From contig JAFGRK010000008.1 in the NCBI GenBank assembly GCA_016935175.1, forward strand, positions 1-56,702: a DNA stretch of 56,702 nt. Direction: 5' to 3'. Position numbers and translations under genes: made by a program. Positions within the stretch are counted from its first letter, which is position 1; each line of letters starts with the position of its first letter. This DNA is from Candidatus Woesearchaeota archaeon. Lineage in GTDB: Archaea; Nanobdellota; Nanobdellia; Woesearchaeales; SM23-78. Under the pieces are notes generated by a model, which was given only the letters and a program-made list of their open reading frames with translations, had not been told where the DNA came from and searched no databases. This document shows positions 1 through 56,702 of the stretch, piece after piece.

Positions 1-2224
1 CTTGCTGGCCTACGCAAGCACTCATCTGGGCGAGGTTGAGCAAGTTGCCCTTGGAGCCTGACAGTATCATCATAAGGGCGTGCGCGTCCTGGTTAGCGTT
101 CTTGGCAACAGCATCTCCTGTCTCATTCCTTACCCTATTAAGCCTTTCCAGAATCCTTAATTCTAAGGTTTCCCTCATGTTCCTTCCTGGAAGCAGCTCT
201 AATGTCTCGTCACGGTATTCTTGTATCATCTTCTTGACATCAGCATCTGCCTCGTTGATGAGCCTCTGTATCTCTTCCTTTACTTCTGGCTTCATGTCCA
301 GGTCTGATAGCGTGATAGTGAATCCATAATTGAGCAGCACATCAATCCCCAGCCTGTATATCTTGCCAAGGATGTCAACCATCTTGTCTGCCCCGTACCT
401 CTTGTGGAGATTCCTCAGCAATAGCCCAGAGCCTTCTCCCAGGTTGTTCTTGTCAAGTATGCCTCTTTCAAGCTTTCCCTCTTTTATCTCAACAATCATG
501 TCAGGGTTTTCTTTCTCTTTCCCTTCCTTGTAATGCCTCGCATGCCCCCTGAAATTGAAGTCATCAGGCAATAGCACTGAGAACACTTCCTTCCCTGTGA
601 GGGTATTCTTGTTAGGAAGCTTTGAGAAGTCATCCACTCCTGCTGCCACTAGCATGTCAATAGCTTCCTCCCTTGAGATGCTATTCAAGTACTTGGTAAG
701 TATGTAGTTGCCTGTGATGGCATCCTGGTTGCAGCCAATGATGCTCAAGCCGTACCTTGGGCTTATGAGCTGGGTCTGCACTTCCATGAGAGTCTCTGCC
801 TCTGCCCTTGCCTCCTCGGTTTGGGGTATGTGCAGGTTCATCTCATCGCCGTCAAAGTCTGCGTTATAAGGCGCGCATACTGCAGGGTTCAGCCTCAAAG
901 TCAAGCCTGGCAGCACCCTAACCCTATGGCACATCATGCTCATCCTGTGAAGGCTTGGCTGCCTGTTGAAAGTGCTTATGTCCCCGTCCATCAAGTGCCT
1001 TTCGACGATGAATCCTGGCTGCAATTCCTCAAGAAGAGCCTCCTTGGTCTCATCAGTTATCTTCTTTCTTCTCCCATCAGGCCTGATGATGTAGTTTGAG
1101 CCGGGGTATTCTTTTGGACCTCTCTTGACAAATCCTTTTAAGTATTCAATGTTCCAATCAGTAACCCTCTCTGGAACTGTTAGCTTCATGGCCATGACCC
1201 TGGGCACTCCTACCTCGTTGATGTTAAGGAGCGGGTCTGGGCTGATGACTGTCCTTGCAGAGAAGTTAGTCCTTTTTCCTGCCAGGTTATGCCTTATCCT
1301 CCCTTCCTTGCTCTTTATCCTCGCTGTCAAGGTCTTGAGTGGCTGTCCGCTCCTATGCCTTGCTGGCGGCAGCTGCGCAACTTCATTATCAAAGAAAGTA
1401 GTGATATGATACTGCAGCAAGTCCCACAGGTCCTCGATTATTATTTCCGGAGCGCCCGCGTTTATGTTCTCGAATAACCTTTGGTTTATCCTTACAATGT
1501 CACCAAGCTTATGGGTAAGGTCGTCCTCGCTCCTCTCCCCTGTCTCAAGAGTGATGCTTGGCCTCATGGTGACTGGAGGGATAGGCAATACTGTCAGCAC
1601 CATCCATTCTGGCTGGCAGGTCGCTGTGTTTATGCCGAACAATGGCAGGTGCTCCCTCTTTATCCTTTCAAGCCTGCTTCTCACCTCTATCGGGTTGAGC
1701 CTTTTCTCATCCTCAAGGTAAGTGGTTGGTTTCTCAATGGTTATCTTGTACTGCTTTTCCTTGCAATGAGGGCACTTGGTTATGGTCTTAAGGTTGGCTA
1801 TTATCTGCTTGACCATCTTTCTCTGCTCATCAATGCCGAACTCCTTGCCTATCTTTTCAAGCTGCTCTTTTGCCCTTCCTATCTTGTCGTTAGGGATGAG
1901 CACGCTTCCGCAAGCCCTGCAAGTAGACCTAAGCAGGTCAAGTATTACTGTCACGAACTTGATATGGATGACCGGCCTTGCCAGCTCTATGAACCCAAAG
2001 TGGCCTGGGCATTCCTTCAGCTTTGAGCCGCAAGTCTTGCACTTGAGCCCTGGATCAATCACTCCTAGGCGTATGTCCATCAATCCTCCGTCAACAGGGT
2101 AGCCTTCCTTGTCATAGAGCTCAGGAGTTACTACCTTGGCTGATGCCATGTCCTTGATGAACTTAGGGCTCATCATGCCGAACTCAATCTTGTCAATCCT
2201 TTTTGAAACAAATGCGTCTGCCAT
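1..2224 (-). CDS. rpoA1: DNA-directed RNA polymerase subunit A' (partial, 3' end outside window)
   Basis: N-terminal 741 residues of the archaeal A' subunit, the largest part of the RNA polymerase catalytic core. An N-terminal zinc site (C62, C65, C72, H75) is followed by further CxxC pairs near residues 103 and 150. The Mg-binding NADFDGDEMN motif lies at about residues 454-463, with D456, D458 and D460 chelating the catalytic metal. A' proteins are normally about 880 residues, so roughly 140 C-terminal residues lie beyond base 1. The ATG at 2224 opens with MADAFVSKRI, typical of A'. It is the last visible gene of the rpoH-rpoB2-rpoB1-rpoA1 cluster, 59 bp after rpoB1. A'' is not in the window. 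Confidence 0.97.
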   Translation of the reverse strand, partial: MADAFVSKRIDKIEFGMMSPKFIKDMASAKVVTPELYDKEGYPVDGGLMDIRLGVIDPGLKCKTCGSKLKECPGHFGFIELARPVIHIKFVTVILDLLRSTCRACGSVLIPNDKIGRAKEQLEKIGKEFGIDEQRKMVKQIIANLKTITKCPHCKEKQYKITIEKPTTYLEDEKRLNPIEVRSRLERIKREHLPLFGINTATCQPEWMVLTVLPIPPVTMRPSITLETGERSEDDLTHKLGDIVRINQRLFENINAGAPEIIIEDLWDLLQYHITTFFDNEVAQLPPARHRSGQPLKTLTARIKSKEGRIRHNLAGKRTNFSARTVISPDPLLNINEVGVPRVMAMKLTVPERVTDWNIEYLKGFVKRGPKEYPGSNYIIRPDGRRKKITDETKEALLEELQPGFIVERHLMDGDISTFNRQPSLHRMSMMCHRVRVLPGLTLRLNPAVCAPYNADFDGDEMNLHIPQTEEARAEAETLMEVQTQLISPRYGLSIIGCNQDAITGNYILTKYLNSISREEAIDMLVAAGVDDFSKLPNKNTLTGKEVFSVLLPDDFNFRGHARHYKEGKEKENPDMIVEIKEGKLERGILDKNNLGEGSGLLLRNLHKRYGADKMVDILGKIYRLGIDVLLNYGFTITLSDLDMKPEVKEEIQRLINEADADVKKMIQEYRDETLELLPGRNMRETLELRILERLNRVRNETGDAVAKNANQDAHALMMILSGSKGNLLNLAQMSACVGQQ

Positions 2225-2283
2225 TTTTTGTCCGTTCTTCAAATCATTATTTCATGCTTCTAATTGTTTTCTGGCTTTTATCA

Positions 2284-4086
2284 TTAATACTTGCTCTTGA
2301 GCCTTAGCTTAGGGTATATTGTGAGGCTCTTGAACTCGTCAAGTATCAGCTTGAAGGCATAGCTCATCTCTATGTTATTTATTTCCACGTTCTCCCCGCA
2401 AACAGGGCAGAAATGAGAGTTCTTCCTTGCATCATAAACTGCTATTAGACCGCAGCTCTCGCATACAGGAACTTCAGTCCTGTCGCTGTCAAACCTCTCC
2501 TTCAAGAGCAGGCTTGCGCCGTGCGCTACAAAAGTATCCTTCTCCATCTCCCCAAGCCTCAAGCCCCCTTCCTTTGCCCTTCCTTCTGTTGGCTGCCTGG
2601 TCAAGAGCTGGATCGGCCCTCTTGCCCTGCTGTGGATCTTGTTAGCCACCATGTGCTTGAGCTTGAGATAGTACATATTGCCGACAAATATCTTGGCCTT
2701 GTATTGCTCTCCAGTTATGCCGTTGTACATGGTCTCTGTGCCGTTCTCCCTGAAGCCCATCTTGAGCAACTCCATCCTGAGGTCTTGCTCTTTTTCTCCC
2801 TCAAAGGTTGTGCCGTCGATGTACCTGCCGCTAAGGGCTCCTACTTTTCCTCCGAGAAGCTCTATGAGGTGGCTCACTGTCATCCTGCTAGGAATCCCGT
2901 GAGGGGAGAATATGAGGTCAGGCTTGATGCCTGATGCTGTGAAAGGAATATCTGCTTCTGGCACTATAAGGCTTACCACTCCTTTCTGCCCGTGCCTAGA
3001 GGTAAACTTGTCACCAATCTCAGGGATCCTTTGGTCGCGAAGCCTTACTTCCACCAGCTTGTTGCCTTCTTCGCTTTCTGTTATCATGACAAAATCAACT
3101 AATCCTTTCTCCCCGTGCTTGAGGGCGTTGCTTGACTCACGCCTGGAAGTGGTCGCAAGGTTATATTCCTCCAAGCTTGAAAGGAATCTTGGCGGGCTGG
3201 TCTTGCCAATGATGACATCCCCTTCCTCCACCACTGCTTCAGGGTAGATTATCCCGTCCCCTTCAAGGAACCTGTAATCATGCTCTGTCCTGTAGCCTTT
3301 CACATCCTTGTCTGGAATGCTTATCTCATCACTCAAGCCTCCAGAGTACCTCAGCTCTTCTGTGACTACAGGCCTGTAATAGCTGCTCCTGCCGAATCCC
3401 CTGTCAATGCTTCCCTGGTTCACGACGATCGCGTCCTCCATGTTGTATCCCTTGTAGGACATTATGGCTACAACTACGTTCTGCCCGCAGGGATGCTTGT
3501 CCTGCTCCAGTATGTCATTGCCAATGGTTGAGACTATTGGCTTCTGTATGTAATGCAGGAGGTTAACGTCCATGTCCATCCTTGCAAAGAAATTAGCAGC
3601 ATAGAACCCTACCCCTTGCTTCTGGTTCTTTGAGCCCTGGGTAAGCCTCACTCCCTGATTGTAGTTGCCGAACGGCACTACGCTCGCAGTAACACCGAAT
3701 ATGTCGACAGGGCTTATGTCCATGTGAGTGTCTTCAGGGGATAGGTTGGCTTCCTTGAGTGAGATTATTGCGCTCTCCTCTTCCATGCTGTCAAGGTACT
3801 CTATCACCCCTTGCTGCACCAGGTCTGACCATTTGAGCTCATTCTTCTCAAGCTTCTCAATATGGGCATCAGTAAGTGATGACTTGCCGTTCTTGACAAT
3901 AACCAGTGGCCTGATGCACCTTCCGCTGCAGCTCTCAATATAAACCTGGTCCCTGCCTTCATCATAGTAGAAGCTCACGCTAAAAGGCACCTTGTTTGAC
4001 CTCCTCAGCCCGATAAGCTGGGTGACAAACTCCTTGCCATTAATCACTTTCCCTATGTATTTGCTGTTTAGGAATACTTCGCTCAT
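2284..4086 (-). CDS. rpoB1: DNA-directed RNA polymerase subunit B'
   Basis: 600-residue C-terminal half of a split archaeal B subunit. It carries the active-site SRHGQKGVVS motif near residue 363 and a C-terminal zinc site with two CxxC pairs (CESCG and CPVCG) near residues 545-570. The ATG at 4086 is chosen because its first residues, MSEVFLNSKYIG, match the usual B' start. An in-frame start at 4215 would put 43 extra residues inside rpoB2 and has no family support. It begins 10 bp after the rpoB2 stop, so the two halves are translated from one message. A split B subunit is seen in several archaeal lineages, including methanogens. Confidence 0.96.
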   Translation of the reverse strand: MSEVFLNSKYIGKVINGKEFVTQLIGLRRSNKVPFSVSFYYDEGRDQVYIESCSGRCIRPLVIVKNGKSSLTDAHIEKLEKNELKWSDLVQQGVIEYLDSMEEESAIISLKEANLSPEDTHMDISPVDIFGVTASVVPFGNYNQGVRLTQGSKNQKQGVGFYAANFFARMDMDVNLLHYIQKPIVSTIGNDILEQDKHPCGQNVVVAIMSYKGYNMEDAIVVNQGSIDRGFGRSSYYRPVVTEELRYSGGLSDEISIPDKDVKGYRTEHDYRFLEGDGIIYPEAVVEEGDVIIGKTSPPRFLSSLEEYNLATTSRRESSNALKHGEKGLVDFVMITESEEGNKLVEVRLRDQRIPEIGDKFTSRHGQKGVVSLIVPEADIPFTASGIKPDLIFSPHGIPSRMTVSHLIELLGGKVGALSGRYIDGTTFEGEKEQDLRMELLKMGFRENGTETMYNGITGEQYKAKIFVGNMYYLKLKHMVANKIHSRARGPIQLLTRQPTEGRAKEGGLRLGEMEKDTFVAHGASLLLKERFDSDRTEVPVCESCGLIAVYDARKNSHFCPVCGENVEINNIEMSYAFKLILDEFKSLTIYPKLRLKSKY

Positions 4087-4096
4087 GTTGAAACGC

Positions 4097-5620
4097 TCAT
4101 TTCTTTTTCTTGCTGGCCACTGTAGCTGTCTTCTCAAGCTCCAAGCCGTTCTTGACAAGCAATGGTATAAGGTCTTCCTCAAGAGTCTCGTGCGATATGC
4201 TTGCGAGCAGCGCAAGGTTCTTCCTGAGGCCTATGTTGGTCCCTTCAGGAGTCTCGCTGGTGCACAGCCTCCCCATGTGGGTTGCGTGCAGGCTTCTTGC
4301 CTCGAAATTCTCCTGTGATGATGAGAGCGGGCTGACCACTCTCTGCAGGTGTGATTGTGTCTGCAGGAAGTTAAGCCTTTCAATCCTCTGGCTCACTCCT
4401 TTCCTCCCGCCCACCCAGTTGCCTGTTGCCATGCTGGAATACATCCTCTGGGTAAGGAGCTTTTCTCTTATTATGACCTTGATACTCGGGAACTTGCCCC
4501 TCTTAACAATCCTCTGGAAGTTGTAAAGCAAGTCACCAATCAAGACTTTGAGATTGACCCTGAAAAGGTCAGCCAACAAGTCTCCGCTCATCTTGAGCCT
4601 CTTGTTGAGGTAGTGGTCCTTGTCATCGTTTCCTTCCTCTTTTATGGTTAGTATCATCTTCTTGAGCATCTTGCATAGGTTGTAGGCTTTCCACATCCTG
4701 TCTTCCCTGTTGATGCCTATGTGGGGAAGCAAGTACTTATCAAGGATCTCCTGCATCCTCTGGATCCTTATCTCCCTTGCCTGGGTTATTCCAATCTTCT
4801 TGGCGATGAAGTCAATAGCATCCTCTGTGCTCTTGACATCCACGAACTCATAGAGGTTGATGAGCACTTCTGCCTCCTCCTCTAAGCCAATGAACCTCAT
4901 TATCTCCTCATCCTTGACCAGCCCGAGGGCCTTGATTATCACAATCACAGGCACTGACTTCACCCTTGTGAAGGTGAGATAGAAAAGCCCGTCCTTTAAT
5001 TTCTCAAGCTGGTGGGGTATCTTGTAAGAGCCTCTCTCTGAGAACAGCTTTCCAGTGTACTCGCTAGAGCCTGAAGACTGCTTCTCCACCATGAACCTAT
5101 TGGAAGCCAAGTCCTCAATATTCACTATAGCCTTCTCTGTGCCGTTGATGATGAAATACCCGCCAGGGTCATCAGGGTCCTCGTTATGCTTGATGAGCTC
5201 ATCCTTTGTCAGGCCATGAAGGTGGCAGAACTTGGACTTGAGCATGATAGGGATGTTGGCTATCTGAGTGGTGAAGCTCTCCCTCTGGACGCCATTGACG
5301 TGCGCGCTCACCTCAAGGAATAAAGGGGCAGAATAAGAAAGCTTCCTGATCCTGGCCTCAATAGGGTAGATGCTCCTCTTAGAGCCATCAGCCTCGCTGA
5401 TCTCAGGCTTGGTAACCCATACATTGTCAAGGCGTATCTTGAAAGAGTCAACATTAGGGGGGATGATGGTAGGCTCGATCTCCCTGTTCTCCTCAATTAT
5501 GGCCTGGAGCTCTTTCTCAATGAAGTTGTTGAAGGACTCAAGGTTAGCCTTTACCAGGCTGTTCTCCTCAAAGTACTTCCTCAGCAGTACATAAGATTTT
5601 TTTTCTTTAGTGCTTGCCAT
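4097..5620 (-). CDS. rpoB2: DNA-directed RNA polymerase subunit B''
   Basis: 507-residue N-terminal half of the split B subunit (lobe, protrusion and fork regions). GGYFIINGTEKAIVN near residue 155 and GTNIGLRKNLALLAS near residue 455 are characteristic RpoB signatures. The length is normal for B''. The protein ends in a lysine run just before rpoB1, and the ATG at 5620 is only 2 bp after the rpoH stop. This spacing implies a tightly coupled operon. B'' and B' together rebuild the bacterial beta-subunit equivalent in the polymerase core. Confidence 0.96.
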   Translation of the reverse strand: MASTKEKKSYVLLRKYFEENSLVKANLESFNNFIEKELQAIIEENREIEPTIIPPNVDSFKIRLDNVWVTKPEISEADGSKRSIYPIEARIRKLSYSAPLFLEVSAHVNGVQRESFTTQIANIPIMLKSKFCHLHGLTKDELIKHNEDPDDPGGYFIINGTEKAIVNIEDLASNRFMVEKQSSGSSEYTGKLFSERGSYKIPHQLEKLKDGLFYLTFTRVKSVPVIVIIKALGLVKDEEIMRFIGLEEEAEVLINLYEFVDVKSTEDAIDFIAKKIGITQAREIRIQRMQEILDKYLLPHIGINREDRMWKAYNLCKMLKKMILTIKEEGNDDKDHYLNKRLKMSGDLLADLFRVNLKVLIGDLLYNFQRIVKRGKFPSIKVIIREKLLTQRMYSSMATGNWVGGRKGVSQRIERLNFLQTQSHLQRVVSPLSSSQENFEARSLHATHMGRLCTSETPEGTNIGLRKNLALLASISHETLEEDLIPLLVKNGLELEKTATVASKKKK

Positions 5621-5622
5621 TA

Positions 5623-5859
5623 TTACTCCTTGACCACTCCCCTATAATATACTATGTCTCCGGCAGTCTTGCTCTTCCTCTTGACCACGATTATGTCGCC
5701 TTCCTTTACATCAAGATGGGCTATCGCAGGGTCTGTGACTAGAATCTTGGGTATTTCGCGAAGAGTCAGGTTGTATTTCTTCATGAGGGCTGAAGCTTCC
5801 TTCTCAGAGAGCTTCTCATGCTCAGGGATCAGTTCATGGCTCAATGCTTTCTTTGACAT
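5623..5859 (-). CDS. rpoH: DNA-directed RNA polymerase subunit H
   Basis: 78-residue archaeal RpoH, equivalent to the C-terminal domain of eukaryotic Rpb5. The sequence HELIPEHEKLSEKEASALM followed by DPAIAHLDVKEGDI is a clear family signature, and the length is normal. GGAG lies about 6 nt before the ATG, and a TATA-like TTATAG on the minus strand (about 5886-5893) lies about 30 bp upstream. It leads the rpoH-rpoB2-rpoB1-rpoA1 operon. The intron-bearing tRNA-Lys gene and its duplicated 3' ends lie directly upstream on the same strand, so read-through from the tRNA is possible. Confidence 0.96.
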   Translation of the reverse strand: MSKKALSHELIPEHEKLSEKEASALMKKYNLTLREIPKILVTDPAIAHLDVKEGDIIVVKRKSKTAGDIVYYRGVVKE

Positions 5860-5889
5860 TGTTTTTCTCCTTTCTGCCGGTTACTATAA

Positions 5890-6009
5890 TGAGCCGGACA
5901 ACAGAAAAACTTCGTTTTTCTGAGTCCTCTCATCTCGCTCTGCTCGATGAGCCGGACGACGAACAAAAAACGAGTTTTTTGAGTCGCCGCCTCATCTCAC
6001 TATGCTCGA
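5890..6009 (-). repeat. Two extra copies of the tRNA-Lys 3' end, each with an A/T hairpin
   Basis: On the minus strand the 16-nt tRNA-Lys 3' end plus trailer (6004-6019) recurs at 5942-5957, and its first 9-10 nt recur at 5890-5899. Between copies sit perfect hairpins at 5964-5981 (CAAAAAAC/GTTTTTTG) and 5902-5922 (CAGAAAAAC/GTTTTTCTG). Each hairpin is extended by an imperfect complement of the tRNA acceptor strand (for example CGAC/GTCG, CGG/CCG, GAG/CTC), so each ~60-nt unit is an imperfect palindrome. The function is unknown. Confidence 0.85.
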
Positions 6010-6134
6010 TGAGCCGGACGAGATTTGAACTCGCGACCACTGCATCTCTTTCAGCTAATATGTTAAAAGTGCAGTGCTCTATTGCCCATGCTTTTCATCA
6101 TCATAAAAGGCTTACCAGGCTGAGCTACCGGCCC
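6010..6134 (-). tRNA. tRNA-Lys(TTT) with D-loop and anticodon-loop introns
   Basis: Acceptor strands GGGCCGG and CCGGCTC pair, and the discriminator base is A at 6010. The D-stem is GCTC/GAGC, the anticodon stem CTGCA/TGCAG (6070-6074 and 6040-6044), and the T-arm has GTTCAAAT. The anticodon loop reads C-T-TTT-A then A, giving TTT. Two insertions interrupt it: 33 nt in the D-loop (6080-6112) and 18 nt at canonical 37/38 (6046-6063). Removing both leaves 74 nt, a normal tRNA without encoded CCA. A TATA-like box at 6157-6166 is centred 27 nt before G1. The rpoH operon follows on the same strand. Confidence 0.9.
6080..6112 (-). other. 33-nt intron in D-loop of tRNA-Lys
   Basis: This extra block lies between the D-loop bases AGCCTGGTA and the D-stem strand GAGC. 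It has internal complementarity (CTTTT/AAAAG, GCC/GGC), as expected for a spliced intron. The tRNA only reaches normal length if it is removed. The borders are approximate. Confidence 0.75.
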
Positions 6135-6156
6135 AATTGATGCGTATTAAATGATG

Positions 6157-6166
6157 GATAATATAC
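6157..6166 (-). promoter_or_regulatory. TATA-like box for tRNA-Lys
   Basis: GTATATTATC on the minus strand is centred about 27 nt before the first base of tRNA-Lys. That is the spacing seen for TATA boxes across the window. Confidence 0.55.
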
Positions 6167-6258
6167 GCCCTGGCCGGCAACAAAAACTGATGTTTTTGAA
6201 TCAGCTTCGGCTGAAAACAAAAACTGATGTTTTTGAGCCGTCCATTGCGTTCTGCGAA
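6166..6258 (-). repeat. Extra copy of the tRNA-Asp 3' end with two identical A/T hairpins
   Basis: The tRNA-Asp 3' terminus (6259-6270 on plus) is repeated exactly over 12 nt at 6166-6177. Between the copies an 18-nt perfect hairpin, CAAAAACTGATGTTTTTG, occurs twice (6181-6198 and 6218-6235), separated by a small TCAGC/GCTGA hairpin. The inner edge (6235-6250) is a degenerate complement of the tRNA end (GCCG, CCA and GCG pair with CGGC, TGG and CGC). The whole unit is an imperfect palindrome of the same design as those beside tRNA-Lys and tRNA-Leu. Confidence 0.85.
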
Positions 6259-6271
6259 CGCCCTGGCCGGG

Positions 6272-6313
6272 AAAGTCGACTTCGTCTTGTTCCTTTCAAA
6301 CCAGTCCGAAAGT
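6272..6313 (-). other. 42-nt T-loop intron of tRNA-Asp
   Basis: The insertion lies between T-loop TTCGAAT and the T-stem strand CCCGG. On the tRNA strand it starts ACTTTCGG and ends GAAGTCGACTTT, and contains an ACTT(T)CG/CGAAGT helix. It matches the tRNA-Arg T-loop intron at 36 of 42 positions in ungapped alignment. Confidence 0.85.
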
Positions 6314-6392
6314 ATTCGAACCCGGGTCGAAGCCTTACCGTGACCTCAATGATGATTGATGATTATGAGTTCTCGACAGGGCTTCATGATAG

Positions 6393-6431
6393 CTGCTGCA
6401 ACAAAAGCCATCTTATTGGCTTAGTGCTGAG
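6393..6431 (-). other. ~39-nt D-loop intron of tRNA-Asp
   Basis: This block interrupts the D-loop between AGTCTGG and CTATCATG and contains an AGCCA/TGGCT hairpin. Removing it restores a normal D-arm. The end points can slide by a base or two because of flanking repeats. Confidence 0.7.
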
Positions 6432-6436
6432 CCAGA

Positions 6437-6604
6437 CTACACCACCAGGGCACTTCGTGCCTGCTGAGCATCCCAAACAAGTTTGGTATGCACCAGGGCA
6501 CACTTAGCGTGTTGATCATGAAGCTTCTTGGTAAAGTCGGGTGATTTTGTCGTCGAAAAGAGCATTGGCTCGCTTGTGCTTTCATCATACACTTTTAGAA
6601 CCAT
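6437..6604 (-). CDS. Possible small protein overlapping tRNA-Asp 5' end
   Basis: A 55-codon frame starts MVLKVYDESTSEPMLF and stops at a TAG formed by the tRNA-Asp D-arm GTGTAG. The N-terminal half reads like a real protein. The last ~18 codons cross the duplicated tRNA 5' end and its hairpin, so that part is probably not a conserved sequence. GGAGG is only about 3 nt before the ATG, which is too close for a normal ribosome site. No family was recognised. It could be a chance frame or a gene eroded by the tRNA-end insertion. Confidence 0.25.
   Translation of the reverse strand: MVLKVYDESTSEPMLFSTTKSPDFTKKLHDQHAKCALVHTKLVWDAQQARSALVV
6452..6501 (-). repeat. Extra copy of the tRNA-Asp 5' end with hairpin
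   Basis: The 11 nt covering the tRNA-Asp 5' end (6443-6453 on plus) recur at 6491-6501. Between them, on the minus strand, are a CCAAAC/GTTTGG hairpin and the strand CAGCAGGCAC, an imperfect complement of the tRNA 5' end. The unit therefore folds on itself like those at tRNA-Leu. Confidence 0.8.
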
Positions 6605-6790
6605 GCCCCTCCAAAAAACATTTTTTCGAAACCCGTCTCCTGCTTGCTAACATTATGTCTAGTGATTTATTTGTGTGATTATCCAGCTGTTGGCTTAAAG
6701 AGTTGTGAGCCCTTTATAAAGATTACTGTTTTTTTATATTTTACATAATGCCTAAGGGCATAAGCAGCATCAAAAGGCCAAACAGTAACC

Positions 6791-6798
6791 TTTATAAA
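6791..6798 (+). promoter_or_regulatory. TATA box of rpoL
   Basis: TTTATAAA is centred about 29 nt before the rpoL ATG, implying a leaderless or nearly leaderless message. Confidence 0.65.
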
Positions 6799-6823
6799 CC
6801 CTTTTGTTACTCTGCATGGTGAA

Positions 6824-7099
6824 ATGGAGATAAAGATTCTGGAAGACAACAAGAAAAGGCTTGTTTTTGAGCTCATAGGCGCAGACCACACCCTGTGCAA
6901 CTCTCTTAAAAAAGAGCTTTGGAGCGACAGCGCCACCAGGGCAGCCTCTTACAAGATAGAGCACCCATTGATAGGCATCCCTAAGTTCATAGTTGACACT
7001 AACGGCCAGAAAGAGCCCAGGCAAGTGCTTAAGTCAGCAGTCAAAAGGCTGCAGAAGATGAATTCTGACTTCTTATCAGCGTTCAAGAAGGCTAAATAA
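6824..7099 (+). CDS. rpoL: DNA-directed RNA polymerase subunit L
   Basis: 91-residue RpoL, which pairs with subunit D in the polymerase assembly platform and is equivalent to eukaryotic Rpb11. HTLCNSLKKELW near residue 30 and EHPLIGIPKF near residue 57 are family signatures. The start at 6824 is chosen because it lies 29 nt after the TATA box and gives a normal N-terminus. An ATG eight bases upstream (6816) opens only a five-codon frame that overlaps the real start. The gene is monocistronic in this window, and a structured inverted-repeat element follows it. Confidence 0.95.
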   Translation: MEIKILEDNKKRLVFELIGADHTLCNSLKKELWSDSATRAASYKIEHPLIGIPKFIVDTNGQKEPRQVLKSAVKRLQKMNSDFLSAFKKAK

Positions 7100-7111
7100 G
7101 CTACATCTAAT

Positions 7112-7222
7112 AAAAAGTTGCCTCAGCCTTCAGCGCGAGCACTGCCTGAGCTGTTGTGAAGGCGTGCTCGTGGGCTGTGGAGCCGGGGGTCGCCCCCTTC
7201 GGGGTGGCGAGGGCAACTTTTT
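7112..7222. repeat. Structured element E1 with 11-bp terminal inverted repeats
   Basis: AAAAAGTTGCC (7112-7122) and GGCAACTTTTT (7212-7222) are perfect inverted repeats around a GC-rich interior. The interior can form further hairpins (GAGCAC/GTGCTC and CGCCCC/GGGGTGGCG). It lies between two plus-strand genes. It resembles E2 and E3 in design but not in interior sequence. It may be a small mobile element, a structured RNA, or a terminator for rpoL. Confidence 0.6.
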
Positions 7223-7266
7223 GCCAAACAATAAAATATTAAAACCTCTTCTCGCTTCTCTTGAGC

Positions 7267-7830
7267 ATGGAAAAATCTGACAAGAAGATTTTGCTTGAGC
7301 TTGCGCGCGACTCTATCAAGACCTATTTCCAGCACAAGAAGCCTAGCATGGAAAAGGCTGCCAAGTTCTCGCAGAAGCAAGGAGTTTTTGTGACCTTGCA
7401 CAAGAAGAATGGCGACTTGCGAGGGTGCATAGGCTTCCCTATGCCTGTCTATCCGCTTAACATGGCGGTTGTCGAGGCTGCTAGGAGCGCTGCTTTCCAT
7501 GACCCAAGGTTCCCCCCTCTAGAGGCAAAAGAGCTTGCTGACATAGTAGTTGAGATTTCAGTTCTCACCTTGCCAGAGGAGATAAAAGTCGAAAGATACC
7601 AGGAGTACCTTGAGAAGATAAAAATAGGCGAGGATGGATTGATTATCCAAGGCAATTTCAGCTCAGGCTTGCTGCTCCCCCAGGTAGCGACTGAGAACAA
7701 TTTCAATGTCTCTACATTCCTTAACTGCCTCTGCCAGAAAGCAGGCATGGGCTTCAACTCCTGGAAAGACCTTAACAACAAGATTTCTAAGTTCCAGGCC
7801 ATTGTGTTCAATGAGAAGCAGATGCAGTAG
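7267..7830 (+). CDS. AMMECR1-family protein
   Basis: 187-residue member of the AMMECR1 family, found in archaea, bacteria and eukaryotes. The biochemical role is not firmly established. The hallmark LRGCIG is present in NGDLRGCIGFPMP near residue 47, followed by AFHDPRFPPL and a C-terminal QVATENNF region. The ATG at 7267 is preferred over the in-frame TTG at 7261. A TATA-like AAATATTA lies about 30 nt upstream. It is transcribed alone between the E1 element and convergent uppS. Confidence 0.9.
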   Translation: MEKSDKKILLELARDSIKTYFQHKKPSMEKAAKFSQKQGVFVTLHKKNGDLRGCIGFPMPVYPLNMAVVEAARSAAFHDPRFPPLEAKELADIVVEISVLTLPEEIKVERYQEYLEKIKIGEDGLIIQGNFSSGLLLPQVATENNFNVSTFLNCLCQKAGMGFNSWKDLNNKISKFQAIVFNEKQMQ

Positions 7831-7937
7831 AGCCCCGCCGGCGAGTGAGGCGCACATATTTCTCTTGTCATTCAGCTATTAGTCAATAAAAAGGCGTTTG
7901 TTTGGTCCTCAAACGGCGGACAGCCTATTCCATTTTC

Positions 7938-8645
7938 CTACTTGCCATACCTTCTCTGCCTTCTAGAAAATTCCTCTATGCACTTCTTCAAGTCTTCTTT
8001 TGTGAACTCTGGCCAGTGCTTGTCTTTGAGGAATATTATCTCAGCGTAAATGCCTTGCCATGGCAATAGCCCGCTAAGCCTTTCCTCGCTTGTCCTGATG
8101 ATGAGGTCTGGCTCGCTTTGCAATGCCAGGTGATTGCGGAATATTTCTGGTGTTACGTCCTCGACCTTTAACTTTCCTTCTTTCACTTCCTCTGCAATCT
8201 TCTTTGCTGCCTGTGTTATCTCCCACCTTCCACCATAGCCTATCAGCAGGTTGAGCTTGTAGTTGGAGTGGTCCTTTGTCTGCTCCATTATGCTTTCCAT
8301 CTTCTTGCGAAGGCCTTCAGGCAATCTTTGCAGGTCTCCGATAAAGGTGATGCGCACCTTGTTCTCTTTCAGCTCGCTATTGTTATCCTTAAGAATCCTA
8401 TCGCACATCTCTGTGAAGAGCTTGAGCAGGAAATCAACTTCAACCTTATCGCGCTCAAGATTCTCTGTGCTTGCGCCCCAGAATGATAATTCTTTTATAC
8501 CTAGCTCTTTGCACCATTTAAGAAGATTCTCAAAAGTTTTTGCGCCTTCCCTGTGGCCTTCCCAGGCTGGCAATCCCCTTTGCTTTGCCCACCTCCTGTT
8601 GCCGTCGGGCACTATCACTACGTGTCGTGGTATTTTGTGGTCCAT
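7938..8645 (-). CDS. uppS: Polyprenyl diphosphate synthase (cis-prenyltransferase, UPP synthase family)
   Basis: Condenses isopentenyl diphosphate units in the cis configuration to make the long polyprenyl carrier lipid used for glycan transfer. The diphosphate-binding VPDGNRRWAK is near the N-terminus, GHREG follows, and RTSEERLSGLLPWQ plus YAEIIF form the C-terminal substrate site. The canonical GGE/RLSNF element reads SEERLSGL here. At about 235 residues the length is normal. Three ATGs lie close together (8654, 8651, 8645). The last is 30 nt from the TATA box at 8671-8679, matching leaderless genes nearby. Confidence 0.93.
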   Translation of the reverse strand: MDHKIPRHVVIVPDGNRRWAKQRGLPAWEGHREGAKTFENLLKWCKELGIKELSFWGASTENLERDKVEVDFLLKLFTEMCDRILKDNNSELKENKVRITFIGDLQRLPEGLRKKMESIMEQTKDHSNYKLNLLIGYGGRWEITQAAKKIAEEVKEGKLKVEDVTPEIFRNHLALQSEPDLIIRTSEERLSGLLPWQGIYAEIIFLKDKHWPEFTKEDLKKCIEEFSRRQRRYGK

Positions 8646-8670
8646 TTTCATCATGAAGTTGGGCTAATGT

Positions 8671-8679
8671 TTTATAAAA
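8671..8679 (-). promoter_or_regulatory. TATA box of uppS
   Basis: TTTTATAAA on the minus strand is centred 30 nt before the third in-frame ATG of uppS. This suggests a leaderless transcript and the start at 8645. Confidence 0.55.
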
Positions 8680-8717
8680 TTTGTGAAAGGAGAAAAAAAA
8701 TTCTACTTGTAAAGTCA

Positions 8718-9266
8718 TCACAGCGTGTCCTTGCATGTCGGGCATATCTTCTGCCCATCCACATCCTCGAGCAGGTCTGAGTAATTGCCGCATATCTCAC
8801 AGGTGCCTTCAGTACCTTCTGCTCCGAACACAGGCTTCCTGGTCTCTTCCCTCAGCTCGAACTTCTCCACTATTATCTCGAAAAGCTGGGGCTGTATCTT
8901 GAGTATGTCCTTTATTGTCAGGAATCCTACGAACTTGCCCTTGTCGAGCACAGGCACATGCCTTATGTTGTAGTCTCGCATGAGTATGAGGGCTTCGTAT
9001 ATGTCCTTGTCAGGGGTTATGGTTATGAGCTCAGTCTCCATTATCTTCTCAACAGGGGTTGATGCCGGGTCTAGAAGAGCAGCCATCGCCTTCCTCACCA
9101 GGTCCTGCTCTGTCGCTATGCCTATAATCTTGCCTTTATCCTCGACGAGCAGGCTTCCCACATGCTTGTCATTCATGAGCTTGGCGCATTGCTGAAGCGT
9201 CGTGTCCTTGCCTATGGTCACTGGTTGCATGGTCATTGCATCCCCGACCTTGTATCCTGTCTTCAT
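8718..9266 (-). CDS. CBS-domain pair protein with C-terminal zinc ribbon
   Basis: 182 residues. Two tandem CBS motifs (about 8-60 and 72-125) form one Bateman module, which in this family senses adenine nucleotides or S-adenosylmethionine. A C-terminal zinc ribbon has CEIC at 156-159 and CPTC at 175-178. The motifs HVGSLLVEDKGKIIGIAT and HVPVLDKGKFVGFLT are typical CBS repeats. The zinc ribbon suggests contact with nucleic acid or a partner protein, but no target can be read from the sequence. It is transcribed separately from uppS, which is 64 bp downstream on the same strand. Confidence 0.9.
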   Translation of the reverse strand: MKTGYKVGDAMTMQPVTIGKDTTLQQCAKLMNDKHVGSLLVEDKGKIIGIATEQDLVRKAMAALLDPASTPVEKIMETELITITPDKDIYEALILMRDYNIRHVPVLDKGKFVGFLTIKDILKIQPQLFEIIVEKFELREETRKPVFGAEGTEGTCEICGNYSDLLEDVDGQKICPTCKDTL

Positions 9267-9398
9267 GTTATGATACCACCTATATTATTATCGCCTATGC
9301 CAGAAGAAATGATGCCCTGTTTAAAAATTTAATCCTATCTGTGCCAGAAAAAGCTCGACGATAAATTGTATCCACTTCCCAAAGGTTAAAACAATAAG

Positions 9399-9407
9399 GT
9401 TTAAATA
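9399..9407 (+). promoter_or_regulatory. TATA box for the gene at 9431
   Basis: GTTTAAATA is centred about 28 nt before the ATG at 9431, consistent with a leaderless message. Confidence 0.6.
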
Positions 9408-9430
9408 TCATGCTAGGATAACTGCGGCTA

Positions 9431-10702
9431 ATGAGCAAGGCCCAAGTGACAAAGGCCATCCTTACCTGCAGCTATAATGACTCAGGCCCAGGATTGGAGC
9501 AGAAGATAAGGGATGATTACCAAAGGGAGAAAGCAGCAGGCAAGACCTCGCTCAACCACTTAATCCTCAGGAACATACATTCAGGGTATGACTCATTGAA
9601 ATTCAACCTGCTGCTCGGAGGAGCCCCTCTTTTTCTCTACACCCTTTACACCATGCACAGGTCTGGGATTGAGCAAGCAGCAGTTGTAGGCAACCAGGAG
9701 ACTGGCAAGATAACCAAAGCTTTTTGCGAGCAGCTCAGAATTAAAGGGTTTGAGTTTGTGCACGAGGGAAAGCCAGAGGAATGGTCCTTGTCAAACACCC
9801 TGCGGAGGGGGAAGAGCCGCCTCAAGCCCTCTGAGGGAGAGCTAATATTGGTATGCCCTGGGGACACGCCTTTCATCAGCATGGAAGGATTAGTAGATAA
9901 CCCTTATGCGACAGGATACGACTTCATAGCTCCCTTTAACAACAAGCAGAACTCTGGCGGATTTTATCCGAGGAACTTCCACTATGTTCTCGTGGATGAG
10001 CAAGGCCAAGAGTATCCTGCAAAGGAAGCCACTGCCATGCTAATCAACTTCCCAAAGCTGGACAAGAACAGGTTTGGCGAGGAGCTCTATGACAAGGCGT
10101 TTGGCGCCAGGAAGAGCTATGACCAAGGCAACCCGCAGCAGAAGTTCATTGCGGAGCTTTTCCTCAAGGAGAATGGGAAGTTTTCTTTGCAAAGGGCAAA
10201 AAAAGCTTTATCAATTGTAGGTATCAGGCAATCTGTGAAAGAAATATCTCGCTACCTCTCAAAAAGGGTTAAGGGGGAAGGGGAAAACGAGCACAATGCC
10301 CCGCATATGAGCATCAAGAGCCTTGAAGGATTAATAGAGCATGCTTTTGGCATACCTGATTTCCACGTCAAAATATACCCGGCTCCAGACCCCGCAGCCA
10401 TGCTTGACATCGACTCATACGAAGACCTGGTGTTTGCAGAGAGCATGCTGCAGCAGGCAGAAAATCCCAGTGAGATCTACCCTTATTATGATGAGCTCAA
10501 GACCTTTTGCAAAGGGCAAGGAAGTTTTGGGTGTGATTTCCCAGAGCGATGGCACAAGTACGCCAATGCGCAGTTCCACAAGTACAGCATCAAGGCCAGC
10601 TACACCAGCGATGGGCACCTAGACCAGAAAGTTTTTCCTAGCTCCAAGATAAAAGGAGAGATAGGACTGATCAAGGAGTTCCATGGGAGAAAGGAAGAAT
10701 AG
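9431..10702 (+). CDS. GT-A-fold nucleotidyltransferase-like protein
   Basis: 423 residues resembling MobA/GlmU-type nucleotidyltransferases. A glycine-rich loop (LLLGGAPLFLYTLYTMHRSG) near residue 61 is followed by AAVVGN and by VCPGDTPFIS near residue 140, which fits the metal-binding acidic motif of the fold. LDIDSYEDLVFAE near residue 330 matches the C-terminal part of nucleotidyltransferase domains. The ~90-residue C-terminal tail is not recognised. The substrate cannot be told. The gene stands alone, with its own TATA box, converging on the gene at 10777. Confidence 0.65.
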   Translation: MSKAQVTKAILTCSYNDSGPGLEQKIRDDYQREKAAGKTSLNHLILRNIHSGYDSLKFNLLLGGAPLFLYTLYTMHRSGIEQAAVVGNQETGKITKAFCEQLRIKGFEFVHEGKPEEWSLSNTLRRGKSRLKPSEGELILVCPGDTPFISMEGLVDNPYATGYDFIAPFNNKQNSGGFYPRNFHYVLVDEQGQEYPAKEATAMLINFPKLDKNRFGEELYDKAFGARKSYDQGNPQQKFIAELFLKENGKFSLQRAKKALSIVGIRQSVKEISRYLSKRVKGEGENEHNAPHMSIKSLEGLIEHAFGIPDFHVKIYPAPDPAAMLDIDSYEDLVFAESMLQQAENPSEIYPYYDELKTFCKGQGSFGCDFPERWHKYANAQFHKYSIKASYTSDGHLDQKVFPSSKIKGEIGLIKEFHGRKEE

Positions 10703-10776
10703 CATTGGCAATGTAAAATAAGAATTTCACAAAAAAAATAAAAAGATTATTTGGTCCTCAATCGGCGGACAGCCTT

Positions 10777-12690
10777 CTAATAATTAACCATTATCTCTAC
10801 GTCTTCTCCAAAGATGCCCTTGAGGTCCTCAAATATAGGCTCCTTGATGAACACTCTTTCTGGCATCTCTATGCCTGTGAGCGCCTTCTCATATTCCTCT
10901 AGCGAGCTGGATTCCTTGTTGGCGAGCTTGCCAGAAGGCAGTATGTCCGCCTTGGAGATGTCCTTCTCCTCATTGTCAATGTCATGGATGATGAAAGCCC
11001 TCTTGCCCAGCAATACCACTTCCCCGAACTTGCTGCCGTACTTCACTCTCAGCCTGGTCTTCTCAAGCTCAAGGCCTCTCTTGCGCTGGATATACTCAAC
11101 AAGGAACCTTATGAGCTCCCGGGAGTCCTTCTGCACGCTATCAACCTCTGCCTTGGTAAGCTTGCCAGCGTCATAGTCTTTCTTGGCCTTCTCAATCTCC
11201 TTTAGCATGCGCAAGTATTTCTCAGGTATCAATCCCTTGCAAACCACTTCTGTCTCAAATATCTTAATCATCTCGCCATCATTTACCTTTTCCACTCCCT
11301 CAAGCCTGAGGATGTCCCTTACAATGGTGACTATGCTCTCGTAGCTATGCAGCACGCTCTCCCTCTCCTTCTTCTCCTGTATGGACTTGAAGAGCTCCTG
11401 CAGTCTCTTGAGGTATTTCTCTGCATCCTTGATTATCACGTCAACCTCTGCGCCTGTGAGGTCTTTCTTGGCGCCGTGCTCCAAGTCCTTCCTTACCCTA
11501 ATGTTGCGCTCAAGTATCTGCACATACTCCTCCTCGAGCAATTTTTCCTTGGTGACGAATATGTCCCTCATCACATCAGGAGTCTCCTTTGGCGTAGGCG
11601 GAGGGATGCCATAGAGCATCAATGCTGCCTGGCTCGGCGTGAGGATTGCATAGAAAGTGTCTTCCATGCCTATGTCCTTTATCTTGAACTTCACCCTCTC
11701 AATCATCTGGTCTCCTGTGCTCATGAACATGTCAATGGCTTCCTGGCTTGGCTTAATCCTTCCCATCTGCAAGAGCAATTTCCAGGGCATGAATATTCCC
11801 CTGTCATAGAAGGGAATGCCGTCCCTTAGGAAGGTGAAGAATATGGGATTAGCCTCCTTTATCCCCTCCCAGAAGTCAGTCAGGATGTAGACCTGGATAT
11901 TTATCTTGTTCTCAATGCCAGTCATCTTGCCAGCCTCAAAGCCCATGCCAATGATTATAGCCCTTAGCTTGTCCTTGAGCTCAGCCCTAGTCATCTTCTT
12001 TACATCAGTGTCATCAATGACAATGAACACGTCAATATCGCTTGAAGGAGTGGCTTTGCCCTGCACCACGCTTCCAGCAAGCACATAGGCGACAATGTAC
12101 TTCTCGAACTTCTTGAGCACCATGGTCTTGTGTATCTCAGAAATCTTTATTGCTGCGAGCATTCCTGTGTCATGCACTGGCGCGCTCATGGCAATCATCT
12201 GCAAGACTTCGTACTTGGCATCATAGCAAGCCTGCCATACCTCTGTGAGAATCATGGTCTGCGCTGCAAGGTTAGGGTCAATCTCAACTGCCATCTTCTC
12301 GATGATGCCAGCCAGCCTGTCCTTGAGCTCTTCCTTGCTCATCTTCTGCGAGTCAGAATCATCCACTAATACAAGGACATTGATCTTCTCTTTCTTCTCA
12401 TCCTCCTTGTCAGGGGGGAGGAGGGCGACTGCCATTATGTAGCCTTCAAACTTCTCAAGGAGCTTCTTCTTGAAATCATCTAGCTTGTCCTTTATCTCCT
12501 CCAGCTTTTTCTTGGCCTCATCAGGTATCTGCTCAGCAAGCTTGTCAAGCTCATTGCTCAAGCCGCCAGCTTCACCGCTGCCTACGACATCAACAGAGTA
12601 AGACTTCTTGCCAGCAGCCTCTTTTGCTTCAGCAGCCCCTTTGCCTTTTTCCACAGCCTCTACCTTTTCAGCCTTTATTTTTTTCGCCAT
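10777..12690 (-). CDS. Large protein with polymerase-beta-type nucleotidyltransferase domains
   Basis: 637 residues. The N-terminus is Lys/Glu/Ala-rich and charged. A domain at about 75-165 resembles a degenerate nucleotidyltransferase. An intact one at about 195-290 has LAGSVVQGKATPSSDIDVFI, with G-S at about 204-205 and the two metal-binding aspartates in DID. The C-terminal half is helical and charged and was not recognised. The ATG at 12690 is used. GGTGA lies about 8 nt before it, and an upstream copy of that site is separated by two hairpins. Two linked copies of the domain suggest one catalytic and one regulatory copy. Confidence 0.7.
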   Translation of the reverse strand: MAKKIKAEKVEAVEKGKGAAEAKEAAGKKSYSVDVVGSGEAGGLSNELDKLAEQIPDEAKKKLEEIKDKLDDFKKKLLEKFEGYIMAVALLPPDKEDEKKEKINVLVLVDDSDSQKMSKEELKDRLAGIIEKMAVEIDPNLAAQTMILTEVWQACYDAKYEVLQMIAMSAPVHDTGMLAAIKISEIHKTMVLKKFEKYIVAYVLAGSVVQGKATPSSDIDVFIVIDDTDVKKMTRAELKDKLRAIIIGMGFEAGKMTGIENKINIQVYILTDFWEGIKEANPIFFTFLRDGIPFYDRGIFMPWKLLLQMGRIKPSQEAIDMFMSTGDQMIERVKFKIKDIGMEDTFYAILTPSQAALMLYGIPPPTPKETPDVMRDIFVTKEKLLEEEYVQILERNIRVRKDLEHGAKKDLTGAEVDVIIKDAEKYLKRLQELFKSIQEKKERESVLHSYESIVTIVRDILRLEGVEKVNDGEMIKIFETEVVCKGLIPEKYLRMLKEIEKAKKDYDAGKLTKAEVDSVQKDSRELIRFLVEYIQRKRGLELEKTRLRVKYGSKFGEVVLLGKRAFIIHDIDNEEKDISKADILPSGKLANKESSSLEEYEKALTGIEMPERVFIKEPIFEDLKGIFGEDVEIMVNY

Positions 12691-12741
12691 CAAAAATCAC
12701 CCCGCGGTGATTTTTGGGGCACCAAAAAACTCTGTTTTTTG
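12691..12741 (-). repeat. Two A/T hairpins separating duplicated GGTGATT sites
   Basis: CAAAAATCACC/GGTGATTTTTG (12691-12716, perfect 11-bp stem) and CAAAAAAC/GTTTTTTG (12723-12741) lie directly before the gene at 12690. The minus strand reads GAGGTGATTCTT, then both hairpins, then GGGGTGATTTTTGATG. The ribosome-binding region is thus present on both sides of the insertion. The first hairpin buries the proximal copy in its stem, which could affect translation. Confidence 0.7.
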
Positions 12742-12952
12742 CTTGCCAGAAGAATCACCTCTCATATGATAAATCATTAACTATCATTAAACCCTTTACT
12801 AATCCCTATTTACGAGAATAAGCAAGTAAAGGATTGTTTATAAAGGTTATGATTAGAATAGGAGAGAATAGGAGAGCACAACACAGAAAATTAAAAGGGA
12901 AAGGAAAGATAAAAAGAAAAGAAAGCAGAAAAAAATAAAAAGCTTATTGGGC

Positions 12953-13696
12953 TTACTTGAAGTACTTCTTCACCAGCCTGTTCTTCATGAAATCCTTGTA
13001 GGCACCTTCTGGAGCATTCTTAGAAGCTTCATAGTGCATTCCCACAAGTGCTCGTTTCTCATCTACTGGAGTGTCGTCACTGGTGGCCAGCTTAACATTG
13101 AATTTAGCCAGGTCAGCGTGGCTGCCCGGAACCTTAGCCAAGTAGTCATTGGCCATCTTGGCATCAATCTGCTTGGTATAGAAGCTTGCCTCCTTCTGCT
13201 GGTAGGTCTCACCATAATCCTTAACAATCGCACGGAATAAGCCCGGTCCGAACCCACCATCCTTGCCCTGTGCCTCTAGCTTGTCCAGGTCTATATCATA
13301 GCTTGCCTTAATAATGGACTTGAAATGGTCCATCTCCTTGTGTGCATCACGCTTCTGGTCAATAGTGGCGTTAGGGTCGTTCAGGATGGCTATCTGCTTT
13401 TTCATAGCCTCTGCCTTCTTAGGGTCGACTCCGTGCATGATGCTGTAAGCAATGTCATCCATGAACCTGTCTGCGAAGTCACCTGGTAGCTTGTACTCAT
13501 TCTTTGCAAGCCTTACCTGCTTCTCCATGGCGCTTAGACCATTCCATTCTGTCCTCTTGTCTTCTGGAAGGCTGGCTGCGTAATGCTTGGCAAGAAGGTC
13601 AAGCCTAACTCCTTCAATTGCCATTTGGATGTTATTACCATGCTCTCTAATGTCTCTGTGGTATGCTTTGGTTAAAAGATCTTCTATGCTTGCCAT
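12953..13696 (-). CDS. Hypothetical helical protein
   Basis: 247 residues, soluble, charged and predicted mostly helical by composition, with no Cys pairs, signal peptide or membrane segment. No family was recognised. The ATG at 13696 has GGTGAT about 6 nt upstream, so it is preferred over the GTG at 13705. It lies behind the nucleotidyltransferase gene at 12690 but is separated by 260 bp, and a TATA box (TTTATAAA, minus strand, near 12840) serves that neighbour. The C-terminus NRLVKKYFK is basic. The repeated motif style (DPKKAEAMKKQIAILNDP) suggests a helical bundle. Confidence 0.75.
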   Translation of the reverse strand: MASIEDLLTKAYHRDIREHGNNIQMAIEGVRLDLLAKHYAASLPEDKRTEWNGLSAMEKQVRLAKNEYKLPGDFADRFMDDIAYSIMHGVDPKKAEAMKKQIAILNDPNATIDQKRDAHKEMDHFKSIIKASYDIDLDKLEAQGKDGGFGPGLFRAIVKDYGETYQQKEASFYTKQIDAKMANDYLAKVPGSHADLAKFNVKLATSDDTPVDEKRALVGMHYEASKNAPEGAYKDFMKNRLVKKYFK

Positions 13697-13796
13697 AATT
13701 ATCACCTTTTATTGTGTTTTATCATTCCTGAATAATTAACCTATCATTTAAAGTTTTCGATTTTAAAGGCTTTTCTCACGAAAATTAATCGTTAAA

Positions 13797-13807
13797 TTTA
13801 TATATAT
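13797..13807 (+). promoter_or_regulatory. TATA box for the gene at 13853
   Basis: TTTATATATAT is centred about 29 nt before an ATG at 13831 that opens a five-codon frame (MIEVG, stop). The real gene starts at 13853 after a GAGGTG site inside that mini-frame. Confidence 0.55.
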
Positions 13808-13852
13808 TAGATATTAAGGGAATTGCAGGCATGATTGAGGTGGGCTAAAAAC

Positions 13853-15055
13853 ATGGTTGACCAGCTTCTTAGCTATGTGCAGGAGCAACTGGCAAAAGGG
13901 TACAAGCCTGAGAGCATAAAAAATACCTTGGTAAGGCAAGGCTACAGCCCTGCGCTGGTTGATGGAGTGATTGAGTCTGTGGGCAGGCAAGGCCCAGGCC
14001 AGTCAATATCCCCTAGCAGCTTAAGCCCTGAAAAGGCAATATTGCCTAAGATGATGATAATAATAGTAGTATTAGGGCTCATCATTACAGGAGCAATAAT
14101 ACTGCCTGACATGTTAAGGCCCAAGGAAGCCTTGCTTGACGTGGTAGCCACTCCTCAGAAGCTCGTATACTATCCTGGAGAGCAATTAGCCTTCACCCTT
14201 GAGATCATCAACATGGGCTCAGAGGAAAGGTTTGACATCATTCTAAACTTCAGGGTTCTTGACAGCGCCAGCAGCATCATAGTTGAAAGAGGCAAGACCA
14301 CAGCTATCAGCACTTCCACCAGCTTCCACGAGACCATTGAACTCCCATCTAACATGAAGCCAGGGGACTATACACTTAATGTCATTGCTAATTATGGAGA
14401 AGGAAAGCTAGCCACTTCATCATTCTCATTCGGAGTGGAGAAAGCAGCTGTTGTTCCTCCTAAAGCCACTTGCAATGACAAGACCAGGAACCAGGACGAA
14501 GTCGGGCCTGACTGCGGAGGAGTATGCGGAGGATACTGGTATGACGGCTCATGCCATTCAACACCCAAAGGAGAGGAAGCTGTTGTGGTTGCAAGCTGCA
14601 ACGACAGGATCATGAACCAGAACGAGGTAGGTGTTGACTGCGGAGGAGTATGCGGAGGATACTGGTACGACGGAAGCTGCCATTCCAGCCAGAAAGAGCC
14701 CACTACCACAATAACAGTCGAGCCTGAGCCAAGCTTTGCAAGGATAATGATAGATATGAGCAAGCTAGCCAAGACCAGCCCTGAGCAAGCCAAGATGCAA
14801 TGCCTTGATATGGAGAAAGTTAATGAAAGAGACATCTGCCTAAAGACAGTGGCGCAGAGCAGCAACAAGGTGCAGTACTGCGACCTGATAACTGACACAG
14901 TAGAGAAGGACAACTGCTACATACCATTCTTCATGGCAGGAGACTACACCCTCTGCGAAAGGCTGACTGACCCTCAGAGCAAGAAGTCCTGCGAGACATT
15001 GCGAGAGATACAGCAGATAAAAGAGGCGATGGAGCAGGAAGCAGCGAGCGGATGA
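13853..15055 (+). CDS. Membrane-anchored protein with tandem Cys-rich DCGG modules
   Basis: 400 residues. The N-terminus is a small helical domain (about 1-45, UBA-like in pattern: KGYKPESIKNTLVRQGYSP), then one membrane helix (about 66-85). A beta-rich Ig-like domain (about 95-200, PGEQLAFTLEIINMG) is followed by two ~42-residue modules with C-N-D, NQ(D/N)EVG and DCGGVCGGYW, and a Cys-containing C-terminal domain. The large part is probably outside the cell. The ATG at 13853 follows GAGGTG at about 10 nt. The Cys modules are nearly identical at DNA level, implying recent duplication. It converges on the HEPN gene with a 2-bp gap. Confidence 0.75.
   Translation: MVDQLLSYVQEQLAKGYKPESIKNTLVRQGYSPALVDGVIESVGRQGPGQSISPSSLSPEKAILPKMMIIIVVLGLIITGAIILPDMLRPKEALLDVVATPQKLVYYPGEQLAFTLEIINMGSEERFDIILNFRVLDSASSIIVERGKTTAISTSTSFHETIELPSNMKPGDYTLNVIANYGEGKLATSSFSFGVEKAAVVPPKATCNDKTRNQDEVGPDCGGVCGGYWYDGSCHSTPKGEEAVVVASCNDRIMNQNEVGVDCGGVCGGYWYDGSCHSSQKEPTTTITVEPEPSFARIMIDMSKLAKTSPEQAKMQCLDMEKVNERDICLKTVAQSSNKVQYCDLITDTVEKDNCYIPFFMAGDYTLCERLTDPQSKKSCETLREIQQIKEAMEQEAASG
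14510..14667 (+). repeat. Tandem duplication of a 126-nt Cys-rich module
   Basis: A 32-nt stretch at 14510-14541 recurs without change at 14636-14667, in frame and 126 nt (42 codons) apart. The surrounding codons are similar but not identical. It encodes the DCGGVCGGYWYDG core of two extracellular modules. Confidence 0.8.
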
Positions 15056-15057
15056 AG

Positions 15058-15536
15058 TTATTTTTTGCCTATTCTTTTATTGATAGCAATACCTAAAATA
15101 ATTATGTACTGCTCAACTTTAGGATGAACTGATTCCCAAGTTTCCTTGCTTATCATTGCTCCCTCGTAATTCACTGCATTTCTTGATAACCGTGTTGTTT
15201 CCAAAACCTGCCATTGAAGCCCTAAGCCAGGATGGTTCTTGCAAATGTAAGCATTGCTGCACTGGTGGTTGCTTATGCTAATCCTCTCTGTGTAAAGAAA
15301 GGCATCAATCAATGTCCTTAAGATCTCATAATAATCCCTCAATAAGAAGCAATAGTTGCCTGTCTTTTTCTCAAAATCCAAGTTCTGAGACTTTAGCCTT
15401 TCAAGAGCCATGTCAGCTGAAGGGAGTAGGGATTTGATTAGCTCAATATCTATCTTTTCTTATTATCAAACCAGATGAGGCACAACTCTCATAGGTTTCT
15501 TCCAAGTCGCTAATCCTTGATTTCACAAAATAGAGT
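15058..15536 (-). pseudogene. Frameshifted HEPN-domain gene
   Basis: The intact downstream part (ATG 15411, 117 residues) is helical and ends in RNAVNYEG...ISKETW, a pattern seen in HEPN proteins where R-x-x-x-x-Y-x-G replaces the RNase R-x4-6-H. Open reading continues upstream of that ATG as IELIKSLLPSADMALERL. A second frame (VKSRISDLEETYESC to GLIIRKDRY, about 15536-15453) supplies what looks like the missing N-terminus. The frames meet at the A-run near 15453-15462, so a one-base shift has broken the gene, or the A-run is an assembly error. It lies beside an MNT nucleotidyltransferase, its usual partner. Confidence 0.55.
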
Positions 15537-15591
15537 TGGAAAGAACTCCTTTTTATAATGTGTATATGAAAATCCGTGATTTTTCCGAGCG

Positions 15592-16131
15592 TTATAACAG
15601 TTCTTTCATGCTTCCTTTGACAAGATAGCCATCAATCACGTTCCTTAATAATCCTGAGCGGATTGACTTAAGCTCCTGCTTTTCCTGGAAAAAATGAGGC
15701 TGCACCTCCCTTTTGAGCTTTTTCCAATACTTTGCTGGCTCAAAGCCCTTTGGGTTGCCAAGGATGAACAAGTCCAAGTCACTATCCTTGTGCCAGTCAG
15801 AGCGGGCAAAGCTGCCAAAGATGATGACTGTCTTGGCTTTTGGCAATGATTGGAGATGAGCCAATAAGCCTGAGTCATTAAGCTGGGAAAGGGCAAAGAG
15901 CTTTTTCCTGTTCCTATAATTAGGATGCTCGAAGTTAGCAATGAAATAAGGCATCCTGCCCTTTTCCTTGATGTGAAGGATAAGGTTTTCCTTAATGAAT
16001 CTTCTAAGCCACTTGGCTGCCTGCTGCCTGCTAATGGCTGCTTCTTTCACTATGTCCTTGAAATGCCAGTGCCTTGAAGGCTCATTGAAGAACAATCCAA
16101 GCACTCTTTCCTCCTTGCTAGGCAATCCCAT
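15592..16131 (-). CDS. Winged-helix/MNT-type nucleotidyltransferase
   Basis: 179 residues. A winged-helix-like N-terminus (about 15-65, HFKDIVKEAAISRQQAAKWL) is followed by a minimal nucleotidyltransferase domain with IIFGSFARSDWHKDSDLDLF. G106-S107 bind the triphosphate and D118/D120 bind metal. Such MNT proteins are commonly paired with HEPN proteins as toxin-antitoxin-like modules, where the MNT member can modify the HEPN toxin. The HEPN partner lies directly downstream and looks broken. The ATG at 16131 lies about 30 nt after a minus-strand ATTTAAATA box, so the message is probably leaderless. Confidence 0.8.
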   Translation of the reverse strand: MGLPSKEERVLGLFFNEPSRHWHFKDIVKEAAISRQQAAKWLRRFIKENLILHIKEKGRMPYFIANFEHPNYRNRKKLFALSQLNDSGLLAHLQSLPKAKTVIIFGSFARSDWHKDSDLDLFILGNPKGFEPAKYWKKLKREVQPHFFQEKQELKSIRSGLLRNVIDGYLVKGSMKELL

Positions 16132-16249
16132 AATAGTAATGTTAAAGGTGACTAATATTTAAATGTTGCGGAAAAACATCGGTTCCAATAAATGAATGAT
16201 AAGATAAAAGAATAATGAATGGATAAAGAAAAAGAAAAACAAGAACTTC

Positions 16250-18565
16250 TCACCTAAGCCTAGGAGTTAACTCAGACAAGTACTTGCTGGAGTACTCGGC
16301 GATCTTTTCAACTTCCTGAAGGTTTTCCAAGCATCCTCCAGAGGGTATGCTCTTCTTTACATCAGGAAGAGTAAAGAACCTAAACTCGATATCAGTTGCG
16401 CTCTCCAAGTCTCCTGAAGTGATGACAAAACTACCTGTGGCCTCTTCACTGATTTCAAGCCCTCCCCATGGCGCCGGATTTATTTCTGTATCCGGAGATG
16501 GGAAGTACTCGTATCCGCCAACACAAATCCCCAGGACGTGCGCCCCTTGGCAAATCCTTGAGCAGTTTCCAGGTATGAGTATACCTTCATAATCCAAGAA
16601 ATTTACTGAAACCTCATACTCACCCGGCACTAGCTGCAGCGAAGGGTTTTCCATACCGTCAACCCCAAAAATCAGGGTGCTCGATATCTGGTTAGAGCCT
16701 GCTTCAAATCCAATCTGGGATATTGTTACTATTGCTTGCTCTGTCTCAGCATCAATGTCTTCCATTGCGCCTAGGCTGTCAGGTCCTGCTTCCCATACCC
16801 AGTTATTATCCCCGGTCCTGGTGAAGACTTTCTGTATCTCGAATTTCTTTATTGTTGCATTAACTTCCTTCATCTTATAAAGCCCGGTTTGAGGCAGGGA
16901 AGCGCTAATCCCTTGCTCTGTTGAAAGCATAAGGTTCTTTGAGCCATAACCCTCTTTCGTCAATGATAAGTACCCTCCTCTGCAAATTGGCAACTTACCT
17001 ATCCATCCGCCGTCAGCACCTGTGCTTCCTATCCAGCACTCATCATAATCCCCGCATCCAAAGCTTATATCTACCCCTTCCAATGGCGATAGCCCTAAAG
17101 CATCCACTAAGTTAATGGATATCTCTCCCGAATTCCATGTCTCTTCTTGGCAGAACATGCTCTTAGCGCTTGATCTAGGCCTATAGATAATCTGTCCAGG
17201 ATCATCTTCAGCCAGCTCTGAATCTATTGCATCCTCTGGGAGAGTATAAGTTGCATTAAGGTAAGAATAATCCCAATCAACAGTCCCCATGCCCATGACC
17301 CAAGCCATGACAGGCTTATTCTCAATGATGTTGGCTTCAAGCGCAAAGAAGAAGCTGTAGTCTTGTATCTCTGTCATCGGCTCGTTCCCTCTTATTTCAA
17401 CAATGACAGGGTATGAAACATCATAGAAGAATTTATAAGTATTGAACTCGCTCGCTGGCAGGAACTGGTTACTCTTCTTAACCTCAATGCTTGGCCTTAT
17501 CATATCCCCCTTTGAAGGCTGGACTCGCATTTTTAGCGTATAAGGTACGTAGTAGAAGCTTATTGATTCAGATATTGTTTCATTGAATATTTCAATACTT
17601 AGGCTATTGTAAAAGTTTCGCTCTATCTCTTCCTCCGCATCCAAGGTTATGGGCTCATAGCCGCTGGTGTTCATGATTTGCAAGGCAGAGAGATAGCTCT
17701 GCAGCAAGCTGTCAAGGTCATTCCTGGCTTTTGCATTGCTCCAAGTCATGACATAAGGAGCATTAGTGTATTCGGTGAAAGGAGGCAGCAGGTTAGGGTT
17801 CAAACCAGAATAATAGCTAATCAGGTTTGTGGTAAATCCCTCTATAAACTGAGTCAATGCCTCAACAGCTGTTATCACAGTGGCCAGCTCATAATATTTC
17901 TTGAAGGGGAAGCGAATATCATCAGTAAAGCCGCTTATCTTGGTCTTCACCCCTCCTTTTGAAGCATCAATATTATATTTTACTATGAACTCTATCTTGT
18001 CATCCCTGATGTAAACAGTTGTAATGATATTTTCATTGTCTGAGCTAATGTCAAATCCTTGGGCTTCTAACTCCTCAAACTCCCTTACACAGCCAGGCAA
18101 CTCTCTACTAACGTATAGGCTAAGCTGGAACTCCATGCTTTCAATAGTAGGGGCGAGAGACTCAATACCGTAGTTAAAATAGCTTGAATCCCTCGGAACA
18201 TGCAGGTAATAAGGCACAGCACTTGAATAATCACCTGTCAATGAAGCCAATTCATAGCTCGTCGGTCTTATTGAGTTGAATCTGAGGTTTATCGGTGTGA
18301 TTTCACGGTCAAGAGGCTCAATGTATCCTCCGTGAGCACCCATTTTTTTTATAGCATTCAAACCTATCATGTGGATGCATCCCTCAACATAGTTCTGAAC
18401 AGGCTTGAACTCAGGAGGCACAGCCTCGCTTGCAACCCTGGGACCACCTCTAATATTTATCTTGCCTGATAAGAACAAGTACAGTAGCAAGAATATTATC
18501 AAAAGGATAATACCCATAATCACGAACATGGTGATCTGGGCTCTTCTTCCACCTCTTTTTCTCAT
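16250..18565 (-). CDS. Large secreted/membrane-anchored protein with pilin-like N-terminus
   Basis: 771 residues. A basic N-terminus, RKRGGRRAQITMFVIMG, and a single hydrophobic helix (about 13-33) resemble archaeal class III (pilin-type) signals, with the remainder outside the cell. The body is beta-rich. Residues about 475-530 (SINLVDALGLSPLEGVDISF, CGDYDECW) look like a carboxypeptidase-regulatory or Ig-like fold with several Cys. GGTG precedes the ATG at 18565, and a TATA box (TTTATAAATA on minus) lies near 18590. It begins a minus-strand block of envelope proteins. The role may be surface structure or adhesion, but that is inference. Confidence 0.75.
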   Translation of the reverse strand: MRKRGGRRAQITMFVIMGIILLIIFLLLYLFLSGKINIRGGPRVASEAVPPEFKPVQNYVEGCIHMIGLNAIKKMGAHGGYIEPLDREITPINLRFNSIRPTSYELASLTGDYSSAVPYYLHVPRDSSYFNYGIESLAPTIESMEFQLSLYVSRELPGCVREFEELEAQGFDISSDNENIITTVYIRDDKIEFIVKYNIDASKGGVKTKISGFTDDIRFPFKKYYELATVITAVEALTQFIEGFTTNLISYYSGLNPNLLPPFTEYTNAPYVMTWSNAKARNDLDSLLQSYLSALQIMNTSGYEPITLDAEEEIERNFYNSLSIEIFNETISESISFYYVPYTLKMRVQPSKGDMIRPSIEVKKSNQFLPASEFNTYKFFYDVSYPVIVEIRGNEPMTEIQDYSFFFALEANIIENKPVMAWVMGMGTVDWDYSYLNATYTLPEDAIDSELAEDDPGQIIYRPRSSAKSMFCQEETWNSGEISINLVDALGLSPLEGVDISFGCGDYDECWIGSTGADGGWIGKLPICRGGYLSLTKEGYGSKNLMLSTEQGISASLPQTGLYKMKEVNATIKKFEIQKVFTRTGDNNWVWEAGPDSLGAMEDIDAETEQAIVTISQIGFEAGSNQISSTLIFGVDGMENPSLQLVPGEYEVSVNFLDYEGILIPGNCSRICQGAHVLGICVGGYEYFPSPDTEINPAPWGGLEISEEATGSFVITSGDLESATDIEFRFFTLPDVKKSIPSGGCLENLQEVEKIAEYSSKYLSELTPRLR

Positions 18566-18630
18566 AATAAAGCACCTGTAACCCTATTATATTTATAAAG
18601 CTTCATGCTTGGCCTTAAGAGGCATTCCTC

Positions 18631-19491
18631 TTATCTGGCCTTATGGATTCCATTGGCAAGGCTGATTGAATAGTTACGCATCCAGCCTAAAAATATCAAG
18701 GTAAAAGCTATTGACAAAGCTGCAAAAGCAAAATTGAATGATTGGAAAAGGCTTAAAACCATCATGAGCAAAATGCCCAAAAGAAATGCTGTGATGATGA
18801 AAAAAATAAACCACCTGAACCTTACAGCAACCCTGAAAAGAGATGAGAAGTTATGCTTAACACTCCTTTTCTCATCAAACAAGCACCTCATCACAGGGTC
18901 TGCATAAATAAATATAAGCATGGCTAGCAGCAGGGCTAAGGAAGCAGCAGCTGCCTTTAAAACCAGCAACACGAATACTAATAACAAAAACCAGGCTAAG
19001 AACCATAAAAGGTTAAAAAGGAAGTACTTGATGACAAAGGAAGAGCTTATTCTCTTATTAAGGGCCAATGCCCAAGCCTTCCCGTAAAAAACCGAGATGA
19101 AAAATAGCCCTAGTAGGGAGCCTATGAAAACGACCAGCAATGAAAGCCATAGAATCCTGCTGAACACAGGCGCATAGTCTACGAGAGCCTGCTCAACTTG
19201 CTCAGTATTGCCAGCTTGGCTTAAGGCATAAATCTCCATAATCTCAGGGATGGCAGGCGCACTAATCATATTGATGAAAAACATCCCCGATATAAGCACA
19301 AGCAAAAGGGAAAACAAGGCTAGGAAATCAAAAATCATTGATTGCCAAAAAACTTTGCTGGAAAATTTCAGGAAGCTGCTCAAGAAGGAATCTTTCTGGA
19401 CAGACCAATAAGTTATAGGCTTTGCTATCCGCAAATGCTTTTCGCTTTGCTTTCCAATATGCGCCTTCAAACTAGGCTTATCATTAGCCAT
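18631..19491 (-). CDS. Polytopic membrane protein
   Basis: 286 residues with five or six hydrophobic segments, including FLALFSLLLVLISGMFFIN, SLLVVFIGSLLGLFFISVFY and LLWFLAWFLLLVFVLLVL. There are no Cys or catalytic motifs. The ATG at 19491 overlaps the stop of the preceding gene by 8 bp, so translational coupling is likely. The upstream in-frame ATG at 19560 would bury 23 codons in that gene. It is the last gene of the three-gene unit with the secreted proteins at 19484 and 20236, and probably helps assemble or anchor them. Confidence 0.75.
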   Translation of the reverse strand: MANDKPSLKAHIGKQSEKHLRIAKPITYWSVQKDSFLSSFLKFSSKVFWQSMIFDFLALFSLLLVLISGMFFINMISAPAIPEIMEIYALSQAGNTEQVEQALVDYAPVFSRILWLSLLVVFIGSLLGLFFISVFYGKAWALALNKRISSSFVIKYFLFNLLWFLAWFLLLVFVLLVLKAAAASLALLLAMLIFIYADPVMRCLFDEKRSVKHNFSSLFRVAVRFRWFIFFIITAFLLGILLMMVLSLFQSFNFAFAALSIAFTLIFLGWMRNYSISLANGIHKAR

Positions 19492-20239
19492 TATCAACTT
19501 CCTCGCCACCATCATAAATATCAGACTCATCACTAAGGAAAGGCTGCTTATCAACCACATTCACAACCAGCTCATTGACAGTCTGGCTGTATTCGCCGCT
19601 AGAAAGCTCATCCCTATACTCGAGCACAACCTGCTCATAAGTATTGTTAAGGTATTTAGGAATATATTTGGAATCACCAGAATACCTGTTAACACTAACC
19701 CATTTCTCATCAGCATCCCCTTTTTTTCCTGCAAAATAATATTTTATGTTGTTCTTCTTCAAATAAACCCTATAAAGGGCATTGGCGCCATAAGGCATGA
19801 TGTACCAAGACACCTCGTAAAGGTAAGAGCCATTAAACCCGTAGTCCCTGGTAGCAGTTACAGTGATAGTGTTTGTGTAGACATTCACAGATCCCAAGAT
19901 GGAATCAGTAGCTACATTCCTGATGCTTTGAACATCAGTCGTCAAGTCCATCAGGCACACTTCCCTTTCCCAGTCAGCAAGCCCAAAGAAAGTGCCATTA
20001 TACCAACCATAAACATCAGCGCTGGCAAAAGGGCTTACCTCTTCCCTACCCTGGTAGTCAAAAGCAAAAGGGGCAAAGACATTGTATAAGGTGTTAGCGA
20101 TACCCCAGTCCCTGTTCCGGTCACCAGACCAGTCCTCCACAAGCCATTTAGGGATGTAATCCTCATCATTAACAGCAAAAGCAGCGAAACAACTAACCAA
20201 AAGCAACAGCAAAAGCAAGGCTATTTTTTTCTTCATCAT
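19484..20239 (-). CDS. Secreted protein of the envelope operon
   Basis: 251 residues. A clear signal peptide (MMKKKIALLLLLLLVSC, then AAFAVNDED) may carry a lipobox-like Cys, so it is either secreted or lipid-anchored. The mature part is rich in Tyr, Trp and Asn, as in extracellular beta proteins. The ATG at 20239 overlaps the TGA of the 1443-residue protein upstream in ATGA style, so the two are translated together. It overlaps the next membrane protein by 8 bp. No family was recognised. Confidence 0.78.
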   Translation of the reverse strand: MMKKKIALLLLLLLVSCFAAFAVNDEDYIPKWLVEDWSGDRNRDWGIANTLYNVFAPFAFDYQGREEVSPFASADVYGWYNGTFFGLADWEREVCLMDLTTDVQSIRNVATDSILGSVNVYTNTITVTATRDYGFNGSYLYEVSWYIMPYGANALYRVYLKKNNIKYYFAGKKGDADEKWVSVNRYSGDSKYIPKYLNNTYEQVVLEYRDELSSGEYSQTVNELVVNVVDKQPFLSDESDIYDGGEEVDNG

Positions 20240-23200
20240 TGGTAATTCACCCCTGAGCAAAAGTCCGGGCTAGTAGCAGGCAACTCTGTAGGCACTTGTG
20301 ACTTCAACGCCGAATAAGGATTATTAGCAAAAGCAGCCATTTCACGCAAGCTAAACAAAGTGCCAGTCAGGCCGCAAATAACTGATTCCATCCCATTAAG
20401 CGGATTGCCAGGTATTTCGGGCATCTTAAAGCTGAACCTGATTTCCTTAGTCTTAGGGTCAGCAATCTGGTAATGCACGCAACCAGGCCATATATCCAAT
20501 CCTAAATTAATCCCTGGAACCTGGATAGGGTTTAGTGTTCCGAAAAGGTAAAGCCTCATAAAGGTAAAGCCGATAATATTATTGACAGCAACCCTGCCAA
20601 GGCTTTCAAGAATCTTGACCTTGTTACCCTCAAGCTTATACCTAGCGCTATCCACGTACATGCACATGTCAAGGCTGTACTCAAAGTCACAAGCCTGCAA
20701 AGGCCCGCCAGTCTCAGCCATCTTTTCCAAGCATCCAAGGCGCTTGCACAAAATCTGCCTTTCCTTCATGTAATTGAACCTTGTGGCAGAGATGCACAAG
20801 CCATCATAATGCTTGCTCTTGTAAGGGTTGAAAACCCAAGAGCCGCTGTCACCAAGGAAAGCATTGACAGCATTATCAAGCCTGCTGTTCAAGTCAAAGA
20901 GCATAAGCCAACTAGGGTCTGCTCCTCCAGTCAAACCCTTTCCGGCAACCCTGGAAAAAACATCCGAAAGAGCATTCCCAGTGATAGAATTATCAACAGC
21001 CCTGCCAGTGAGCTGGTCTGAGAAGATGACTCTGGTGTCCACTAAGTTAAAATTAACACTTGAACTAGGAATCCAGAAAGATTTAAAAGTATTATAGTCC
21101 CATTTAGATAAATCTTGCCTTATCAAACTATTGAAAGCGTATTCTAAATTAGTCATTCCTAAATTGATATTAGTAGTAGATGAAGGTTGCAAACCAAATG
21201 GTAAACTTAAAGTAGGGTTGGAAGGAGTATTAACATTAACCCTATTAATCTGAACACCTGCAGCTCTCGCAGCAGCAATCTCTGCGTCAGTAAAGCCTGC
21301 ATTTCTCATTGCGGCTTCGGTCAAAGGACCTACAATGCCATCAGATGCTAAATTGTTTGCTTGCTGCCATGCCTTAACTTCATCTGTACTTGTAGGAACA
21401 GTAACTCCTCCGCCAGCAGCAGGGACCGCTGCAGGAACACCACCATCAACTGCAGGAGTGCTAACATCAGTTACAACCGGAATGTGAGTCGTAGTAGGAG
21501 AACTGAATACTATCTGGCCTTCATTTGGACCGCTCACATAGACTTTGTTATAACCGTCAAGCTTGTAGATCCCTCCAGAGTCTTGATACAATTTGCCTTC
21601 AATACTCAAATCAAACAAGCCTGGTTCGCCTTGTGCCAGGCTGAATTTTACTGATGATGCCTTGGCTTCTTCATCGCGCGCCCTTTTAAGGTCTTTAGAT
21701 ACTTCGCTATACGCTGACCAGCTGAACCATATGTCAACGTAAGTGTTGAAGTCGTAGAACTTGCATGTGTATATCGCGCACATGCCTTTGATTGCTAGTC
21801 CTATGTTGTTGCCTGGCCACTCAGGAGGAATAGTTTCTCCCGGAACAGTTTTTGGCGGCATAGGAACCCATCCTTGCGGCCAAACATAAGTATCAACTAT
21901 CTGCTGGAACTTAGAAGACACTTTGTCCACTGCCTTGAAGGCTGGCTGTAGGAATGGAAGAATGATAGCTGCAGCCCAGAGCACTGACTTGGCCGTTGCT
22001 AGCGCAGCATTGGCTTTTCCTAAGCCTTCTGCGGTCTTGCATATCTTGCCAAGGAACTTATGCACTTTCTCTCCTTCCTTGAGCTTGGCATCTATCCTTT
22101 GTATCTCCTTCTTTATCTCGTTTATCTTGGTCTTGTACGTTGAGTTCAGCCCTATCTGGTTGTACATCTCTAGGCTGAAGGTGAAGTTCTCTTGCTCTGG
22201 GTAGCTGTATATCCTGTTGCCGCTTCTTATCTTGAATTCTTGGCTGCAGGTGACTTGGATGTTGTCTGGGCTGTCTGTCTCGTCAAGGGTTTCCTGGCAG
22301 CTTTCTGTCCATCTTATTGGCAGTATCATTGTGGGTGTGAGCTCTGCATCATTGACCATGTAAGGTGTTCCTGATAGGCATGGTGTCTCTGGGCATTTAA
22401 CATTGCTTCGTGAGATTATCTGCATGTCTCCTGATGGAACTATCTCTAATCCTATTGGCAATTTCAACACTATGGCTTTGGCTGTCTTCCTGTCTATCCT
22501 TGGCAGCCTTCCTACCACTTTCACTTCTTCAATCAAATCAGGCACTTCATCAACATTTATGCAAACACTAACAGGAACTTCCTCTACCAATTGGTTGCCT
22601 GCAAGGTCTTCTACAATAACGTTAAGGGTTGCGCTCTCTATCTCTTGCTCTATTATATTATTTACTGAGAGGGCGCACTTCCATTGGGAAGTCTGGCCTA
22701 CGCGAGTGCATTTAGAGGTTGTGACGTTGTTGCTGCTTATCTCGCTGGTAATTGCGCTTATCGTCACTTCCGGGCTTTTCGCCTCAGTCACATTCATGAT
22801 TATCCTTAGGTTATCCCCTGAAGTCGGGCAGGAAGGAGTAATGTTTATCTCCCCTCTTCTTTCAGGGGCCACTCCATCTACTACTATGCTTGACTGGTAA
22901 GTCATCACATTGCCAAAATCATCTGTGCCTTGCAAGTCTAGGGTGGTTTCTGACGTACCTACAGTCACGTCTGCTGTGCAGTTCCAGCCGTTGCCTTGCT
23001 GGCAAAATGCCCTTACGCCGTTGATGTTGAGCTGGTTGTCAAAGAAAGTGCTCTGGGTGCTTAGGGTGGCTATGACTGTGTTCAACCCTTCTTTAAGGTA
23101 GCAGATATTTCCTTGGCAGTGGCTTGGGTCTGGGCCTAGCTTGTTAACTGTGCCTGCGCTTGGCACATTAGTGAATGAGAAGCTTATGTTCTTGGTGACT

Positions 23201-24564
23201 TGCTTTCCTAGCTCGTCTGTTGCTGTGATGGCTGCCTTGGGTGAGGTCTTGTTAGGGTTTAGGGTTATGCCGTAGAACCAGCAGCCATAGGTGTTGGTTG
23301 AGCTTTCTTCTTCTGAAAGGAAGCATTCTCCTGGCACATTTGTCTGGCTGGAGCCTGATGTCCTGGATAATTCCTGGAAATTGCCTGATGTTGAGATTAT
23401 TGGTGCAGAGCCTGTGATGGTTACAAAAGCATCTGCTGTCCTTGCTCTTGTTGAGTTAGTGGATATCTTCTTGACCTCGTCCTCTGTGCTTCCTGATACA
23501 AACACCTTGCCTGAGCTGGCAATATTGGCTCCTGTGTGCGCTGTGAAGGTTATGCTCAAAACTTTTCCCGCAGTATTACCTAATGTGTCTGAGACATTGA
23601 CTGGGAACTGCAGTGACAGCTTGGAAGGATTAAGCCTTACTCCTGGAAAGCTGCAGGTGTAGCTGTTCTCCCACCCTATCCTTTCACATACTGCTTCCAC
23701 ATTGCTCTGGTCTGTGCTTCCTGTGCTGTCAAACATAGAGAAGTCTGCTGTCGCCCCTCCATTGGGAGGTATGGCATTGTCATCAACAGTTATCCTTACT
23801 TCTATAGTCCTGGTGACTGTGGAGTTGACGACTGCCGAGGTTATCTGCTCATCAGTCCCTGGCCTATAGGCCTTTACTGATGTCTGGATGACCGGAGGCA
23901 CTGTGTCTATGAACACTTCCCCACCTGTCCTGTTGGCTGTGTAACCCATGTGGTCGTATATCTTTACGCTGGTGTTGACATTGCCTATGAAGTTAGCTTT
24001 TGAGCCTGTGATGATGCCTGTGACATCGCATGAGCCTACAGGGTACTCTGTGGTGTTAACCACCTGGTTGTTGATGAGGAACTCGACTTTTTCTATCCCT
24101 GAGCACTTCTCCTGGTGGAACTCATTGCCAAAGTCCCTTACAGAGTAAGAAGCCCTTACGCTGTTGCCAAGGCTCAACATTGATAATGAGATGAAAGCAG
24201 GCCCTAATAGGTCTGGGTAGGCATAGGCTTGCTGAGTCATTTCTGAACCTGATTCCCTGACTATTGCGCTGACAGAATCATACTGGTCTCTCAGGCTCTT
24301 GCTATAAGTGCATACAATAGGAGCCCCTCCTGTGCAAGTCATGGCTGTGTACTCTGTCAGGTTAAATGATTGGCCGATTACTGAGCAAGGCATAGTAGAC
24401 TCTGTCCTTATCCTGACATTGTCACTGGACCTTATGCTCCCCGGGACATTATCCTGCCCTATTATCTCAGCCCTATAGATGGTTGCAAAGACAAAGGCAG
24501 TGAAAAAGGTTAGAGATATGATAAGGTAAATCATTAGAATCGCTAATATTTTAATTACCCTCAC
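20236..24564 (-). CDS. Giant secreted multidomain protein with peptidoglycan-binding-like module
   Basis: About 1443 residues. An N-terminal signal or anchor helix (IKILAILMIYLIISLTFF) precedes several Cys-paired Ig-like repeats (about 200-600), a coiled or helical region near 780-860, and a repetitive Pro/Gly/Val linker. At about 1058-1095 the motif EVKAWQQANNLASDGIVGP plus LTEAAMRNAG matches the PG_binding_1 pattern. The C-terminal ~350 residues are Cys-containing and unrecognised. The start is uncertain: no ATG exists, and GTG 24564 and TTG 24570 lie 32 and 26 nt from the TATA box at 24591-24600. It leads the operon with the genes at 19484 and 18631. Confidence 0.75.
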   Translation of the reverse strand: MRVIKILAILMIYLIISLTFFTAFVFATIYRAEIIGQDNVPGSIRSSDNVRIRTESTMPCSVIGQSFNLTEYTAMTCTGGAPIVCTYSKSLRDQYDSVSAIVRESGSEMTQQAYAYPDLLGPAFISLSMLSLGNSVRASYSVRDFGNEFHQEKCSGIEKVEFLINNQVVNTTEYPVGSCDVTGIITGSKANFIGNVNTSVKIYDHMGYTANRTGGEVFIDTVPPVIQTSVKAYRPGTDEQITSAVVNSTVTRTIEVRITVDDNAIPPNGGATADFSMFDSTGSTDQSNVEAVCERIGWENSYTCSFPGVRLNPSKLSLQFPVNVSDTLGNTAGKVLSITFTAHTGANIASSGKVFVSGSTEDEVKKISTNSTRARTADAFVTITGSAPIISTSGNFQELSRTSGSSQTNVPGECFLSEEESSTNTYGCWFYGITLNPNKTSPKAAITATDELGKQVTKNISFSFTNVPSAGTVNKLGPDPSHCQGNICYLKEGLNTVIATLSTQSTFFDNQLNINGVRAFCQQGNGWNCTADVTVGTSETTLDLQGTDDFGNVMTYQSSIVVDGVAPERRGEINITPSCPTSGDNLRIIMNVTEAKSPEVTISAITSEISSNNVTTSKCTRVGQTSQWKCALSVNNIIEQEIESATLNVIVEDLAGNQLVEEVPVSVCINVDEVPDLIEEVKVVGRLPRIDRKTAKAIVLKLPIGLEIVPSGDMQIISRSNVKCPETPCLSGTPYMVNDAELTPTMILPIRWTESCQETLDETDSPDNIQVTCSQEFKIRSGNRIYSYPEQENFTFSLEMYNQIGLNSTYKTKINEIKKEIQRIDAKLKEGEKVHKFLGKICKTAEGLGKANAALATAKSVLWAAAIILPFLQPAFKAVDKVSSKFQQIVDTYVWPQGWVPMPPKTVPGETIPPEWPGNNIGLAIKGMCAIYTCKFYDFNTYVDIWFSWSAYSEVSKDLKRARDEEAKASSVKFSLAQGEPGLFDLSIEGKLYQDSGGIYKLDGYNKVYVSGPNEGQIVFSSPTTTHIPVVTDVSTPAVDGGVPAAVPAAGGGVTVPTSTDEVKAWQQANNLASDGIVGPLTEAAMRNAGFTDAEIAAARAAGVQINRVNVNTPSNPTLSLPFGLQPSSTTNINLGMTNLEYAFNSLIRQDLSKWDYNTFKSFWIPSSSVNFNLVDTRVIFSDQLTGRAVDNSITGNALSDVFSRVAGKGLTGGADPSWLMLFDLNSRLDNAVNAFLGDSGSWVFNPYKSKHYDGLCISATRFNYMKERQILCKRLGCLEKMAETGGPLQACDFEYSLDMCMYVDSARYKLEGNKVKILESLGRVAVNNIIGFTFMRLYLFGTLNPIQVPGINLGLDIWPGCVHYQIADPKTKEIRFSFKMPEIPGNPLNGMESVICGLTGTLFSLREMAAFANNPYSALKSQVPTELPATSPDFCSGVNYQ

Positions 24565-24590
24565 CTTCAAAGCTACTTCTTGCAAACAGG

Positions 24591-24600
24591 GATATATAAA
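24591..24600 (-). promoter_or_regulatory. TATA box of the giant secreted protein operon
   Basis: TTTATATATC on the minus strand lies 26-32 nt before the candidate TTG (24570) and GTG (24564) starts. The transcript would be leaderless with a non-ATG start. Confidence 0.55.
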
Positions 24601-24657
24601 GTTTGCGCTAAAAAATAGATAAACGAGAATTAATTATTGATCATATCTGATCATAAT

Positions 24658-26832
24658 CTACCTTATCCTTCCTTCAACCCCTTTCTCAACAATCACGTCT
24701 TCTTCGCCTGCCTTGAGCATCTTGCCTTCAGAAAAAGCGCATCCCTGTATGCTCCTAAGGTCTACTTTCTTGAAATGGTCAAGGGTTATGATTTCATCGT
24801 TGGGCTTGGCCCCTTCTACTAATACCTGAGTCCCTGGCTCTGCTTTCTTCACAGACAATAAGCCTAGCTTTCCGTCATCGCTTCCGCAAGCAAGCAGCAT
24901 GCCCTTTGACTCCTCTCCACGAAGCACTGCTGGCTGCAGGTTAGTGACAATGATTATTTTCTTTCCTTCAAGCATGTCTTTTGAGTAGTGCTGCTTGATG
25001 CCTGCAACTATCTGCCTCTCCTCTTTTCCTAAGTCAAGCTTAAGTATGACTAGCTTGTCAGCAGTAGGATGGTCCTTGGCCTCTTTTATCTGGGCAACCT
25101 TCAGGTTTAGCAAGTCAAACCCTTTTTTCTCCTCGCCAAACAATGGCTTGGGCTCTTCTTTCTTGCCTGAGCCACTGAACCTTTCCTTCAGCCTCTTCTT
25201 CTCCTCATCCACCAGCTTGCTGAAAAGCACTTCTGCCTGCCCTATCTTAAAGCCTTTCTCCACGCTCAGCACTCCAAGGTTGTCCCATTTAGGCGTCTGC
25301 ACATTGAGCTGGAAGAATATCTTCTGTGAAGTGAAAGGCATGAAGGGCTCAGAAAGTATTCCTATGTCCTTAACCAGGTTTGTCAATATATATAGGGCAT
25401 TGGCTGCCTTCTTCTTGCCTGCAGCATCACCATTGGCATTTTTCCACGGCTCTGCCTGCTGGAAAAACCTGTTTCCCTCTGAGCATAAAGCCATGAGCTC
25501 CTTAAGTGCTTCTTTCATCTTCACCTTCTCAAGCAAGTCAGTTATCTTCTTCTCCTGCTCCTTCATATAGGCAAGAAGCTTTTTCTCCCCCTCTCCCAAG
25601 TCAGGCGCAGGCACAGTCGAGCTGTAATACTTGTTAAGGAAAACAATAGTCCTGTTCACCAAGTTACCGAGATTACCTATTAGCTCGTGGTTTAGCTTGT
25701 CCTGGAAATCATCCCAGCTGAAGACAGTGTCTGCCCTTTCCGGCCTGTTCACAAGCAGGTAATACCTAAAGGCATCTGCAGGAAGCCCTGTCTTGCTAGC
25801 ATCATCCCCAAAAACTCCGACATTCCTGCTCTTGCTGAACTTGCCGTCCTCATAGTTAAGGTATTCTGTAGTGTTGATGTGGTAGAGCATGGTGTACTTG
25901 TCTCTTGTGCCCAAAAGCGAGGCAGGGAAGAGTATGGTATGGAATGGCACATTATCTTTTCCCATGAACTGGTAAAGGTGCACGTGCTCAGGAGCCTTCC
26001 ACCAATCCTTCCAGTCAGAAAACTTGTGCGCAGTGATGCTGATGTAGCCTATTGGCGCATCAAACCAGACATAGAAAACCATTTCCTCATAGCCCTTGAG
26101 AGGGATAGGAATGCCCCATTTGAGCTGGCGGGAGATGCACCTCCTCTTCAAGCCTTCCTTTAGCCAGGCATCAGTGTAAGTGATGGTGTTGTCGCTCCAG
26201 AACCCTTCTTTCTTGCGGGAAGCAATCCATTTCTCTAATTCTGGCTGGAGCTTTTCCAAATCCAAGAACAAGTGCTTGGTATTCTTCCTGCTAGGAGTGG
26301 CTCCGCATATCTTGCACTTGGGGCTCTTCAGCTCAACAGCATTGAGCAGGTTGCCGCACTTGTCGCACTGGTCACCCCTTGCGCCTTCAAACCCGCAATG
26401 AGGGCATGTTCCTTCAACAAACCTGTCTGCCAGGCTCTTCTTGCAATTCTCACAGTAAAGCTCCTCAAGGAAATCCTCTATGATGAAGCCATTCTCATGA
26501 AGCTTAAGAAATATTTCCTGGGTTATCTTAGCGTGGGTGTCAGTATGGGTCCTGCCAAAAGAGTCAAAGCTTATGCCAAACCAGTCATAGATGTCCTTGT
26601 GGATCTTATAATACTTATCGCACACCTGCTGGGGAGTCAATCCCTCCTCCAATGCTTTAGCCTCAGTTGTTGTTCCGTGCTCATCTGCACCGCAAACATA
26701 GCGAGTATTCCAACCCCTACTCCTAGAGTACCTTGCAAACACATCTGCTGAAAGCACACAGCCGATAATGTTGCCCAGGTGAGGCACATTATTCACATAA
26801 GGCAGCGCACTGGTTATAAGTATCTTTTTCAT
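24658..26832 (-). CDS. metG: Methionyl-tRNA synthetase
   Basis: 724 residues. Class I synthetase that charges tRNA-Met. The HIGH-type motif is PHLGN at 17-21, in ITSALPYVNNVPHLGN. A zinc-binding insertion has four Cys pairs (CENC, CPHC, CDKC, CKIC) around residues 125-185. The KMSKS loop reads KFSKSRN near residue 329. A C-terminal EMAP-type tRNA-binding domain covers about 605-724 (LNLKVAQIKEAKDHPTADKL). The ATG at 26832 is preferred because MKKILITSALPY is the usual N-terminus and it lies 32 nt from a TATA box, whereas an upstream frame to 26931 is unsupported. Confidence 0.97.
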   Translation of the reverse strand: MKKILITSALPYVNNVPHLGNIIGCVLSADVFARYSRSRGWNTRYVCGADEHGTTTEAKALEEGLTPQQVCDKYYKIHKDIYDWFGISFDSFGRTHTDTHAKITQEIFLKLHENGFIIEDFLEELYCENCKKSLADRFVEGTCPHCGFEGARGDQCDKCGNLLNAVELKSPKCKICGATPSRKNTKHLFLDLEKLQPELEKWIASRKKEGFWSDNTITYTDAWLKEGLKRRCISRQLKWGIPIPLKGYEEMVFYVWFDAPIGYISITAHKFSDWKDWWKAPEHVHLYQFMGKDNVPFHTILFPASLLGTRDKYTMLYHINTTEYLNYEDGKFSKSRNVGVFGDDASKTGLPADAFRYYLLVNRPERADTVFSWDDFQDKLNHELIGNLGNLVNRTIVFLNKYYSSTVPAPDLGEGEKKLLAYMKEQEKKITDLLEKVKMKEALKELMALCSEGNRFFQQAEPWKNANGDAAGKKKAANALYILTNLVKDIGILSEPFMPFTSQKIFFQLNVQTPKWDNLGVLSVEKGFKIGQAEVLFSKLVDEEKKRLKERFSGSGKKEEPKPLFGEEKKGFDLLNLKVAQIKEAKDHPTADKLVILKLDLGKEERQIVAGIKQHYSKDMLEGKKIIIVTNLQPAVLRGEESKGMLLACGSDDGKLGLLSVKKAEPGTQVLVEGAKPNDEIITLDHFKKVDLRSIQGCAFSEGKMLKAGEEDVIVEKGVEGRIR

Positions 26833-26858
26833 TGTAGCCGAGAATAAACAAGGGATGT

Positions 26859-26868
26859 TATTTAAATG
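26859..26868 (-). promoter_or_regulatory. TATA box of metG
   Basis: CATTTAAATA on the minus strand is centred about 32 nt before the metG ATG at 26832. Confidence 0.55.
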
Positions 26869-26914
26869 TTTTGCAAAAGGCAAAAGGTAAGGAAGAAAAG
26901 ATTGTGCTAATTTC

Positions 26915-27304
26915 TTACTTGTTGCTAACATAAAGCCTGAGGAGGTATTCCTGCTTGCCTTGCATCAGCTCTTTTTTCTCAAAAAAGAAAATGCCGCCAT
27001 AAGCGTTCCTATAGGCAAGGAAGCCTTTGTGGCTGATGTAGCCTTCGCAAGGCTCCATGTTAAGGCTTTTGAAGAATGGCTCGCCTACCCCTAGCCTAAG
27101 CCTGTCCTCGAGGCTAAGCTTACTGGCATCAACACTAGCGCCCTCTATGCCTCTCTTTCCTCTGGGCTGGTAAGGCAATAAGCTCTCCCCTGGCTGGAAA
27201 GGGAACTGCTTTTCGCCATCAATCACAGCTCTCTGGTTATCAGAGTCAGGAAACATTTCCTCTTCATCCTGGAAATCAGTTATTTCATCTTGCTTAGCAT
27301 TCAC
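26915..27304 (-). CDS. Hypothetical acidic protein
   Basis: 129 residues with a GTG start at 27304 (VNAKQDEITDFQDEEEM). The N-terminal third is strongly acidic, and the C-terminal part (GYISHKGFLAYRNAYGGIFF) looks folded. No family was recognised. A minus-strand CATTATAAAG box near 27336-27343 is about 35 nt upstream. It directly abuts the left 16-bp direct repeat of the E2 element, so the insertion lies immediately upstream of this promoter. An ATG further upstream (27481) would run through that element and is rejected. Confidence 0.6.
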   Translation of the reverse strand: MNAKQDEITDFQDEEEMFPDSDNQRAVIDGEKQFPFQPGESLLPYQPRGKRGIEGASVDASKLSLEDRLRLGVGEPFFKSLNMEPCEGYISHKGFLAYRNAYGGIFFFEKKELMQGKQEYLLRLYVSNK

Positions 27305-27338
27305 TTTAGAGTCAATACAAAGAAATAAGTGCTGCTTT

Positions 27339-27565
27339 ATAATGTTTATGCAGATAATTGGCTGCGTTAAAAAAAGTCGCCCTCGGCACCCCGGATGGGG
27401 CAAGCAAAAGCTTTGCTTTTGGTGCCACAAAAATCCAGAGGATTTTTGCCGGCAACCCCCGCCTCTGCAGCCGCCATGCAAGTCATTCGCAAAGGCTCAT
27501 GACATTGCATAGGCTGCAGGCTGCGGCGACTTTTTCAACAAAGCCATAGATAATGTTTATGCAGA
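27339..27565. mobile_element. MITE-like element E2 with terminal inverted repeats and 16-bp direct repeats
   Basis: Perfect 11-bp inverted repeats AAAAAGTCGCC (27371-27381) and GGCGACTTTTT (27525-27535) bound a 165-nt interior. Outside them ATAATGTTTATGCAGA occurs exactly at 27339-27354 and 27550-27565, like a target duplication. The interior has hairpins CAAAAGC/GCTTTTG (27405-27421), CAAAAATCC/GGATTTTTG (27428-27448) and CTGCAGCC/GGCTGCAG enclosing ATGCAA/TTGCAT. It has no coding capacity, so it would need an enzyme supplied elsewhere. A structured RNA is the alternative. Confidence 0.65.
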
Positions 27566-27581
27566 GGCTTATGAGCAAAGA

Positions 27582-28013
27582 TCACTCATCATCGTCGCCT
27601 GCATCATCGCCTGCCTTGCTCTTGCCACTCTTCATCTTTTTTGTCAAGCCTATTTTCTTGTGGCAGCCAGAGCACTCAAACACATAAGCAGGCACTCCCT
27701 CAAACTTGCCTCTCTTATAAGGGGTTGTTGCTTCCCCTTTCATGCCGCAATAAGGGCAGGTGAACATGACCTCGACCATCAGGCTTTCCTCATGCTGCTG
27801 CTTAGGCTCAGAAAACCCGCAGGCAGGGCACTCATAAGTGTCAGCCCTTATTTTTGGCTTCTTGGTCTTAGGGTCAAGAGGCTTCCCCATCTTAGCCTTG
27901 CCGCACTTAGGGCAATCCTTCTTGTAAACCCAGGCAATAGCCTTGCCGTCGTTATCAAAAACTCTTCTTGTGAAATAAATGCACTCATCCATACTGTCTG
28001 GCATCTTTACCAT
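27582..28013 (-). CDS. Multi-zinc-ribbon protein
   Basis: 143 residues with four CxxC pairs (C34/C37, C62/C65, C86/C89, C114/C117), which should bind two zinc ions in tandem ribbons. The C-terminus is Lys- and Asp-rich (KSGKSKAGDDAGDDDE). The ATG at 28013 is preceded by a strong AGGAGGTG site at about 6 nt, which fixes the start; the longer frame to 28151 is rejected. Tandem ribbons suggest binding to nucleic acid or the transcription or translation machinery, but no target is visible. The PLP-fold gene upstream is on the same strand, separated by element E4. Confidence 0.78.
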   Translation of the reverse strand: MVKMPDSMDECIYFTRRVFDNDGKAIAWVYKKDCPKCGKAKMGKPLDPKTKKPKIRADTYECPACGFSEPKQQHEESLMVEVMFTCPYCGMKGEATTPYKRGKFEGVPAYVFECSGCHKKIGLTKKMKSGKSKAGDDAGDDDE

Positions 28014-28030
28014 GATTACACCTCCTGTCA

Positions 28031-28149
28031 GAAAAAATCTGACCGTCTGCGCCTTTGATTGCGATGCCGAAAGAGTCGGCGAGCAATGGCCAGATGGAGT
28101 TTTTGCGAGCGTCAATGGCGAGCAAAAACGGAATAGGGTAGATTTTTTC
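28031..28149 (-). repeat. Structured spacer E4 with A/T inverted repeats
   Basis: GAAAAAATCT (28031-28040) and AGATTTTTTC (28140-28149) are inverted repeats. Inside are GTCAGA/TCTGAC (28027-28043) and GTTTTTGC/GCAAAAAC (28099-28106 and 28122-28129). The spacer lies between two minus-strand genes, so a terminator or a structured leader of the zinc-ribbon gene are simple alternatives to an inserted element. Confidence 0.5.
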
Positions 28150-28957
28150 ACTTTCTTTTAATTTCAAACGAAATGGCGTCCACCTTCACCCTGATGTCTC
28201 GAGGGCAAACTGTGAACTCGAGATTTTCCTGGCTGCAGTAATTTATTAATCTTTCCCTTTCCATCTCTGAATAAAACCTTGCAATCACATTGATGCCCTG
28301 CCTGTTTCTGTGGATGATGTCATAGTCCTTCAGGTCATCCAGCACCCTCGACCTGATGACTCGGTAATGGTCAAGCCTCTTCCTAAGCCCACCCAGCCTC
28401 TTGAGCAGCTCAGGGAAATCGATGTCAAATGGAGGGGCGCCTTTCTTCATTATTCTTATGAACTCAGGGTTGTCAGAAGCCACAAAACCTCCATGCCCCA
28501 AGATGTTCACAGGCTTGTCCTTGGCAAAGCTAGCAAGGATTATATCACCTTTCTCTGCCTGAGGGGTGCCAATGCTTCCGCTAGCGTCGTTAATCACCAG
28601 CATGTTCCTCTCCTTGCAAGCTCTCATTATCGCTTTCATGTCCTGCAAGGCAGCATAACCAGGCATGGAGTTGATGAGCAAGGCAGAGTCAAGATAATCA
28701 TCAAGCTCAGAAGGGTCAAGCAAGCCAAAGCTAGTCTTAAGCTCTATGCAGGGCAATTTCTCCTTCTTGCAGAAATGCTTGTAAGTCATCCAGCCACCCT
28801 GGTCCTGGATGAGCACTCGCTTGTAGCCAAGGCGCTTGGCAAGCCTAAGGGCTTGTCTGATAGCAACATTCCCCCTCTGGACAAAAAGAACATGCTTCTT
28901 GCCAGTCAGCTCTTTCAATGCCTTCTCGCACTTCTTAACAGCCTCTTTTTGCGCCAT
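28148..28957 (-). CDS. DegT-type PLP-dependent aminotransferase-fold protein
   Basis: 269 residues with the fold signature of DegT/DnrJ/EryC1 aminotransferases. VINDASGSIGTP carries the Asp that pairs with the pyridine nitrogen. SFAKDKPVNILGHGGF matches the S-F-x-x-x-K-x...GG loop with the Schiff-base lysine. The family is usually about 370 residues. This protein lacks most of the small C-terminal domain but has an intact cofactor site, so it may be a reduced form. The substrate is unknown. It is transcribed away from tRNA-Thr and shares its intergenic region with that tRNA's promoter. Confidence 0.7.
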   Translation of the reverse strand: MAQKEAVKKCEKALKELTGKKHVLFVQRGNVAIRQALRLAKRLGYKRVLIQDQGGWMTYKHFCKKEKLPCIELKTSFGLLDPSELDDYLDSALLINSMPGYAALQDMKAIMRACKERNMLVINDASGSIGTPQAEKGDIILASFAKDKPVNILGHGGFVASDNPEFIRIMKKGAPPFDIDFPELLKRLGGLRKRLDHYRVIRSRVLDDLKDYDIIHRNRQGINVIARFYSEMERERLINYCSQENLEFTVCPRDIRVKVDAISFEIKRK

Positions 28958-28991
28958 TGCAAAAAAGGTAATGAGCCTAATTTTAAAAAAC

Positions 28992-29000
28992 TATTTAAAA
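28992..29000 (+). promoter_or_regulatory. TATA box of tRNA-Thr
   Basis: TATTTAAAA is centred about 31 nt before the first tRNA base. It is the only visible promoter that could serve both the tRNA and the methyltransferase gene just after it. Confidence 0.65.
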
Positions 29001-29046
29001 GGGCTGCAAATCATAGCAATAATTACGCCTCTGTGGCTCAGTGGTA

Positions 29047-29088
29047 CAGCAAGCGGAAAAAGCAGTTGCTCTCCATTGTTGCACGCCA
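29047..29088 (+). other. 42-nt D-loop intron of tRNA-Thr
   Basis: The insertion between GTGGTA and the D-stem strand GAGC contains AGCAA/TTGCT pairing. Removing it restores a standard D-arm. Confidence 0.7.
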
Positions 29089-29104
29089 GAGCACGTCCTT
29101 GGTA

Positions 29105-29162
29105 CCGCAGGCTGAAAAGCCGAGGACGCAAAAATCAAGATTTTTGCGACGCGAAGGCAAAT
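29105..29162 (+). other. 58-nt composite anticodon-loop intron of tRNA-Thr
   Basis: This intron lies at canonical 37/38. Its first ~18 nt (with a GGCTGAAAAGCC hairpin) would already form a complete intron, because AGGACG follows at once (29123-29128). A further hairpin insertion then repeats AGGACG (29163-29168). This looks like a second insertion with a 6-bp duplication. Confidence 0.65.
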
Positions 29163-29184
29163 AGGACGGGGTCGAGGGTTCAAT

Positions 29185-29215
29185 AGGATTTTCACGTGAA
29201 GTGAATTCCGGAAAG
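29185..29215 (+). other. 31-nt T-loop intron of tRNA-Thr
   Basis: The insertion lies at the same site as in tRNA-Asp and tRNA-Arg, after TTCAAT and before CCCTC. It can form a GGA(T)TTTCAC/GTGAATTCC hairpin. Its sequence is not clearly related to the Asp/Arg intron. Confidence 0.75.
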
Positions 29216-29241
29216 TCCCTCCAGAGGCTTGAAATAGAAAA

Positions 29242-29967
29242 ATGGCAGATGCAAGAGAAGTCGGGTATGATGCACAAGAACATACTGGCTTGGTCAATAC
29301 TATTCTTGCAGAAACCAAATTAAAGCCTTACAATATTTTTCGGCATGCCGATCTGAGAGGGAAAAAAATAGTGGACATAGGTTGTGGCGATGGTGAATTG
29401 TGCAGAACTAGTGTCGCCAGAGGCGCACAGTATGCTATGGGTATAGATGGAAAACAAGATATGATAGATATTGCTTCTTCATTAAATTCTCAATACGAGG
29501 GAAAAGTGGAATTCAGACAAGGATTTATTGAAGACCTGTCCGGGGATGAAACGTTTGATGTGGCAATTCTTTCCTATTTATTGAATAATGCCAAAGACTT
29601 CAAGCAACTGACACAACAATGCAGAAGTACAGTATCATTTTTGAAACCAGGAGGAATGGCTGTCATTTTCAACAATAACCCATTCGATGTCCTTGGCGGG
29701 GATTTCACAAAATATGGTTTTAGAAAAACGCTCACCGGATTGAGAGATGGAGATCCAATAATTTATGATTATCGCCCGGCAATTAATTCTGATATAATCA
29801 ATTATTATCTTAGTCCAGAGAAACACGAAGCAGCTTTCCAAATCGCAGGCTTTTCAGAATTCGCATGGAAACCCATCCAATCCTATCCTGGCGCAGATCC
29901 TGTGTTCTGGCATGATTATTTTAACAGGGGAAATCTACCAGTTATAGGGATATTGGGCAGGAAATAA
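29242..29967 (+). CDS. Class I SAM-dependent methyltransferase (cassette gene)
   Basis: 241 residues. The SAM-binding motif I is KKIVDIGCGDGEL near residue 42, with MGIDG as the acidic second strand and FDVAILSYLLN as motif IV. The substrate is unknown. Codon use is more A/T-ending than in the neighbours (many AAA, GAT, ATT, GGA), suggesting transfer. No TATA box lies at the expected distance. The ATG is 12 nt after tRNA-Thr, so 3' processing of the tRNA would free an almost leaderless message. A hairpin AAGCC/GGCTT plus T-run (29987-30002) follows the gene. A copy of the tRNA end lies beyond it. Confidence 0.85.
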   Translation: MADAREVGYDAQEHTGLVNTILAETKLKPYNIFRHADLRGKKIVDIGCGDGELCRTSVARGAQYAMGIDGKQDMIDIASSLNSQYEGKVEFRQGFIEDLSGDETFDVAILSYLLNNAKDFKQLTQQCRSTVSFLKPGGMAVIFNNNPFDVLGGDFTKYGFRKTLTGLRDGDPIIYDYRPAINSDIINYYLSPEKHEAAFQIAGFSEFAWKPIQSYPGADPVFWHDYFNRGNLPVIGILGRK

Positions 29968-29986
29968 ATAAAGAGATAACAAGGAC

Positions 29987-30002
29987 AAGCCGATGGCTTT
30001 TT
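29987..30002 (+). terminator. Hairpin plus T-run after the methyltransferase
   Basis: AAGCC-GAT-GGCTT followed by TTT, 20 nt after the stop codon at 29967. It lies inside the cassette. Confidence 0.5.
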
Positions 30003-30094
30003 AGTAAGGGGTTTGGCTATGATAAAAAACACTCTCCAGAGGCTTAATTTTATTTTATTATTTTAATATCTTAAAAAAATTCAAGGGTGATAAC

Positions 30095-30307
30095 ATGGCA
30101 GCTAAAAAGAAAAAGGATGATGGCAAGCAAAATGATGATGAGCGCAGGAATGCAGGCGCTTTGTTCATCCCTGCAGGGATATTCATCGGCATGGGCTATG
30201 GCTTCTTTTTAGGCAACATCGCCGGCGGATTGTTCGTGGGCATGGGCTTTGGCTTTGTGGCTTTTGCAATAACTAACATAATCATGGGCTTTGCCTGCAG
30301 GAAATGA
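30095..30307 (+). CDS. Small membrane protein
   Basis: 70 residues. A charged N-terminus (MAAKKKKDDGKQNDDERR) precedes two Gly-rich hydrophobic helices (ALFIPAGIFIGMGYGFFLG and IAGGLFVGMGFGFVAFAI), each with a G-M-G-F/Y-G-F motif. The Gly spacing suggests tight helix packing or self-association. GGGTGA precedes the ATG by about 6 nt. No named family was recognised. Confidence 0.75.
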   Translation: MAAKKKKDDGKQNDDERRNAGALFIPAGIFIGMGYGFFLGNIAGGLFVGMGFGFVAFAITNIIMGFACRK

Positions 30308-30324
30308 CTTGATTTTTTCATTTG

Positions 30325-30537
30325 TTATTTTTGTGATAATCTCATCCTCGACAAGATTATCTTCTTCACCTTCTTGGGCTTAGCTTCAGCCTCCTCTAAG
30401 AATTCCATGAAGCCTTGCATCTGCTTATCAGAAATCTGCAGGTGGTTCTGGCACTGCCTTATGTTCTGGCTGATGATATCCTTCTTTTCCCTTGCGCTAA
30501 TCTCCTGCTTGCCTAAAAACAGTTCCTCTAAGTCCAT
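30325..30537 (-). CDS. Hypothetical small helical protein
   Basis: 70 residues, charged and predicted helical, opening MDLEELFLGKQEISAREKK and ending in a basic tail, KKVKKIILSRMRLSQK. There are no Cys or membrane segments. It converges on the small membrane protein at 30095 with a 17-bp gap. No family was recognised. Confidence 0.6.
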   Translation of the reverse strand: MDLEELFLGKQEISAREKKDIISQNIRQCQNHLQISDKQMQGFMEFLEEAEAKPKKVKKIILSRMRLSQK

Positions 30538-30615
30538 TAGCTTCTTGCCACCCTCACCCTGAGGAAAAAGGAATAGTGCTTGTTATATAAAGCTTACTCT
30601 GCTTCAAACGCAAAA

Positions 30616-30624
30616 CATATAAAC
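30616..30624 (+). promoter_or_regulatory. TATA box for the DUF362 gene
   Basis: CATATAAAC is centred 31 nt before the ATG at 30651, a leaderless arrangement. Confidence 0.6.
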
Positions 30625-30650
30625 CTCTTGCCTCGAAGTGATTTTCCAAC

Positions 30651-31784
30651 ATGGCAAAAGTCATTGTATTGAAGGGTGATGAGCGCAGCGCAGCTAAGAG
30701 CATCAATGAATTGTTCAGGCTTGCAGGAGGGATTGGCAGCTTCATTAAGAAAGGAGACAAGGTGCTTCTCAAGCCTAACTTCCTTAACCCTAAGCCTTCT
30801 TCTACTGGCTGCACCACTAGCCCGGCAGTGATAGAGGCTGTTGTCAAGGCAGTGCTCAAGCAAGGAGGCATTCCTATCATCGGAGAGAGCTCTCCTGTGT
30901 CTTTTGACACAGAGCTAACTTTCAAGAGGCTGGGCATTGACAAGATTGCAAGGAAGCATCGCATCAGCATCATAGACCTTAACAAGTACACTTCGAGGGT
31001 TGTCAAGGTTAAGGATCCTTTGAGCTTGAAAAAGATAAGGGTGTCTGACTTGGTATTTGAAGTGGATAAGATAATCAATCTCCCTGTGATGAAGACTCAT
31101 TCACTTACCACAATCAGCCTTGGAATGAAAAACCTGATGGGATGCGTGCCAGGAGCAGACAAGCTAGTATTGCACAGGGTCGGCATGCACGAGGCACTGG
31201 TTGACCTCAACTCTATCATCAAGCCTACCTTTACGATTATCGACGCTATTGTAGCCATGGAAGGCTCAGGCCCTGCCAATGGAAAGCCTAAAAGGATGGG
31301 CTTGCTCATAGGATCTGGCGACCTATTAGCCTCTGAAATAATCGGCGCAAGGATTATGGGAGCCAACCCTTACCAGCTCAAGTACATCCAGCTATCTAAA
31401 GGAAAGGAGTTGGGTGAGTATGACATTGACAAGATTGAAGTCTTTGGGGAGAAGCTTTCTGATGTTAAGAGAAAATTCTCCCTTCCCAGCAGCAAGGCCA
31501 GCAGCATCTTCAGCTCATTAGTGCTAGGCACAGTCCCCCTTGCCATGTCAAGGATGGGCATTGACATATCAAGGATTGCGCAGAAGCTTTATGACTTCAT
31601 GCGGCCATACCCGGAATTCCTGGACAGGTGCAGGAAGTGCAGGAGGTGCATCATCAACTGCCCTGAGAAAGCCCTCACTCTCAACAGCCATCCTAAGCCT
31701 TTGCTTGACAAGAAGAAATGCATCAAGTGCTATGTTTGTGATGAGGTGTGCATCTATAATTGTGTAAGGGTCAGGAGAAAATAG
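30651..31784 (+). CDS. DUF362-domain protein with two 4Fe-4S clusters
   Basis: 377 residues. DUF362 covers about 15-260 (KVLLKPNFLNP near residue 42, LPVMKTHSLTTISLGMKNLM near residue 145). A C-terminal ferredoxin domain has CRKCRRCIINCPEKA and CIKCYVCDEVCIYNC, each giving the C-x2-C-x2-C-x3-C pattern of a 4Fe-4S cluster. The protein probably passes electrons to or through the DUF362 part, whose reaction is not established. The length is normal for the fused form. It stands alone with its own TATA box. Confidence 0.9.
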   Translation: MAKVIVLKGDERSAAKSINELFRLAGGIGSFIKKGDKVLLKPNFLNPKPSSTGCTTSPAVIEAVVKAVLKQGGIPIIGESSPVSFDTELTFKRLGIDKIARKHRISIIDLNKYTSRVVKVKDPLSLKKIRVSDLVFEVDKIINLPVMKTHSLTTISLGMKNLMGCVPGADKLVLHRVGMHEALVDLNSIIKPTFTIIDAIVAMEGSGPANGKPKRMGLLIGSGDLLASEIIGARIMGANPYQLKYIQLSKGKELGEYDIDKIEVFGEKLSDVKRKFSLPSSKASSIFSSLVLGTVPLAMSRMGIDISRIAQKLYDFMRPYPEFLDRCRKCRRCIINCPEKALTLNSHPKPLLDKKKCIKCYVCDEVCIYNCVRVRRK

Positions 31785-31817
31785 ATATTCAGCGCAGCTT
31801 CCTTACTTCTTTTTTCC

Positions 31818-32243
31818 TTACTTCTTTTTGATCTTTTTGCGCCCGCGCGAGGCTTTTTTCTTGTTTGAACTCCTAGACTTCTTCCCAGGTTTTTTCGCAG
31901 GTTTCTTTGCAGCAGCTGCAGGAGCCTGGGCAACAGGCGGCACAGGAATGACAGCAGGAATACCTGGCCTGTTCCTGTAATCGTGCAAGTCCTGCTCTAT
32001 CCTTTTCAAGTCATTCATTATCTTCTCATGCTCTGACTTGACTCTCCTATGGATGGATGTCTCTATGAACAGGGGTATGCAGAGCATTACAAGCGTTGAG
32101 TAGAGAATAAGCCTCCATGCAGTGGAATAAGGCAGCCGCAGCCACTCAAAAAAGAAAATAAGCGCTATTATCAGCGCCATCAGCAAGGTCAGCATCGCTA
32201 TCCACTGGACCCTCTCTTTCTGCAAAAACTCCCTCATTTCCAT
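31818..32243 (-). CDS. Membrane protein with basic Ala/Pro/Lys tail
   Basis: 141 residues. Two membrane helices (WIAMLTLLMALIIALIFFF and LILYSTLVMLCIPLFI, about 15-65) are followed by a short coiled coil (RRVKSEHEKIMNDLKRIEQDL), a Pro/Ala linker and a strongly basic tail rich in Lys and Ser. The tail probably faces the cytoplasm and binds nucleic acid or acidic partners. The ATG at 32243 is favoured over one further upstream that adds an odd Cys-rich start. No family was recognised. Confidence 0.65.
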   Translation of the reverse strand: MEMREFLQKERVQWIAMLTLLMALIIALIFFFEWLRLPYSTAWRLILYSTLVMLCIPLFIETSIHRRVKSEHEKIMNDLKRIEQDLHDYRNRPGIPAVIPVPPVAQAPAAAAKKPAKKPGKKSRSSNKKKASRGRKKIKKK

Positions 32244-32351
32244 CCATGAATGCGAGCAGCAAAAGAACAAACAGCAAAACCCGTAATTCACCCACCTCCA
32301 ACCATCCTAATACTCTGGATTTTTTAAAGGTTTTGGAAAATGCCAGAAAAA

Positions 32352-32360
32352 TTTATAAAA
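32352..32360 (+). promoter_or_regulatory. TATA box for the gene at 32383
   Basis: TTTATAAAA is centred 27 nt before the ATG at 32383. Confidence 0.6.
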
Positions 32361-32382
32361 CCAGCCCCTAATAGCTATCCTC

Positions 32383-32709
32383 ATGGAAGTCACTAATGAG
32401 AAAATCTACCTGGAGCTGCTCAAGATAAAGAAGCTTCTGCACCAGAGCCTTGACCTACAGAGGGAGATAGAAGCTGTTGAAGAGGAAATAAAGATGTTCG
32501 AGGGAAGGCAGGTTGAAGAAGAGCAGAGGCTTGCAGAGGCTGTTAAGAGGAAGAAGTTCACCACTATAATTGACTGGAAAAGGGCCATATGGGACAACTG
32601 CCCTGCCAAGAAGGAGAATGTCTCAGCCACCACCATCTCGTTCTACTGCGACACTATCAAAGGGCCTTGCAGGTTTGAGAGCTGCCCCAAGAACGTCGCA
32701 ACCGATTGA
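32383..32709 (+). CDS. Hypothetical coiled-coil protein with C-terminal Cys residues
   Basis: 108 residues. The first half is a coiled coil (LLHQSLDLQREIEAVEEEIK). The second half has four Cys spread over NCPAK, FYCDT, GPCRF and SCPKN, which could bind a metal. The sequence around IIDWKRAIWDNCP looks folded. A TATA box 27 nt upstream implies a leaderless message. No family was recognised. The tRNA-Leu region follows it. Confidence 0.65.
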   Translation: MEVTNEKIYLELLKIKKLLHQSLDLQREIEAVEEEIKMFEGRQVEEEQRLAEAVKRKKFTTIIDWKRAIWDNCPAKKENVSATTISFYCDTIKGPCRFESCPKNVATD

Positions 32710-32792
32710 AAGGCCAGCATCTGCCTGCGCAAAGAAAAACACTTATAAACAATAATCACTTCTATTTTCCCAATCGAATATAAGCAATATGC

Positions 32793-32915
32793 GCGGGCGT
32801 GCCGGAAGGCAAAAGTGAGCTTTTGCACCGTCACGCACCGAGTGCAAGAAACTATACATGCGGGCGTGCCGGCAGTCAAAAATCAGAGATTTTTGGGCCG
32901 CCACTCTCCGCTAAC
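32793..32915 (+). repeat. Two extra copies of the tRNA-Leu 5' end, each with an A/T hairpin
   Basis: GCGGGCGTGCCGG, the first 13 nt of tRNA-Leu (32916-32928), also occurs exactly at 32793-32805 and 32860-32872. Each copy is followed by a perfect hairpin (GCAAAAG/CTTTTGC at 32809-32826; CAAAAATC/GATTTTTG at 32877-32895) and then an imperfect complement of the 13-mer (GCGTG/CACGC and CGG/CCG in unit 1; GCGG/CCGC, GTG/CAC and CGGC/GCCG in unit 2). The best TATA box (32741-32750) lies before both, so they should be in the tRNA leader. Confidence 0.88.
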
Positions 32916-33021
32916 GCGGGCGTGCCGGAGTGGAAAACGGGCAGGACTTAAGTTCAAGCCTAAAGCTGATAAGCTATCCTGTGGCTTAGTGCCTACGAGG
33001 GTTCGAACCCCTTCGCCCGCA
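32916..33021 (+). tRNA. tRNA-Leu(TAA) with anticodon-loop intron
   Basis: Acceptor strands GCGGGCG/CGCCCGC pair and the discriminator is A. A long variable arm (TGGCTTAGTGCCTAC) marks a class II tRNA. The anticodon stem is CAGGA/TCCTG and the loop C-T-TAA-G-A. A 23-nt intron lies at 37/38 (32953-32975), leaving 83 nt. The T-arm GAGGG-TTCGAAC-CCCTT is not interrupted, unlike in tRNA-Asp, -Arg and -Thr. Two partial copies of its 5' end precede it. Confidence 0.93.
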
Positions 33022-33039
33022 TAGTTTATTCACATTATC

Positions 33040-33732
33040 TTAAAGAAACCTTTTAAAATCTTCAGGATGCTGGCACTCATAATGGACTATCTTTGAAAGG
33101 TTATTCCAGGAATTAGAAATGCCAAGCTTTCTAGCAATGAATTCGTGCCTTTCCTTCAGCTTCACCATCCCTTTATAGAATTCCTTCCAGCTCCGCACCA
33201 CCTTTATTTCAGGAGTTCGGTAAGCCTGTGAGTGTTCATGAGAGTTCCAGGTTTGTGTCAAGAAAAAAAGTTCAAGGCTAGTGCCCCTAAGCTCCAAAAG
33301 CTTCTTCAAGGTATCATCTATTATGGCTCTTGCATGTAGTCGATCGCAAATAACATTTTTTGGCAGGTCGTTCGTATTATGGAAATAATCAATAGGAAGG
33401 CCGTGATGCCTGCAGTAGCGGATACAAGCGCTTAACTCCGGCCTTTCAGGCGTATCATGCCTTGATGTAACTATCGCGAACCTGAATCCCTCTGAGTAAA
33501 GCTTCCGAAGAAATCTCCCCACTCCTCTCTCGAGATCAAACTCCATAATTCCCTGGGTTGTTACATACTTCATTAGCTGCTCATATTTTTCCCTGCCCAA
33601 AGGATAGGTGTCCCTAGTTATATGTCGGTTATCAACTTTCAAAGCGAAGAATTCTTTAGAATACTTTATTTTAGCCCGCTCACCCAATGCTATGGTACCG
33701 TCAAAATCAAGGACCACTATTATATTCTCCAT
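33040..33732 (-). CDS. HAD-superfamily hydrolase
   Basis: 230 residues. Motif I is VVLDFDGTIA with nucleophile D9 and acid/base D11. Motif II is FAIVTSRHDT, and the later ARAIIDDTLKKL gives the motif IV acidic pair. The fold makes a phosphatase or phosphotransferase likely; the substrate is unknown. The C-terminal ~60 residues (HEFIARKLGISNSW) are not part of the core. The start at 33732 puts motif I at the normal position. It converges on tRNA-Leu. Confidence 0.82.
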   Translation of the reverse strand: MENIIVVLDFDGTIALGERAKIKYSKEFFALKVDNRHITRDTYPLGREKYEQLMKYVTTQGIMEFDLERGVGRFLRKLYSEGFRFAIVTSRHDTPERPELSACIRYCRHHGLPIDYFHNTNDLPKNVICDRLHARAIIDDTLKKLLELRGTSLELFFLTQTWNSHEHSQAYRTPEIKVVRSWKEFYKGMVKLKERHEFIARKLGISNSWNNLSKIVHYECQHPEDFKRFL

Positions 33733-33828
33733 GATTGATTAATAGAGCTCACTAGGTATAAATATCTTTTCATCATTTTTCGCTCGCATATAATTTTTTA
33801 TTCACTTCTCCTATTCTTTTTGCGTCAA

Positions 33829-33837
33829 CTTTAAATA
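33829..33837 (+). promoter_or_regulatory. TATA box for the gene at 33861
   Basis: CTTTAAATA is centred 28 nt before the ATG at 33861. Confidence 0.6.
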
Positions 33838-33860
33838 ATACCTCTAACTTCTCATCGGCT

Positions 33861-34277
33861 ATGAATAAGAAAGCAAAGAATATGTGCGTGCCTGGAGCTT
33901 GCGAAACTTGCGGCGCTAAGAACGAGCCTAAGATAATCGAGATCAAGGACCCTGAGGAAAATATAATCAAGATTGCCTGCAGGAGCGTGCTGATAAGCTC
34001 TTCTGCCCGTGAGAGGCCTGATGAGCACAAGACTGCAGTCCTAAGGATCTTCACCATCAACAACCCGCATAAGAACCATGACGTCTTCCCTACGCACATC
34101 TTCAGGTTCACTAATATTGAGAAGGTGAGGATTAGGAGGCTTAATGTATCTAATTATCTTGAAGGCCCTGACATCGTGGTCAATGACCTTGAGGAGCTTT
34201 ACATCATCAGAGAAGGCAGCAAGCTAACGTTAAAAGGCTACCAGATCGAGGTTGAGATCAGGGATAGGAAGAAGTGA
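33861..34277 (+). CDS. Hypothetical protein with N-terminal Cys cluster
   Basis: 138 residues. CVPGACETCGAK near the N-terminus gives C-x4-C-x2-C, possibly a metal or cluster site. The rest is beta-rich, ending VEIRDRKK. FTINNPHKNHDVFPTHIFRF suggests a compact folded core. The start at 33861 fits the TATA spacing; an internal ATG seven codons on is an alternative. No family was recognised. Confidence 0.65.
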   Translation: MNKKAKNMCVPGACETCGAKNEPKIIEIKDPEENIIKIACRSVLISSSARERPDEHKTAVLRIFTINNPHKNHDVFPTHIFRFTNIEKVRIRRLNVSNYLEGPDIVVNDLEELYIIREGSKLTLKGYQIEVEIRDRKK

Positions 34278-34339
34278 GCCTTCAGCCAGATTGTTCCTAG
34301 GAAGAGCTATTCTTCCAGCCAAATCATTTCTAAGAAGAA

Positions 34340-34564
34340 CTATTCCTTCTCCAGCATATTCTTGCCTGATTTTTGCTTCTCCAGCATCCTGAAGCTTTCC
34401 TTCTCATACCTAGCAAGAAGCTTTTTCATCTCAGAGTCATATTTCTTCCTGAACTGAGGGATGCGCTCCTTGTCCTTGTTGACATTCTCAAGGAATTCCT
34501 GCTCCAGCCTCTCCTTTTCAAGGGTGAGCCATTCATCAATCTCCTCTTCTGTCTTGAATCCCAT
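34340..34564 (-). CDS. Hypothetical small coiled-coil protein
   Basis: 74 residues, almost wholly charged and helical (EEIDEWLTLEKERLEQEFLE). GGAG lies about 8 nt before the ATG at 34564. No catalytic motif or membrane segment is visible. It is divergent from pth2 across element E3. No named family was recognised. Confidence 0.65.
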   Translation of the reverse strand: MGFKTEEEIDEWLTLEKERLEQEFLENVNKDKERIPQFRKKYDSEMKKLLARYEKESFRMLEKQKSGKNMLEKE

Positions 34565-34582
34565 GCTCGTTTCTCCTTCAGG

Positions 34583-34706
34583 AAAAGCTCAGGCCGCCGA
34601 AGCCATTGTTTGCGACGCAAAAGCATTTTTGCTTTTGTTGAGCAAAGGCGAGACGAAGCTGAGTTCGCATCAAGGGCGAACGAAGCGCAGTAAGGCCTGA
34701 GCTTTT
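34583..34706. repeat. Structured element E3 with 13-bp terminal inverted repeats
   Basis: AAAAGCTCAGGCC (34583-34595) and GGCCTGAGCTTTT (34694-34706) are perfect inverted repeats. Inside are a CAAAAGC/GCTTTTG hairpin (34618-34637) and GTTCGC/GCGAAC. It lies between divergent genes, where a terminator is not expected, which favours an inserted element or a structured RNA. No clear flanking direct repeat was found. Confidence 0.6.
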
Positions 34707-34729
34707 TAACAGCATTATTTTTCCAGTAT

Positions 34730-34738
34730 ATTTAAATA
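34730..34738 (+). promoter_or_regulatory. TATA box of pth2
   Basis: ATTTAAATA is centred 28 nt before the pth2 ATG and lies just outside element E3. Confidence 0.6.
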
Positions 34739-34761
34739 TTACCAAGCAATTAGCTTAAGGA

Positions 34762-35106
34762 ATGGAGTACAAGCAAGCAATCCTGGTAAGGCAGGACTTA
34801 AAATTACCTGCTGGCAAGATGGCAGCGCAAGCAGCCCATGCTAGCGTGGAGTGCATCTTTCGCGCAGATAAGTCCCTTGTCAAGGCTTGGCGTGCAGAGG
34901 GCATGGGAAAGATTGTTGTCAAGGTAGCAGATGAGAAAGAGCTGTACAGTTATGTCCAGCAGGCAAAGGACCTTGGAATCGCAACTGCAGTCATCACTGA
35001 CGCAGGCCACACAGTGGTCGAGCCTGGCACAGTCACTTGCGCAGGCATAGGCCCTGACACTGCAGAAAAGGTTGACAAGGTTATTGGCAAGCTGAAGCTT
35101 GCTTGA
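34762..35106 (+). CDS. pth2: Peptidyl-tRNA hydrolase, archaeal/eukaryotic Pth2 type
   Basis: 114 residues, the full length of the family. It releases peptides from tRNAs dropped by the ribosome. KQAILVRQDLKLPAGKMAAQ carries the conserved catalytic-site lysine and start helix, and TAVITDAGHTVVEPGTVTC is the diagnostic Pth2 core. A TATA box 28 nt upstream implies a leaderless message. The next gene is convergent, 16 bp away. Confidence 0.97.
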   Translation: MEYKQAILVRQDLKLPAGKMAAQAAHASVECIFRADKSLVKAWRAEGMGKIVVKVADEKELYSYVQQAKDLGIATAVITDAGHTVVEPGTVTCAGIGPDTAEKVDKVIGKLKLA

Positions 35107-35122
35107 TGGAGATTCTTTGTTT

Positions 35123-35893
35123 TCAATCTTCGACTATAGCTATTTCTAGAGGATGCTTGTATCTCTGCTTAAACTCCTCAGCTATCCCTTTGAGCATCTC
35201 TCCCAGTATCTCAGTCCTTATAGCCCCCCTCACAAACTTTATGGTGCGATAGCCGTGGTGCTTCTCATCATCCACTAAGCTGTCCCTTATGATGTTAGTG
35301 ATTATGCTAAGGGAATGATTTGACCAGTAGCCAGCTATCATCTTGGCAAGAGGGCTTTGCTCATCTGCCATCGGCCCCTTGATGCTTGCTTCGAGCAGCA
35401 GCTTCCTGAAGTCCTGGCCTTCGCACCTGGCAGTGGCTGTTATGCCAAGGTAAGAAGTGTCAATCACTCCAGCCTTGGACATAAGCACGTATCCAGACCT
35501 TGCTGCCATGTCTGGGACGCCGCAATCGCTTCTTGAATATTGCTTGTAGGCATAGTCGTGGGATAGGACTTCATATTCCCTTGCAATGCTTACGTGCAAC
35601 CCATTGTCTTTCCTCAATAGCTCGTCAAGGGCTTGAAAAGAAAGGTTAGCTGAGGATGAATATTTCGTAGCCAGGTGCAGAGGCATATGCCTGACAAAGA
35701 TGGTGTTCTCCAGCTCTCTAACCTCTTTGAGCTTGCTATGGATTATTGGCGGCAGCACCCCGCTGAGCATGATGTTATTCTCTATCGTGCCTTCGCACAG
35801 GACAACATTGCTCACAAAGGCAGGCATCTGCTGCAGCTTGCTCTCCAGCTCTACCCTGCTGCTATAAGCCCCTGCTTCAATAATCCTTTCCAT
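35123..35893 (-). CDS. Hypothetical protein
   Basis: 256 residues, soluble and mixed alpha/beta. Conserved-looking blocks include TIFVRHMPLHLATKY, SIAREYEVLSHDYAYKQYSR and GYRTIKFVRGAIRTEILG. The single Cys residues do not form a zinc pattern. The ATG at 35893 lies near a minus-strand TTTAAATTA box at about 35912-35925, so the message is probably leaderless. No family was recognised. It is divergent from lysS. Confidence 0.65.
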   Translation of the reverse strand: MERIIEAGAYSSRVELESKLQQMPAFVSNVVLCEGTIENNIMLSGVLPPIIHSKLKEVRELENTIFVRHMPLHLATKYSSSANLSFQALDELLRKDNGLHVSIAREYEVLSHDYAYKQYSRSDCGVPDMAARSGYVLMSKAGVIDTSYLGITATARCEGQDFRKLLLEASIKGPMADEQSPLAKMIAGYWSNHSLSIITNIIRDSLVDDEKHHGYRTIKFVRGAIRTEILGEMLKGIAEEFKQRYKHPLEIAIVED

Positions 35894-35963
35894 CAAGAGC
35901 AAAAAATTGGCGATAATTTAAAAATATTGCGATTTTTTCGACGAGAAAGAAGCAAACAATAAA

Positions 35964-35973
35964 CTTTAAAAAG
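35964..35973 (+). promoter_or_regulatory. TATA box of lysS
   Basis: CTTTAAAAAG is centred about 29 nt before the lysS ATG. Confidence 0.6.
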
Positions 35974-35996
35974 CTCCCCCATCTATTTCCTAGCTT

Positions 35997-37475
35997 ATGG
36001 ACACTGAAACCAGGATTATCAATGAAAGGAAGGAAAAGCTGGAGAATTTAAGGAAGCAGGGCATCAACCCTTATGCTTACAGGTTTGATAAGAATGCCAT
36101 GGCTGCTGAGATAAAGAAAGTGTATGCAAGCCTAAAGGAAGAGGAAAAGGATAGCATGCGCAACGCAGTCAAGGTCGCAGGCAGGCTCATGTCTGTGAGG
36201 ATAATGGGCAAGGCAGCTTTCGCCCACCTGCAGGATGACTCTGGCCAGGTGCAATTATACTTCAAGCAGGATGAGCTAGGGGCAAAGCCTTATGAGCTTT
36301 TCAAAAGCCTTGACATAGGAGATATTATAGGGGCTGAAGGGAGCGTTTTCAAGACCAAGAGAGGAGAAATAACAATCGAGGTTAAGAAGTTCGAGCTGCT
36401 CACCAAGTCGATAAGGCCCTTGCCTGAGAAGTTCCACGGCCTAAAGGACACAGAGACTAGGTACAGGCAGAGATACGTAGACTTGATTGTCAATCCTGAT
36501 GTGAAAAATGCTTTTGTGATGCGCTCAAGGATAATGCAGGCTATCAGGGAGTTCCTGATGGGTGAAGGGTTCATAGAAGTGGAGACCCCTACGCTCCAGC
36601 CAGTCTATGGAGGGGCGAGCGCTAGGCCGTTTGTCACCCATCACAACACCCTTAACATGCCTCTTTACATGAGGATATCAGACGAGCTCTACCTCAAGAG
36701 GCTTATTGTCGGAGGGTTTGAGAAGGTGTTTGAGTTCTGCAAGGACTTCAGGAACGAGGGCATTGACACCAAGCACAACCCTGAGTTCACGCAGATGGAG
36801 ACCATGGCTGCCTATGATGATTATGAGGACAGCATGAAGCGAACAGAGAGGATGCTGGAATGCGTAACCAGGAAAGCCCTAGGCACAGTTGAGTTTGAGT
36901 TCGAAGGCAACAAGATACGCATGGCTGCGCCTTTCAAGAGGATGAAGATGGTGGATGCTGTCAAGGAAGCAACAGGCGCTGACTTCACCAATATCAGCCT
37001 GGAAGAGGCAAGGGATGTGGCAAGGAAATTCAAGGTAGAGATAGATGATGACATGAGCATCGGATTCATACTGGCTGAGCTGTGCGGCGAGCTGGTAGAG
37101 CCAAAGATAATACAGCCGACTTTTATAATTGATTACCCTAAGGATGTCAGCCCATTGGCCAAGGTCACAAAATACGACCCTAACTTCACTGAGAGGTTTG
37201 AGCTCTTGGTTGCAGGCATGGAGCTGGGCAACATGTACTCTGAGCTTAATGACCCTGATGAGCTGAGGAAGAACTGGGAGGCGCAGGAAGAAAAGCTGAG
37301 CAAAGGAGACCAGGAAGCCCAAAGGACAGATGAGGATTTCATAAGGGCTATGGAGTATGGCATGCCACCCACAAGCGGCATAGGCATAGGCGTTGACAGG
37401 CTGGTGATGCTTCTCACTAATAATCCCTCGATAAGGGAAGTCATATTTTTCCCGACACTAAGGCCAGACATATAA
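35997..37475 (+). CDS. lysS: Lysyl-tRNA synthetase, class II
   Basis: 492 residues. It charges tRNA-Lys. An N-terminal OB-fold anticodon-binding domain (about 55-150, VAGRLMSVRIMGKAAFAHLQ) precedes a class II catalytic domain. Motif 2 is FEFCKDFRNEGIDTKHNPEF near residue 243 and motif 3 GIGIGVDRLVML near residue 463. ETPTLQPVYGGASARPF is typical LysRS. Many archaea use a class I enzyme instead, so the class II form is notable. Two genes of a RimK-type module follow in the same direction, 50 bp on. Confidence 0.96.
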   Translation: MDTETRIINERKEKLENLRKQGINPYAYRFDKNAMAAEIKKVYASLKEEEKDSMRNAVKVAGRLMSVRIMGKAAFAHLQDDSGQVQLYFKQDELGAKPYELFKSLDIGDIIGAEGSVFKTKRGEITIEVKKFELLTKSIRPLPEKFHGLKDTETRYRQRYVDLIVNPDVKNAFVMRSRIMQAIREFLMGEGFIEVETPTLQPVYGGASARPFVTHHNTLNMPLYMRISDELYLKRLIVGGFEKVFEFCKDFRNEGIDTKHNPEFTQMETMAAYDDYEDSMKRTERMLECVTRKALGTVEFEFEGNKIRMAAPFKRMKMVDAVKEATGADFTNISLEEARDVARKFKVEIDDDMSIGFILAELCGELVEPKIIQPTFIIDYPKDVSPLAKVTKYDPNFTERFELLVAGMELGNMYSELNDPDELRKNWEAQEEKLSKGDQEAQRTDEDFIRAMEYGMPPTSGIGIGVDRLVMLLTNNPSIREVIFFPTLRPDI

Positions 37476-37525
37476 GAGGCAACAGATATTGCAGTAAAGC
37501 AGGAAATACACATAAAAGATTTACC

Positions 37526-37963
37526 ATGAGCAAGGAAGACAGCAAATTGATAAGTGCAAGCCAGGATAATGATGCGAGGAACAAGACTATTGTAGGCTTG
37601 ACAGAAAAAATCTCAATCAAGGGCGAGAATGGAAAAAAGGAGCTTATTGTCAGGATTGACACCGGGGCTACCAAGAGCAGCATAGACTTAGGGCTTGCCT
37701 CAGAGCTGAGGCTTGGGCCTGTGATTGACTCAAGGCTTATCAAGAGCGCGCACGGAGCAAAGCTAAGGCCAGTGGTTGAGGCATCAGTGACCATCAAGGA
37801 CAGGCATATCAAGGCCAAGTTCACCTTGGCAGACAGGTGCCATATGCGCTACCCTGTGCTCATAGGCCAGAACATACTCAAGATGGGGTTCCTTGTCGAC
37901 CCTTCAAAAAGAGCAGACAAGCCGTTAATAAGATCTGAGACTAAGCCAAAAAAATGGGGCTAA
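37526..37963 (+). CDS. RimK-associated retropepsin-like aspartic protease
   Basis: 145 residues. The fold is that of single-domain aspartic proteases linked to RimK ligases. The catalytic motif VRIDTGATKSSID lies near residue 46 and the flap/second motif YPVLIGQNIL near residue 114. Such proteins act as homodimers. Family members sit beside RimK-type ATP-grasp ligases and are thought to trim or hydrolyse the amino-acid tails those ligases add. Here the RimK gene overlaps the 3' end by 10 bp, a strong sign of shared function. Confidence 0.85.
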   Translation: MSKEDSKLISASQDNDARNKTIVGLTEKISIKGENGKKELIVRIDTGATKSSIDLGLASELRLGPVIDSRLIKSAHGAKLRPVVEASVTIKDRHIKAKFTLADRCHMRYPVLIGQNILKMGFLVDPSKRADKPLIRSETKPKKWG

Positions 37964-39072
37964 AGCAAACTATGGAACTAAAAGCAGCCATCATAAGCCA
38001 GGGAAGCGAAAGCTCAGAATGGACAGGGGAATCCATGAAGAAATATTTCTCGCAGGTAGATGAGCTTGACATAAAGAAGATCGAGGTGAACATCTCTGGC
38101 AAGTCAGCTGAGATACTCTATGAGGGCAAGCCTCTCAAGGATTATGACTGCGTCTATGTGAAAGGCTCTTTCAGGTTTGCGCAGCTGCTGCAGACTCTCA
38201 CCTCGCTATTGGAAAAGAACTGCTACATGCCCATATCTGCAGATGCCTTTACCATTGCACATGACAAGCTGCTCACTCACCTGGAACTGCAGAAGCACAA
38301 CATACCCATGCCCAAGACTTATGTCAGCTCGACAGTGCAGGCAGCCAAGAAAATACTGCAAACCATCAACTACCCTATCATGATGAAGTTTCCCCACGGA
38401 ACAGGAGGCAAAGGGGTTATGTATGCTGACTCATACGCAAGCGCCTCCTCATTGCTTGATGCCCTTGCAACCCTTAGGCAGCCTTTCATAATCCAGGAAT
38501 ACATAGAGACTGGAGGAACAGACATAAGGGCTATTGTTGTAGGCAGCAAGGTCGTAGCCAGCATGAAAAGGAAGGCAGGCTCAATGGAAGCCAGGGCTAA
38601 CTTCCACTCAGGAGGCACAGGAGAGAGTATAGCCCTTGACACCCTGACCAAGAAGCTGGCAGTGGACGTGGCCAAGGCTATCCGCGCAGAGATATGCGCT
38701 GTTGACTTGCTCCAGAGCGCAAGGGGCCCATTGGTGGTCGAGGCCAACATCAGCCCAGGCTTGCAGCTCATATCATCCACCACCAAGATAGACGTGGCAG
38801 ACATCATCTCCAAGTTCCTCTATGACCGGACTATTGAGATGAAGGCAAAGAGGAAAGAGCTTGACGCTGTCAAGATACTAAAGGGAATTGAGGAGAAGAA
38901 GATGTGGGGGGAGAAGAAGAAGCTCATCACCACGCTTGACTTCAGGGGCAACATGGTTCTCCTGCCAGAAATGATTGTGAAGAACGCAGGCTTTGACATG
39001 GATGACAACTATGAGATAGATGTTGAGCCAGACAAGGTCACCATCAAGAAGCTGAAGATAGGGAATGAATGA
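37954..39072 (+). CDS. RimK-type ATP-grasp ligase fused to AbrB-like domain
   Basis: 372 residues. An ATP-grasp core (about 90-285) has DKLLTHLELQKHNIPMPKTY, PHGTGGKGVM as the nucleotide loop and GPLVVEANISPGLQ as the Mg-binding motif. RimK-type enzymes add glutamate or related residues to a protein C-terminus or a metabolite. The last ~45 residues (LDFRGNMVLLPEMIVKNAG then DDNYEIDVEPDKV) form a SpoVT/AbrB-like beta domain joined to the ligase. The start may be 37954 (overlapping the protease gene) or ATG 37972. Confidence 0.85.
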   Translation: MGLKQTMELKAAIISQGSESSEWTGESMKKYFSQVDELDIKKIEVNISGKSAEILYEGKPLKDYDCVYVKGSFRFAQLLQTLTSLLEKNCYMPISADAFTIAHDKLLTHLELQKHNIPMPKTYVSSTVQAAKKILQTINYPIMMKFPHGTGGKGVMYADSYASASSLLDALATLRQPFIIQEYIETGGTDIRAIVVGSKVVASMKRKAGSMEARANFHSGGTGESIALDTLTKKLAVDVAKAIRAEICAVDLLQSARGPLVVEANISPGLQLISSTTKIDVADIISKFLYDRTIEMKAKRKELDAVKILKGIEEKKMWGEKKKLITTLDFRGNMVLLPEMIVKNAGFDMDDNYEIDVEPDKVTIKKLKIGNE

Positions 39073-39137
39073 AATTCCACAATAACATCAAACCCTAATT
39101 CTATCCTAAAACGCTTTTAAGCTTGTGGCTAAAGGAA

Positions 39138-39147
39138 ATTTATTTAA
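39138..39147 (+). promoter_or_regulatory. TATA box for the gene at 39172
   Basis: TTTATTTAAG is centred about 30 nt before the ATG at 39172. Confidence 0.55.
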
Positions 39148-39171
39148 GCAAACCCAATGTCCTGAAAGCTA

Positions 39172-39609
39172 ATGGTAAAAAAGCTATCACTTGAAAGGAT
39201 AATGGGATATGAGGGCACAAGAGCGCTTGAGGCCAACACGCCCAGCACATCATACCCTGATGAGCTCATCAAGTTCGTCACAGATAATTTCAAAAAGAAG
39301 AATAGCAATGCGCAGCTAGCAGAGGACGTGAGGGTGGCTAGCAGCGAGCTAATAGCCAATGCCATTGATTACGGCAACAGGAAAGACCCTGGCAAGAAGC
39401 TAAGATTGTTCTGCTCTTGGGTTAAGAACAGGTTTTATTTTGCTGTGCAGGACCAAGGGGAAGGGTTTGACATAGACAACCCTTTGCTTCAAGGCTTCCC
39501 ACCCCCTGAGGGAGGGATAGGGCTTATGCTTGCAAGAGACCGTGTTAGCCTATTGTATAATTTCAAGGACAATGCATCTTATTTCTGCAAGAAGCCAAAG
39601 AAGGCATGA
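39172..39609 (+). CDS. Anti-sigma-factor-like HATPase (RsbW type)
   Basis: 145 residues of one GHKL ATPase domain. The N box is SSELIANAIDYGN (about residues 62-74), the G1 box DQGEGFDIDNP and the G2 loop GGIGLMLARDRV. This is the arrangement of RsbW/SpoIIAB-like serine kinases. Those proteins phosphorylate anti-sigma antagonists in bacteria. An archaeon has no sigma factor, so the partner must differ. No antagonist or phosphatase is adjacent, so it may have been acquired alone. Confidence 0.82.
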   Translation: MVKKLSLERIMGYEGTRALEANTPSTSYPDELIKFVTDNFKKKNSNAQLAEDVRVASSELIANAIDYGNRKDPGKKLRLFCSWVKNRFYFAVQDQGEGFDIDNPLLQGFPPPEGGIGLMLARDRVSLLYNFKDNASYFCKKPKKA

Positions 39610-39627
39610 TGGATAAATCATGTTGCC

Positions 39628-40128
39628 TCAATCATGCCCATGCGCAGCCTTGAATAACGTCGTGAAGAAAGGGCTTATGTTATCCTTGCTTCTAATCATC
39701 TCCCTTACCTTGGCTATGGGGAAAAACCTTACCTCCACCACTTCTTGATTAGAGATATCCTTAACTTCATCGACTACCATCCTGTAGGCATAAACTACAT
39801 GCTTAATGTCATGCTCCACATATTTCTTGAAGAGTAATTTCACATCCTCCTTTTTTGCTTCAATCCCGAGCTCCTCCTTAAGCTCCCGCAAGGCAGCATC
39901 AGCCGGCTCCTCGCCTTGATTGACGCTGCCAGAAACTGATGAAGTCCAATGCAAAGGATACCTGAACATGTTCCTGCTTCTTTTCTGCAATAGCAGTTCC
40001 CCCTTACGGTTATAGATGAAGATGTTTATGGCCCTGGTTATCACATCAGCATTCCTATGGACGTGGCTCTCAAGGATCTGACCGATGGGATTATCATTCT
40101 TGTCCACAACATCAACCATGGCTTCCAT
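39628..40128 (-). CDS. Nudix hydrolase (IPP isomerase type 1-like)
   Basis: 166 residues. The Nudix box GSVNQGEEPADAALRELKEE (about residues 68-87) keeps the metal-binding REL-x-EE core. LHWTSSVSGSVN before it matches type 1 isopentenyl diphosphate isomerases and the closely related Nudix hydrolases. The Cys expected in true isomerases was not found in the usual place, so hydrolase activity is at least as likely. The start at 40128 has GGTGA at about 7 nt. Confidence 0.8.
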   Translation of the reverse strand: MEAMVDVVDKNDNPIGQILESHVHRNADVITRAINIFIYNRKGELLLQKRSRNMFRYPLHWTSSVSGSVNQGEEPADAALRELKEELGIEAKKEDVKLLFKKYVEHDIKHVVYAYRMVVDEVKDISNQEVVEVRFFPIAKVREMIRSKDNISPFFTTLFKAAHGHD

Positions 40129-40157
40129 TAAGATTCACCTGCCTAGTTTAGGTTTCC

Positions 40158-40667
40158 CTACCGTATTTCAACAACCAAGTCTTCCTGCTTTGAGAATTCT
40201 CCGCAATTTATGTTTGCTGTATACATGTAAGCGCCAGGAGCTGTTGACTTAGTTGTCTGCAGGCTTATCTTCCACTCACCTACCATGTCAACAGGTATGT
40301 CCCTGTTGGTGGCAGAGTACATGAAATCCAAGTCATCAATGCCCCCTACCTTGGTGAAGGATAGCGTGCACCTTACATCATCAGAGACGTAGTTATATAC
40401 CTGCAGGGCGAGCGATTTGCTTTGTCCAGCATTCAGCACAATGTCAGAAGGCACGATCACCATCGGGTCATCAGCTGTCGGCTTCCACAATGCTTTTGCC
40501 GGCTCCATTATCCTGGGAATCTCCTCGACAACCTGGCTTGCTGCCCTTTGTATCAGCACCACTGTAACCACTAGCACGAGCAGGGCAATAACTGAGATGA
40601 TTATCATGTTCACCCCTAGCTCAACGCCCCTCTTGCTCTTAACCTTAAGAATTTGCTTCTGCCTCAT
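40158..40667 (-). CDS. Pilin-like membrane-anchored protein
   Basis: 169 residues. A short basic N-terminus with KSKRGVELGVNMII leads into a hydrophobic helix (SVIALLVLVVTVVLIQ), like archaeal pilins cleaved before the helix. The exterior part has a beta-sandwich pattern (SDIVLNAGQSKSLALQVYNY). Cys residues at C110 and C159 could form a disulfide. The ATG at 40667 is preferred over a start at 40688. No pilus assembly genes are adjacent. Confidence 0.68.
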   Translation of the reverse strand: MRQKQILKVKSKRGVELGVNMIIISVIALLVLVVTVVLIQRAASQVVEEIPRIMEPAKALWKPTADDPMVIVPSDIVLNAGQSKSLALQVYNYVSDDVRCTLSFTKVGGIDDLDFMYSATNRDIPVDMVGEWKISLQTTKSTAPGAYMYTANINCGEFSKQEDLVVEIR

Positions 40668-40778
40668 GATACTAAACCCCGGGACCAATTATCGCGCAAA
40701 AAACATTCTTGAAACTAGTGATATATAAATTTAGCGGAAAAGATTAACAATTCACATAGAAACATCTGATGTTATTAG

Positions 40779-41261
40779 CTAGCCTCTTCCCAAGCTTCTA
40801 ATTTCGTTATCAACTAATTTGTATACTTCTGTAACTATATTATTTATATCATCAGTTTCTTTTTGCACCGTAGTGACGTATTGGTCTTCGTTCCCAACTG
40901 AAGCTCCCCTATAACAGCTTATTTTGTAATCCAGCACAACATCATCCAAGTTATCGTTCAGGCGTGATTTCATGTCTATATACAACTTAAGCACCTTAAT
41001 CGCGAACTTTTCCAGGGAGATATGGTATGACAATGAAACTACATTATTCTGCACCCCTCTATAAACCACTTCGCTTTTTGTCCGCAAGTCTTTTTCAGAG
41101 AATCTAATGCCCAGGAGAGCCTTTTTCAGTGTTGTCTGAGCCATTTCCTCAAGGTATTTTAAGCCCAGATTTTGCTGCACTTTAGCTAGTTCTAGTTTTA
41201 TCTGCCTGTCATTAACCTTAAATATATTCTTCTTGACCCAGTCATTTATCCTCAATGCCAT
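40779..41261 (-). CDS. Hypothetical helical protein
   Basis: 160 residues, charged, mainly helical, beginning MALRINDWVKKNIFKVNDRQ. GGTGAT lies about 6 nt before the ATG at 41261, which fixes the start over one at 41303. The composition (K, N, I, D-rich) is more A/T-biased than nearby genes. No family or catalytic motif was recognised. Confidence 0.65.
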   Translation of the reverse strand: MALRINDWVKKNIFKVNDRQIKLELAKVQQNLGLKYLEEMAQTTLKKALLGIRFSEKDLRTKSEVVYRGVQNNVVSLSYHISLEKFAIKVLKLYIDMKSRLNDNLDDVVLDYKISCYRGASVGNEDQYVTTVQKETDDINNIVTEVYKLVDNEIRSLGRG

Positions 41262-41346
41262 GATATCACCTTTGTTTTGATTTATGGTCTCTGATTTTAT
41301 CACTATAAAAAGCTTTTGATTTTTAGAAATTCAGGTGCGCAGATTC

Positions 41347-41622
41347 CTACAACAAATTCTGCACCTTGTTGATGTAGCCTGCAGCTTCCTGCCCTTTCTT
41401 GGTGAGTGTCAGCACTTTCAGCCTTCCTTGCTTCTCAAAGTTCACCAGGCCTGCCTTTTGCATCTCCTGCAGTATCTTGACCACGTGGCTGTAGGTGCAG
41501 TCTACCAGCTTGGCCAGATTAGATGCGTAGATGTGGTTGTTCGCGTTCAATAAGTGGACTAGCATCATAGCTGGCTTCTCCCTGAAGAAAACACCGAATA
41601 TCTTCTTTTGCTTTGTAGCCAA
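41347..41622 (-). CDS. MarR-like winged-helix transcription regulator
   Basis: 91 residues of one winged helix. ASNLAKLVDCTYSHVVKIL is the recognition region, GLVNFEKQGRLKVLTLT the wing, and KKGQEAAGYINK the C-terminal helix. The start is a TTG at 41622 preceded by GGAGGGTGA. The target is unknown. The adjacent divergent gene, the beta-CASP nuclease, or the gene itself are candidates. Confidence 0.8.
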   Translation of the reverse strand: MATKQKKIFGVFFREKPAMMLVHLLNANNHIYASNLAKLVDCTYSHVVKILQEMQKAGLVNFEKQGRLKVLTLTKKGQEAAGYINKVQNLL

Positions 41623-41848
41623 CTCGTCACCCTCCAGCTTTTTTATTTGGATTTTGAGATTATAAATATTTATTTATTCTGTTATAACTTTTCTGAAGGT
41701 TATTTCCATTTATATATCTTTCGATTTATATAACCAAGAAGCATTGCAAGTTTTCCGAGGATTAATGCTTGCAAGCCCATAAAAATGCCGGGGGTTTAAA
41801 TAGTTTTTGCTTAAAGCCTAGCGACAAATAAATCCTCCCAATAAAAAG

Positions 41849-41857
41849 CTTTAAATA
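41849..41857 (+). promoter_or_regulatory. TATA box for the beta-CASP nuclease gene
   Basis: CTTTAAATA is centred 30 nt before the ATG at 41883. Confidence 0.6.
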
Positions 41858-41882
41858 GTATCCTGCCAAAGAAAACAATATT

Positions 41883-43160
41883 ATGAAGCTCATCTTCCAC
41901 GGGGCAGCAAAAGAGGTGGGTAGAAGCTGCATAGAGCTCCAGACCCAGGGTGACAGGTATCTTCTTGATGCAGGAATAAAGTTCAAGGAAGGGGGATTCG
42001 CCTATCCTGAGAAGATAATCAACCTGCCGGACATAGATGGTCTGCTCATAAGCCATGCGCACCTGGACCACACAGGAGCATTGCCCTTGTTTGAGCACTA
42101 CAACATCATCTGCCCAATATACTGCACCAAGCTCACCTATGTGCTCACCAAGGTTCTCTTGAAAGACTCCTACAAGATAGCCAGGATAAAGAACCTGCAC
42201 CCTGCCTACAACAAGCTAGACCTAGAGAAGCTGGAAAAGAGTGTGCGCTTTGTGAAGTACGACCGAGACTATAAACACAGGAAAATCAATTTCTCATTCT
42301 TGAACGCAGGCCATGTCCCTGGCAGCTCCATGATATTAATAGAGGCAGAAGGGAAAAAGATCCTTTACACAGGAGACTTCAAGCTCAGGACATCAGAGCT
42401 CATGAAAGGCGCAAGCCCAAGCCTGCATGAAATAGATATAATGATAATGGAAAGCACATACGGGGCAAGGGAGCTGCCAGAAAGGGACGCAGTAAAAAAG
42501 CAGTTCCTTGACAAGATAGAGGAAGTGATAGCAAGAGGAGGCTCAGCGCTCATACCAGTGTTCAGCCTAGGAAGGTCCCAGGACGTGCTGATAATGCTCT
42601 CAGAAAGAAAGTTCAATGTTCCTATATACATCGATGGGATGTGCAAGAAAGTAGCCAGCCGCATCCTAAGCGTCAACGACCCTTACATCAACAACGCTAA
42701 TGTGCTGGATGAGATGTTCAACCATCGCGTAATACACATAGGCAGCGACAGGCACCGCCAAAGGGTTATGGGAAGCCAGGGCATATTCGTGACCTCGAGC
42801 GGCATGCTGCAAGGAGGCCCAGTGCTCAGCTACCTGGCAGAGATGTGGCATGACCCAAGGAACGCAGTGCTGCTCACAGGCTACCAGTGCAAGCGCACTA
42901 ACGGCCAGACCCTGATAGAGGAAGGATATGTCTACCTTGACGGATGGAGGACTTATGTCAAGGGAGAAGTGGTCAAGTATGATTTCTCTGGCCACGCAGG
43001 CCAGAGCGAGCTGAGGGAACTGATAAGAAAGATACACCCTAAAAAGCTTATAGTCCAGCATGGGGATGAAGAAGCAGTTGCAGAGCTAGCGAAGTGGGCT
43101 GGCATGAACACCCACAGCAAAGTATACGTCCCTTCAGTAGGGGATGAGATAGAGATATGA
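41883..43160 (+). CDS. Beta-CASP metallo-beta-lactamase ribonuclease (aCPSF2-like)
   Basis: 425 residues. The HAHLDH zinc motif (H58, H60, D62, H63) lies in LISHAHLDHTG. Later motifs are AGHVPGSSMI, YTGDFK, and in the beta-CASP part MESTYG, FSLGRSQD and TSSGMLQGGP. The C-terminal SGHAGQSELRELI carries the last zinc His. It lacks N-terminal KH domains, so it fits the short archaeal CPSF2 class of endo/exonucleases acting on RNA 3' ends. The length is typical. Its own TATA box implies a leaderless message. Confidence 0.92.
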   Translation: MKLIFHGAAKEVGRSCIELQTQGDRYLLDAGIKFKEGGFAYPEKIINLPDIDGLLISHAHLDHTGALPLFEHYNIICPIYCTKLTYVLTKVLLKDSYKIARIKNLHPAYNKLDLEKLEKSVRFVKYDRDYKHRKINFSFLNAGHVPGSSMILIEAEGKKILYTGDFKLRTSELMKGASPSLHEIDIMIMESTYGARELPERDAVKKQFLDKIEEVIARGGSALIPVFSLGRSQDVLIMLSERKFNVPIYIDGMCKKVASRILSVNDPYINNANVLDEMFNHRVIHIGSDRHRQRVMGSQGIFVTSSGMLQGGPVLSYLAEMWHDPRNAVLLTGYQCKRTNGQTLIEEGYVYLDGWRTYVKGEVVKYDFSGHAGQSELRELIRKIHPKKLIVQHGDEEAVAELAKWAGMNTHSKVYVPSVGDEIEI

Positions 43161-43210
43161 TTGCTATATTAGGTTGATGGGGACAAAAGGCAAATCCATG
43201 AGGTGAAGGC

Positions 43211-43549
43211 ATGAGCAGGAGCCATGAAAAGGCAAATGATGAAGTCTATGATGAAGATGAGGAATACAAAGGCAACCCTGAAGGCGAAGTCATGGCTTTC
43301 ATGAGGGATATGAAAAAAGAAAGCAAGAACATGATGACTGAGCTTATAGACATTGATGATCTGCTCTCCAAGCTCAAGATAAAGATAGCAGAGGATTCTA
43401 CCAGCAAAAAAGAGCTATACAGGATTATAGATTCTATAAGGCTCCGTATAGGGGTGATGGAAAGGGAAGACAGGATAGAGCTAAATGAAGAGGAAGAGGC
43501 AGAGACCTTGCTAGAGAAGCTCAAGAAATGGGTGGACCAAATAGTCTAA
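43211..43549 (+). CDS. Hypothetical acidic coiled-coil protein
   Basis: 112 residues, very acidic at the start (DEVYDEDEEYKGNPEGE) then helical with heptad-like spacing. No Cys or membrane segment. It begins 50 bp after the beta-CASP nuclease on the same strand, with GAGGTGAAGG before the ATG, so the two may be co-transcribed. No family was recognised. Confidence 0.65.
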   Translation: MSRSHEKANDEVYDEDEEYKGNPEGEVMAFMRDMKKESKNMMTELIDIDDLLSKLKIKIAEDSTSKKELYRIIDSIRLRIGVMEREDRIELNEEEEAETLLEKLKKWVDQIV

Positions 43550-43556
43550 AAGCAGC

Positions 43557-43955
43557 CTATTCTTTTTTTTCAACATTACCTTCAGGATCATACTCTTCGA
43601 TGAACTGGCGAGCGACCTCAAACTTCCTGTTCTTAGAATTGATTTCAACCTTAGCAGCGACTAGCTCATCCTCAGGAATACAATTCAATCCAGGGCTGCA
43701 AGGGGCCTCGATGTCAAACCCGTACTTCTCAAGAAAATAATCACGGCGAGTCTTGCTCATGTTATGGTTGATGGCAGTTATCAGGGATAGCTTTGCCTGC
43801 TCATCCATCCTGTCAGGGTAGAACAAGCTTACAATATACTCGAAGATGTCATGGTGAAGGCTGCTATTGACAAGCCTTGCGATTATGCGAGTATCCCTGC
43901 CAGCCAGGCTGAGAGGTTCGCTGCTTTCAGACTGCTCACTCAACTGTTCCCCCAT
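43557..43955 (-). CDS. Hypothetical protein
   Basis: 132 residues, mainly helical, with ARLVNSSLHHDIFEYIVSLF and CSPGLNCIPEDE. No catalytic motif was recognised. It converges on the acidic coiled-coil gene with a 7-bp gap. The TATA box for this gene is near 44002-44015 (minus strand TTTATATACC region). Confidence 0.6.
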   Translation of the reverse strand: MGEQLSEQSESSEPLSLAGRDTRIIARLVNSSLHHDIFEYIVSLFYPDRMDEQAKLSLITAINHNMSKTRRDYFLEKYGFDIEAPCSPGLNCIPEDELVAAKVEINSKNRKFEVARQFIEEYDPEGNVEKKE

Positions 43956-44051
43956 TAAACCAACCCCTACAAATAATTAAGTAATAAAGAGAAACCATGA
44001 AGGGTATATAAATATTACCAGTAACCTCCTGGAGACTAAAAAGAAAGAAAA

Positions 44052-44196
44052 TGCCCCCACGGGGAAAGTCGACTTCGTCTTATTCCTTTTGAGCAAGCCC
44101 GAAAGTATTCGAACCCCGGTCTCAAGCTGTTTGCACCAGGAAAGTCTCCTTTCCCAATGCCGCAAGCTTGAATTCTATCCACTATACTATGGGGGC
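44052..44196 (-). tRNA. tRNA-Arg(GCG) with two introns
   Basis: Acceptor strands GCCCCCA/TGGGGGC pair and the discriminator is A. The anticodon stem is CAAGC/GCTTG and the loop T-T-GCG-G-A. A20 (in GGATA) fits arginine identity. The T-arm is CGGGG/CCCCG with loop TTCGAAT. Introns: 31 nt at 37/38 (44129-44159, with a GGAAAG/CTTTCC hairpin) and 42 nt in the T-loop (44065-44106). The exons total 72 nt. The D-stem is weak. It starts 14 bp after the MnmC-like gene on the same strand and no TATA box is at the usual distance, so co-transcription is likely. Confidence 0.9.
44065..44106 (-). other. 42-nt T-loop intron of tRNA-Arg
   Basis: It has the same site, length and ends as the tRNA-Asp T-loop intron, with 36 of 42 identical bases. 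Substitutions are confined to the middle. The first 17 and last 8 bases (plus strand) are identical. Confidence 0.88.
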
Positions 44197-44210
44197 AATT
44201 AAATATTAAA

Positions 44211-44888
44211 TCACACAGGCACTGCAACTGTGCTAGGGCTTCTCCTGCCTACGCAAGGCCCGTCCTTTACCTCAAAGCCTGCTGCCTTCAGGTTGCGCCT
44301 CACCATGCCTGCGCATGAATAAGTAGTGAGTATGCCGTCAGGCTTTATTAATTTTCTGAGTTGCCGAAAGAAATCCTCTGTCCAGAGCTCAGGGTTCTTC
44401 TTTGGGGAAAAAGGGTCGTGGAAGATGATGTCAAACTTGAGCTTGATGCTCTTGACACCTTCCAAGGCGTCGCAGACCAATAAGTTTATCCGTACGTTCT
44501 TGTCAGTGTACTCGTAATTGTTTATGATGCTATCCTCATTTTTGTTGCTCTTAACCAGCTCCTTGATGACATGGTAATTTTTTATTTGCGGGCTGAGGCC
44601 CGGAATTCTGCTGAGTATCTCCCTGTCTTTCTCTAGGCCCACAACCACAACCTTGCAGCCAGGGTTAACCTCAAGTATCTTGTCAAGAGCTGCAGCAGTA
44701 TTATATCCTAATCCAAAGCAAACGTCAAGGATGCTCACCATGCCTAGATCAGCAAGCCCTGCGATGTGTGTCGGCTCAACAAACTTCTTGAAAGCCTCCT
44801 CCACTGCTCCAGTAATAGAATGATAGCTCTCACCATATGCCTCGCTATGGAAGGTCATGCTGCCATCACCAGTCATTATTTCCCGCAT
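44211..44888 (-). CDS. MnmC-like SAM-dependent methyltransferase (DUF752 family)
   Basis: 225 residues. TGDGSMTFHSEAYGESYHS is the family's N-terminal signature. The SAM loop is LDVCFGLGYNTA near residue 54, and DPFSPKKNPELWTEDFF and TYSCAGMVRRNLKAAGFEV follow as in MnmC-type methyltransferases, which act on wobble-base modifications of tRNA in bacteria. No FAD-dependent MnmC1 domain is attached. It is directly upstream of tRNA-Arg on the same strand, consistent with a tRNA role. Confidence 0.85.
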   Translation of the reverse strand: MREIMTGDGSMTFHSEAYGESYHSITGAVEEAFKKFVEPTHIAGLADLGMVSILDVCFGLGYNTAAALDKILEVNPGCKVVVVGLEKDREILSRIPGLSPQIKNYHVIKELVKSNKNEDSIINNYEYTDKNVRINLLVCDALEGVKSIKLKFDIIFHDPFSPKKNPELWTEDFFRQLRKLIKPDGILTTYSCAGMVRRNLKAAGFEVKDGPCVGRRSPSTVAVPV

Positions 44889-44911
44889 AAAGAAGGATAA
44901 TGCTTAGCCTT

Positions 44912-45379
44912 TTATAAAAATAGCCCTAAAGCCCATAGCACCAGCCCTATTAGCAAGAAAGCAGAGTATTCCTTAAACAATCCTGCAAGGATTTTCTTCT
45001 TGTCCTTGGAATATTTTAGGTGCTCATGCAGGTAAAGGCTTCCTAATGGCAAGCCATAAAGGAATATCAGGGGAGCTATCAATGCAAGCCCTTCCAGCTT
45101 CCATGAGGCGAAAAGCATCAATGCCAAGGCATAGTAGAGTGCTTTTTCCCTTTGCTTGCTAAAGGTGCAGCCTGCAAAAACCAGCGCCATGAGCAGTATC
45201 AGCCAGAGGTTTGGATTCTTGATGCAAAACACTATCAGCACTAAAACCATTACCAGGTTCTTAAAAACAACCATGTACTTCCTACCTGGCTGGAGCTCTT
45301 CCTCAGCAGAATAGGCTATTATCAATCCTGCCAAAAGGCCAAGAAAGGATATTATGAGCAATAAGAGATAATCAAGCAT
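44912..45379 (-). CDS. Polytopic membrane protein
   Basis: 155 residues with about five hydrophobic segments (LLLLIISFLGLLAGLIIAY, NLVMVLVLIVFCI, LWLILLMALVFAG, ALYYALALMLFA, LIGLVLWALGLFL). No catalytic motif. It lies between the pilin-like and MnmC-like genes, all on the minus strand. No family was recognised. Confidence 0.68.
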   Translation of the reverse strand: MLDYLLLLIISFLGLLAGLIIAYSAEEELQPGRKYMVVFKNLVMVLVLIVFCIKNPNLWLILLMALVFAGCTFSKQREKALYYALALMLFASWKLEGLALIAPLIFLYGLPLGSLYLHEHLKYSKDKKKILAGLFKEYSAFLLIGLVLWALGLFL

Positions 45380-45425
45380 GTTAGATAAGCCTAGAGGGAC
45401 AGTGGTTTATAAAGATTTTTAATTA

Positions 45426-45902
45426 TCAGGTAAGATCTACTCCGCAAGGGTGGCCGTCGATGAGCACAGAAGAGTCCCCTATGCCTGGCTTGTTGTCAAC
45501 CACTATAACGCGGCCTTCAGAATCCTCATAGAAAACGCAAAAGTCACCTTTGACCCCTAGTTTATTCTTCAGCCCTGTGTAGTTATTGGTGGCATTGCCT
45601 ATGAATGCAAGCAATTTTTCTTCATCAATAGTGTCTGAGCTGAGGAAGCCAAAGTCCCTGTCCATCTCCAACGCCACCTTTAGGTCTGTTGCCTCTGACT
45701 CAAGGTCTGTCAAGCCTTGCTTCTGCTTGGCAGTCATGGTCACATAAAATACTAATATGACTGAGACAAATATAACTACAGCTAATAAGACGTCAACGCT
45801 CCAAACCTGTCCTCGTCCCATCTCTTCTTTTCCCCTTGGCCGAGAAGCCTTAGTAACAGGCACCGCCCTCTTTTTTGAAAACTTCCTTTTTTTACTAGCC
45901 AT
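45426..45902 (-). CDS. Pilin-like protein with class III signal-type N-terminus
   Basis: 158 residues. A strongly basic first 30 residues end in GRGQVWSVDVLLAVVIFVSV, a pilin-type charged segment running into one membrane helix. The C-terminal part contains two Cys (FCVFYED and HPCGVDLT) that may pair. It resembles a minor pilin or a membrane-anchored surface protein. The start at 45902 has weak GGGAA upstream. Confidence 0.7.
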   Translation of the reverse strand: MASKKRKFSKKRAVPVTKASRPRGKEEMGRGQVWSVDVLLAVVIFVSVILVFYVTMTAKQKQGLTDLESEATDLKVALEMDRDFGFLSSDTIDEEKLLAFIGNATNNYTGLKNKLGVKGDFCVFYEDSEGRVIVVDNKPGIGDSSVLIDGHPCGVDLT

Positions 45903-46108
45903 GTTCCCTTTTTAATACTTTTGCTTTGGATTCCAAACTATTTATATTTTACGATTAGCCCTGATGCCAGCCAAAAAAGGCTTAATCCCAGCAAAAAAAT
46001 CCTTCAGGCGAGAGCCACCAAAAACTTTATAAATGACTGCTTTATCCGGTTTATAAAGCTATCGCAAGGCATGCTTAGGACAATCATCTTTGCAACGGGG
46101 GGAAATGC

Positions 46109-47032
46109 ATGAGCATGGTAAAAAAATGCCCTGAATGTGGCGGCATCAACTTATTCTGGAACAAGGAGAAAGGAGAGATAATATGCAGGGACTGCGGTCT
46201 TGTCGTCGAGGACAAGATGGTGGACTTCAGCCAGGAATGGAGGGAGTTCGACGGAGAGGACGCTGACAAGATGAGAAGGACCGGGGCTCCTATGAGCTAC
46301 ACCCAGTTCGACCAAGGCCTTGGGACGGATGTAGGCAAGAAATCAGACTTATACCAGCTTGGCGGAAAGGCCAAGAACAAGTTCTTCAGGCTGAGGAAAT
46401 GGCAGCAAAGGATTAGCACAGCAATTGAGAGAAACCTCAAGCTGGCGCTTTCAGAGCTTAAGAGAGTGAGCTCATACCTAAGGCTTCCATCCAGCGTGGA
46501 GGAGGAGAGCGCGAGGATATACACCCTTGCAGTGCAGAAAGGCTTGGTGAGGGGAAGGAGCATGGAGTCTGTTGTCGCAGGAGCTTTGTACGCTGCCTGC
46601 AGGAGGCATGACGTTCCCAGGACTCTTGACGAGCTCGCAGACGCCTCTAACATTGAGAAGAAAGAGATAGGAAGGACCTACAGGTTCATCACCAGGGAGC
46701 TGGGCATCAAGATCCTTCCAAGCAACCCTGCGGATTACATACCAAGGTTTGCTTCAAGCCTAAAGCTATCTGCAGAGACCCAGAGCAAGGCAGTTGAGAT
46801 AATCGAGTCAGCACAGCACATTGAGCTGACCTCAGGCAGAGGGCCTACTGGAATCGCAGCAGCAGCCTTGTACGTGGCAGCCCTTATCAACGGCGAGAAA
46901 AGGACCCAGAGGGAAGTAGCTGATGTTGCAGGAGTGACTGAGGTCACCATAAGAAACCGCTACAAGGAGCTTCTTGACGAGCTGAAGCTTGAGAAGGAAA
47001 TCAAGAAAGTCAAGAAGAAGAGAAAGGACTGA
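46109..47032 (+). CDS. tfb: Transcription initiation factor B (TFB/TFIIB)
   Basis: 307 residues. The N-terminal zinc ribbon has C7, C10, C26 and C29, which contacts RNA polymerase. The B-reader region (REFDGEDADKMRRTGAPM) is followed by two cyclin-like repeats (about 110-195 and 205-295) that bind TBP-TATA and the BRE. The C-terminus is basic. GGGGGG lies about 7 nt before the ATG. A 13-codon frame from 46071 ends in a TGA overlapping this ATG. Two TATA boxes (centres near 46029 and 46053) lie upstream, so unlike most neighbours this gene has a leader. Confidence 0.95.
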   Translation: MSMVKKCPECGGINLFWNKEKGEIICRDCGLVVEDKMVDFSQEWREFDGEDADKMRRTGAPMSYTQFDQGLGTDVGKKSDLYQLGGKAKNKFFRLRKWQQRISTAIERNLKLALSELKRVSSYLRLPSSVEEESARIYTLAVQKGLVRGRSMESVVAGALYAACRRHDVPRTLDELADASNIEKKEIGRTYRFITRELGIKILPSNPADYIPRFASSLKLSAETQSKAVEIIESAQHIELTSGRGPTGIAAAALYVAALINGEKRTQREVADVAGVTEVTIRNRYKELLDELKLEKEIKKVKKKRKD

Positions 47033-47073
47033 CTAGGCTTTTCTTTTCAATCATCTTCTTTTTTGAAGCGCAT

Positions 47074-47082
47074 AATTTAAAT
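47074..47082 (+). promoter_or_regulatory. TATA box for the epimerase gene
   Basis: AATTTAAAT is centred 28 nt before the ATG at 47106. Confidence 0.6.
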
Positions 47083-47105
47083 GCAGGGCTATTTTTCCTA
47101 TTCTC

Positions 47106-48080
47106 ATGAAAATACTATTGACTGGCACAGGAGGCTTTATTGGCCAGAGCCTAAAAAGGAAGCTGGAGGAGCATTTCAGCGGCGAGGAGATAGTTTCTCT
47201 CAAGAGGCAAAGGTCGCTAGGGAAAGGAGAGCACACAGTCGATTATTCTGATATTCAAACCATGGCTGACTGCGAGGCTTGCAAGGGAGTTGACCTAGCA
47301 TTCCATATAGCAGGCATCACCAAGGGAGTGAGCTTCAGGGAGTTCTACAATGCCAATGTTGTGCCTACAGAGAACTTGCTGGCTGCCTTGGAGCGCAAGA
47401 GCCCTAGCCTGAAGCGATTCGTATTTATTTCCTCGCATGCAGCAGCAGGGCCTTCCCAGAGCAGGCAGCATTACAAGGCTGAAAGCGAAGAGGATAATCC
47501 TATTGAATACTATGGGGAGAGCAAGTGGCTGGCAGAGCAAGTGGTCAAGGCACGCAACAGATCACTGCCCTTCACTATTATCAGGCCTAGCAGCGTTTAC
47601 GGCCCTGGTGATGCTGACTTCCTCAACATCTTCAGGATGGCGAAGTCAGGCATCAATCTTTACAGCGGTAACAAGGACAAGTACACCTCAATCATCTATA
47701 TTGATGACTTGGTCGAGGGCATGATTGGTTCATCACTCTCCCCGAATGCCATATCCGACACTTATTTTCTTTGCAATGATGAGCCAGTCTCATGGAAACA
47801 ACTGCATGAAACCATCTTCAGAATAATGGATAAAGAGCCCAAAAGCATCAGCATTCCTTTCCCAGCTGTCAAAGCCCTTTCCTACCTTGGTGATGCCTAT
47901 GCTCACATATCCGGCAAGTGCTCATTGCTTAATGTGCAGAAGATCAAGCTCTCAGAGCCAGATTTCTGGATAGCCAGCAACCAGAAGGCGAAGAAGGACC
48001 TGGGCTACAGCTCCAAGATAAGGCTCGAGGATGGCGTGCGCTCTACTCATGAGCATTATCTTAGAAACAAGCAGTTGTGA
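47106..48080 (+). CDS. NAD-dependent epimerase/dehydratase (extended SDR)
   Basis: 324 residues. The NAD-binding Rossmann motif TGTGGFIGQ is at residues 6-14. The catalytic YYGESKWLAEQ (Y-x3-K) is near residue 139 and the usual RPSSVYGPGD follows. The length is typical for sugar-nucleotide epimerases or dehydratases; the exact sugar cannot be told. SIIYIDDLVEGM supports the sugar-nucleotide group. It has its own TATA box. Confidence 0.9.
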   Translation: MKILLTGTGGFIGQSLKRKLEEHFSGEEIVSLKRQRSLGKGEHTVDYSDIQTMADCEACKGVDLAFHIAGITKGVSFREFYNANVVPTENLLAALERKSPSLKRFVFISSHAAAGPSQSRQHYKAESEEDNPIEYYGESKWLAEQVVKARNRSLPFTIIRPSSVYGPGDADFLNIFRMAKSGINLYSGNKDKYTSIIYIDDLVEGMIGSSLSPNAISDTYFLCNDEPVSWKQLHETIFRIMDKEPKSISIPFPAVKALSYLGDAYAHISGKCSLLNVQKIKLSEPDFWIASNQKAKKDLGYSSKIRLEDGVRSTHEHYLRNKQL

Positions 48081-48083
48081 GCA

Positions 48084-48551
48084 TCATCTTATCTTATATA
48101 ATTCTGTTAAGGCAGCCCATCCTGAACCCATCACATTGGGCGCGTTATCATATCCCTTGCCATATTTCACAGCCATCTCAAGGAAGAATTTAGCATGGAA
48201 GAATGCTTCCAGGAAAGGGCGGCAGGTCTTTTCCCAGGTCTCGTTATGGTCTGTATCAAAGCTTATACCAGGAGCTCCCTGCTTCACGATATTATTGAAC
48301 CATTCGTTGGGAATCTTTTTCGGATCATGAGGGGAGATGCTCTCAAGCGCAGAATACATCTTCTTGGTATTTTCTTGGACCCAAAAAACCTTATATGACC
48401 AGTGATAAAACCTATACACCATGTCCTCATAAACCCAATGGCCAGAAACCTCTGCTAATAATTTCTCCAAAGTCGGAAGGCTTTCCTTTATATTCTTAAG
48501 AAGCTTATCGTGCCTTGACTTGTATTCCTCAAATGAATACCGCTGAGTCAT
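48084..48551 (-). CDS. Hypothetical protein
   Basis: 155 residues, Trp- and Tyr-rich, mainly helical (HWVYEDMVYRFYHWSYKVFW). The many His and Glu residues suggest a helical metal or ligand pocket, but no known motif is complete. It ends 3 bp from the convergent epimerase stop. It follows the Ogt-like gene at a 19-bp distance on the same strand, so may share its message. Confidence 0.62.
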   Translation of the reverse strand: MTQRYSFEEYKSRHDKLLKNIKESLPTLEKLLAEVSGHWVYEDMVYRFYHWSYKVFWVQENTKKMYSALESISPHDPKKIPNEWFNNIVKQGAPGISFDTDHNETWEKTCRPFLEAFFHAKFFLEMAVKYGKGYDNAPNVMGSGWAALTELYKIR

Positions 48552-48570
48552 GCCCAAAGCTAACTTGAAG

Positions 48571-48912
48571 TCATATAAAAAACTTCTTGTCTATCTTGTC
48601 ATTTCTGAACTCAACCCCTTCCTCCTTCAGCATCGCAACCTTCTCGTTTATTTTCTTACCAGCAACCTCTCCTCCAAACCCTCCGATGGTCCCATCAGCC
48701 TTGACTACTCGATGGCAAGGAACCATAGGAGCAAAAGGGTTCACTCGCAAGGCCCGGCCCACAGCCCTTGGGCTGCTGTTTAGCTTCTTTGCAATGGCAG
48801 AATAGGATGTGACCTTACCTTTGGGTATTTGACTTGTCATCTCGTAGACTTTTTGCTGGAATTGTGTGGCTAGTGCCATCGCCTCCAGGGGTTTTCTTGT
48901 CTCCTGCTTCAT
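48571..48912 (-). CDS. ogt: Methylated-DNA-protein cysteine methyltransferase (Ogt/AGT)
   Basis: 113 residues covering the C-terminal catalytic domain. The acceptor site is PMVPCHRVVKADG, and the helix-turn-helix arm RAVGRALRVNPFAP recognises the alkylated base. It transfers the O6-alkyl group of guanine irreversibly to its own Cys. The protein is short, lacking the N-terminal domain, as in several archaeal and ATL-like forms. The Cys is present, so true repair activity is possible. It overlaps the 3' end of the phosphoesterase gene by up to 98 bp; ATG 48879 would reduce this to 65. Confidence 0.9.
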   Translation of the reverse strand: MKQETRKPLEAMALATQFQQKVYEMTSQIPKGKVTSYSAIAKKLNSSPRAVGRALRVNPFAPMVPCHRVVKADGTIGGFGGEVAGKKINEKVAMLKEEGVEFRNDKIDKKFFI

Positions 48913-50074
48913 CAGCATAAAAAGAATCACGGGGATTATAAAAAACTATTGGCGGCTTGCGATGGCTCTTCTTGTCCTCCATCCTTATAACTTCTCCTCG
49001 CAAGTCCCCATTGCTATAGACATCAACCACTACAAAATGATGGTCGCTGGTGTAGTTATCCATCCTCCATTTTCCGATGTTAATTCCATTGGGCTGCCCT
49101 CCTCCTCCGGATATTAGGTATGTAGTCGATCCACTGGTCATCTCAGCAAGCACATGGTGGTGGCCAAAAGCTGCCAGCTTGACCTCGTATTTCCTGAGCA
49201 GCTCATTGAACTTTTCCTGGTTATGAAGTTTCTTTGTAAGCTTGAATAGCAGTGAGCTGGTGTGTTGCTTAAAGGGCTTCTTTGGAGGCACATGGGCAAA
49301 CACCATCTTGACCTCTGGCTCTTGGTCATCCAAGAGATTTTCTAGCCAGCTAAGCTGCTGGTTTGTGAAGCCGTTATAACCTTTCTTCTCTAGCCTGTTC
49401 CTTGCATTCGCAAGGATGATAAGCCTGGCATTGGCATAGTCAAAATGGGTGTCAAAATCTCCTATCACTTGTGGAAAAAGGTATTTCCCCTCATGCCTTA
49501 GGTCGTGGTTGCCTGCTACATGTATCATCGGTATATTGAATTTCCTGAGAACATCCAAGTAGGTCTGGTATTCTTTCCTTGTCCCCTCATCTACAAAGTC
49601 TCCGTTATGAATAGTGAACGAGATTCCTGGCTCACCTGCTGTTATCAGTTCTGCATTTAAAGATTGTATCTGCGTAAGCAGCTTCCTATAGCGGCCATGG
49701 TCCTTTTCCTCACTGTCACTTATTATGGCAAACCTGAAGTAATCTTGGTTAACAGGAGGCTCTATTGTGCTTAATGCAGACTCATTGTACCTCAGCGGCG
49801 CCCTTGCAGGAGCTGCATCTGAGTTAAGCCTAGGATAGGTTGATAAGTCTATGTGTGGCTTGTTCCACTTGGCTATGAGATTGTCTAGAGAGCCAGGTGA
49901 TTCCTGCTCATATTTTTGAGCAATAGCAGCACTATCTTTCTTGGAGCTTTCTTCTCCTCGAGCGTTCTGGGCATAAGATTTAGCCTGGCCATGGGCATTC
50001 AATCCAAGGCTCATGGCAAGAACAATTGGGAGAATCCCTTTTTTCCCTTTTTGCGCTATTTTCTGCATCAGCAT
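48815..50074 (-). CDS. Secreted calcineurin-like metallophosphoesterase
   Basis: 419 residues. A basic N-terminus and a hydrophobic stretch (GILPIVLAMSLGLNAHGQA) form a signal peptide. Metal-binding motifs appear in order: AIISDSEEKDH, IHNGDFVDEG, VAGNHDLRHEG, FAHVPPKK and AFGHHHVLAE. It should hydrolyse phosphate esters outside the membrane. The tail (DGTSHTIPAKSLRDDKSNTQ) is low-complexity and overlaps the ogt start. The ATG at 50074 or 50068 may be used. Confidence 0.85.
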   Translation of the reverse strand: MLMQKIAQKGKKGILPIVLAMSLGLNAHGQAKSYAQNARGEESSKKDSAAIAQKYEQESPGSLDNLIAKWNKPHIDLSTYPRLNSDAAPARAPLRYNESALSTIEPPVNQDYFRFAIISDSEEKDHGRYRKLLTQIQSLNAELITAGEPGISFTIHNGDFVDEGTRKEYQTYLDVLRKFNIPMIHVAGNHDLRHEGKYLFPQVIGDFDTHFDYANARLIILANARNRLEKKGYNGFTNQQLSWLENLLDDQEPEVKMVFAHVPPKKPFKQHTSSLLFKLTKKLHNQEKFNELLRKYEVKLAAFGHHHVLAEMTSGSTTYLISGGGGQPNGINIGKWRMDNYTSDHHFVVVDVYSNGDLRGEVIRMEDKKSHRKPPIVFYNPRDSFYADEAGDKKTPGGDGTSHTIPAKSLRDDKSNTQR

Positions 50075-50240
50075 CTTATAGTGTTAATGCTCGATATAAA
50101 TTATTAATTTATGCTATGTACTTTCCATATCACCTATGGTTTTACATAGCAGTTCATAATCCTCAAGCTAATCATTTATAAAATTTTTGAAAAAGAAAAA
50201 AGAAAAACAGAGGGGTGTGTAATCTAAGTACGGAACTGGC

Positions 50241-51083
50241 TTATTTGAGCCCGTCCCATTCACGCTCTGCCTTGGCAAACCTCTCGGGCGTACCTGTGTC
50301 ATACCATTGGCCTGAGAACACATATCCCAGTAGCTTGTCGTTCATTGCAAGCCTTGGGAAGACATCATTCTCTATCTTGCAAAACCCTTCTGGCACCATC
50401 TTAACCACTTCTGGCTCCATTATATACAGCCCTGCGCTTATGAGCTTGCTAGGTGCGTTCTGCTTGCTAGGCTTCTCTATGAAAGCCCTTATCTTATGGC
50501 CGTTCATCACTGCCACTCCATAGGCAGATGGGTCTTCTACAGTGGTTAGCGCGAGTGTTGCTGCCCCTTTGTTCTTGCGGTGGAACATGAACATGTCCTC
50601 AAGGTCTATGTCCTTGAGCTCGTCCCCGTTCATAAGTATGAAGGTGTCATTTATCTGGTCCTTTATCAGGTTAAGCGGGCCTCCTGTGCCCATGGGTGTC
50701 TCTTCCTTCACATAGCTGATGTTCACTCCGAACTGGCTCCCATCGCCAAAGTACTCACTTATATGCTCGCCCCTATAGCCTATGCTCAGCACTATGTCCT
50801 TGATGCCGTGCCTTTTGAGCAGCTCTATATTGTGCTCTAGTATGGGCTTGTTGTTTATCCTCAGCATTGGCTTTGGAAGCAGGTCTGTCATGGGCTTCAT
50901 CCTTGTGCCCTTTCCTCCTGCGAGTATGATGGCTTTTGATGGCTTGTTGTTGCCGAAGGCCTTGGTCAGCAGCAGCTCTACTGCGTGGCTCCTGTTCTTG
51001 ACGTCTGCGCCGTTGACACTGCCGTCTACCTTCTCAAGAATATCCTTTTCTATGGTTAGTGTGACTCTTTCCTTCATATTCAA
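50241..51083 (-). CDS. Ribbon-helix-helix domain fused to sugar-1-phosphate nucleotidyltransferase
   Basis: 280 residues. Residues 1-45 (RVTLTIEKDILEKVDG then VKNRSHAVELLL) form a ribbon-helix-helix fold usually found in DNA-binding repressors. The rest is a nucleotidyltransferase with ILAGGKGTRMKPMTDLLPKP, MNGDELKDIDL, VEDPSAYGVAV and EKPSKQ, as in glucose- or mannose-1-phosphate enzymes. No hexapeptide C-terminal domain is present. The fusion could let the enzyme bind DNA or only dimerise. Its minus-strand promoter (TTTAAATAC) shares the intergenic region with the small frame at 51271. Confidence 0.88.
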   Translation of the reverse strand: MNMKERVTLTIEKDILEKVDGSVNGADVKNRSHAVELLLTKAFGNNKPSKAIILAGGKGTRMKPMTDLLPKPMLRINNKPILEHNIELLKRHGIKDIVLSIGYRGEHISEYFGDGSQFGVNISYVKEETPMGTGGPLNLIKDQINDTFILMNGDELKDIDLEDMFMFHRKNKGAATLALTTVEDPSAYGVAVMNGHKIRAFIEKPSKQNAPSKLISAGLYIMEPEVVKMVPEGFCKIENDVFPRLAMNDKLLGYVFSGQWYDTGTPERFAKAEREWDGLK

Positions 51084-51270
51084 CCCCCTCGTGAAAATAC
51101 TATCCCTAAGAAAATGCTTTCCAGTATTTAAATATTATGTATTTATATGATAAAGTATGATGCAGTACAATAATATTTAAATAGTAGTGATTATATACTG
51201 GCAAATATAGCCGAATAAAATTGGGTTTTTATTGTAAAATATCCGTTCGGTTAAAAGGGGGTGGTTATCA
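51084..51270. promoter_or_regulatory. A/T-rich divergent promoter region
   Basis: The region holds TTTAAATAC for the minus-strand gene and ATATTTAAATAG and ATTATATAC boxes on the plus strand. The plus strand carries GGGGGTGG before the GTG at 51271. No hairpin repeat of the kind found elsewhere was seen. Confidence 0.45.
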
Positions 51271-51381
51271 GTGGAAGAAGAAGAATACATTGACCCCCAG
51301 GCAGTAGACCTTGGAGACATCGAGGGCAAAGACCCTGCGAGGGCAAGGTTCATTAGGGGGTATTTGAAAGCAACTATCTGA
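51271..51381 (+). CDS. Possible 36-residue protein
   Basis: A GTG start preceded by GGGGGTGG at about 8 nt opens a short frame beginning VEEEEYIDPQAVDL and ending GYLKATI. The internal DPARARFIRGYL looks like a real helix, and codon third positions favour G/C as in neighbours. No family was recognised. The gene is too short for statistical proof, and the promoter is not certain. Confidence 0.4.
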   Translation: MEEEEYIDPQAVDLGDIEGKDPARARFIRGYLKATI

Positions 51382-51441
51382 AAAGATATGAAGAGGTGAG
51401 AGATAGGGGGATTTATTATCGGTTTCATACCGAATTTTGTT

Positions 51442-52749
51442 CTAGCCATATTTGTTTGCTTCTAGAAAATGCTGAGCTGCTGCAACAACCCTGACTTCTA
51501 TGACGTCGCCAAGTTTCAGCTTCTTATGATCCTGCCTGCCCTTTTGCCCTTGCCTGCTTTTCACCACAACAGGCTTGTAATAGTCATTCCTTCCGACAAA
51601 AGAGATATTCTTGACAATGGTTTTGCCAATTTCATCAATGATAATATTGCCTTGCCAGCCAAGCCACTCCCTGTTATCGGCAATCCGCGCTTGCAACTCC
51701 ATTAGCCTCTTTGACCTGGGCTTGATAACCTTGGTGGGAAGCTTTTGCATCTTGTCAGCAGGAGTGCCTGAGCGAGGTGAATATTTAGTGATGTTAACCA
51801 CAGGAATCCTGAGCCTTTCCATGAGCTTGTAAGTCATCTCAAAGTCAGCCTCGGTTTCCCCAGGGAAGCCGCAAATAATATCTGTAGCTAAGGTTATCAT
51901 TGGAATCTCTTTTCTCAAGCGCTTGGCAATCTTGACAAAGTCCTCCACAACATACTTCCTTTTCATCAACTTAAGTATTCGGTTGCTTCCGCTCTGAACA
52001 GGCAAATGGGCGAACTTGAAAACTTTAGGATTCTTAAGTATGCTAATGTAATCATCAATGAACTCTAACATGTGATTAGGGTTGATCATGCCGACACGAA
52101 TTCTGTAATCACCCTCAACTACGAGAAGCTCCTTCAGCAGAGTAGGCAGGCTAGAGCCGATGTCCTTGCCATAAGCTCCGCAGTCTTGGCTGGTAAGCCA
52201 AACCTCCTTGACGCCGTCAGCCACAGCGCTTTCTAGTTGCTGCTTAATGGCTTTGGCATCATAGCTCAAGAGCTTGCCTCGCGCAAGCCTGGTCTTGCAA
52301 TAGGTGCACTCGCCAAGGCAGCCAGAGCATAATGGGATTATCTCAACCACAGGATTCTTTCTCACCTTAGGAAGATTGAGCCTGGGGTTGTTGCTGAACT
52401 CAAGCATCCTGACAACATTTCCTCTGGAAGCTTGATCAACAACATAAGCAATGCTAGAAAGATTTCTTACACCTACAACAGAAACTGTTCTGAGCAATTC
52501 ATTGCCAGGCTCTGCCTGGGGGACGCAGCCAGCGACCACAACCATTTTTTTCATCGCAAGAACTTTTGCCAGCTCTGAGAAGAACCTTTTCTCAGGATTA
52601 TCCTTGACAGTGCAGGTGTTGAAAAGCACTAGCTCTGCTTCCTTGACATCGTTGACTAGCTTGTGGCCTGCTTTCACAAGCAACCCTGCCATTACTTCAC
52701 TGTCAGACTGATTTAAGGTGCAGCCGAAAGTGCGGATGAATACCTTCAT
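51442..52749 (-). CDS. tRNA t6A37 methylthiotransferase (MtaB/CDKAL1 type)
   Basis: 435 residues. The N-terminal UPF0004 domain has IRTFGCTLNQSDSE and FNTCTVKDN. The radical-SAM cluster is CLGECTYCKTR (C-x3-C-x2-C), followed by GFPGETEADF. A TRAM domain (GKTIVKNISFVGRNDYYKPV) ends the protein. It adds a methylthio group to t6A at position 37 of tRNAs decoding ANN codons, using two 4Fe-4S clusters. The archaeal/eukaryotic form ends like this one. The window's tRNA-Lys(TTT) and tRNA-Thr(GGT) decode ANN codons. Confidence 0.92.
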   Translation of the reverse strand: MKVFIRTFGCTLNQSDSEVMAGLLVKAGHKLVNDVKEAELVLFNTCTVKDNPEKRFFSELAKVLAMKKMVVVAGCVPQAEPGNELLRTVSVVGVRNLSSIAYVVDQASRGNVVRMLEFSNNPRLNLPKVRKNPVVEIIPLCSGCLGECTYCKTRLARGKLLSYDAKAIKQQLESAVADGVKEVWLTSQDCGAYGKDIGSSLPTLLKELLVVEGDYRIRVGMINPNHMLEFIDDYISILKNPKVFKFAHLPVQSGSNRILKLMKRKYVVEDFVKIAKRLRKEIPMITLATDIICGFPGETEADFEMTYKLMERLRIPVVNITKYSPRSGTPADKMQKLPTKVIKPRSKRLMELQARIADNREWLGWQGNIIIDEIGKTIVKNISFVGRNDYYKPVVVKSRQGQKGRQDHKKLKLGDVIEVRVVAAAQHFLEANKYG

Positions 52750-52874
52750 GGAAAGCTAGAGCAATGGATTATTATTAAAGCTTTTTCCCAATATCAATAT
52801 TTTCTCAATATCAAGATATAGCTAAACACCATTTTAGTTTTGTAACCACTAATAAGTTAATAAATAACAAAAAA

Positions 52875-52883
52875 TTTATAAAT
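52875..52883 (+). promoter_or_regulatory. TATA box for the gene at 52905
   Basis: TTTATAAAT is centred 26 nt before the ATG at 52905. Confidence 0.6.
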
Positions 52884-52904
52884 GCCATCGGCAACCACAT
52901 TAAC

Positions 52905-53474
52905 ATGGATGAAGACAAAGCAGCTAGGACTCTGGAATACATAATACCTATAGAAGGTAAAACTTTCGAGCTAAGCAACCTTAACCCTGGCTACTTGCCT
53001 GATGATAAATACGAGTCTGCGAGGGAATGCCTCGTCAGGGCCTGCCACGACATATACATCGACTATACTCTAGGCGGCAAGAGAGGATTATTGATGATAA
53101 TTAGGGATGCAGAGCCAGCCAAAGGCATGCTATGGCCTATCGGCGGCGGCATGAAAAGAGGCATGCACACCGAAGAATCATTGAAGCTTCTCACAAAAAA
53201 AGAATGCAACCTGGACTTGAGCAAGATAGAAGAGCTTGGAGGGGCAAGGATATTCTGCGCGACCAACCTTTACGCTAATAATATAGTGGGCGCTGATGAA
53301 TGGGGGGTTAATTTTTATGCCCAAGGACATGGAAAGCTAACTCTTGACAACTTGCATAAGGAGCCAAGGGTAGTGACTCCTGAAGAATTCTATAATGGGC
53401 TAAAGGAACAGCTTCACCCCTATGTTCAGCACTTCATGGCTAAAGCCTTCGAGGCATACAAAAGGAACAAATAA
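52905..53474 (+). CDS. Nudix-like protein with degenerate box
   Basis: 189 residues. The fold resembles Nudix hydrolases. GGKRGLLMIIRDAEPAKGML and WPIGGGMKRGMHTEESLKLL fit the strand-loop-helix. However, the REx2EE metal site reads LTKKECNLDLS, so key Glu residues are altered. It may have lost hydrolysis and only bind a nucleotide or sugar-nucleotide. A TATA box 26 nt upstream implies a leaderless message. Confidence 0.65.
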   Translation: MDEDKAARTLEYIIPIEGKTFELSNLNPGYLPDDKYESARECLVRACHDIYIDYTLGGKRGLLMIIRDAEPAKGMLWPIGGGMKRGMHTEESLKLLTKKECNLDLSKIEELGGARIFCATNLYANNIVGADEWGVNFYAQGHGKLTLDNLHKEPRVVTPEEFYNGLKEQLHPYVQHFMAKAFEAYKRNK

Positions 53475-53600
53475 GCAGCCCCCATTCAGTTCTTGGTATT
53501 TTTAGCAAATTATTTAAAATCCAGAGCATACTGAATGTATTAGGAGAAAAGAGGAGAGGAAAGAGAAAATAAAGAGAGTGAATAAGAGGAGGAACATTCT

Positions 53601-54641
53601 ATGGCCGATGAAGCAATAGGCTTGCCGCCAGAGCTTACCAAGTTCGACCCTGAGAACATGCGAGGGGCAATACTTGAAGTGCCATCCCATGTTGAGCAAG
53701 GCTACAGGATGCCAGACTCGCTGGACCTAAGGAAGATGGATGGCAAGTTCAGTGCTGTGCTCATCGCAGGCATGGGAGGCTCATCCATTGCAGGGCTTCT
53801 TCTCAAAAGTTACCTTGAAGATGAATGCATAAGGCTTGACGTGATACAAGACTATGTGCTTCCCAAGTGGGCAGACAATAAGACCCTGCTCATAGCATGC
53901 TCCTATTCTGGCAATACAGAAGAGACCTTGAGCGTGTTTAAAGAGGCAAGGAGGGCTGAGTGCAGCATAGTAGCAGTCACAACAGGAGGCAAGCTAGAGG
54001 AATACACCAGGATATCCAAGATACCAACCATGCTTTTGCAGGCAGGTTACCAGCCAAGGGCTGCCATGACAGTTCAGTTCTTTGCAATGCTAAGGGTGCT
54101 TGAAAGGCTAAAGCTAATCCCAAGCAAGGCAGCAGAAGTTCTGAAGCTAAAAGAAGACCTGAAGAACCAATTGCAGAGCCTGGAAAAGAACGCTATGATA
54201 CTTTCAGATAAGCTACTCTCAAAGACTCCCATAATATACACCAGCAGGCGGTTCGGCACAGTAGGCTACAGGTGGAAGTGCCAGTTCAATGAGAACAGCA
54301 AGGTGATGTCCTATAACAATGTCTTCCCAGAGCTAAACCACAACGAGGTAGAAGGCTATGCCAACACCAGGGGAAACTACCATGCTATAATATTGCGCTT
54401 CAGCGAGGACCACAGACGCGTGCAGAGGAGGATGAGCCTTACCAAGGAAATCATGCTAAGGAAAGGCATCAGCGCCACAGAGATAGGCATAACAGGCCCG
54501 TCATTGCTTAGCAAATTGTTCTCAGCCATACTCCTAGGGGACCTCACCAGCTATTACCTGGCATTAAGGATAGGAATGAACCCTAGCAAGGTAGAGCTTA
54601 TAGAGGGCTTCAAGAAAGACCTTGGGCCATATGTCGCCTAA
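53601..54641 (+). CDS. Bifunctional phosphoglucose/phosphomannose isomerase
   Basis: 346 residues with two SIS domains. AGMGGSSIAGLLL (about 55) and SYSGNTEETL (about 100) form the sugar-phosphate site, and QFNENSKVMSYNN and LNHNEVEGY the second half. It interconverts fructose-6-phosphate with glucose- or mannose-6-phosphate, feeding the sugar-nucleotide enzymes nearby. A TATA-like ATTTAAAA (53512-53519) lies about 85 nt before the ATG. The leader is purine-rich, with GAGGAGG about 10 nt before the start. Confidence 0.9.
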   Translation: MADEAIGLPPELTKFDPENMRGAILEVPSHVEQGYRMPDSLDLRKMDGKFSAVLIAGMGGSSIAGLLLKSYLEDECIRLDVIQDYVLPKWADNKTLLIACSYSGNTEETLSVFKEARRAECSIVAVTTGGKLEEYTRISKIPTMLLQAGYQPRAAMTVQFFAMLRVLERLKLIPSKAAEVLKLKEDLKNQLQSLEKNAMILSDKLLSKTPIIYTSRRFGTVGYRWKCQFNENSKVMSYNNVFPELNHNEVEGYANTRGNYHAIILRFSEDHRRVQRRMSLTKEIMLRKGISATEIGITGPSLLSKLFSAILLGDLTSYYLALRIGMNPSKVELIEGFKKDLGPYVA

Positions 54642-54766
54642 GAAATGGAATGATTCCCTAAGTTTAACCAAAAGCTTTATATAGTTGCGAATAAAACGAA
54701 ATGTTAAAAATTCGGCAATAATGCTATAACAAACCCTGGTTCAAGGGAGGAATAAGGAGGGTCAAA

Positions 54767-55186
54767 ATGAAGCTTTTTTCATTTAAGAAAACCAAGAAGA
54801 CTTCTTACGACGATGAGGATCATCTCAAGGCAGAGGACGAATATGTGGAGCTGAACACAGAAGGCGAGAAGGGTAGGAGCTCAAGGATTATTGTCAGGCC
54901 TTTTGTGATGCAGGACTTCTCAGACATCAAGCCAGTGCTTGACGTGCTAAGGGAAGGCTACACCATCGCGCTAGTCAATATCAGGCCGCTCAAGGAAAAG
55001 GACTTGGTAGAGCTCAAGAGGGCTGTGAACAAGCTCAAGAAGACCTGCGACGCCATCGAAGGGGACATTGCAGGATTCGGGGACGACTACATAGTAATCA
55101 CCCCAAGCTTTGCAAGCATCTACAGGTCAAAGGCAACCAACCCGCTCAAGGACACAGGCGGGGCTGACGACGACGCAGACATGTAA
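54767..55186 (+). CDS. sepF: SepF-like cell-division protein
   Basis: 139 residues. A short N-terminal amphipathic membrane-targeting peptide (MKLFSFKKTKK) and acidic linker precede a SepF core (about 38-120, RIIVRPFVMQDFSDIKPVLD and IEGDIAGFGDDYIVITPSF). SepF anchors FtsZ to the membrane in archaea that lack FtsA. It has a strong AAGGAGGG site 7 nt upstream and a TATA box (TTTATATAG, 54676-54684), so the message has a leader of about 60 nt. FtsZ is not in the window. Confidence 0.92.
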   Translation: MKLFSFKKTKKTSYDDEDHLKAEDEYVELNTEGEKGRSSRIIVRPFVMQDFSDIKPVLDVLREGYTIALVNIRPLKEKDLVELKRAVNKLKKTCDAIEGDIAGFGDDYIVITPSFASIYRSKATNPLKDTGGADDDADM

Positions 55187-55221
55187 ATTATTTCATCTTT
55201 AATTTATCTTTATCTTGTTTC

Positions 55222-55659
55222 TCAATTTATACTAGCATAGTTAATGCTATCAAAGAAATTGTCAATAGCAGCCTTAGCCTCATCAATCGTGAAGTAGTCC
55301 ATTACCTTGATTTTTTGGCAACCGCGTATCATGGCTGAAAGCTTCTTACCATTGCCTGGCCTGTAAAGGCAAAGGATATTCTTATCAGCATCTGAAGCCT
55401 TAGCAAGCTCATAGCCTACTCCGTGGCTCGGCGTTGTGACCTCGCCTACCACAACATCTGATGACAAGAGCCATTCAAGATCCCTGTCATGAATGAAACT
55501 ATCTTTAGCATGCTTAAGCTCCCCTTCTGGCCCGACCTTTTTGTCACCGATAATTTCTGTGAGGACCTCACCATAGTTCTTCAGGTGAGATATTATCTGG
55601 CCATACCATTCCACGTCATCGCGCCCACCGCATATTGAGCCGCAAAAATATATTTTCAT
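55222..55659 (-). CDS. DNPH1-like deoxynucleoside-phosphate N-hydrolase
   Basis: 145 residues of the nucleoside 2-deoxyribosyltransferase superfamily. KIYFCGSICGGRDD is the N-terminal substrate loop. DVVVGEVTTPSHGVGYELA carries the catalytic Glu region, as in DNPH1/Rcl, which cleaves deoxynucleoside monophosphates. The length is typical. It converges on sepF. Confidence 0.85.
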   Translation of the reverse strand: MKIYFCGSICGGRDDVEWYGQIISHLKNYGEVLTEIIGDKKVGPEGELKHAKDSFIHDRDLEWLLSSDVVVGEVTTPSHGVGYELAKASDADKNILCLYRPGNGKKLSAMIRGCQKIKVMDYFTIDEAKAAIDNFFDSINYASIN

Positions 55660-55746
55660 TGCAAAGTGAAAAATAAATGGTCATATATAAAGTTTGCTGA
55701 GACGAATAGATTAATCTAGCCGCGCCTATCAACGAATATGATTAAG

Positions 55747-55755
55747 TTTATATTA
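55747..55755 (+). promoter_or_regulatory. TATA box for the gene at 55778
   Basis: TTTATATTA is centred 27 nt before the proposed ATA start at 55778, the distance used by leaderless genes here. Confidence 0.5.
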
Positions 55756-55777
55756 CCAACCTGCTTTCTCCGCTTCC

Positions 55778-56005
55778 ATACCAAGCTACATAACCCTAAA
55801 GATAGATGAGGACTCATTAGAAGACCATGTTAAGAGGATTTGCAGGAGCAACCTCAAGAGGCCAGCCAAGATATGCACCCAATGCCCAATCCTCGGGCCT
55901 GTGATTGACATAATGGAAGCCTACGAGTGGAAGTACAACAAGGATGCGATGCAGAAGCCCATTGCTGATTATTACAATAACCTCCCTTACAAGAAAAAAA
56001 AATGA
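55778..56005 (+). CDS. Small Cys-containing protein, probable non-ATG (ATA) start
   Basis: About 75 residues: IPSYITLKIDEDSLEDHVKR, then RICRSNLKRPAKICTQCPIL with three Cys, and a basic end, YYNNLPYKKKK. The frame reads like a real protein in composition and codon use. It has no ATG, GTG or TTG before the middle, and upstream sequence stays open without a start. ATA at 55778 lies 27 nt from the TATA box, so a leaderless ATA start is the simplest reading. No family was recognised. Confidence 0.55.
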   Translation: MPSYITLKIDEDSLEDHVKRICRSNLKRPAKICTQCPILGPVIDIMEAYEWKYNKDAMQKPIADYYNNLPYKKKK

Positions 56006-56145
56006 GATGATTTTTGCAAAACAATTTTTGTAAAAACAAGCAGACTAAAAAAACAAATAGCTTTAAAAACTCTCAATCAGCATTTTAAAAAGTTTTCTAT
56101 GGACCAAAACAATATTTGCAAACTACTAGTTTGAATAACCATAAA

Positions 56146-56154
56146 GTATAAAAA
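56146..56154 (+). promoter_or_regulatory. TATA box of the ZPR1 gene
   Basis: AGTATAAAA is centred 28 nt before the ATG at 56178. Confidence 0.6.
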
Positions 56155-56177
56155 GCAAGTTTCCAATAAAAAGAGTG

Positions 56178-56702
56178 ATGGCAAAGAAACCGACGAAAGG
56201 AAAAAGCAAGGAAAAGAGCCCTGGGAAAGCAAATCCGAAGCAGCGCGAGCAGGCAAATCCAAAGCAGCCAGAGAAAAAAGAAGAGAGTGAGCAGGCAAAA
56301 GAGACTGTTGGCAATTCAGGAGCAGGAGATGCAAGCGCAGAGGGCGCCCCATCCATAATCAATGGGGAGCAGTGCCCTTTCTGCAACAACAAGACCTTGA
56401 CCTTGATGGAGAGCAATACTGATGTGCCTTTCTTCGGTAAGACTTACCTATTCTCTATGAACTGCTCTAGCTGCGGCTACCACAAGGCAGACGTAGAGGC
56501 AGAGGAGGCAAGGGAGCCTTGCAAGTACACGCTTGAGATTGATTCTGAGGCTGACATGAAGATAAGGGTTGTGAAGTCTTCAAACGCCACTGTAAAGATT
56601 CCCCATGTAGGCAGCATTGAGCCTGGGGAGGCTGCCAATGGCTACATCACCAATGTGGAAGGCATATTGCAGAGGATGAAGAAGATGATAGAGGTTGTGC
56701 GA
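56178..56702 (+). CDS. ZPR1-type zinc-finger protein (partial, 3' end outside window)
   Basis: The first 175 residues. A low-complexity Lys/Pro/Gln/Glu N-terminus (about 1-60) precedes a ZPR1 zinc finger with C66, C69, C96 and C99 and the motif FSMNCSSCGYHKADV. The family's following beta domain (about 110-175, CKYTLEIDSEADMKIRVVKS) is cut by the window edge. In eukaryotes ZPR1 binds translation elongation factor eEF1A; the archaeal role is unproven. A TATA box lies 28 nt upstream. Confidence 0.9.
   Translation, partial: MAKKPTKGKSKEKSPGKANPKQREQANPKQPEKKEESEQAKETVGNSGAGDASAEGAPSIINGEQCPFCNNKTLTLMESNTDVPFFGKTYLFSMNCSSCGYHKADVEAEEAREPCKYTLEIDSEADMKIRVVKSSNATVKIPHVGSIEPGEAANGYITNVEGILQRMKKMIEVVR

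Follow-up and report, generated by a model that had tools for sequence, protein, structure and literature searches.

Tandem palindromic units that repeat the 3' end of tRNA-Lys ahead of rpoH in a Woesearchaeota genome: probable members of a genus-restricted family of insertions at gene ends

The repetitive and double hairpin elements of fungal and sponge mitochondria are small, mobile-looking sequences without known function that lie between genes or within RNA genes (PMC2800124). As small, mobile-looking hairpin elements they are the nearest known kind to the units described here. The Allomyces elements have no flanking duplications, whereas the present units are defined by a duplication of the target together with an inverted copy of it; the same paper cites palindromes flanking tRNA genes of Neurospora mitochondria, and none of its hairpin elements is reported there to copy the gene end that it flanks (PMC2800124). 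Our units resemble the Neurospora palindromes in being short and in flanking tRNA genes. The GC-rich palindromes next to tRNA genes in the mitochondria of Neurospora crassa were reportedly described by Yin et al. in 1981; to our knowledge they have one fixed sequence and have not been reported to copy each tRNA's own end.

Rickettsia palindromic elements are likewise small, and are tolerated within RNA genes and, where the frame is kept, within coding sequence. They differ in being larger and conserved in sequence, and are neither tied to gene ends nor built from target sequence. REP/RAYT and PATE elements share with our units the form of an imperfect palindrome with strand polarity, and differ in being extragenic and in not copying their target. 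The order X-X'-X (a sequence, its inverted copy, the sequence again) with palindromic junctions is also that of tandem inversion duplications and quasi-palindrome template switching. These are sporadic mutations, whereas here a hairpin of shared sequence is found at one junction in many loci, and this sharing is more suggestive of a definite element than of sporadic mutation. A literature search of incomplete coverage found nothing on units that copy tRNA or gene ends, and the units, which are real and family-wide, are probably undescribed.

The window, that is, the whole 56,702-nt stretch of DNA analysed, is contig C20 of a 1.22 Mb genome in 35 contigs that is 93.6% complete; the relatives of its RpoB'' place it in the Woesearchaeota. 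On its minus strand lies a sequence that reads as tRNA-Lys(TTT) after removal of two introns (Table 1); the gene was missed by ARAGORN and its Rfam score was low (17.4 bits). As an earlier note on this DNA had claimed, the 3' end of this tRNA (GTCCGGCTCATCGAGC at 6019-6004, minus strand) is repeated downstream. Two further copies are present, in units spaced by 62 nt that are 94% identical across 31 nt, and both the A/T hairpins (5981-5964 and 5922-5902) and the degenerate complements that the note had assigned to each copy were confirmed. On the minus strand the order is X - h - X' - hp - X copy, in which X is the gene end, h a small hairpin, X' a degenerate inverted copy of X and hp the A/T hairpin, which is perfect. 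The final X copy is followed by TTATAGTAACC, with no T-run there, and rpoH begins at 5859 (minus strand), after tRNA-Lys and both units. The 141-nt tail has a predicted fold of -54.7 kcal/mol (z of -4.35 against shuffled sequence). In Rfam 15 the tRNA-Lys units matched no family above the gathering score, the sole match in the window being one tRNA.

Table 1. Positions of the tRNA-Lys gene, its two units and related features (window coordinates unless a locus is named)
Feature	Position	Strand	Remarks
tRNA-Lys(TTT)	6010..6134	-	sequence reading; exon cloverleaf fold, acceptor probability 0.99; weak RF00005 match
tRNA-Lys D-loop intron	about 6112-6080	-	33 nt
tRNA-Lys anticodon-loop intron	about 6063-6046	-	18 nt
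X, genuine tRNA-Lys 3' end CGTCCGGCTCA	6010..6020	-	
Unit 1 small hairpin h, TCGAGC-ATA-GTGAGA, tandem G.A mismatches	5995..6009	-	sequence
Unit 1 X', degenerate inverted X copy GATGAGGCGGCGAC	5983..5996	-	complementarity: own X 10, best other 9
Unit 1 A/T hairpin hp CAAAAAACTCGTTTTTTG, 7 bp	5964..5981	-	
Unit 1 first X copy GTCCGGCTCA	5948..5957	-	
Unit 2 small hairpin h, TCGAGC-AGA-GCGAGA	5933..5947	-	sequence
Unit 2 X' GATGAGAGGAC, position 5 = A opposite G	5924..5934	-	
Unit 2 A/T hairpin hp CAGAAAAACGAAGTTTTTCTG, 9 bp, C-GAA-G loop	5902..5922	-	
Unit 2 second X copy GTCCGGCTCA; as 11-nt copy GTCCGGCTCAT spans 5899-5889	5890..5899	-	
tRNA-Asp tail, copy of own 3' end CCGGCCAGGGCG at 6177-6166; hp 6235-6218 and 6198-6181	6166..6258	-	same grammar, two hp
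Antisense units, 5' end of tRNA-Leu (32916-33021, +)	32793..32915	-	two GCGGGCGTGCCGG copies (32793-32805, 32860-32872), each with A/T hairpin and inverted copy
Start-codon unit ahead of ORF at 12690 (-)	12691..12750	-	start-region copy CTGGCAAGC, hp, inverted copy, hairpin with ribosome-binding site
Start-codon version, L020	7453 to about 7392	-	
Start-codon version, L029	2557-2621		
Start-codon version, L030	about 4900		
Start-codon version, L070	about 1815	-	
Start-codon version, L062	about 2260		

The tRNA genes of this genome and its congeners contain many introns, in the D-loop, the anticodon loop and the T-loop, and some of these introns hold A/T hairpins like those of the units (L025:2062, L076:57, L039:19798). 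ARAGORN found none of the window's tRNAs and Rfam one. At another locus (L254, contig C20 of genome G005, around position 448) a tRNA T-arm and 3' end are copied in tandem, the T-loop being split by two A/T hairpins and the duplication extending beyond the tRNA end.

The same grammar was seen at 12-14 tRNA genes of this genome and also in congeners, so that the absence of related units elsewhere in the genome, an outcome that the earlier note had considered, does not hold; they occur throughout the genome and the genus. The tRNAs concerned, recognised from T-arm reading and hairpin flanks, include those for Ser (two genes), Gly, Leu (three genes) and Asp, and units also lie at other genes, whose T-arms are disrupted or unassigned (L006, L014, L027, L062). 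The window hairpins at 6172-6236 belong to the tail of tRNA-Asp, the upstream neighbour of tRNA-Lys, and the first 13 nt of the tRNA-Leu gene at 32916 are present twice more upstream of it. Units are in sense orientation at tRNA 3' ends and antisense at 5' ends, and thus always point away from the gene. Some outer X copies have decayed while the inner copy is perfect: decay or truncation of the outer copy was seen at L099 Asp, at the Leu genes, at L006 and at L234, where the discriminator is missing. Searching the genome with the whole 141-nt tail gave short partial matches only, because the copied part differs from one tRNA to another, and hairpin scans were therefore needed. Hairpins with an A-rich 5' arm numbered 146 in the genome, compared with 24 in a first-order Markov control.

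Copying of tRNA ends was then counted in 21 tRNAs of the genome that had been located independently, with ends and flanks swapped between genes as the control; this is the independent test of the unit family. The last 9 nt were copied within 150 nt downstream in 4 of the 21, and the 5' end was copied upstream in 4 of the 21, each against a swapped-partner rate of 0.3-1%, and thus far more often than by chance. In a group of 80 rpo neighbourhoods the swapped-partner rate was 5-7% because its tRNAs are of few types, and only long exact copies were therefore counted there.

The inverted copy is specific to its target. Its complementarity score averaged 7.4 with its own X and 4.5 with others (sd 1.1), and in 27 units with the usual loop, X' and X paired at positions 4, 6, 7 and 8 in 100, 81, 93 and 93% of cases, as against 46, 53, 48 and 39% for swapped partners. 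Position 5 was mostly unpaired, with A.G in 10 of the 27; this pattern is compatible either with one uninterrupted X'-X helix containing an A.G mismatch or with two separate hairpins and an unpaired A. In 27 of 30 units there is an internal loop, 1x2 or 1x3, at the base of hp. Since the 24-30 units used were hand-picked for showing the grammar, these pairing figures describe the family and do not test its existence. By eye, C-GNA-G loops, a kind of stable DNA minihairpin loop that closes 18 of the 1734 perfect triloop hairpins genome-wide, were noticed in h. Compared by eye, the flank TTGTTGTCC did not fit the integron attC core GTTRRRY.

The same layout also lies ahead of several ORFs, where it copies, exactly or partly, the start codon and codon 2. 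From names read from the sequence, we take these ORFs to encode enolase, uS12, elongation factor 2, an MBL-fold protein and, for the window ORF at 12690, a nucleotidyltransferase-like product. For the first three and for the window ORF, the start-region copy opens a frame of 18-19 codons whose TGA overlaps the true ATG, and the true ribosome-binding site sits within the second hairpin of the start-codon units. Leader frames such as MDNKKQSFLDPQKSGGDF and MANKKQSFLVPPKITRGDF begin with codons resembling those of the gene that follows, and most of these frames end in a TGA overlapping the real ATG. The enolase and uS12 starts carry a unit here and are plain in readable congeners; judging from these sequences, the start-codon insertion at both is lineage-specific.

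We searched the 287 genomes of the order with two strict cores, and all matches fell in the window's genus. The core ACGGCY-hp-NYTGCCG had seven matches in 4 of the 287 genomes, all seven at tRNA ends. The core GGACTC-hp-GTTGTCC had seven exact matches in 3 of the 287, one of them being hp and flanks of unit 2; four of the seven lie at tRNA 3' ends, two seem to lie antisense at the starts of proteins, and the seventh is an array. Reversed-pattern controls for both cores gave no matches in the same 287 genomes. In other Woesearchaeota too, a copy of a tRNA 3' end lies 55-105 nt downstream (L109, L115, L116, L165, L176), and at L116 and L176 a similar X-h-X'-hp-X order is built from different sequence.

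The gene order tRNA-Asp, tRNA-Lys, rpoH is widespread among relatives, and filled and empty orthologous sites were seen between species of the genus. The tRNA-Lys tail is absent from the five nearest relatives that keep tRNA-Lys before rpoH (L098, L099, L100, L101 and L102, of which L101 ends at a contig edge and shows only tRNA-Lys and rpoH); the tRNA-Asp tail was seen in the window, L098, L099 and L102 but is missing from L100. This presence and absence of tails fits lineage-specific insertions rather than conserved control of read-through; the earlier note had suggested that the units may affect read-through into the polymerase operon. Occurrence of the same units at other tRNAs, antisense at tRNA 5' ends and at protein start codons likewise speaks against such a role, and control of the RNA polymerase operon by the units is not supported by the sequence comparison. 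In L099 the outer tRNA-Asp copy is truncated and therefore cannot be a functional 3' end there. In L098 both the X copy and X' of tRNA-Asp track a base change in the tRNA.

Other repeats were noticed in the course of these comparisons. In a distant relative (L109, 500-600) at least the last 14 nt of tRNA-Lys are repeated about 75-90 nt downstream, and the filler resembles the tRNA-Lys D-loop intron of L107. At L276 (contig C24 of genome G006), units of GTCCAGTG, hairpin and inverted copy form an array that has no obvious tRNA beside it and resembles palindromes of L016 and L033. A further family of hairpins, larger and modular in build (GGGGGTCGCAAGC-hp-GGTGCGCC-hp-AGCGCCCC ... GGGCGACTTTTT), occurs at window positions 27363-27503, at L017 8997-9153, L020 3616-3731, L042 4309-4406 and L062 7078-7235, and elsewhere; BLAST gave 47 loci with at least partial similarity, and the window copy had no Rfam match.

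We consider it probable that the tRNA-Lys feature is a tandem pair from a family, restricted to the genus, of short palindromic insertions of DNA at the ends of genes. An insertion, of about 50-70 nt, would duplicate 9-20 nt of the gene end (X ... X) and so leave the gene intact; between the X copies lie the inverted end copy X' and the A/T hairpin with its 1x2 or 1x3 loop, giving X-h-X'-hp-X, a micro inverted triplication. Polarity is constant and outward at tRNA 3' ends, tRNA 5' ends and protein starts alike. It follows the gene end and not the direction of transcription, an argument for an origin in DNA, which may have involved two successive fold-back template switches or some hairpin-specific enzyme. 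A direct duplication of 9-20 nt with an inverted copy between two hairpins is the product expected of two such switches. The placement before rpoH would then be incidental, and the tail would be a trailer removed by tRNase Z. Against this reading, neither Y1_Tnp nor RVT_1 was found in this 93.6% complete genome as a candidate enzyme, the conserved mismatch at position 5 is unexplained by simple copying and could be an unpaired linker between two RNA hairpins, and the tracking of the tRNA base change at L098 Asp could mean a constraint at the RNA level. Tentatively, and with rather low confidence, we also entertain a lineage-specific process or enzyme acting on DNA that would recognise the ends of genes, whether tRNA 3' ends, tRNA 5' ends or start codons, and write there a target-templated palindromic element unlike known transposons. 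The element would consist of a direct and an inverted copy of the end together with a hairpin of fixed mismatch, and would make a tRNA-end folding switch as well.

The tails might instead be functional RNA in which X' pairs with the real 3' end and the outer X takes over the acceptor stem, a folding switch setting tRNA maturation or the processing of the transcript before the next gene. In RNAfold, whose energy model is one of equilibrium and ignores co-transcriptional folding and modification, the acceptor-stem probability fell from about 1.0 to 0-0.7 in the presence of the tail for most tailed tRNAs, namely Lys (full 121-nt tail), Ser, Ser2, Gly, Leu and Asp of three congeners. Most untailed tRNAs hold at least 0.85 with 70 nt of flank, although L049, which has no tail on its 3' side, also scores near 0; for tRNA-Lys the value falls only with both units included, and for some tRNAs it recovers with longer flanks. 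The tails are thus predicted to compete with the tRNA acceptor stem and may play a part in tRNA maturation. The position-5 A would fit a linker between the two hairpins of the alternative fold, and the structure of the Asp tail is retained in several species. However, the tRNA-Lys tail is not kept in relatives, the conserved strand features flip with respect to transcription at tRNA 5' ends and start codons, and outer X copies have decayed as listed above. Taken as the reason for the tails, such a switch appears unlikely to us.

Close to the idea of the earlier note, the units could act as bidirectional terminators or insulators, their A-tract/T-tract hairpins stopping transcription between tRNA-Lys and rpoH. 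Each hp offers a T-run on either strand, and the genome is enriched in A-armed hairpins (see above). Yet the T-run is just 5-6 nt and lies inside the stem, relatives have no units at the tRNA-Lys/rpoH junction, and units also occur ahead of start codons, within a short reading frame. A hairpin followed by a T-run and conserved at the junction, the mark of an intrinsic or bidirectional terminator, was not found here, and we regard this explanation as quite improbable.

We give still less credence to REP-like elements moved by a single-strand hairpin transposase of the Y1/RAYT type. The units are indeed short, imperfectly palindromic sequences whose mismatch is conserved and whose polarity is fixed, and Y1_Tnp (PF01797) is present in two of seven genomes of the genus; but it had no match in this 93.6% complete genome (G000), and we know of no REP element that copies its target. 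Leftover attachment sites of site-specific integrations at tRNA 3' ends are very improbable: the copied stretch, from the 3' strand of the T-stem to the discriminator, is a usual integrase target, but the inverted copy and conserved hairpin between direct copies would be unexpected, as would the 60-nt spacing and the units at tRNA 5' ends and protein starts.

Other candidates were rejected. An archaeal tRNA intron with the outer X as true 3' exon was attractive as the arrangement preferred by RNAfold, and was rejected because of the wrong bulge order and the decayed outer copies; by inspection, the strand of the 4-bp helix has its bulge of 2-3 nt before the helix, which is the reverse of the order in a bulge-helix-bulge. 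For a retroelement-derived insertion, the reverse transcriptase family RVT_1 (PF00078) had no match in the same 93.6% complete genome and was present in three of seven genomes of the genus. The units also do not behave as a MITE, as the length of the duplication varies from about 9 to 26 nt and the shared sequence is a short core only; an autonomous partner was sought as Y1_Tnp and RVT_1.

If the units are, as we favour, palindromic insertions copying gene ends, a DPANN genus carries a palindromic element built partly from the end of its target gene. Its targets would be indispensable genes (tRNAs and those for enolase, uS12 and elongation factor 2), and tailed tRNAs are predicted to need early removal of the tail to fold. 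Such an element would add a new route by which small insertions persist in compact genomes.

Follow-up and report, generated by a model that had tools for sequence, protein, structure and literature searches.

A methyltransferase gene between two copies of a tRNA-Thr 3' end in a Woesearchaeales archaeon, and tRNA-end copies across the order

Insertions and introns at archaeal tRNA genes

Several families of archaeal mobile elements (the SSV, pNOB8, pT26-2, SNJ2 and pTN3 types) integrate at tRNA genes through att sites of 8-14 bp, preferably at 3' ends; pTN3-like integrases use the tRNA 5' half, and integrated elements that carry no integrase are known as well (PMC8371274). Disruption has also been described at the tRNA-Thr(GGU) gene of Caldiarchaeum subterraneum, for which a link between inserted DNA, a tRNA fragment and the gain of introns was proposed; according to the same study, the evolutionary causes of such disruption in tRNA genes had not been identified (PMC3293823). 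How archaeal tRNAs gain introns and why tRNA ends draw foreign DNA are both open questions.

We analyzed a window of 56,702 nt, the whole stretch of DNA under study, from a Candidatus Woesearchaeota archaeon (contig JAFGRK010000008.1), in which a methyltransferase gene lies between a tRNA-Thr(GGU) gene and a second copy of that tRNA's 3' end. The tRNA introns, TATA-like boxes and XerA_Arch recombinases bear out that the DNA is archaeal. The Caldiarchaeum locus is its nearest precedent. Both loci combine tRNA-Thr(GGU), a direct repeat of the tRNA end around an insert and intron-rich tRNAs. However, the Caldiarchaeum repeat is a fragment of the tRNA 5' end, and the inserted 1.8 kb encode a putative recombinase (PMC3293823), whereas in the window a 3' exon is copied and the insert encodes a methyltransferase. 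Here, moreover, end copies occur at many tRNAs throughout the order. As with tyrosine-integrase elements (PMC8371274), the tRNA is restored at one border and a short copy of its end stands at the other. Unlike those elements, the insert is 803 nt long and holds a single gene, with neither an integrase nor other element genes, and many of its counterparts in the order are short hairpins (44-181 nt). Partial tRNA copies also mark the far end of inserts in Thermococcaceae, but those inserts span ~9-23 kb and have longer repeats (44 bp in PYG1), (PMC9897764), whereas inserts in the order studied here range from 45 nt to 1.3 kb and in some cases form short arrays. Archaeal integrons and CALINs (PMC9668308) share the single-gene units, the fixed site and, at some related loci, the folded imperfect hairpins that end the units, but no integron integrase or attC core was found here, and it is the end of the tRNA itself that is repeated.

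The tRNA-Thr(GGU) gene and the insert behind it

The tRNA-Thr(GGU) gene occupies 29027-29229 on the forward strand, as do all the features of the locus described below. Its exons (29027-29046, 29089-29104, 29123-29128, 29169-29184 and 29216-29229) are separated by four introns (29047-29088, 29105-29122, 29129-29168 and 29185-29215), located in the D loop, at 37/38, in the variable loop and in the T loop; the maximum cited for a tRNA gene is three (PMC3293823). When the introns were removed manually, with their ends set by hand, the spliced sequence formed a perfect 72-nt cloverleaf that ARAGORN called as tRNA-Thr(GGT). Because of the four introns, neither ARAGORN nor Rfam called a tRNA in the unspliced locus. 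A TATA-like box (CTATTTAAAAGG), recognized by eye at 28990-29001, ~26-37 nt before the tRNA, probably belongs to this gene.

A sequence-only reading of the window had noticed that the 3' end of tRNA-Thr recurs downstream, and we confirmed this. Exact copies of CTCCAGAGGCTT lie at 29219-29230 and 30034-30045, offset by 815 nt, with no further exact copy in the window. The upstream, functional copy, which is attL-like, falls inside the last exon plus one trailer base. The distal, attR-like copy corresponds to the end of that exon: when the repeat is extended to the left, 29217-29230 and 30032-30045 are identical at 13/14 positions, and the single C-to-T change in these 14 nt still allows pairing. 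In first-order random sequence, an exact 12-mer match within 815 nt has P ~2.5e-4. The rest of the 1.22 Mb genome contains one extra exact CTCCAGAGGCTT, on a different contig. We regard it as a coincidence, as it lies in coding-like sequence with no tRNA nearby.

The sequence beyond the distal copy resembles what is expected behind a tRNA. T makes up 75% of the 20 nt past this copy, compared to 15% of the 20 nt past the functional tRNA, and the T-rich tract at 30046-30064 is probably the original terminator region of the tRNA. Ahead of the distal copy, a weak candidate for an arm (AAGCC..TGG, 29989-30000) pairs with it (CCA..GGCTT) in the minimum-energy fold. By eye this suggested a conserved hairpin ending the insert, but the pairing is not significant against shuffled sequences (p ~0.11).

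The 802-803 nt between the copies contain a sole ORF, at 29242-29967, which encodes a class I SAM-dependent methyltransferase of 241 aa (Pfam Methyltransf_25, 2.5e-13). It falls below the cut-off of every specific curated family, and its closest solved structures are ToxA-type enzymes, which are small-molecule or other non-tRNA methyltransferases. The gene starts 12 nt past the tRNA, and this start is credible because the protein can be aligned from its N-terminus with a homologue in another family of the order (61% identity). GC3 is 0.33, compared to 0.46-0.60 in the neighboring genes measured, and the arginine codons are dominated by AGA rather than AGG. No TATA-like hexamer is visible by eye 20-40 nt ahead of the start. 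The earlier description of a single gene with codon habits of its own, a start 12 nt after the tRNA and no TATA box therefore stands.

The locus in relatives and the origin of the insert

We compared the genome of the window (G000) with four genomes of the same genus (G002, G003, G004 and G006), in which the orthologous locus can be recognized by the genes for a zinc protein and a DegT protein upstream of tRNA-Thr. The methyltransferase is absent from this locus in all four. In G002, G003 and G006, the tRNA-Thr end is uninterrupted and has neither gene nor repeat, although the sequences downstream have diverged and the empty site is not base-exact. Directly behind tRNA-Thr, G006 carries a gene for a low-molecular-weight phosphatase, followed by the DUF362 gene also found in the window. 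In G004, the tRNA is followed by a short hairpin insert that terminates in CTCCAGAGGCTT, the two copies being 76-77 nt apart. What stands behind tRNA-Thr thus varies among genomes of the genus. The sequence-only reading had proposed that a foreign gene was captured at the tRNA-Thr end, and these loci support it with empty sites, a different gene and a short insert in place of the methyltransferase.

The distribution of the gene is patchy. Among 353 genomes of the order, good homologues occur only in G333, which belongs to another family (61% identity), and in G274 (36%); at the threshold used, the gene is missing from 350 of the 353, including the rest of the genus, where no homologue exceeds 28-30% identity. 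For comparison, MetRS, which is essential and conserved, shows 53% identity for the pair G000 and G333, and 68-79% within the genus. That a gene missing from the other genomes of the genus encodes a protein more similar than MetRS between these two families points to horizontal acquisition. Viral contigs contain no close relative, GTDB contigs yielded one weak match, and the plasmid relatives are all below 60% identity.

The G333 homologue also lies directly behind a tRNA-Thr with the same end (CCAGAGGCTT), but this is the CGU isoacceptor and the neighbors are different. It has a TATA-like box of its own. No distal end copy could be detected at ≤2 mismatches in 12; a diverged downstream copy that we suspected by eye was not found at this threshold. 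The G274 homologue has no tRNA nearby. Conservation of gene and spacing across distant relatives, which the sequence-only reading had named as evidence against capture, is thus not what we see, since isoacceptor, spacing and flanks differ in G333 and the other genomes of the genus lack the gene.

The reading that we prefer, and hold at about even confidence, is that site-specific recombination at the 3' end of the tRNA-Thr(GGU) gene brought in the horizontally acquired methyltransferase and duplicated that end. It draws on the repeat, the gene-free loci in the genus, the patchy occurrence of the gene, its homologue behind a different tRNA-Thr, the displaced T-rich tract, the low GC3 and the frequency and strict directionality of tRNA-end copies in this group. 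Archaeal att sites of comparable length at tRNA 3' ends, and integrated elements that have lost their integrase, provide precedents (PMC8371274). The incoming DNA would have restored a functional tRNA in front of the insert and left a 12-14 nt copy of the last exon behind it, as attL and attR do, moving the T-rich terminator region of the tRNA downstream. The methyltransferase ORF is alone between the copies, with no integrase or other element gene, and the two PF00589 recombinases found in the genome, both XerA-type, are encoded on other contigs. A putative recombinase would therefore have acted in trans or been lost with the remainder of a larger element. The missing integrase counts against this reading, and so does the lack of a distal copy at ≤2 mismatches in G333. 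The locus has an end repeat at both borders, an intact tRNA and gene-free relatives, but we do not classify it as an intact tRNA-integrated element because an integrase on the insert, a defining feature, is missing.

The distal copy may nevertheless predate the methyltransferase, because end copies arise in this lineage without any gene. Gain of a short intron-like hairpin, of the kind that duplicates 12-15 nt of a tRNA at many loci of the order, would then have produced the copy, and the methyltransferase would have arrived later by ordinary horizontal transfer, replacing the hairpin. This order of events is a serious alternative, though the less probable of the two. In its favor, end copies are found at 38 of 201 tRNAs sampled in the order, nearly all with short non-coding inserts; G004 shows a copy and a short insert but no gene at the orthologous tRNA-Thr; and genes directly behind tRNAs are frequent in the lineage. 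In addition, TCTCCAGAGGCTT (with a shared T) is found in the distal copy of both G000 and G004 but at neither functional tRNA end. Against it, G006 has no copy even though it has the DUF362 gene of the window downstream, the CAGAAA..TTTCTG hairpin typical of such inserts is absent from the methyltransferase insert, in which arm pairing is not significant, and ordinary transfer does not predict that the G333 homologue would also lie at a tRNA-Thr. We favor insertion with duplication because of the copy-free G006 locus and the position of the G333 homologue.

A functional explanation, which we consider improbable, is that adjacency has been selected because the enzyme modifies tRNA-Thr or acts in threonine metabolism, with the repeat as a side effect. 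Although the gene stands directly behind tRNA-Thr in two families, the isoacceptors, spacing and neighbors differ between them, the gene is absent from 350/353 genomes, the G274 copy lies away from any tRNA, and the solved relatives, e.g. ToxA, act on small molecules or other non-tRNA substrates. It is more improbable still that the repeat arose by chance behind a tRNA that merely happens to be followed by a gene. About 29 of the 201 tRNAs do have an ORF start within 20 nt, and by our own estimate ~0.1 such matches are expected within 2 kb over the 118 tRNAs sampled in the genus, but the low P value at this locus, the lack of matches to wrong-direction or reversed keys and the T-rich tract behind the copy, where a tRNA terminator belongs, argue otherwise. 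Least probable, and rejected by the tests for an integrase and an attC core, is the integron-like cassette suggested by the sequence-only reading, taken here as a unit that inserts at the tRNA 3' end and is closed by a folded attC-like site: single-gene inserts, end-copy arrays at some tRNAs and imperfect hairpins ahead of distal copies would suit it, but the two recombinases found in the genome (93.6% complete) score 212.8 and 227.1 bits against TIGR02249, below the cut-off of 265, no GTTRRRY or RYYYAAC core could be read by eye in 29968-30045, and what recurs at each tRNA is its own end rather than a common core.

Under the preferred reading, insertion with duplication of the tRNA end, the methyltransferase would most simply be transcribed from the tRNA promoter, because the terminator region was pushed downstream. 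A co-transcript of this kind and its cleavage at the tRNA 3' end are plausible, and the mRNA set free would have a leader of 12 nt. The 12-nt spacing and the missing TATA-like box suggest that the tRNA promoter drives expression. The layout is not special to this gene, however. ORFs of at least 90 aa start ≤20 nt from the 3' end at ~29 of the 201 tRNAs, some at 2-5 nt, and some of these ORFs are probably spurious. This weakens the earlier claim of a promoterless gene behind a tRNA as a distinguishing feature: a gene close behind a tRNA is a habit of the lineage and not a mark of capture. The same counts suggest that tRNA-mRNA co-transcription may be widespread in the order. If gene-bearing inserts share this route, tRNA promoters could express incoming genes that bring no promoter of their own.

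tRNA-end copies across the order

To place the locus in context, we searched for copies of each tRNA's own 3' or 5' end (≤1 mismatch in 13) around 201 tRNA genes, 118 from seven genomes of the genus and 83 from 14 other families of the order. Such copies occur at 38 of the 201. Because the sample consists of tRNAs recognizable by the Rfam model, heavily interrupted tRNAs are under-represented in this count. In the genus, the 3' end recurs downstream 17 times at 15 tRNAs and the 5' end recurs upstream 9 times at 8 tRNAs; in the other 14 families, own-end copies were found at 17 of the 83 tRNAs. Among the genus controls, wrong-direction and reversed keys gave zero matches, keys from the tRNA interior 0 or 1, and keys from the next 13 nt 3. 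A further 623 kb farther from the sampled genus tRNAs contained neither an own-end nor a reversed-key match at the same threshold. In the stretches examined around tRNAs, no own-end copy lay ≥1.3 kb downstream or >130 nt upstream. A literature search with partial coverage of the literature found no description of order-wide tRNA-end copies. Together, these results point to a recurrent and little-described route of DNA insertion at tRNA genes.

Most end inserts are short, intron-like hairpins of 44-181 nt. On the 3' side, a frequent layout consists of the tRNA end, a spacer, an arm complementary to the distal copy, an inner hairpin and the distal copy, and inserts on the 5' side mirror it. The arm pairing is significant in several end inserts and not in others. 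The motif CAGAAA(N2-12)TTTCTG occurs 1.4 times per kb in tRNA introns and 2.7 times per kb in end inserts, compared to 0.010 elsewhere. Because this hairpin is enriched in both, we conclude that the inserts at tRNA ends and the introns within tRNAs represent one type of sequence. The hairpins are thus of the type found in the archaeal bulge-helix-bulge introns within these tRNAs, but, unlike such introns, they lie outside a complete tRNA and duplicate its end. The window insert shares with them an own-end copy beyond an insert inside the tRNA transcription unit, a copy that is followed here by a T-rich tract.

The 5' inserts lie inside the tRNA transcription unit, because a TATA-like box precedes the distal copy in 6 of 11 cases and the tRNA itself in 0 of 11. 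On the 3' side, T-richness behind distal versus proximal copies, taken over all cases, differs in the expected direction, but with p 0.068. Younger-looking cases have longer duplications, of 31 nt including flank in G005 (contig C20) and 24 nt in G003 (contig C57). Gene-size inserts are rare; we found the methyltransferase of the window and a nucleotidyltransferase/HEPN pair in G005.

One mechanism could connect these observations. Small mobile intron-like hairpins may insert at tRNA loops near either end, duplicate that end, stack, and occasionally pick up genes such as the methyltransferase and the nucleotidyltransferase/HEPN pair, while the same elements inside tRNAs would be introns. We offer this only tentatively and think it rather unlikely. 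If it were true, a single mechanism would lead both to new tRNA introns and to gene capture at tRNAs. In an order in which about one fifth of the sampled tRNAs carry end copies, with hairpins shared by introns, both the gain of tRNA introns and the attraction of foreign DNA to tRNA ends become testable by comparing close strains.

Individual loci show further variations. At L145 in G005 (contig C20), the duplication extends 13 nt into the downstream flank. Only the second copy contains a T-loop intron, so that the arrangement resembles a tandem of tRNA 3' halves, one intron-bearing and one intronless. The tRNA-Gln at L139 in the same genome (contig C5, 1739-1641, minus strand) has three copies of its 3' end; the nucleotidyltransferase/HEPN pair lies between the second and third, and a similar 45-nt sequence precedes both distal copies. 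Behind the tRNA-Thr(GGU) at L232 in G025 (contig C1), two tandem paralogous genes are each fronted by a near-identical leader and a copy of the tRNA-Thr 3' end. We left this 740-nt case out of the cassette count because a tandem gene duplication that included the tRNA-Thr end and leader explains it better.

In the genome of the window, the tRNAs at L054 (contig C26) and L053 (contig C12) are each flanked on both sides, by a copy of the 5' end upstream and of the 3' end downstream, and their hairpin inserts are mirror images. Within the window itself, end copies are present at 3/3 tRNAs identified. The intron-bearing tRNA-Lys(TTT) (6134-6010, minus strand) is followed by tandem copies of its 3' end (GTCCGGCTCAT) at 5957-5947 and 5899-5889, with a related hairpin insert ahead of each. 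A third tRNA, probably tRNA-Leu (32916-33021, plus strand), has upstream copies of its 5' end (GCGGGCGTGCCGG) at 32860 and 32793.

Follow-up and report, generated by a model that had tools for sequence, protein, structure and literature searches.

Two palindromic units stand between the promoter and the tRNA-Leu(UAA) gene of an uncultured Woesearchaeota archaeon, each opening with a copy of the tRNA 5' end, and they belong to a repeat family that extends through the genome and the lineage, a scope beyond that of the preliminary description. We give an even chance to the reading that these units are palindromic double-hairpin repeats that duplicate whichever gene end they entered and have proliferated in this genus of Woesearchaeota. 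An interrupted tRNA or open reading frame remains intact because its end has been duplicated, and the element probably stays harmless by rebuilding the gene end in this way. The units have a common architecture, recur as a family across loci, are present or absent at orthologous sites, and carry direct copies of the gene end (S) that track the tRNA and inverted copies (S') that covary with it. Read toward the gene, the architecture consists of S, a hairpin with the foot CAACARAAA..TTTYTGAG or a variant of it, S', a second hairpin or a spacer, and the working S.

The window, by which we mean the whole 56.7-kb stretch of DNA analysed, is contig C20 of a Woesearchaeota MAG (1.22 Mb, 94% complete), the DNA of which was examined as stretches amounting to ~1/3 of the genome. 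The orthologous loci likewise lie in Woesearchaeota MAGs, and every genome compared is a MAG.

The leader of tRNA-Leu(UAA)

The sequence GCGGGCGTGCCGG, the first 13 bases (nt 1-13) of tRNA-Leu(UAA), occurs exactly at 32793-32805, 32860-32872 and 32916-32928, as originally noted, and nowhere else on either strand of the window; resemblance among the S copies extends to ~23 nt at 87% identity. The third occurrence is the working S of the tRNA gene (32916-33021, + strand), and the first two open leader unit 1 (32793-32859, +) and leader unit 2 (32860-32915, +), whose lengths of 67 and 56 nt proved correct. Unit 1 is made up of the S copy, an A/T hairpin, the inverted copy and a spacer. The hairpins are perfect, as had been claimed: GCAAAAG-tgag-CTTTTGC in unit 1 (32809-32826, +) and CAAAAATC-aga-GATTTTTG in unit 2 (32877-32895, +). 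The imperfect inverted copies are equally present, namely CCGTCACGCACC in unit 1 (32828-32839, +) and GGCCGCCACTCTCCGC in unit 2 (within 32896-32911, +), the fold placing the mismatch opposite tRNA nt 10 in both. Folding, which had been proposed as a check, gave -28.5 kcal/mol for unit 1 (z -3.5), far better than shuffled sequences; against shuffles, unit 2 reached -24.8 kcal/mol (z -3.3) and both units folded together -53.3 kcal/mol (z -3.5).

The promoter of the transcription unit, recognised from its archaeal BRE/TATA sequence (AAAGAAAAACACTTATAAA, 32731-32749, +), lies ahead of both units as described earlier, and a near-identical promoter is found at the orthologous locus of G001, G003, G004, G005 and G006. 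The tRNA itself is intact and matches the Rfam tRNA model (RF00005) at 45.6 bits, tRNA being the only family matched in an Rfam search of the window. ARAGORN gives no call at 32916-33021, presumably because of the intron of this tRNA, a 23-nt canonical (37/38) intron placed at 32953-32975 (+) from the sequence and from a CM insert between the anticodon and the 3' stem, with inferred boundaries.

Unit number at orthologous loci

The earlier prediction that relatives would differ in unit number at this tRNA is borne out by the orthologous tRNA-Leu(UAA) loci, recognised by an upstream 108-aa gene: two units are present in the source genome, one each in G006 and G003, and none in G004, G005 and G001. 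The outer copy tracks its tRNA, reading GCGGGCG in the source genome and G006 and GCGGGGG in G003; a GCGGGTG outer copy is found at another tRNA-Leu gene of G002. Trailers vary similarly. The tRNA-Leu upstream of the 'KNEQLMELLQ..' gene has two trailer units in the source genome, three in G006, one in G005 and none in G003 and G001, and on contig C7 of the source genome five 3' end copies in succession, with differing hairpins, form an array behind a tRNA-Leu. The leader at tRNA-Leu(UAA) may have had a single origin. Insertions that rebuild the tRNA end, as first suggested, fit these data, and tRNA 3' ends and protein start codons show rebuilding of this kind too; as to there having been two in succession, one insertion followed by later duplication of the unit fits equally well, and units 1 and 2 have little in common beyond S and hairpin type.

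Copies of tRNA ends across the genus

Around 120 tRNAs from seven congeneric genomes, all of them visible to the Rfam model, own-end copies (12-mers with <=2 mismatches) were counted ~12 times upstream (expected 1.8) and ~21 times downstream (expected 1.3), with permuted ends, i.e., the ends of other tRNAs, as controls. An upstream 13-mer copy with <=1 mismatch accompanies 8/120 real tRNAs and 0/577 controls. Chance repetition is ruled out by the permuted-end controls; an assembly artefact is likewise ruled out, the units diverging from each other and the pattern recurring in many independent MAGs. Leader copies start at nt 1 and trailer copies stop at nt 73, the discriminator base, in tRNA-Leu, tRNA-Ser and others. 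Read on the other strand, trailers have the leader layout: copy, AA, hairpin CARAAA..TTTYTG, A, inverted copy, small hairpin and working end.

With the Rfam tRNA model only 13 tRNAs are found at E 0.01 in the source genome, the model seeing so few because the tRNA genes are full of hairpins and introns. The window holds at least three further tRNAs of this broken-up kind (tRNA-Lys, tRNA-Asp and a probable tRNA-Thr), named by eye from anticodon or end sequence; across the analysis, several tRNAs and genes were identified by eye. The tRNA-Asp (~6259-6451, - strand), in a region (6166-6499) where ARAGORN and Rfam tRNA searches detected none, has one leader unit (6452-6499, -) consisting of a GCCCTGGTG copy, a hairpin CCAAAC..GTTTGG and GCTCAGCAGGC, the S' motif of which recurs in the tRNA-Asp leader of G003, and one trailer unit (6166-6258, -) with two nested CAAAAA hairpins and a terminal copy of the tRNA 3' end (CCGGCCAGGGCG). 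The tRNA-Lys (~6010-6134, -) has insertions in its D-loop and anticodon and is followed by two trailer units in tandem, of which unit 1 (5948-6009, -) ends in a TCCGGCTCA copy, and unit 2 (5890-5947, -) has the core CTCAGAAAAACGAAGTTTTTCTGTTG and ends in the same copy; neither ARAGORN nor Rfam detected this tRNA at 5890-6134.

Several related arrangements were seen. The probable tRNA-Thr (29027-29230, +), undetected by both tRNA searches, has introns; one long insertion bears a hairpin, and another lies in the T-loop. At G005:C20:22714-22788 and G005:C10:37194-37298 a tRNA 3' part is followed by a second T arm and 3' end copy with a T-loop intron; at the former the 15-nt downstream flank is duplicated too, and the T-loop intron is in one copy only. 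Trailer or leader arrays of tRNA-Leu with other hairpin sequences occur in other families, at L015 (G049) and at L033 and L243 (G048).

The hairpin core beyond tRNAs

The core CTCARAAA..TTTYTGTTG occurs 11 times in the source genome, 30 times in G002, 26 times in G003 and not at all in the incomplete G001, with 0-1 matches for a reversed-pattern control. Nearly all matches are perfect hairpins, though the pattern does not require pairing. The core is near background in most other families and strongly enriched in the genus of the source genome; in 423 kb of source DNA, 30 CAAA-opening hairpins were found versus 0 in one randomised copy. Cores are located in tRNA trailers, intergenic arrays and gene starts, and in frame in proteins. 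At 36 readable core sites, mostly away from tRNAs, S (<=1 mismatch) was recognised in 12 (expected 1.5) and S' (>=5/6 paired) in 16 (expected 4.6). In-frame copies in two G002 genes encode near-identical peptides (..QQKSEISEGSSGTKQE.. and ..QQKSKISEGSYGTKQE..), and open reading frames, read by eye, continue through the element at L188, L194 and L198.

The conserved uS13-uS4 junction offers a protein-coding counterpart to the tRNA-Leu loci. The element is present there in G002, G004 and G006 (ATGGGA duplicated) and in G005 (TGGGA duplicated), followed by a Shine-Dalgarno-like GGTGA or AGGTA ahead of the working start, and the junction is plain in G000, G001 and G003. In the window, a gene-start relative at 12685-12765 (-), translated by eye, comprises the ATG of a possible leader peptide upstream, then two hairpins and an ATGGCG start. 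A Shine-Dalgarno GGTGA lies inside one of these hairpins, overlapping the stop codon of the possible leader peptide, and similar set-ups were seen at uS4 and other genes of relatives. A protein gene at L209 (source contig C24) has three successive start copies (ATGGTCAAC, TTGGTAAATATC and TTGGTAAACATAAAC) with hairpins between them, like the double leader of tRNA-Leu. Two further elements were also noted in the window: a MITE-like element at 27371-27535 with inverted ends AAAAAGTCGCC/GGCGACTTTTT and CAAAA hairpins inside, relatives of which lie at loci L218, L222, L223, L224 and L229 of the source genome, and a further inverted-repeat element at 34585-34704 (AAGCTCAGGCC..GGCCTGAGCTT) enclosing a CAAAAGC hairpin.

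Conservation and folding of the leader units

By a strict pattern, the tRNA-Leu leader duplication is found in 13/352 genomes of the order (control 0); one genome in another order of the class has it as well, and seven families of the order have similar units ahead of tRNA-Leu. In G048, two tRNA-Leu genes carry two to three such units in tandem. Leader units of tRNA-Leu outside the genus mostly have no CARAAA foot. Twenty leader units from eight genera fold alike, with an S:S' stem from near nt 1, a mismatch or small loop near nt 9-10, and beyond it a small helix, usually a 3x1-type loop and the hairpin. S' covaries with tRNA positions 5-7: 52/60 cells are paired versus 39.6 when shuffled, and 0/20000 shuffles are as high, in a test that ignores shared ancestry and uses a hand-read S:S' register limited to these positions (MAFFT misaligned S' between families). 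At position 6 G-C, T-A, C-G and A-T pairs all occur.

These data bear on the reading that the unit is a selected, structured pre-tRNA leader, whose S:S' minihelix would mimic the acceptor stem and aid RNase P, folding or the regulation of tRNA-Leu; we regard this as possible, if improbable. The leader structure for RNase P offered as an alternative in the preliminary description thus gains some support from an architecture and S:S' pairing common to several families with compensatory changes, and from the RNase P RNA encoded in the source genome (E 3.4e-38). The common stem and hairpin of the 20 units and the covariation of S' speak for such a leader, as do the hairpin stems shared by families f4 and f10, which differ by compensatory G-C/C-G swaps, and the unpaired nt 10, which recurs with CCGTCAC in both f62 and the other-order genome. 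A conserved functional leader would, however, be expected in most relatives, and the units vary in number from zero to three and are missing from most; the same architecture is also seen at tRNA 3' ends, at start codons and inside proteins. Moreover, the shuffle test ignores kinship, and the covariation may mean no more than that each unit copied its target. Equilibrium folding also stands against a selected leader, with the S of unit 2 preferring to mispair with the tRNA 3' strand (0.86 vs 0.06), in folds that differ by only ~2.6 kcal/mol; we infer that the unit hairpins form first during transcription. The conserved architecture spans families and even reaches another order, which suggests more constraint than neutral insertion would impose; together with the covariation, it suggests that a functional leader should be kept in play.

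Origin of the units

Two things favour the account of a palindromic repeat family: sites are polymorphic for insertion, and units turn up in proteins and at start codons as well as at tRNA ends. On this account, the units would originate by insertion or by repeated template-switch copying and be near-neutral to the host; template switching at the moment of insertion would be the simplest idea for the inverted target copy. In the RNA, the outer S would pair with S' and so not compete with the real 5' strand, RNase P would presumably remove the leader, and tRNase Z the trailers. Tentatively, we would go further and propose a class of elements in which each member repeats, in direct and in inverted orientation, the end of the gene that it enters (a tRNA from nt 1 on or from nt 73 inward, or a start codon), a dedicated reaction recognises gene ends for insertion or copying, and the copies of tRNA ends are kept in step with the tRNA as it changes.

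Against this account count the apparent constraint on the leader architecture, the usual lack of the CARAAA foot in tRNA-Leu leaders outside the genus, and hairpin interiors that change from nearly every locus to the next, as those of a copy-and-paste element would not; our searches also linked no transposase or other mobiliser to the element. REP elements are mobilised by Y1/RAYT; a search for Y1 transposases found none in the source genome (94% complete), G001, G004, G005 and G006. They were found only in G002 and G003, the genomes with most copies of the element. The IS200-type Y1 genes at G003:C57:28136 and G002:C8:5664 are one with an in-frame TGA and one fragment. A Y1/IS200 mobiliser was rejected, the neighbouring hairpins being unrelated to the CARAAA element, and is kept as a weak lead.

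An origin with no dedicated element, in which replication template switching and small tandem duplications make hairpins and end copies and the gene-sparing ones survive, appears unlikely to us. Template switching is a known source and maintainer of perfect RNA hairpins (PMC8794818), a single event giving perfect stems and compensatory change at once, as here, and it accounts for S' and for stems that are variable yet perfect; the duplication at G005:C20:22714, covering the tRNA 3' part and 15 nt of flank, is a plain tandem one. Against this stand the foot CAACARAAA..TTTYTGAG common to unrelated sites and recurring at gene ends, its enrichment in the genus over a near-background level in most other families, and the near-identical coding copies in two proteins.

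We consider it very improbable that the splicing endonuclease processes the units as introns or as remnants of split or permuted tRNAs: the tRNAs are intron-rich, include D-arm introns with a proper bulge-helix-bulge after CCGG (G002:C22 and G004:C50) and have a T-loop or D-loop intron inside some outer copies, but by inspection the S/unit junctions have no bulge-helix-bulge (a 3x1 loop inside and a 1x1 mismatch outside), and RNase P RNA is present, unlike in Nanoarchaeum. A bulge-helix-bulge intron in the leader was rejected on the folds of the 20 units, in none of which two 3-nt bulges flank a 4-bp helix, and an RNase P-less lineage of the Nanoarchaeum type is ruled out by that RNA. Integrase att sites characteristically involve duplicated tRNA ends, but we hold it extremely unlikely that the units are attachment-site scars of integrative elements using tRNA ends, given that both tRNA ends, start codons and the interiors of open reading frames are affected, that spacing is short (mostly 35-85 nt), and that there are inverted copies and variable S lengths.

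Relation to known repeats

Compared by description rather than by sequence, the element appears to work like the double-hairpin elements (DHE) and to resemble the Rickettsia palindromic elements in its tolerance of coding sites. DHE of Allomyces mitochondria, as summarised in PMC7218506 from Paquin et al. 2000, are alike in having two adjacent hairpins, small size and a presence or absence between relatives that was interpreted as mobility. Trailers, gene starts and intergenic arrays here have two hairpins, an S'..S hairpin and the CARAAA hairpin, the second hairpin of leader units often being just a spacer, and presence is optional at the same site for tRNA-Leu(UAA) and the uS4 start. The Woesearchaeota element differs from DHE as described there in its direct and inverted target copies, its archaeal chromosomal setting and its placement at tRNA ends and start codons. 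The Rickettsia elements (PMC2635572) are palindromic repeats in frame in protein genes, as are the copies at L188, L194 and L198, whereas the Woesearchaeota units, again judged by description, have variable interiors, target-copy flanks and a concentration at gene ends. In the Thermoproteales, according to the summary in PMC4090602 of Fujishima 2010, tRNA introns have transposed, and tRNA genes there gained multiple hairpin-forming inserts; unlike these introns as summarised, leader and trailer units lie outside the mature tRNA, duplicate its ends and have no bulge-helix-bulge.

We found no report of such tRNA-end copies in the open-access literature. Cyanobacterial small dispersed repeats are very small, palindromic and dispersed, and thus alike in size, palindromy and dispersal; we know of no end duplication among them.

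Significance

On the practical side, no more than 11-13 tRNAs of this 94% complete genome are recognised with the Rfam tRNA model. If the reading of a palindromic double-hairpin repeat family is true, leader units, trailer units, tRNA introns, start-codon units and coding inserts would form a natural series for testing the birth of hairpins and tRNA introns, and archaea would gain a palindromic repeat class of their own, one that inhabits essential genes without breaking them.
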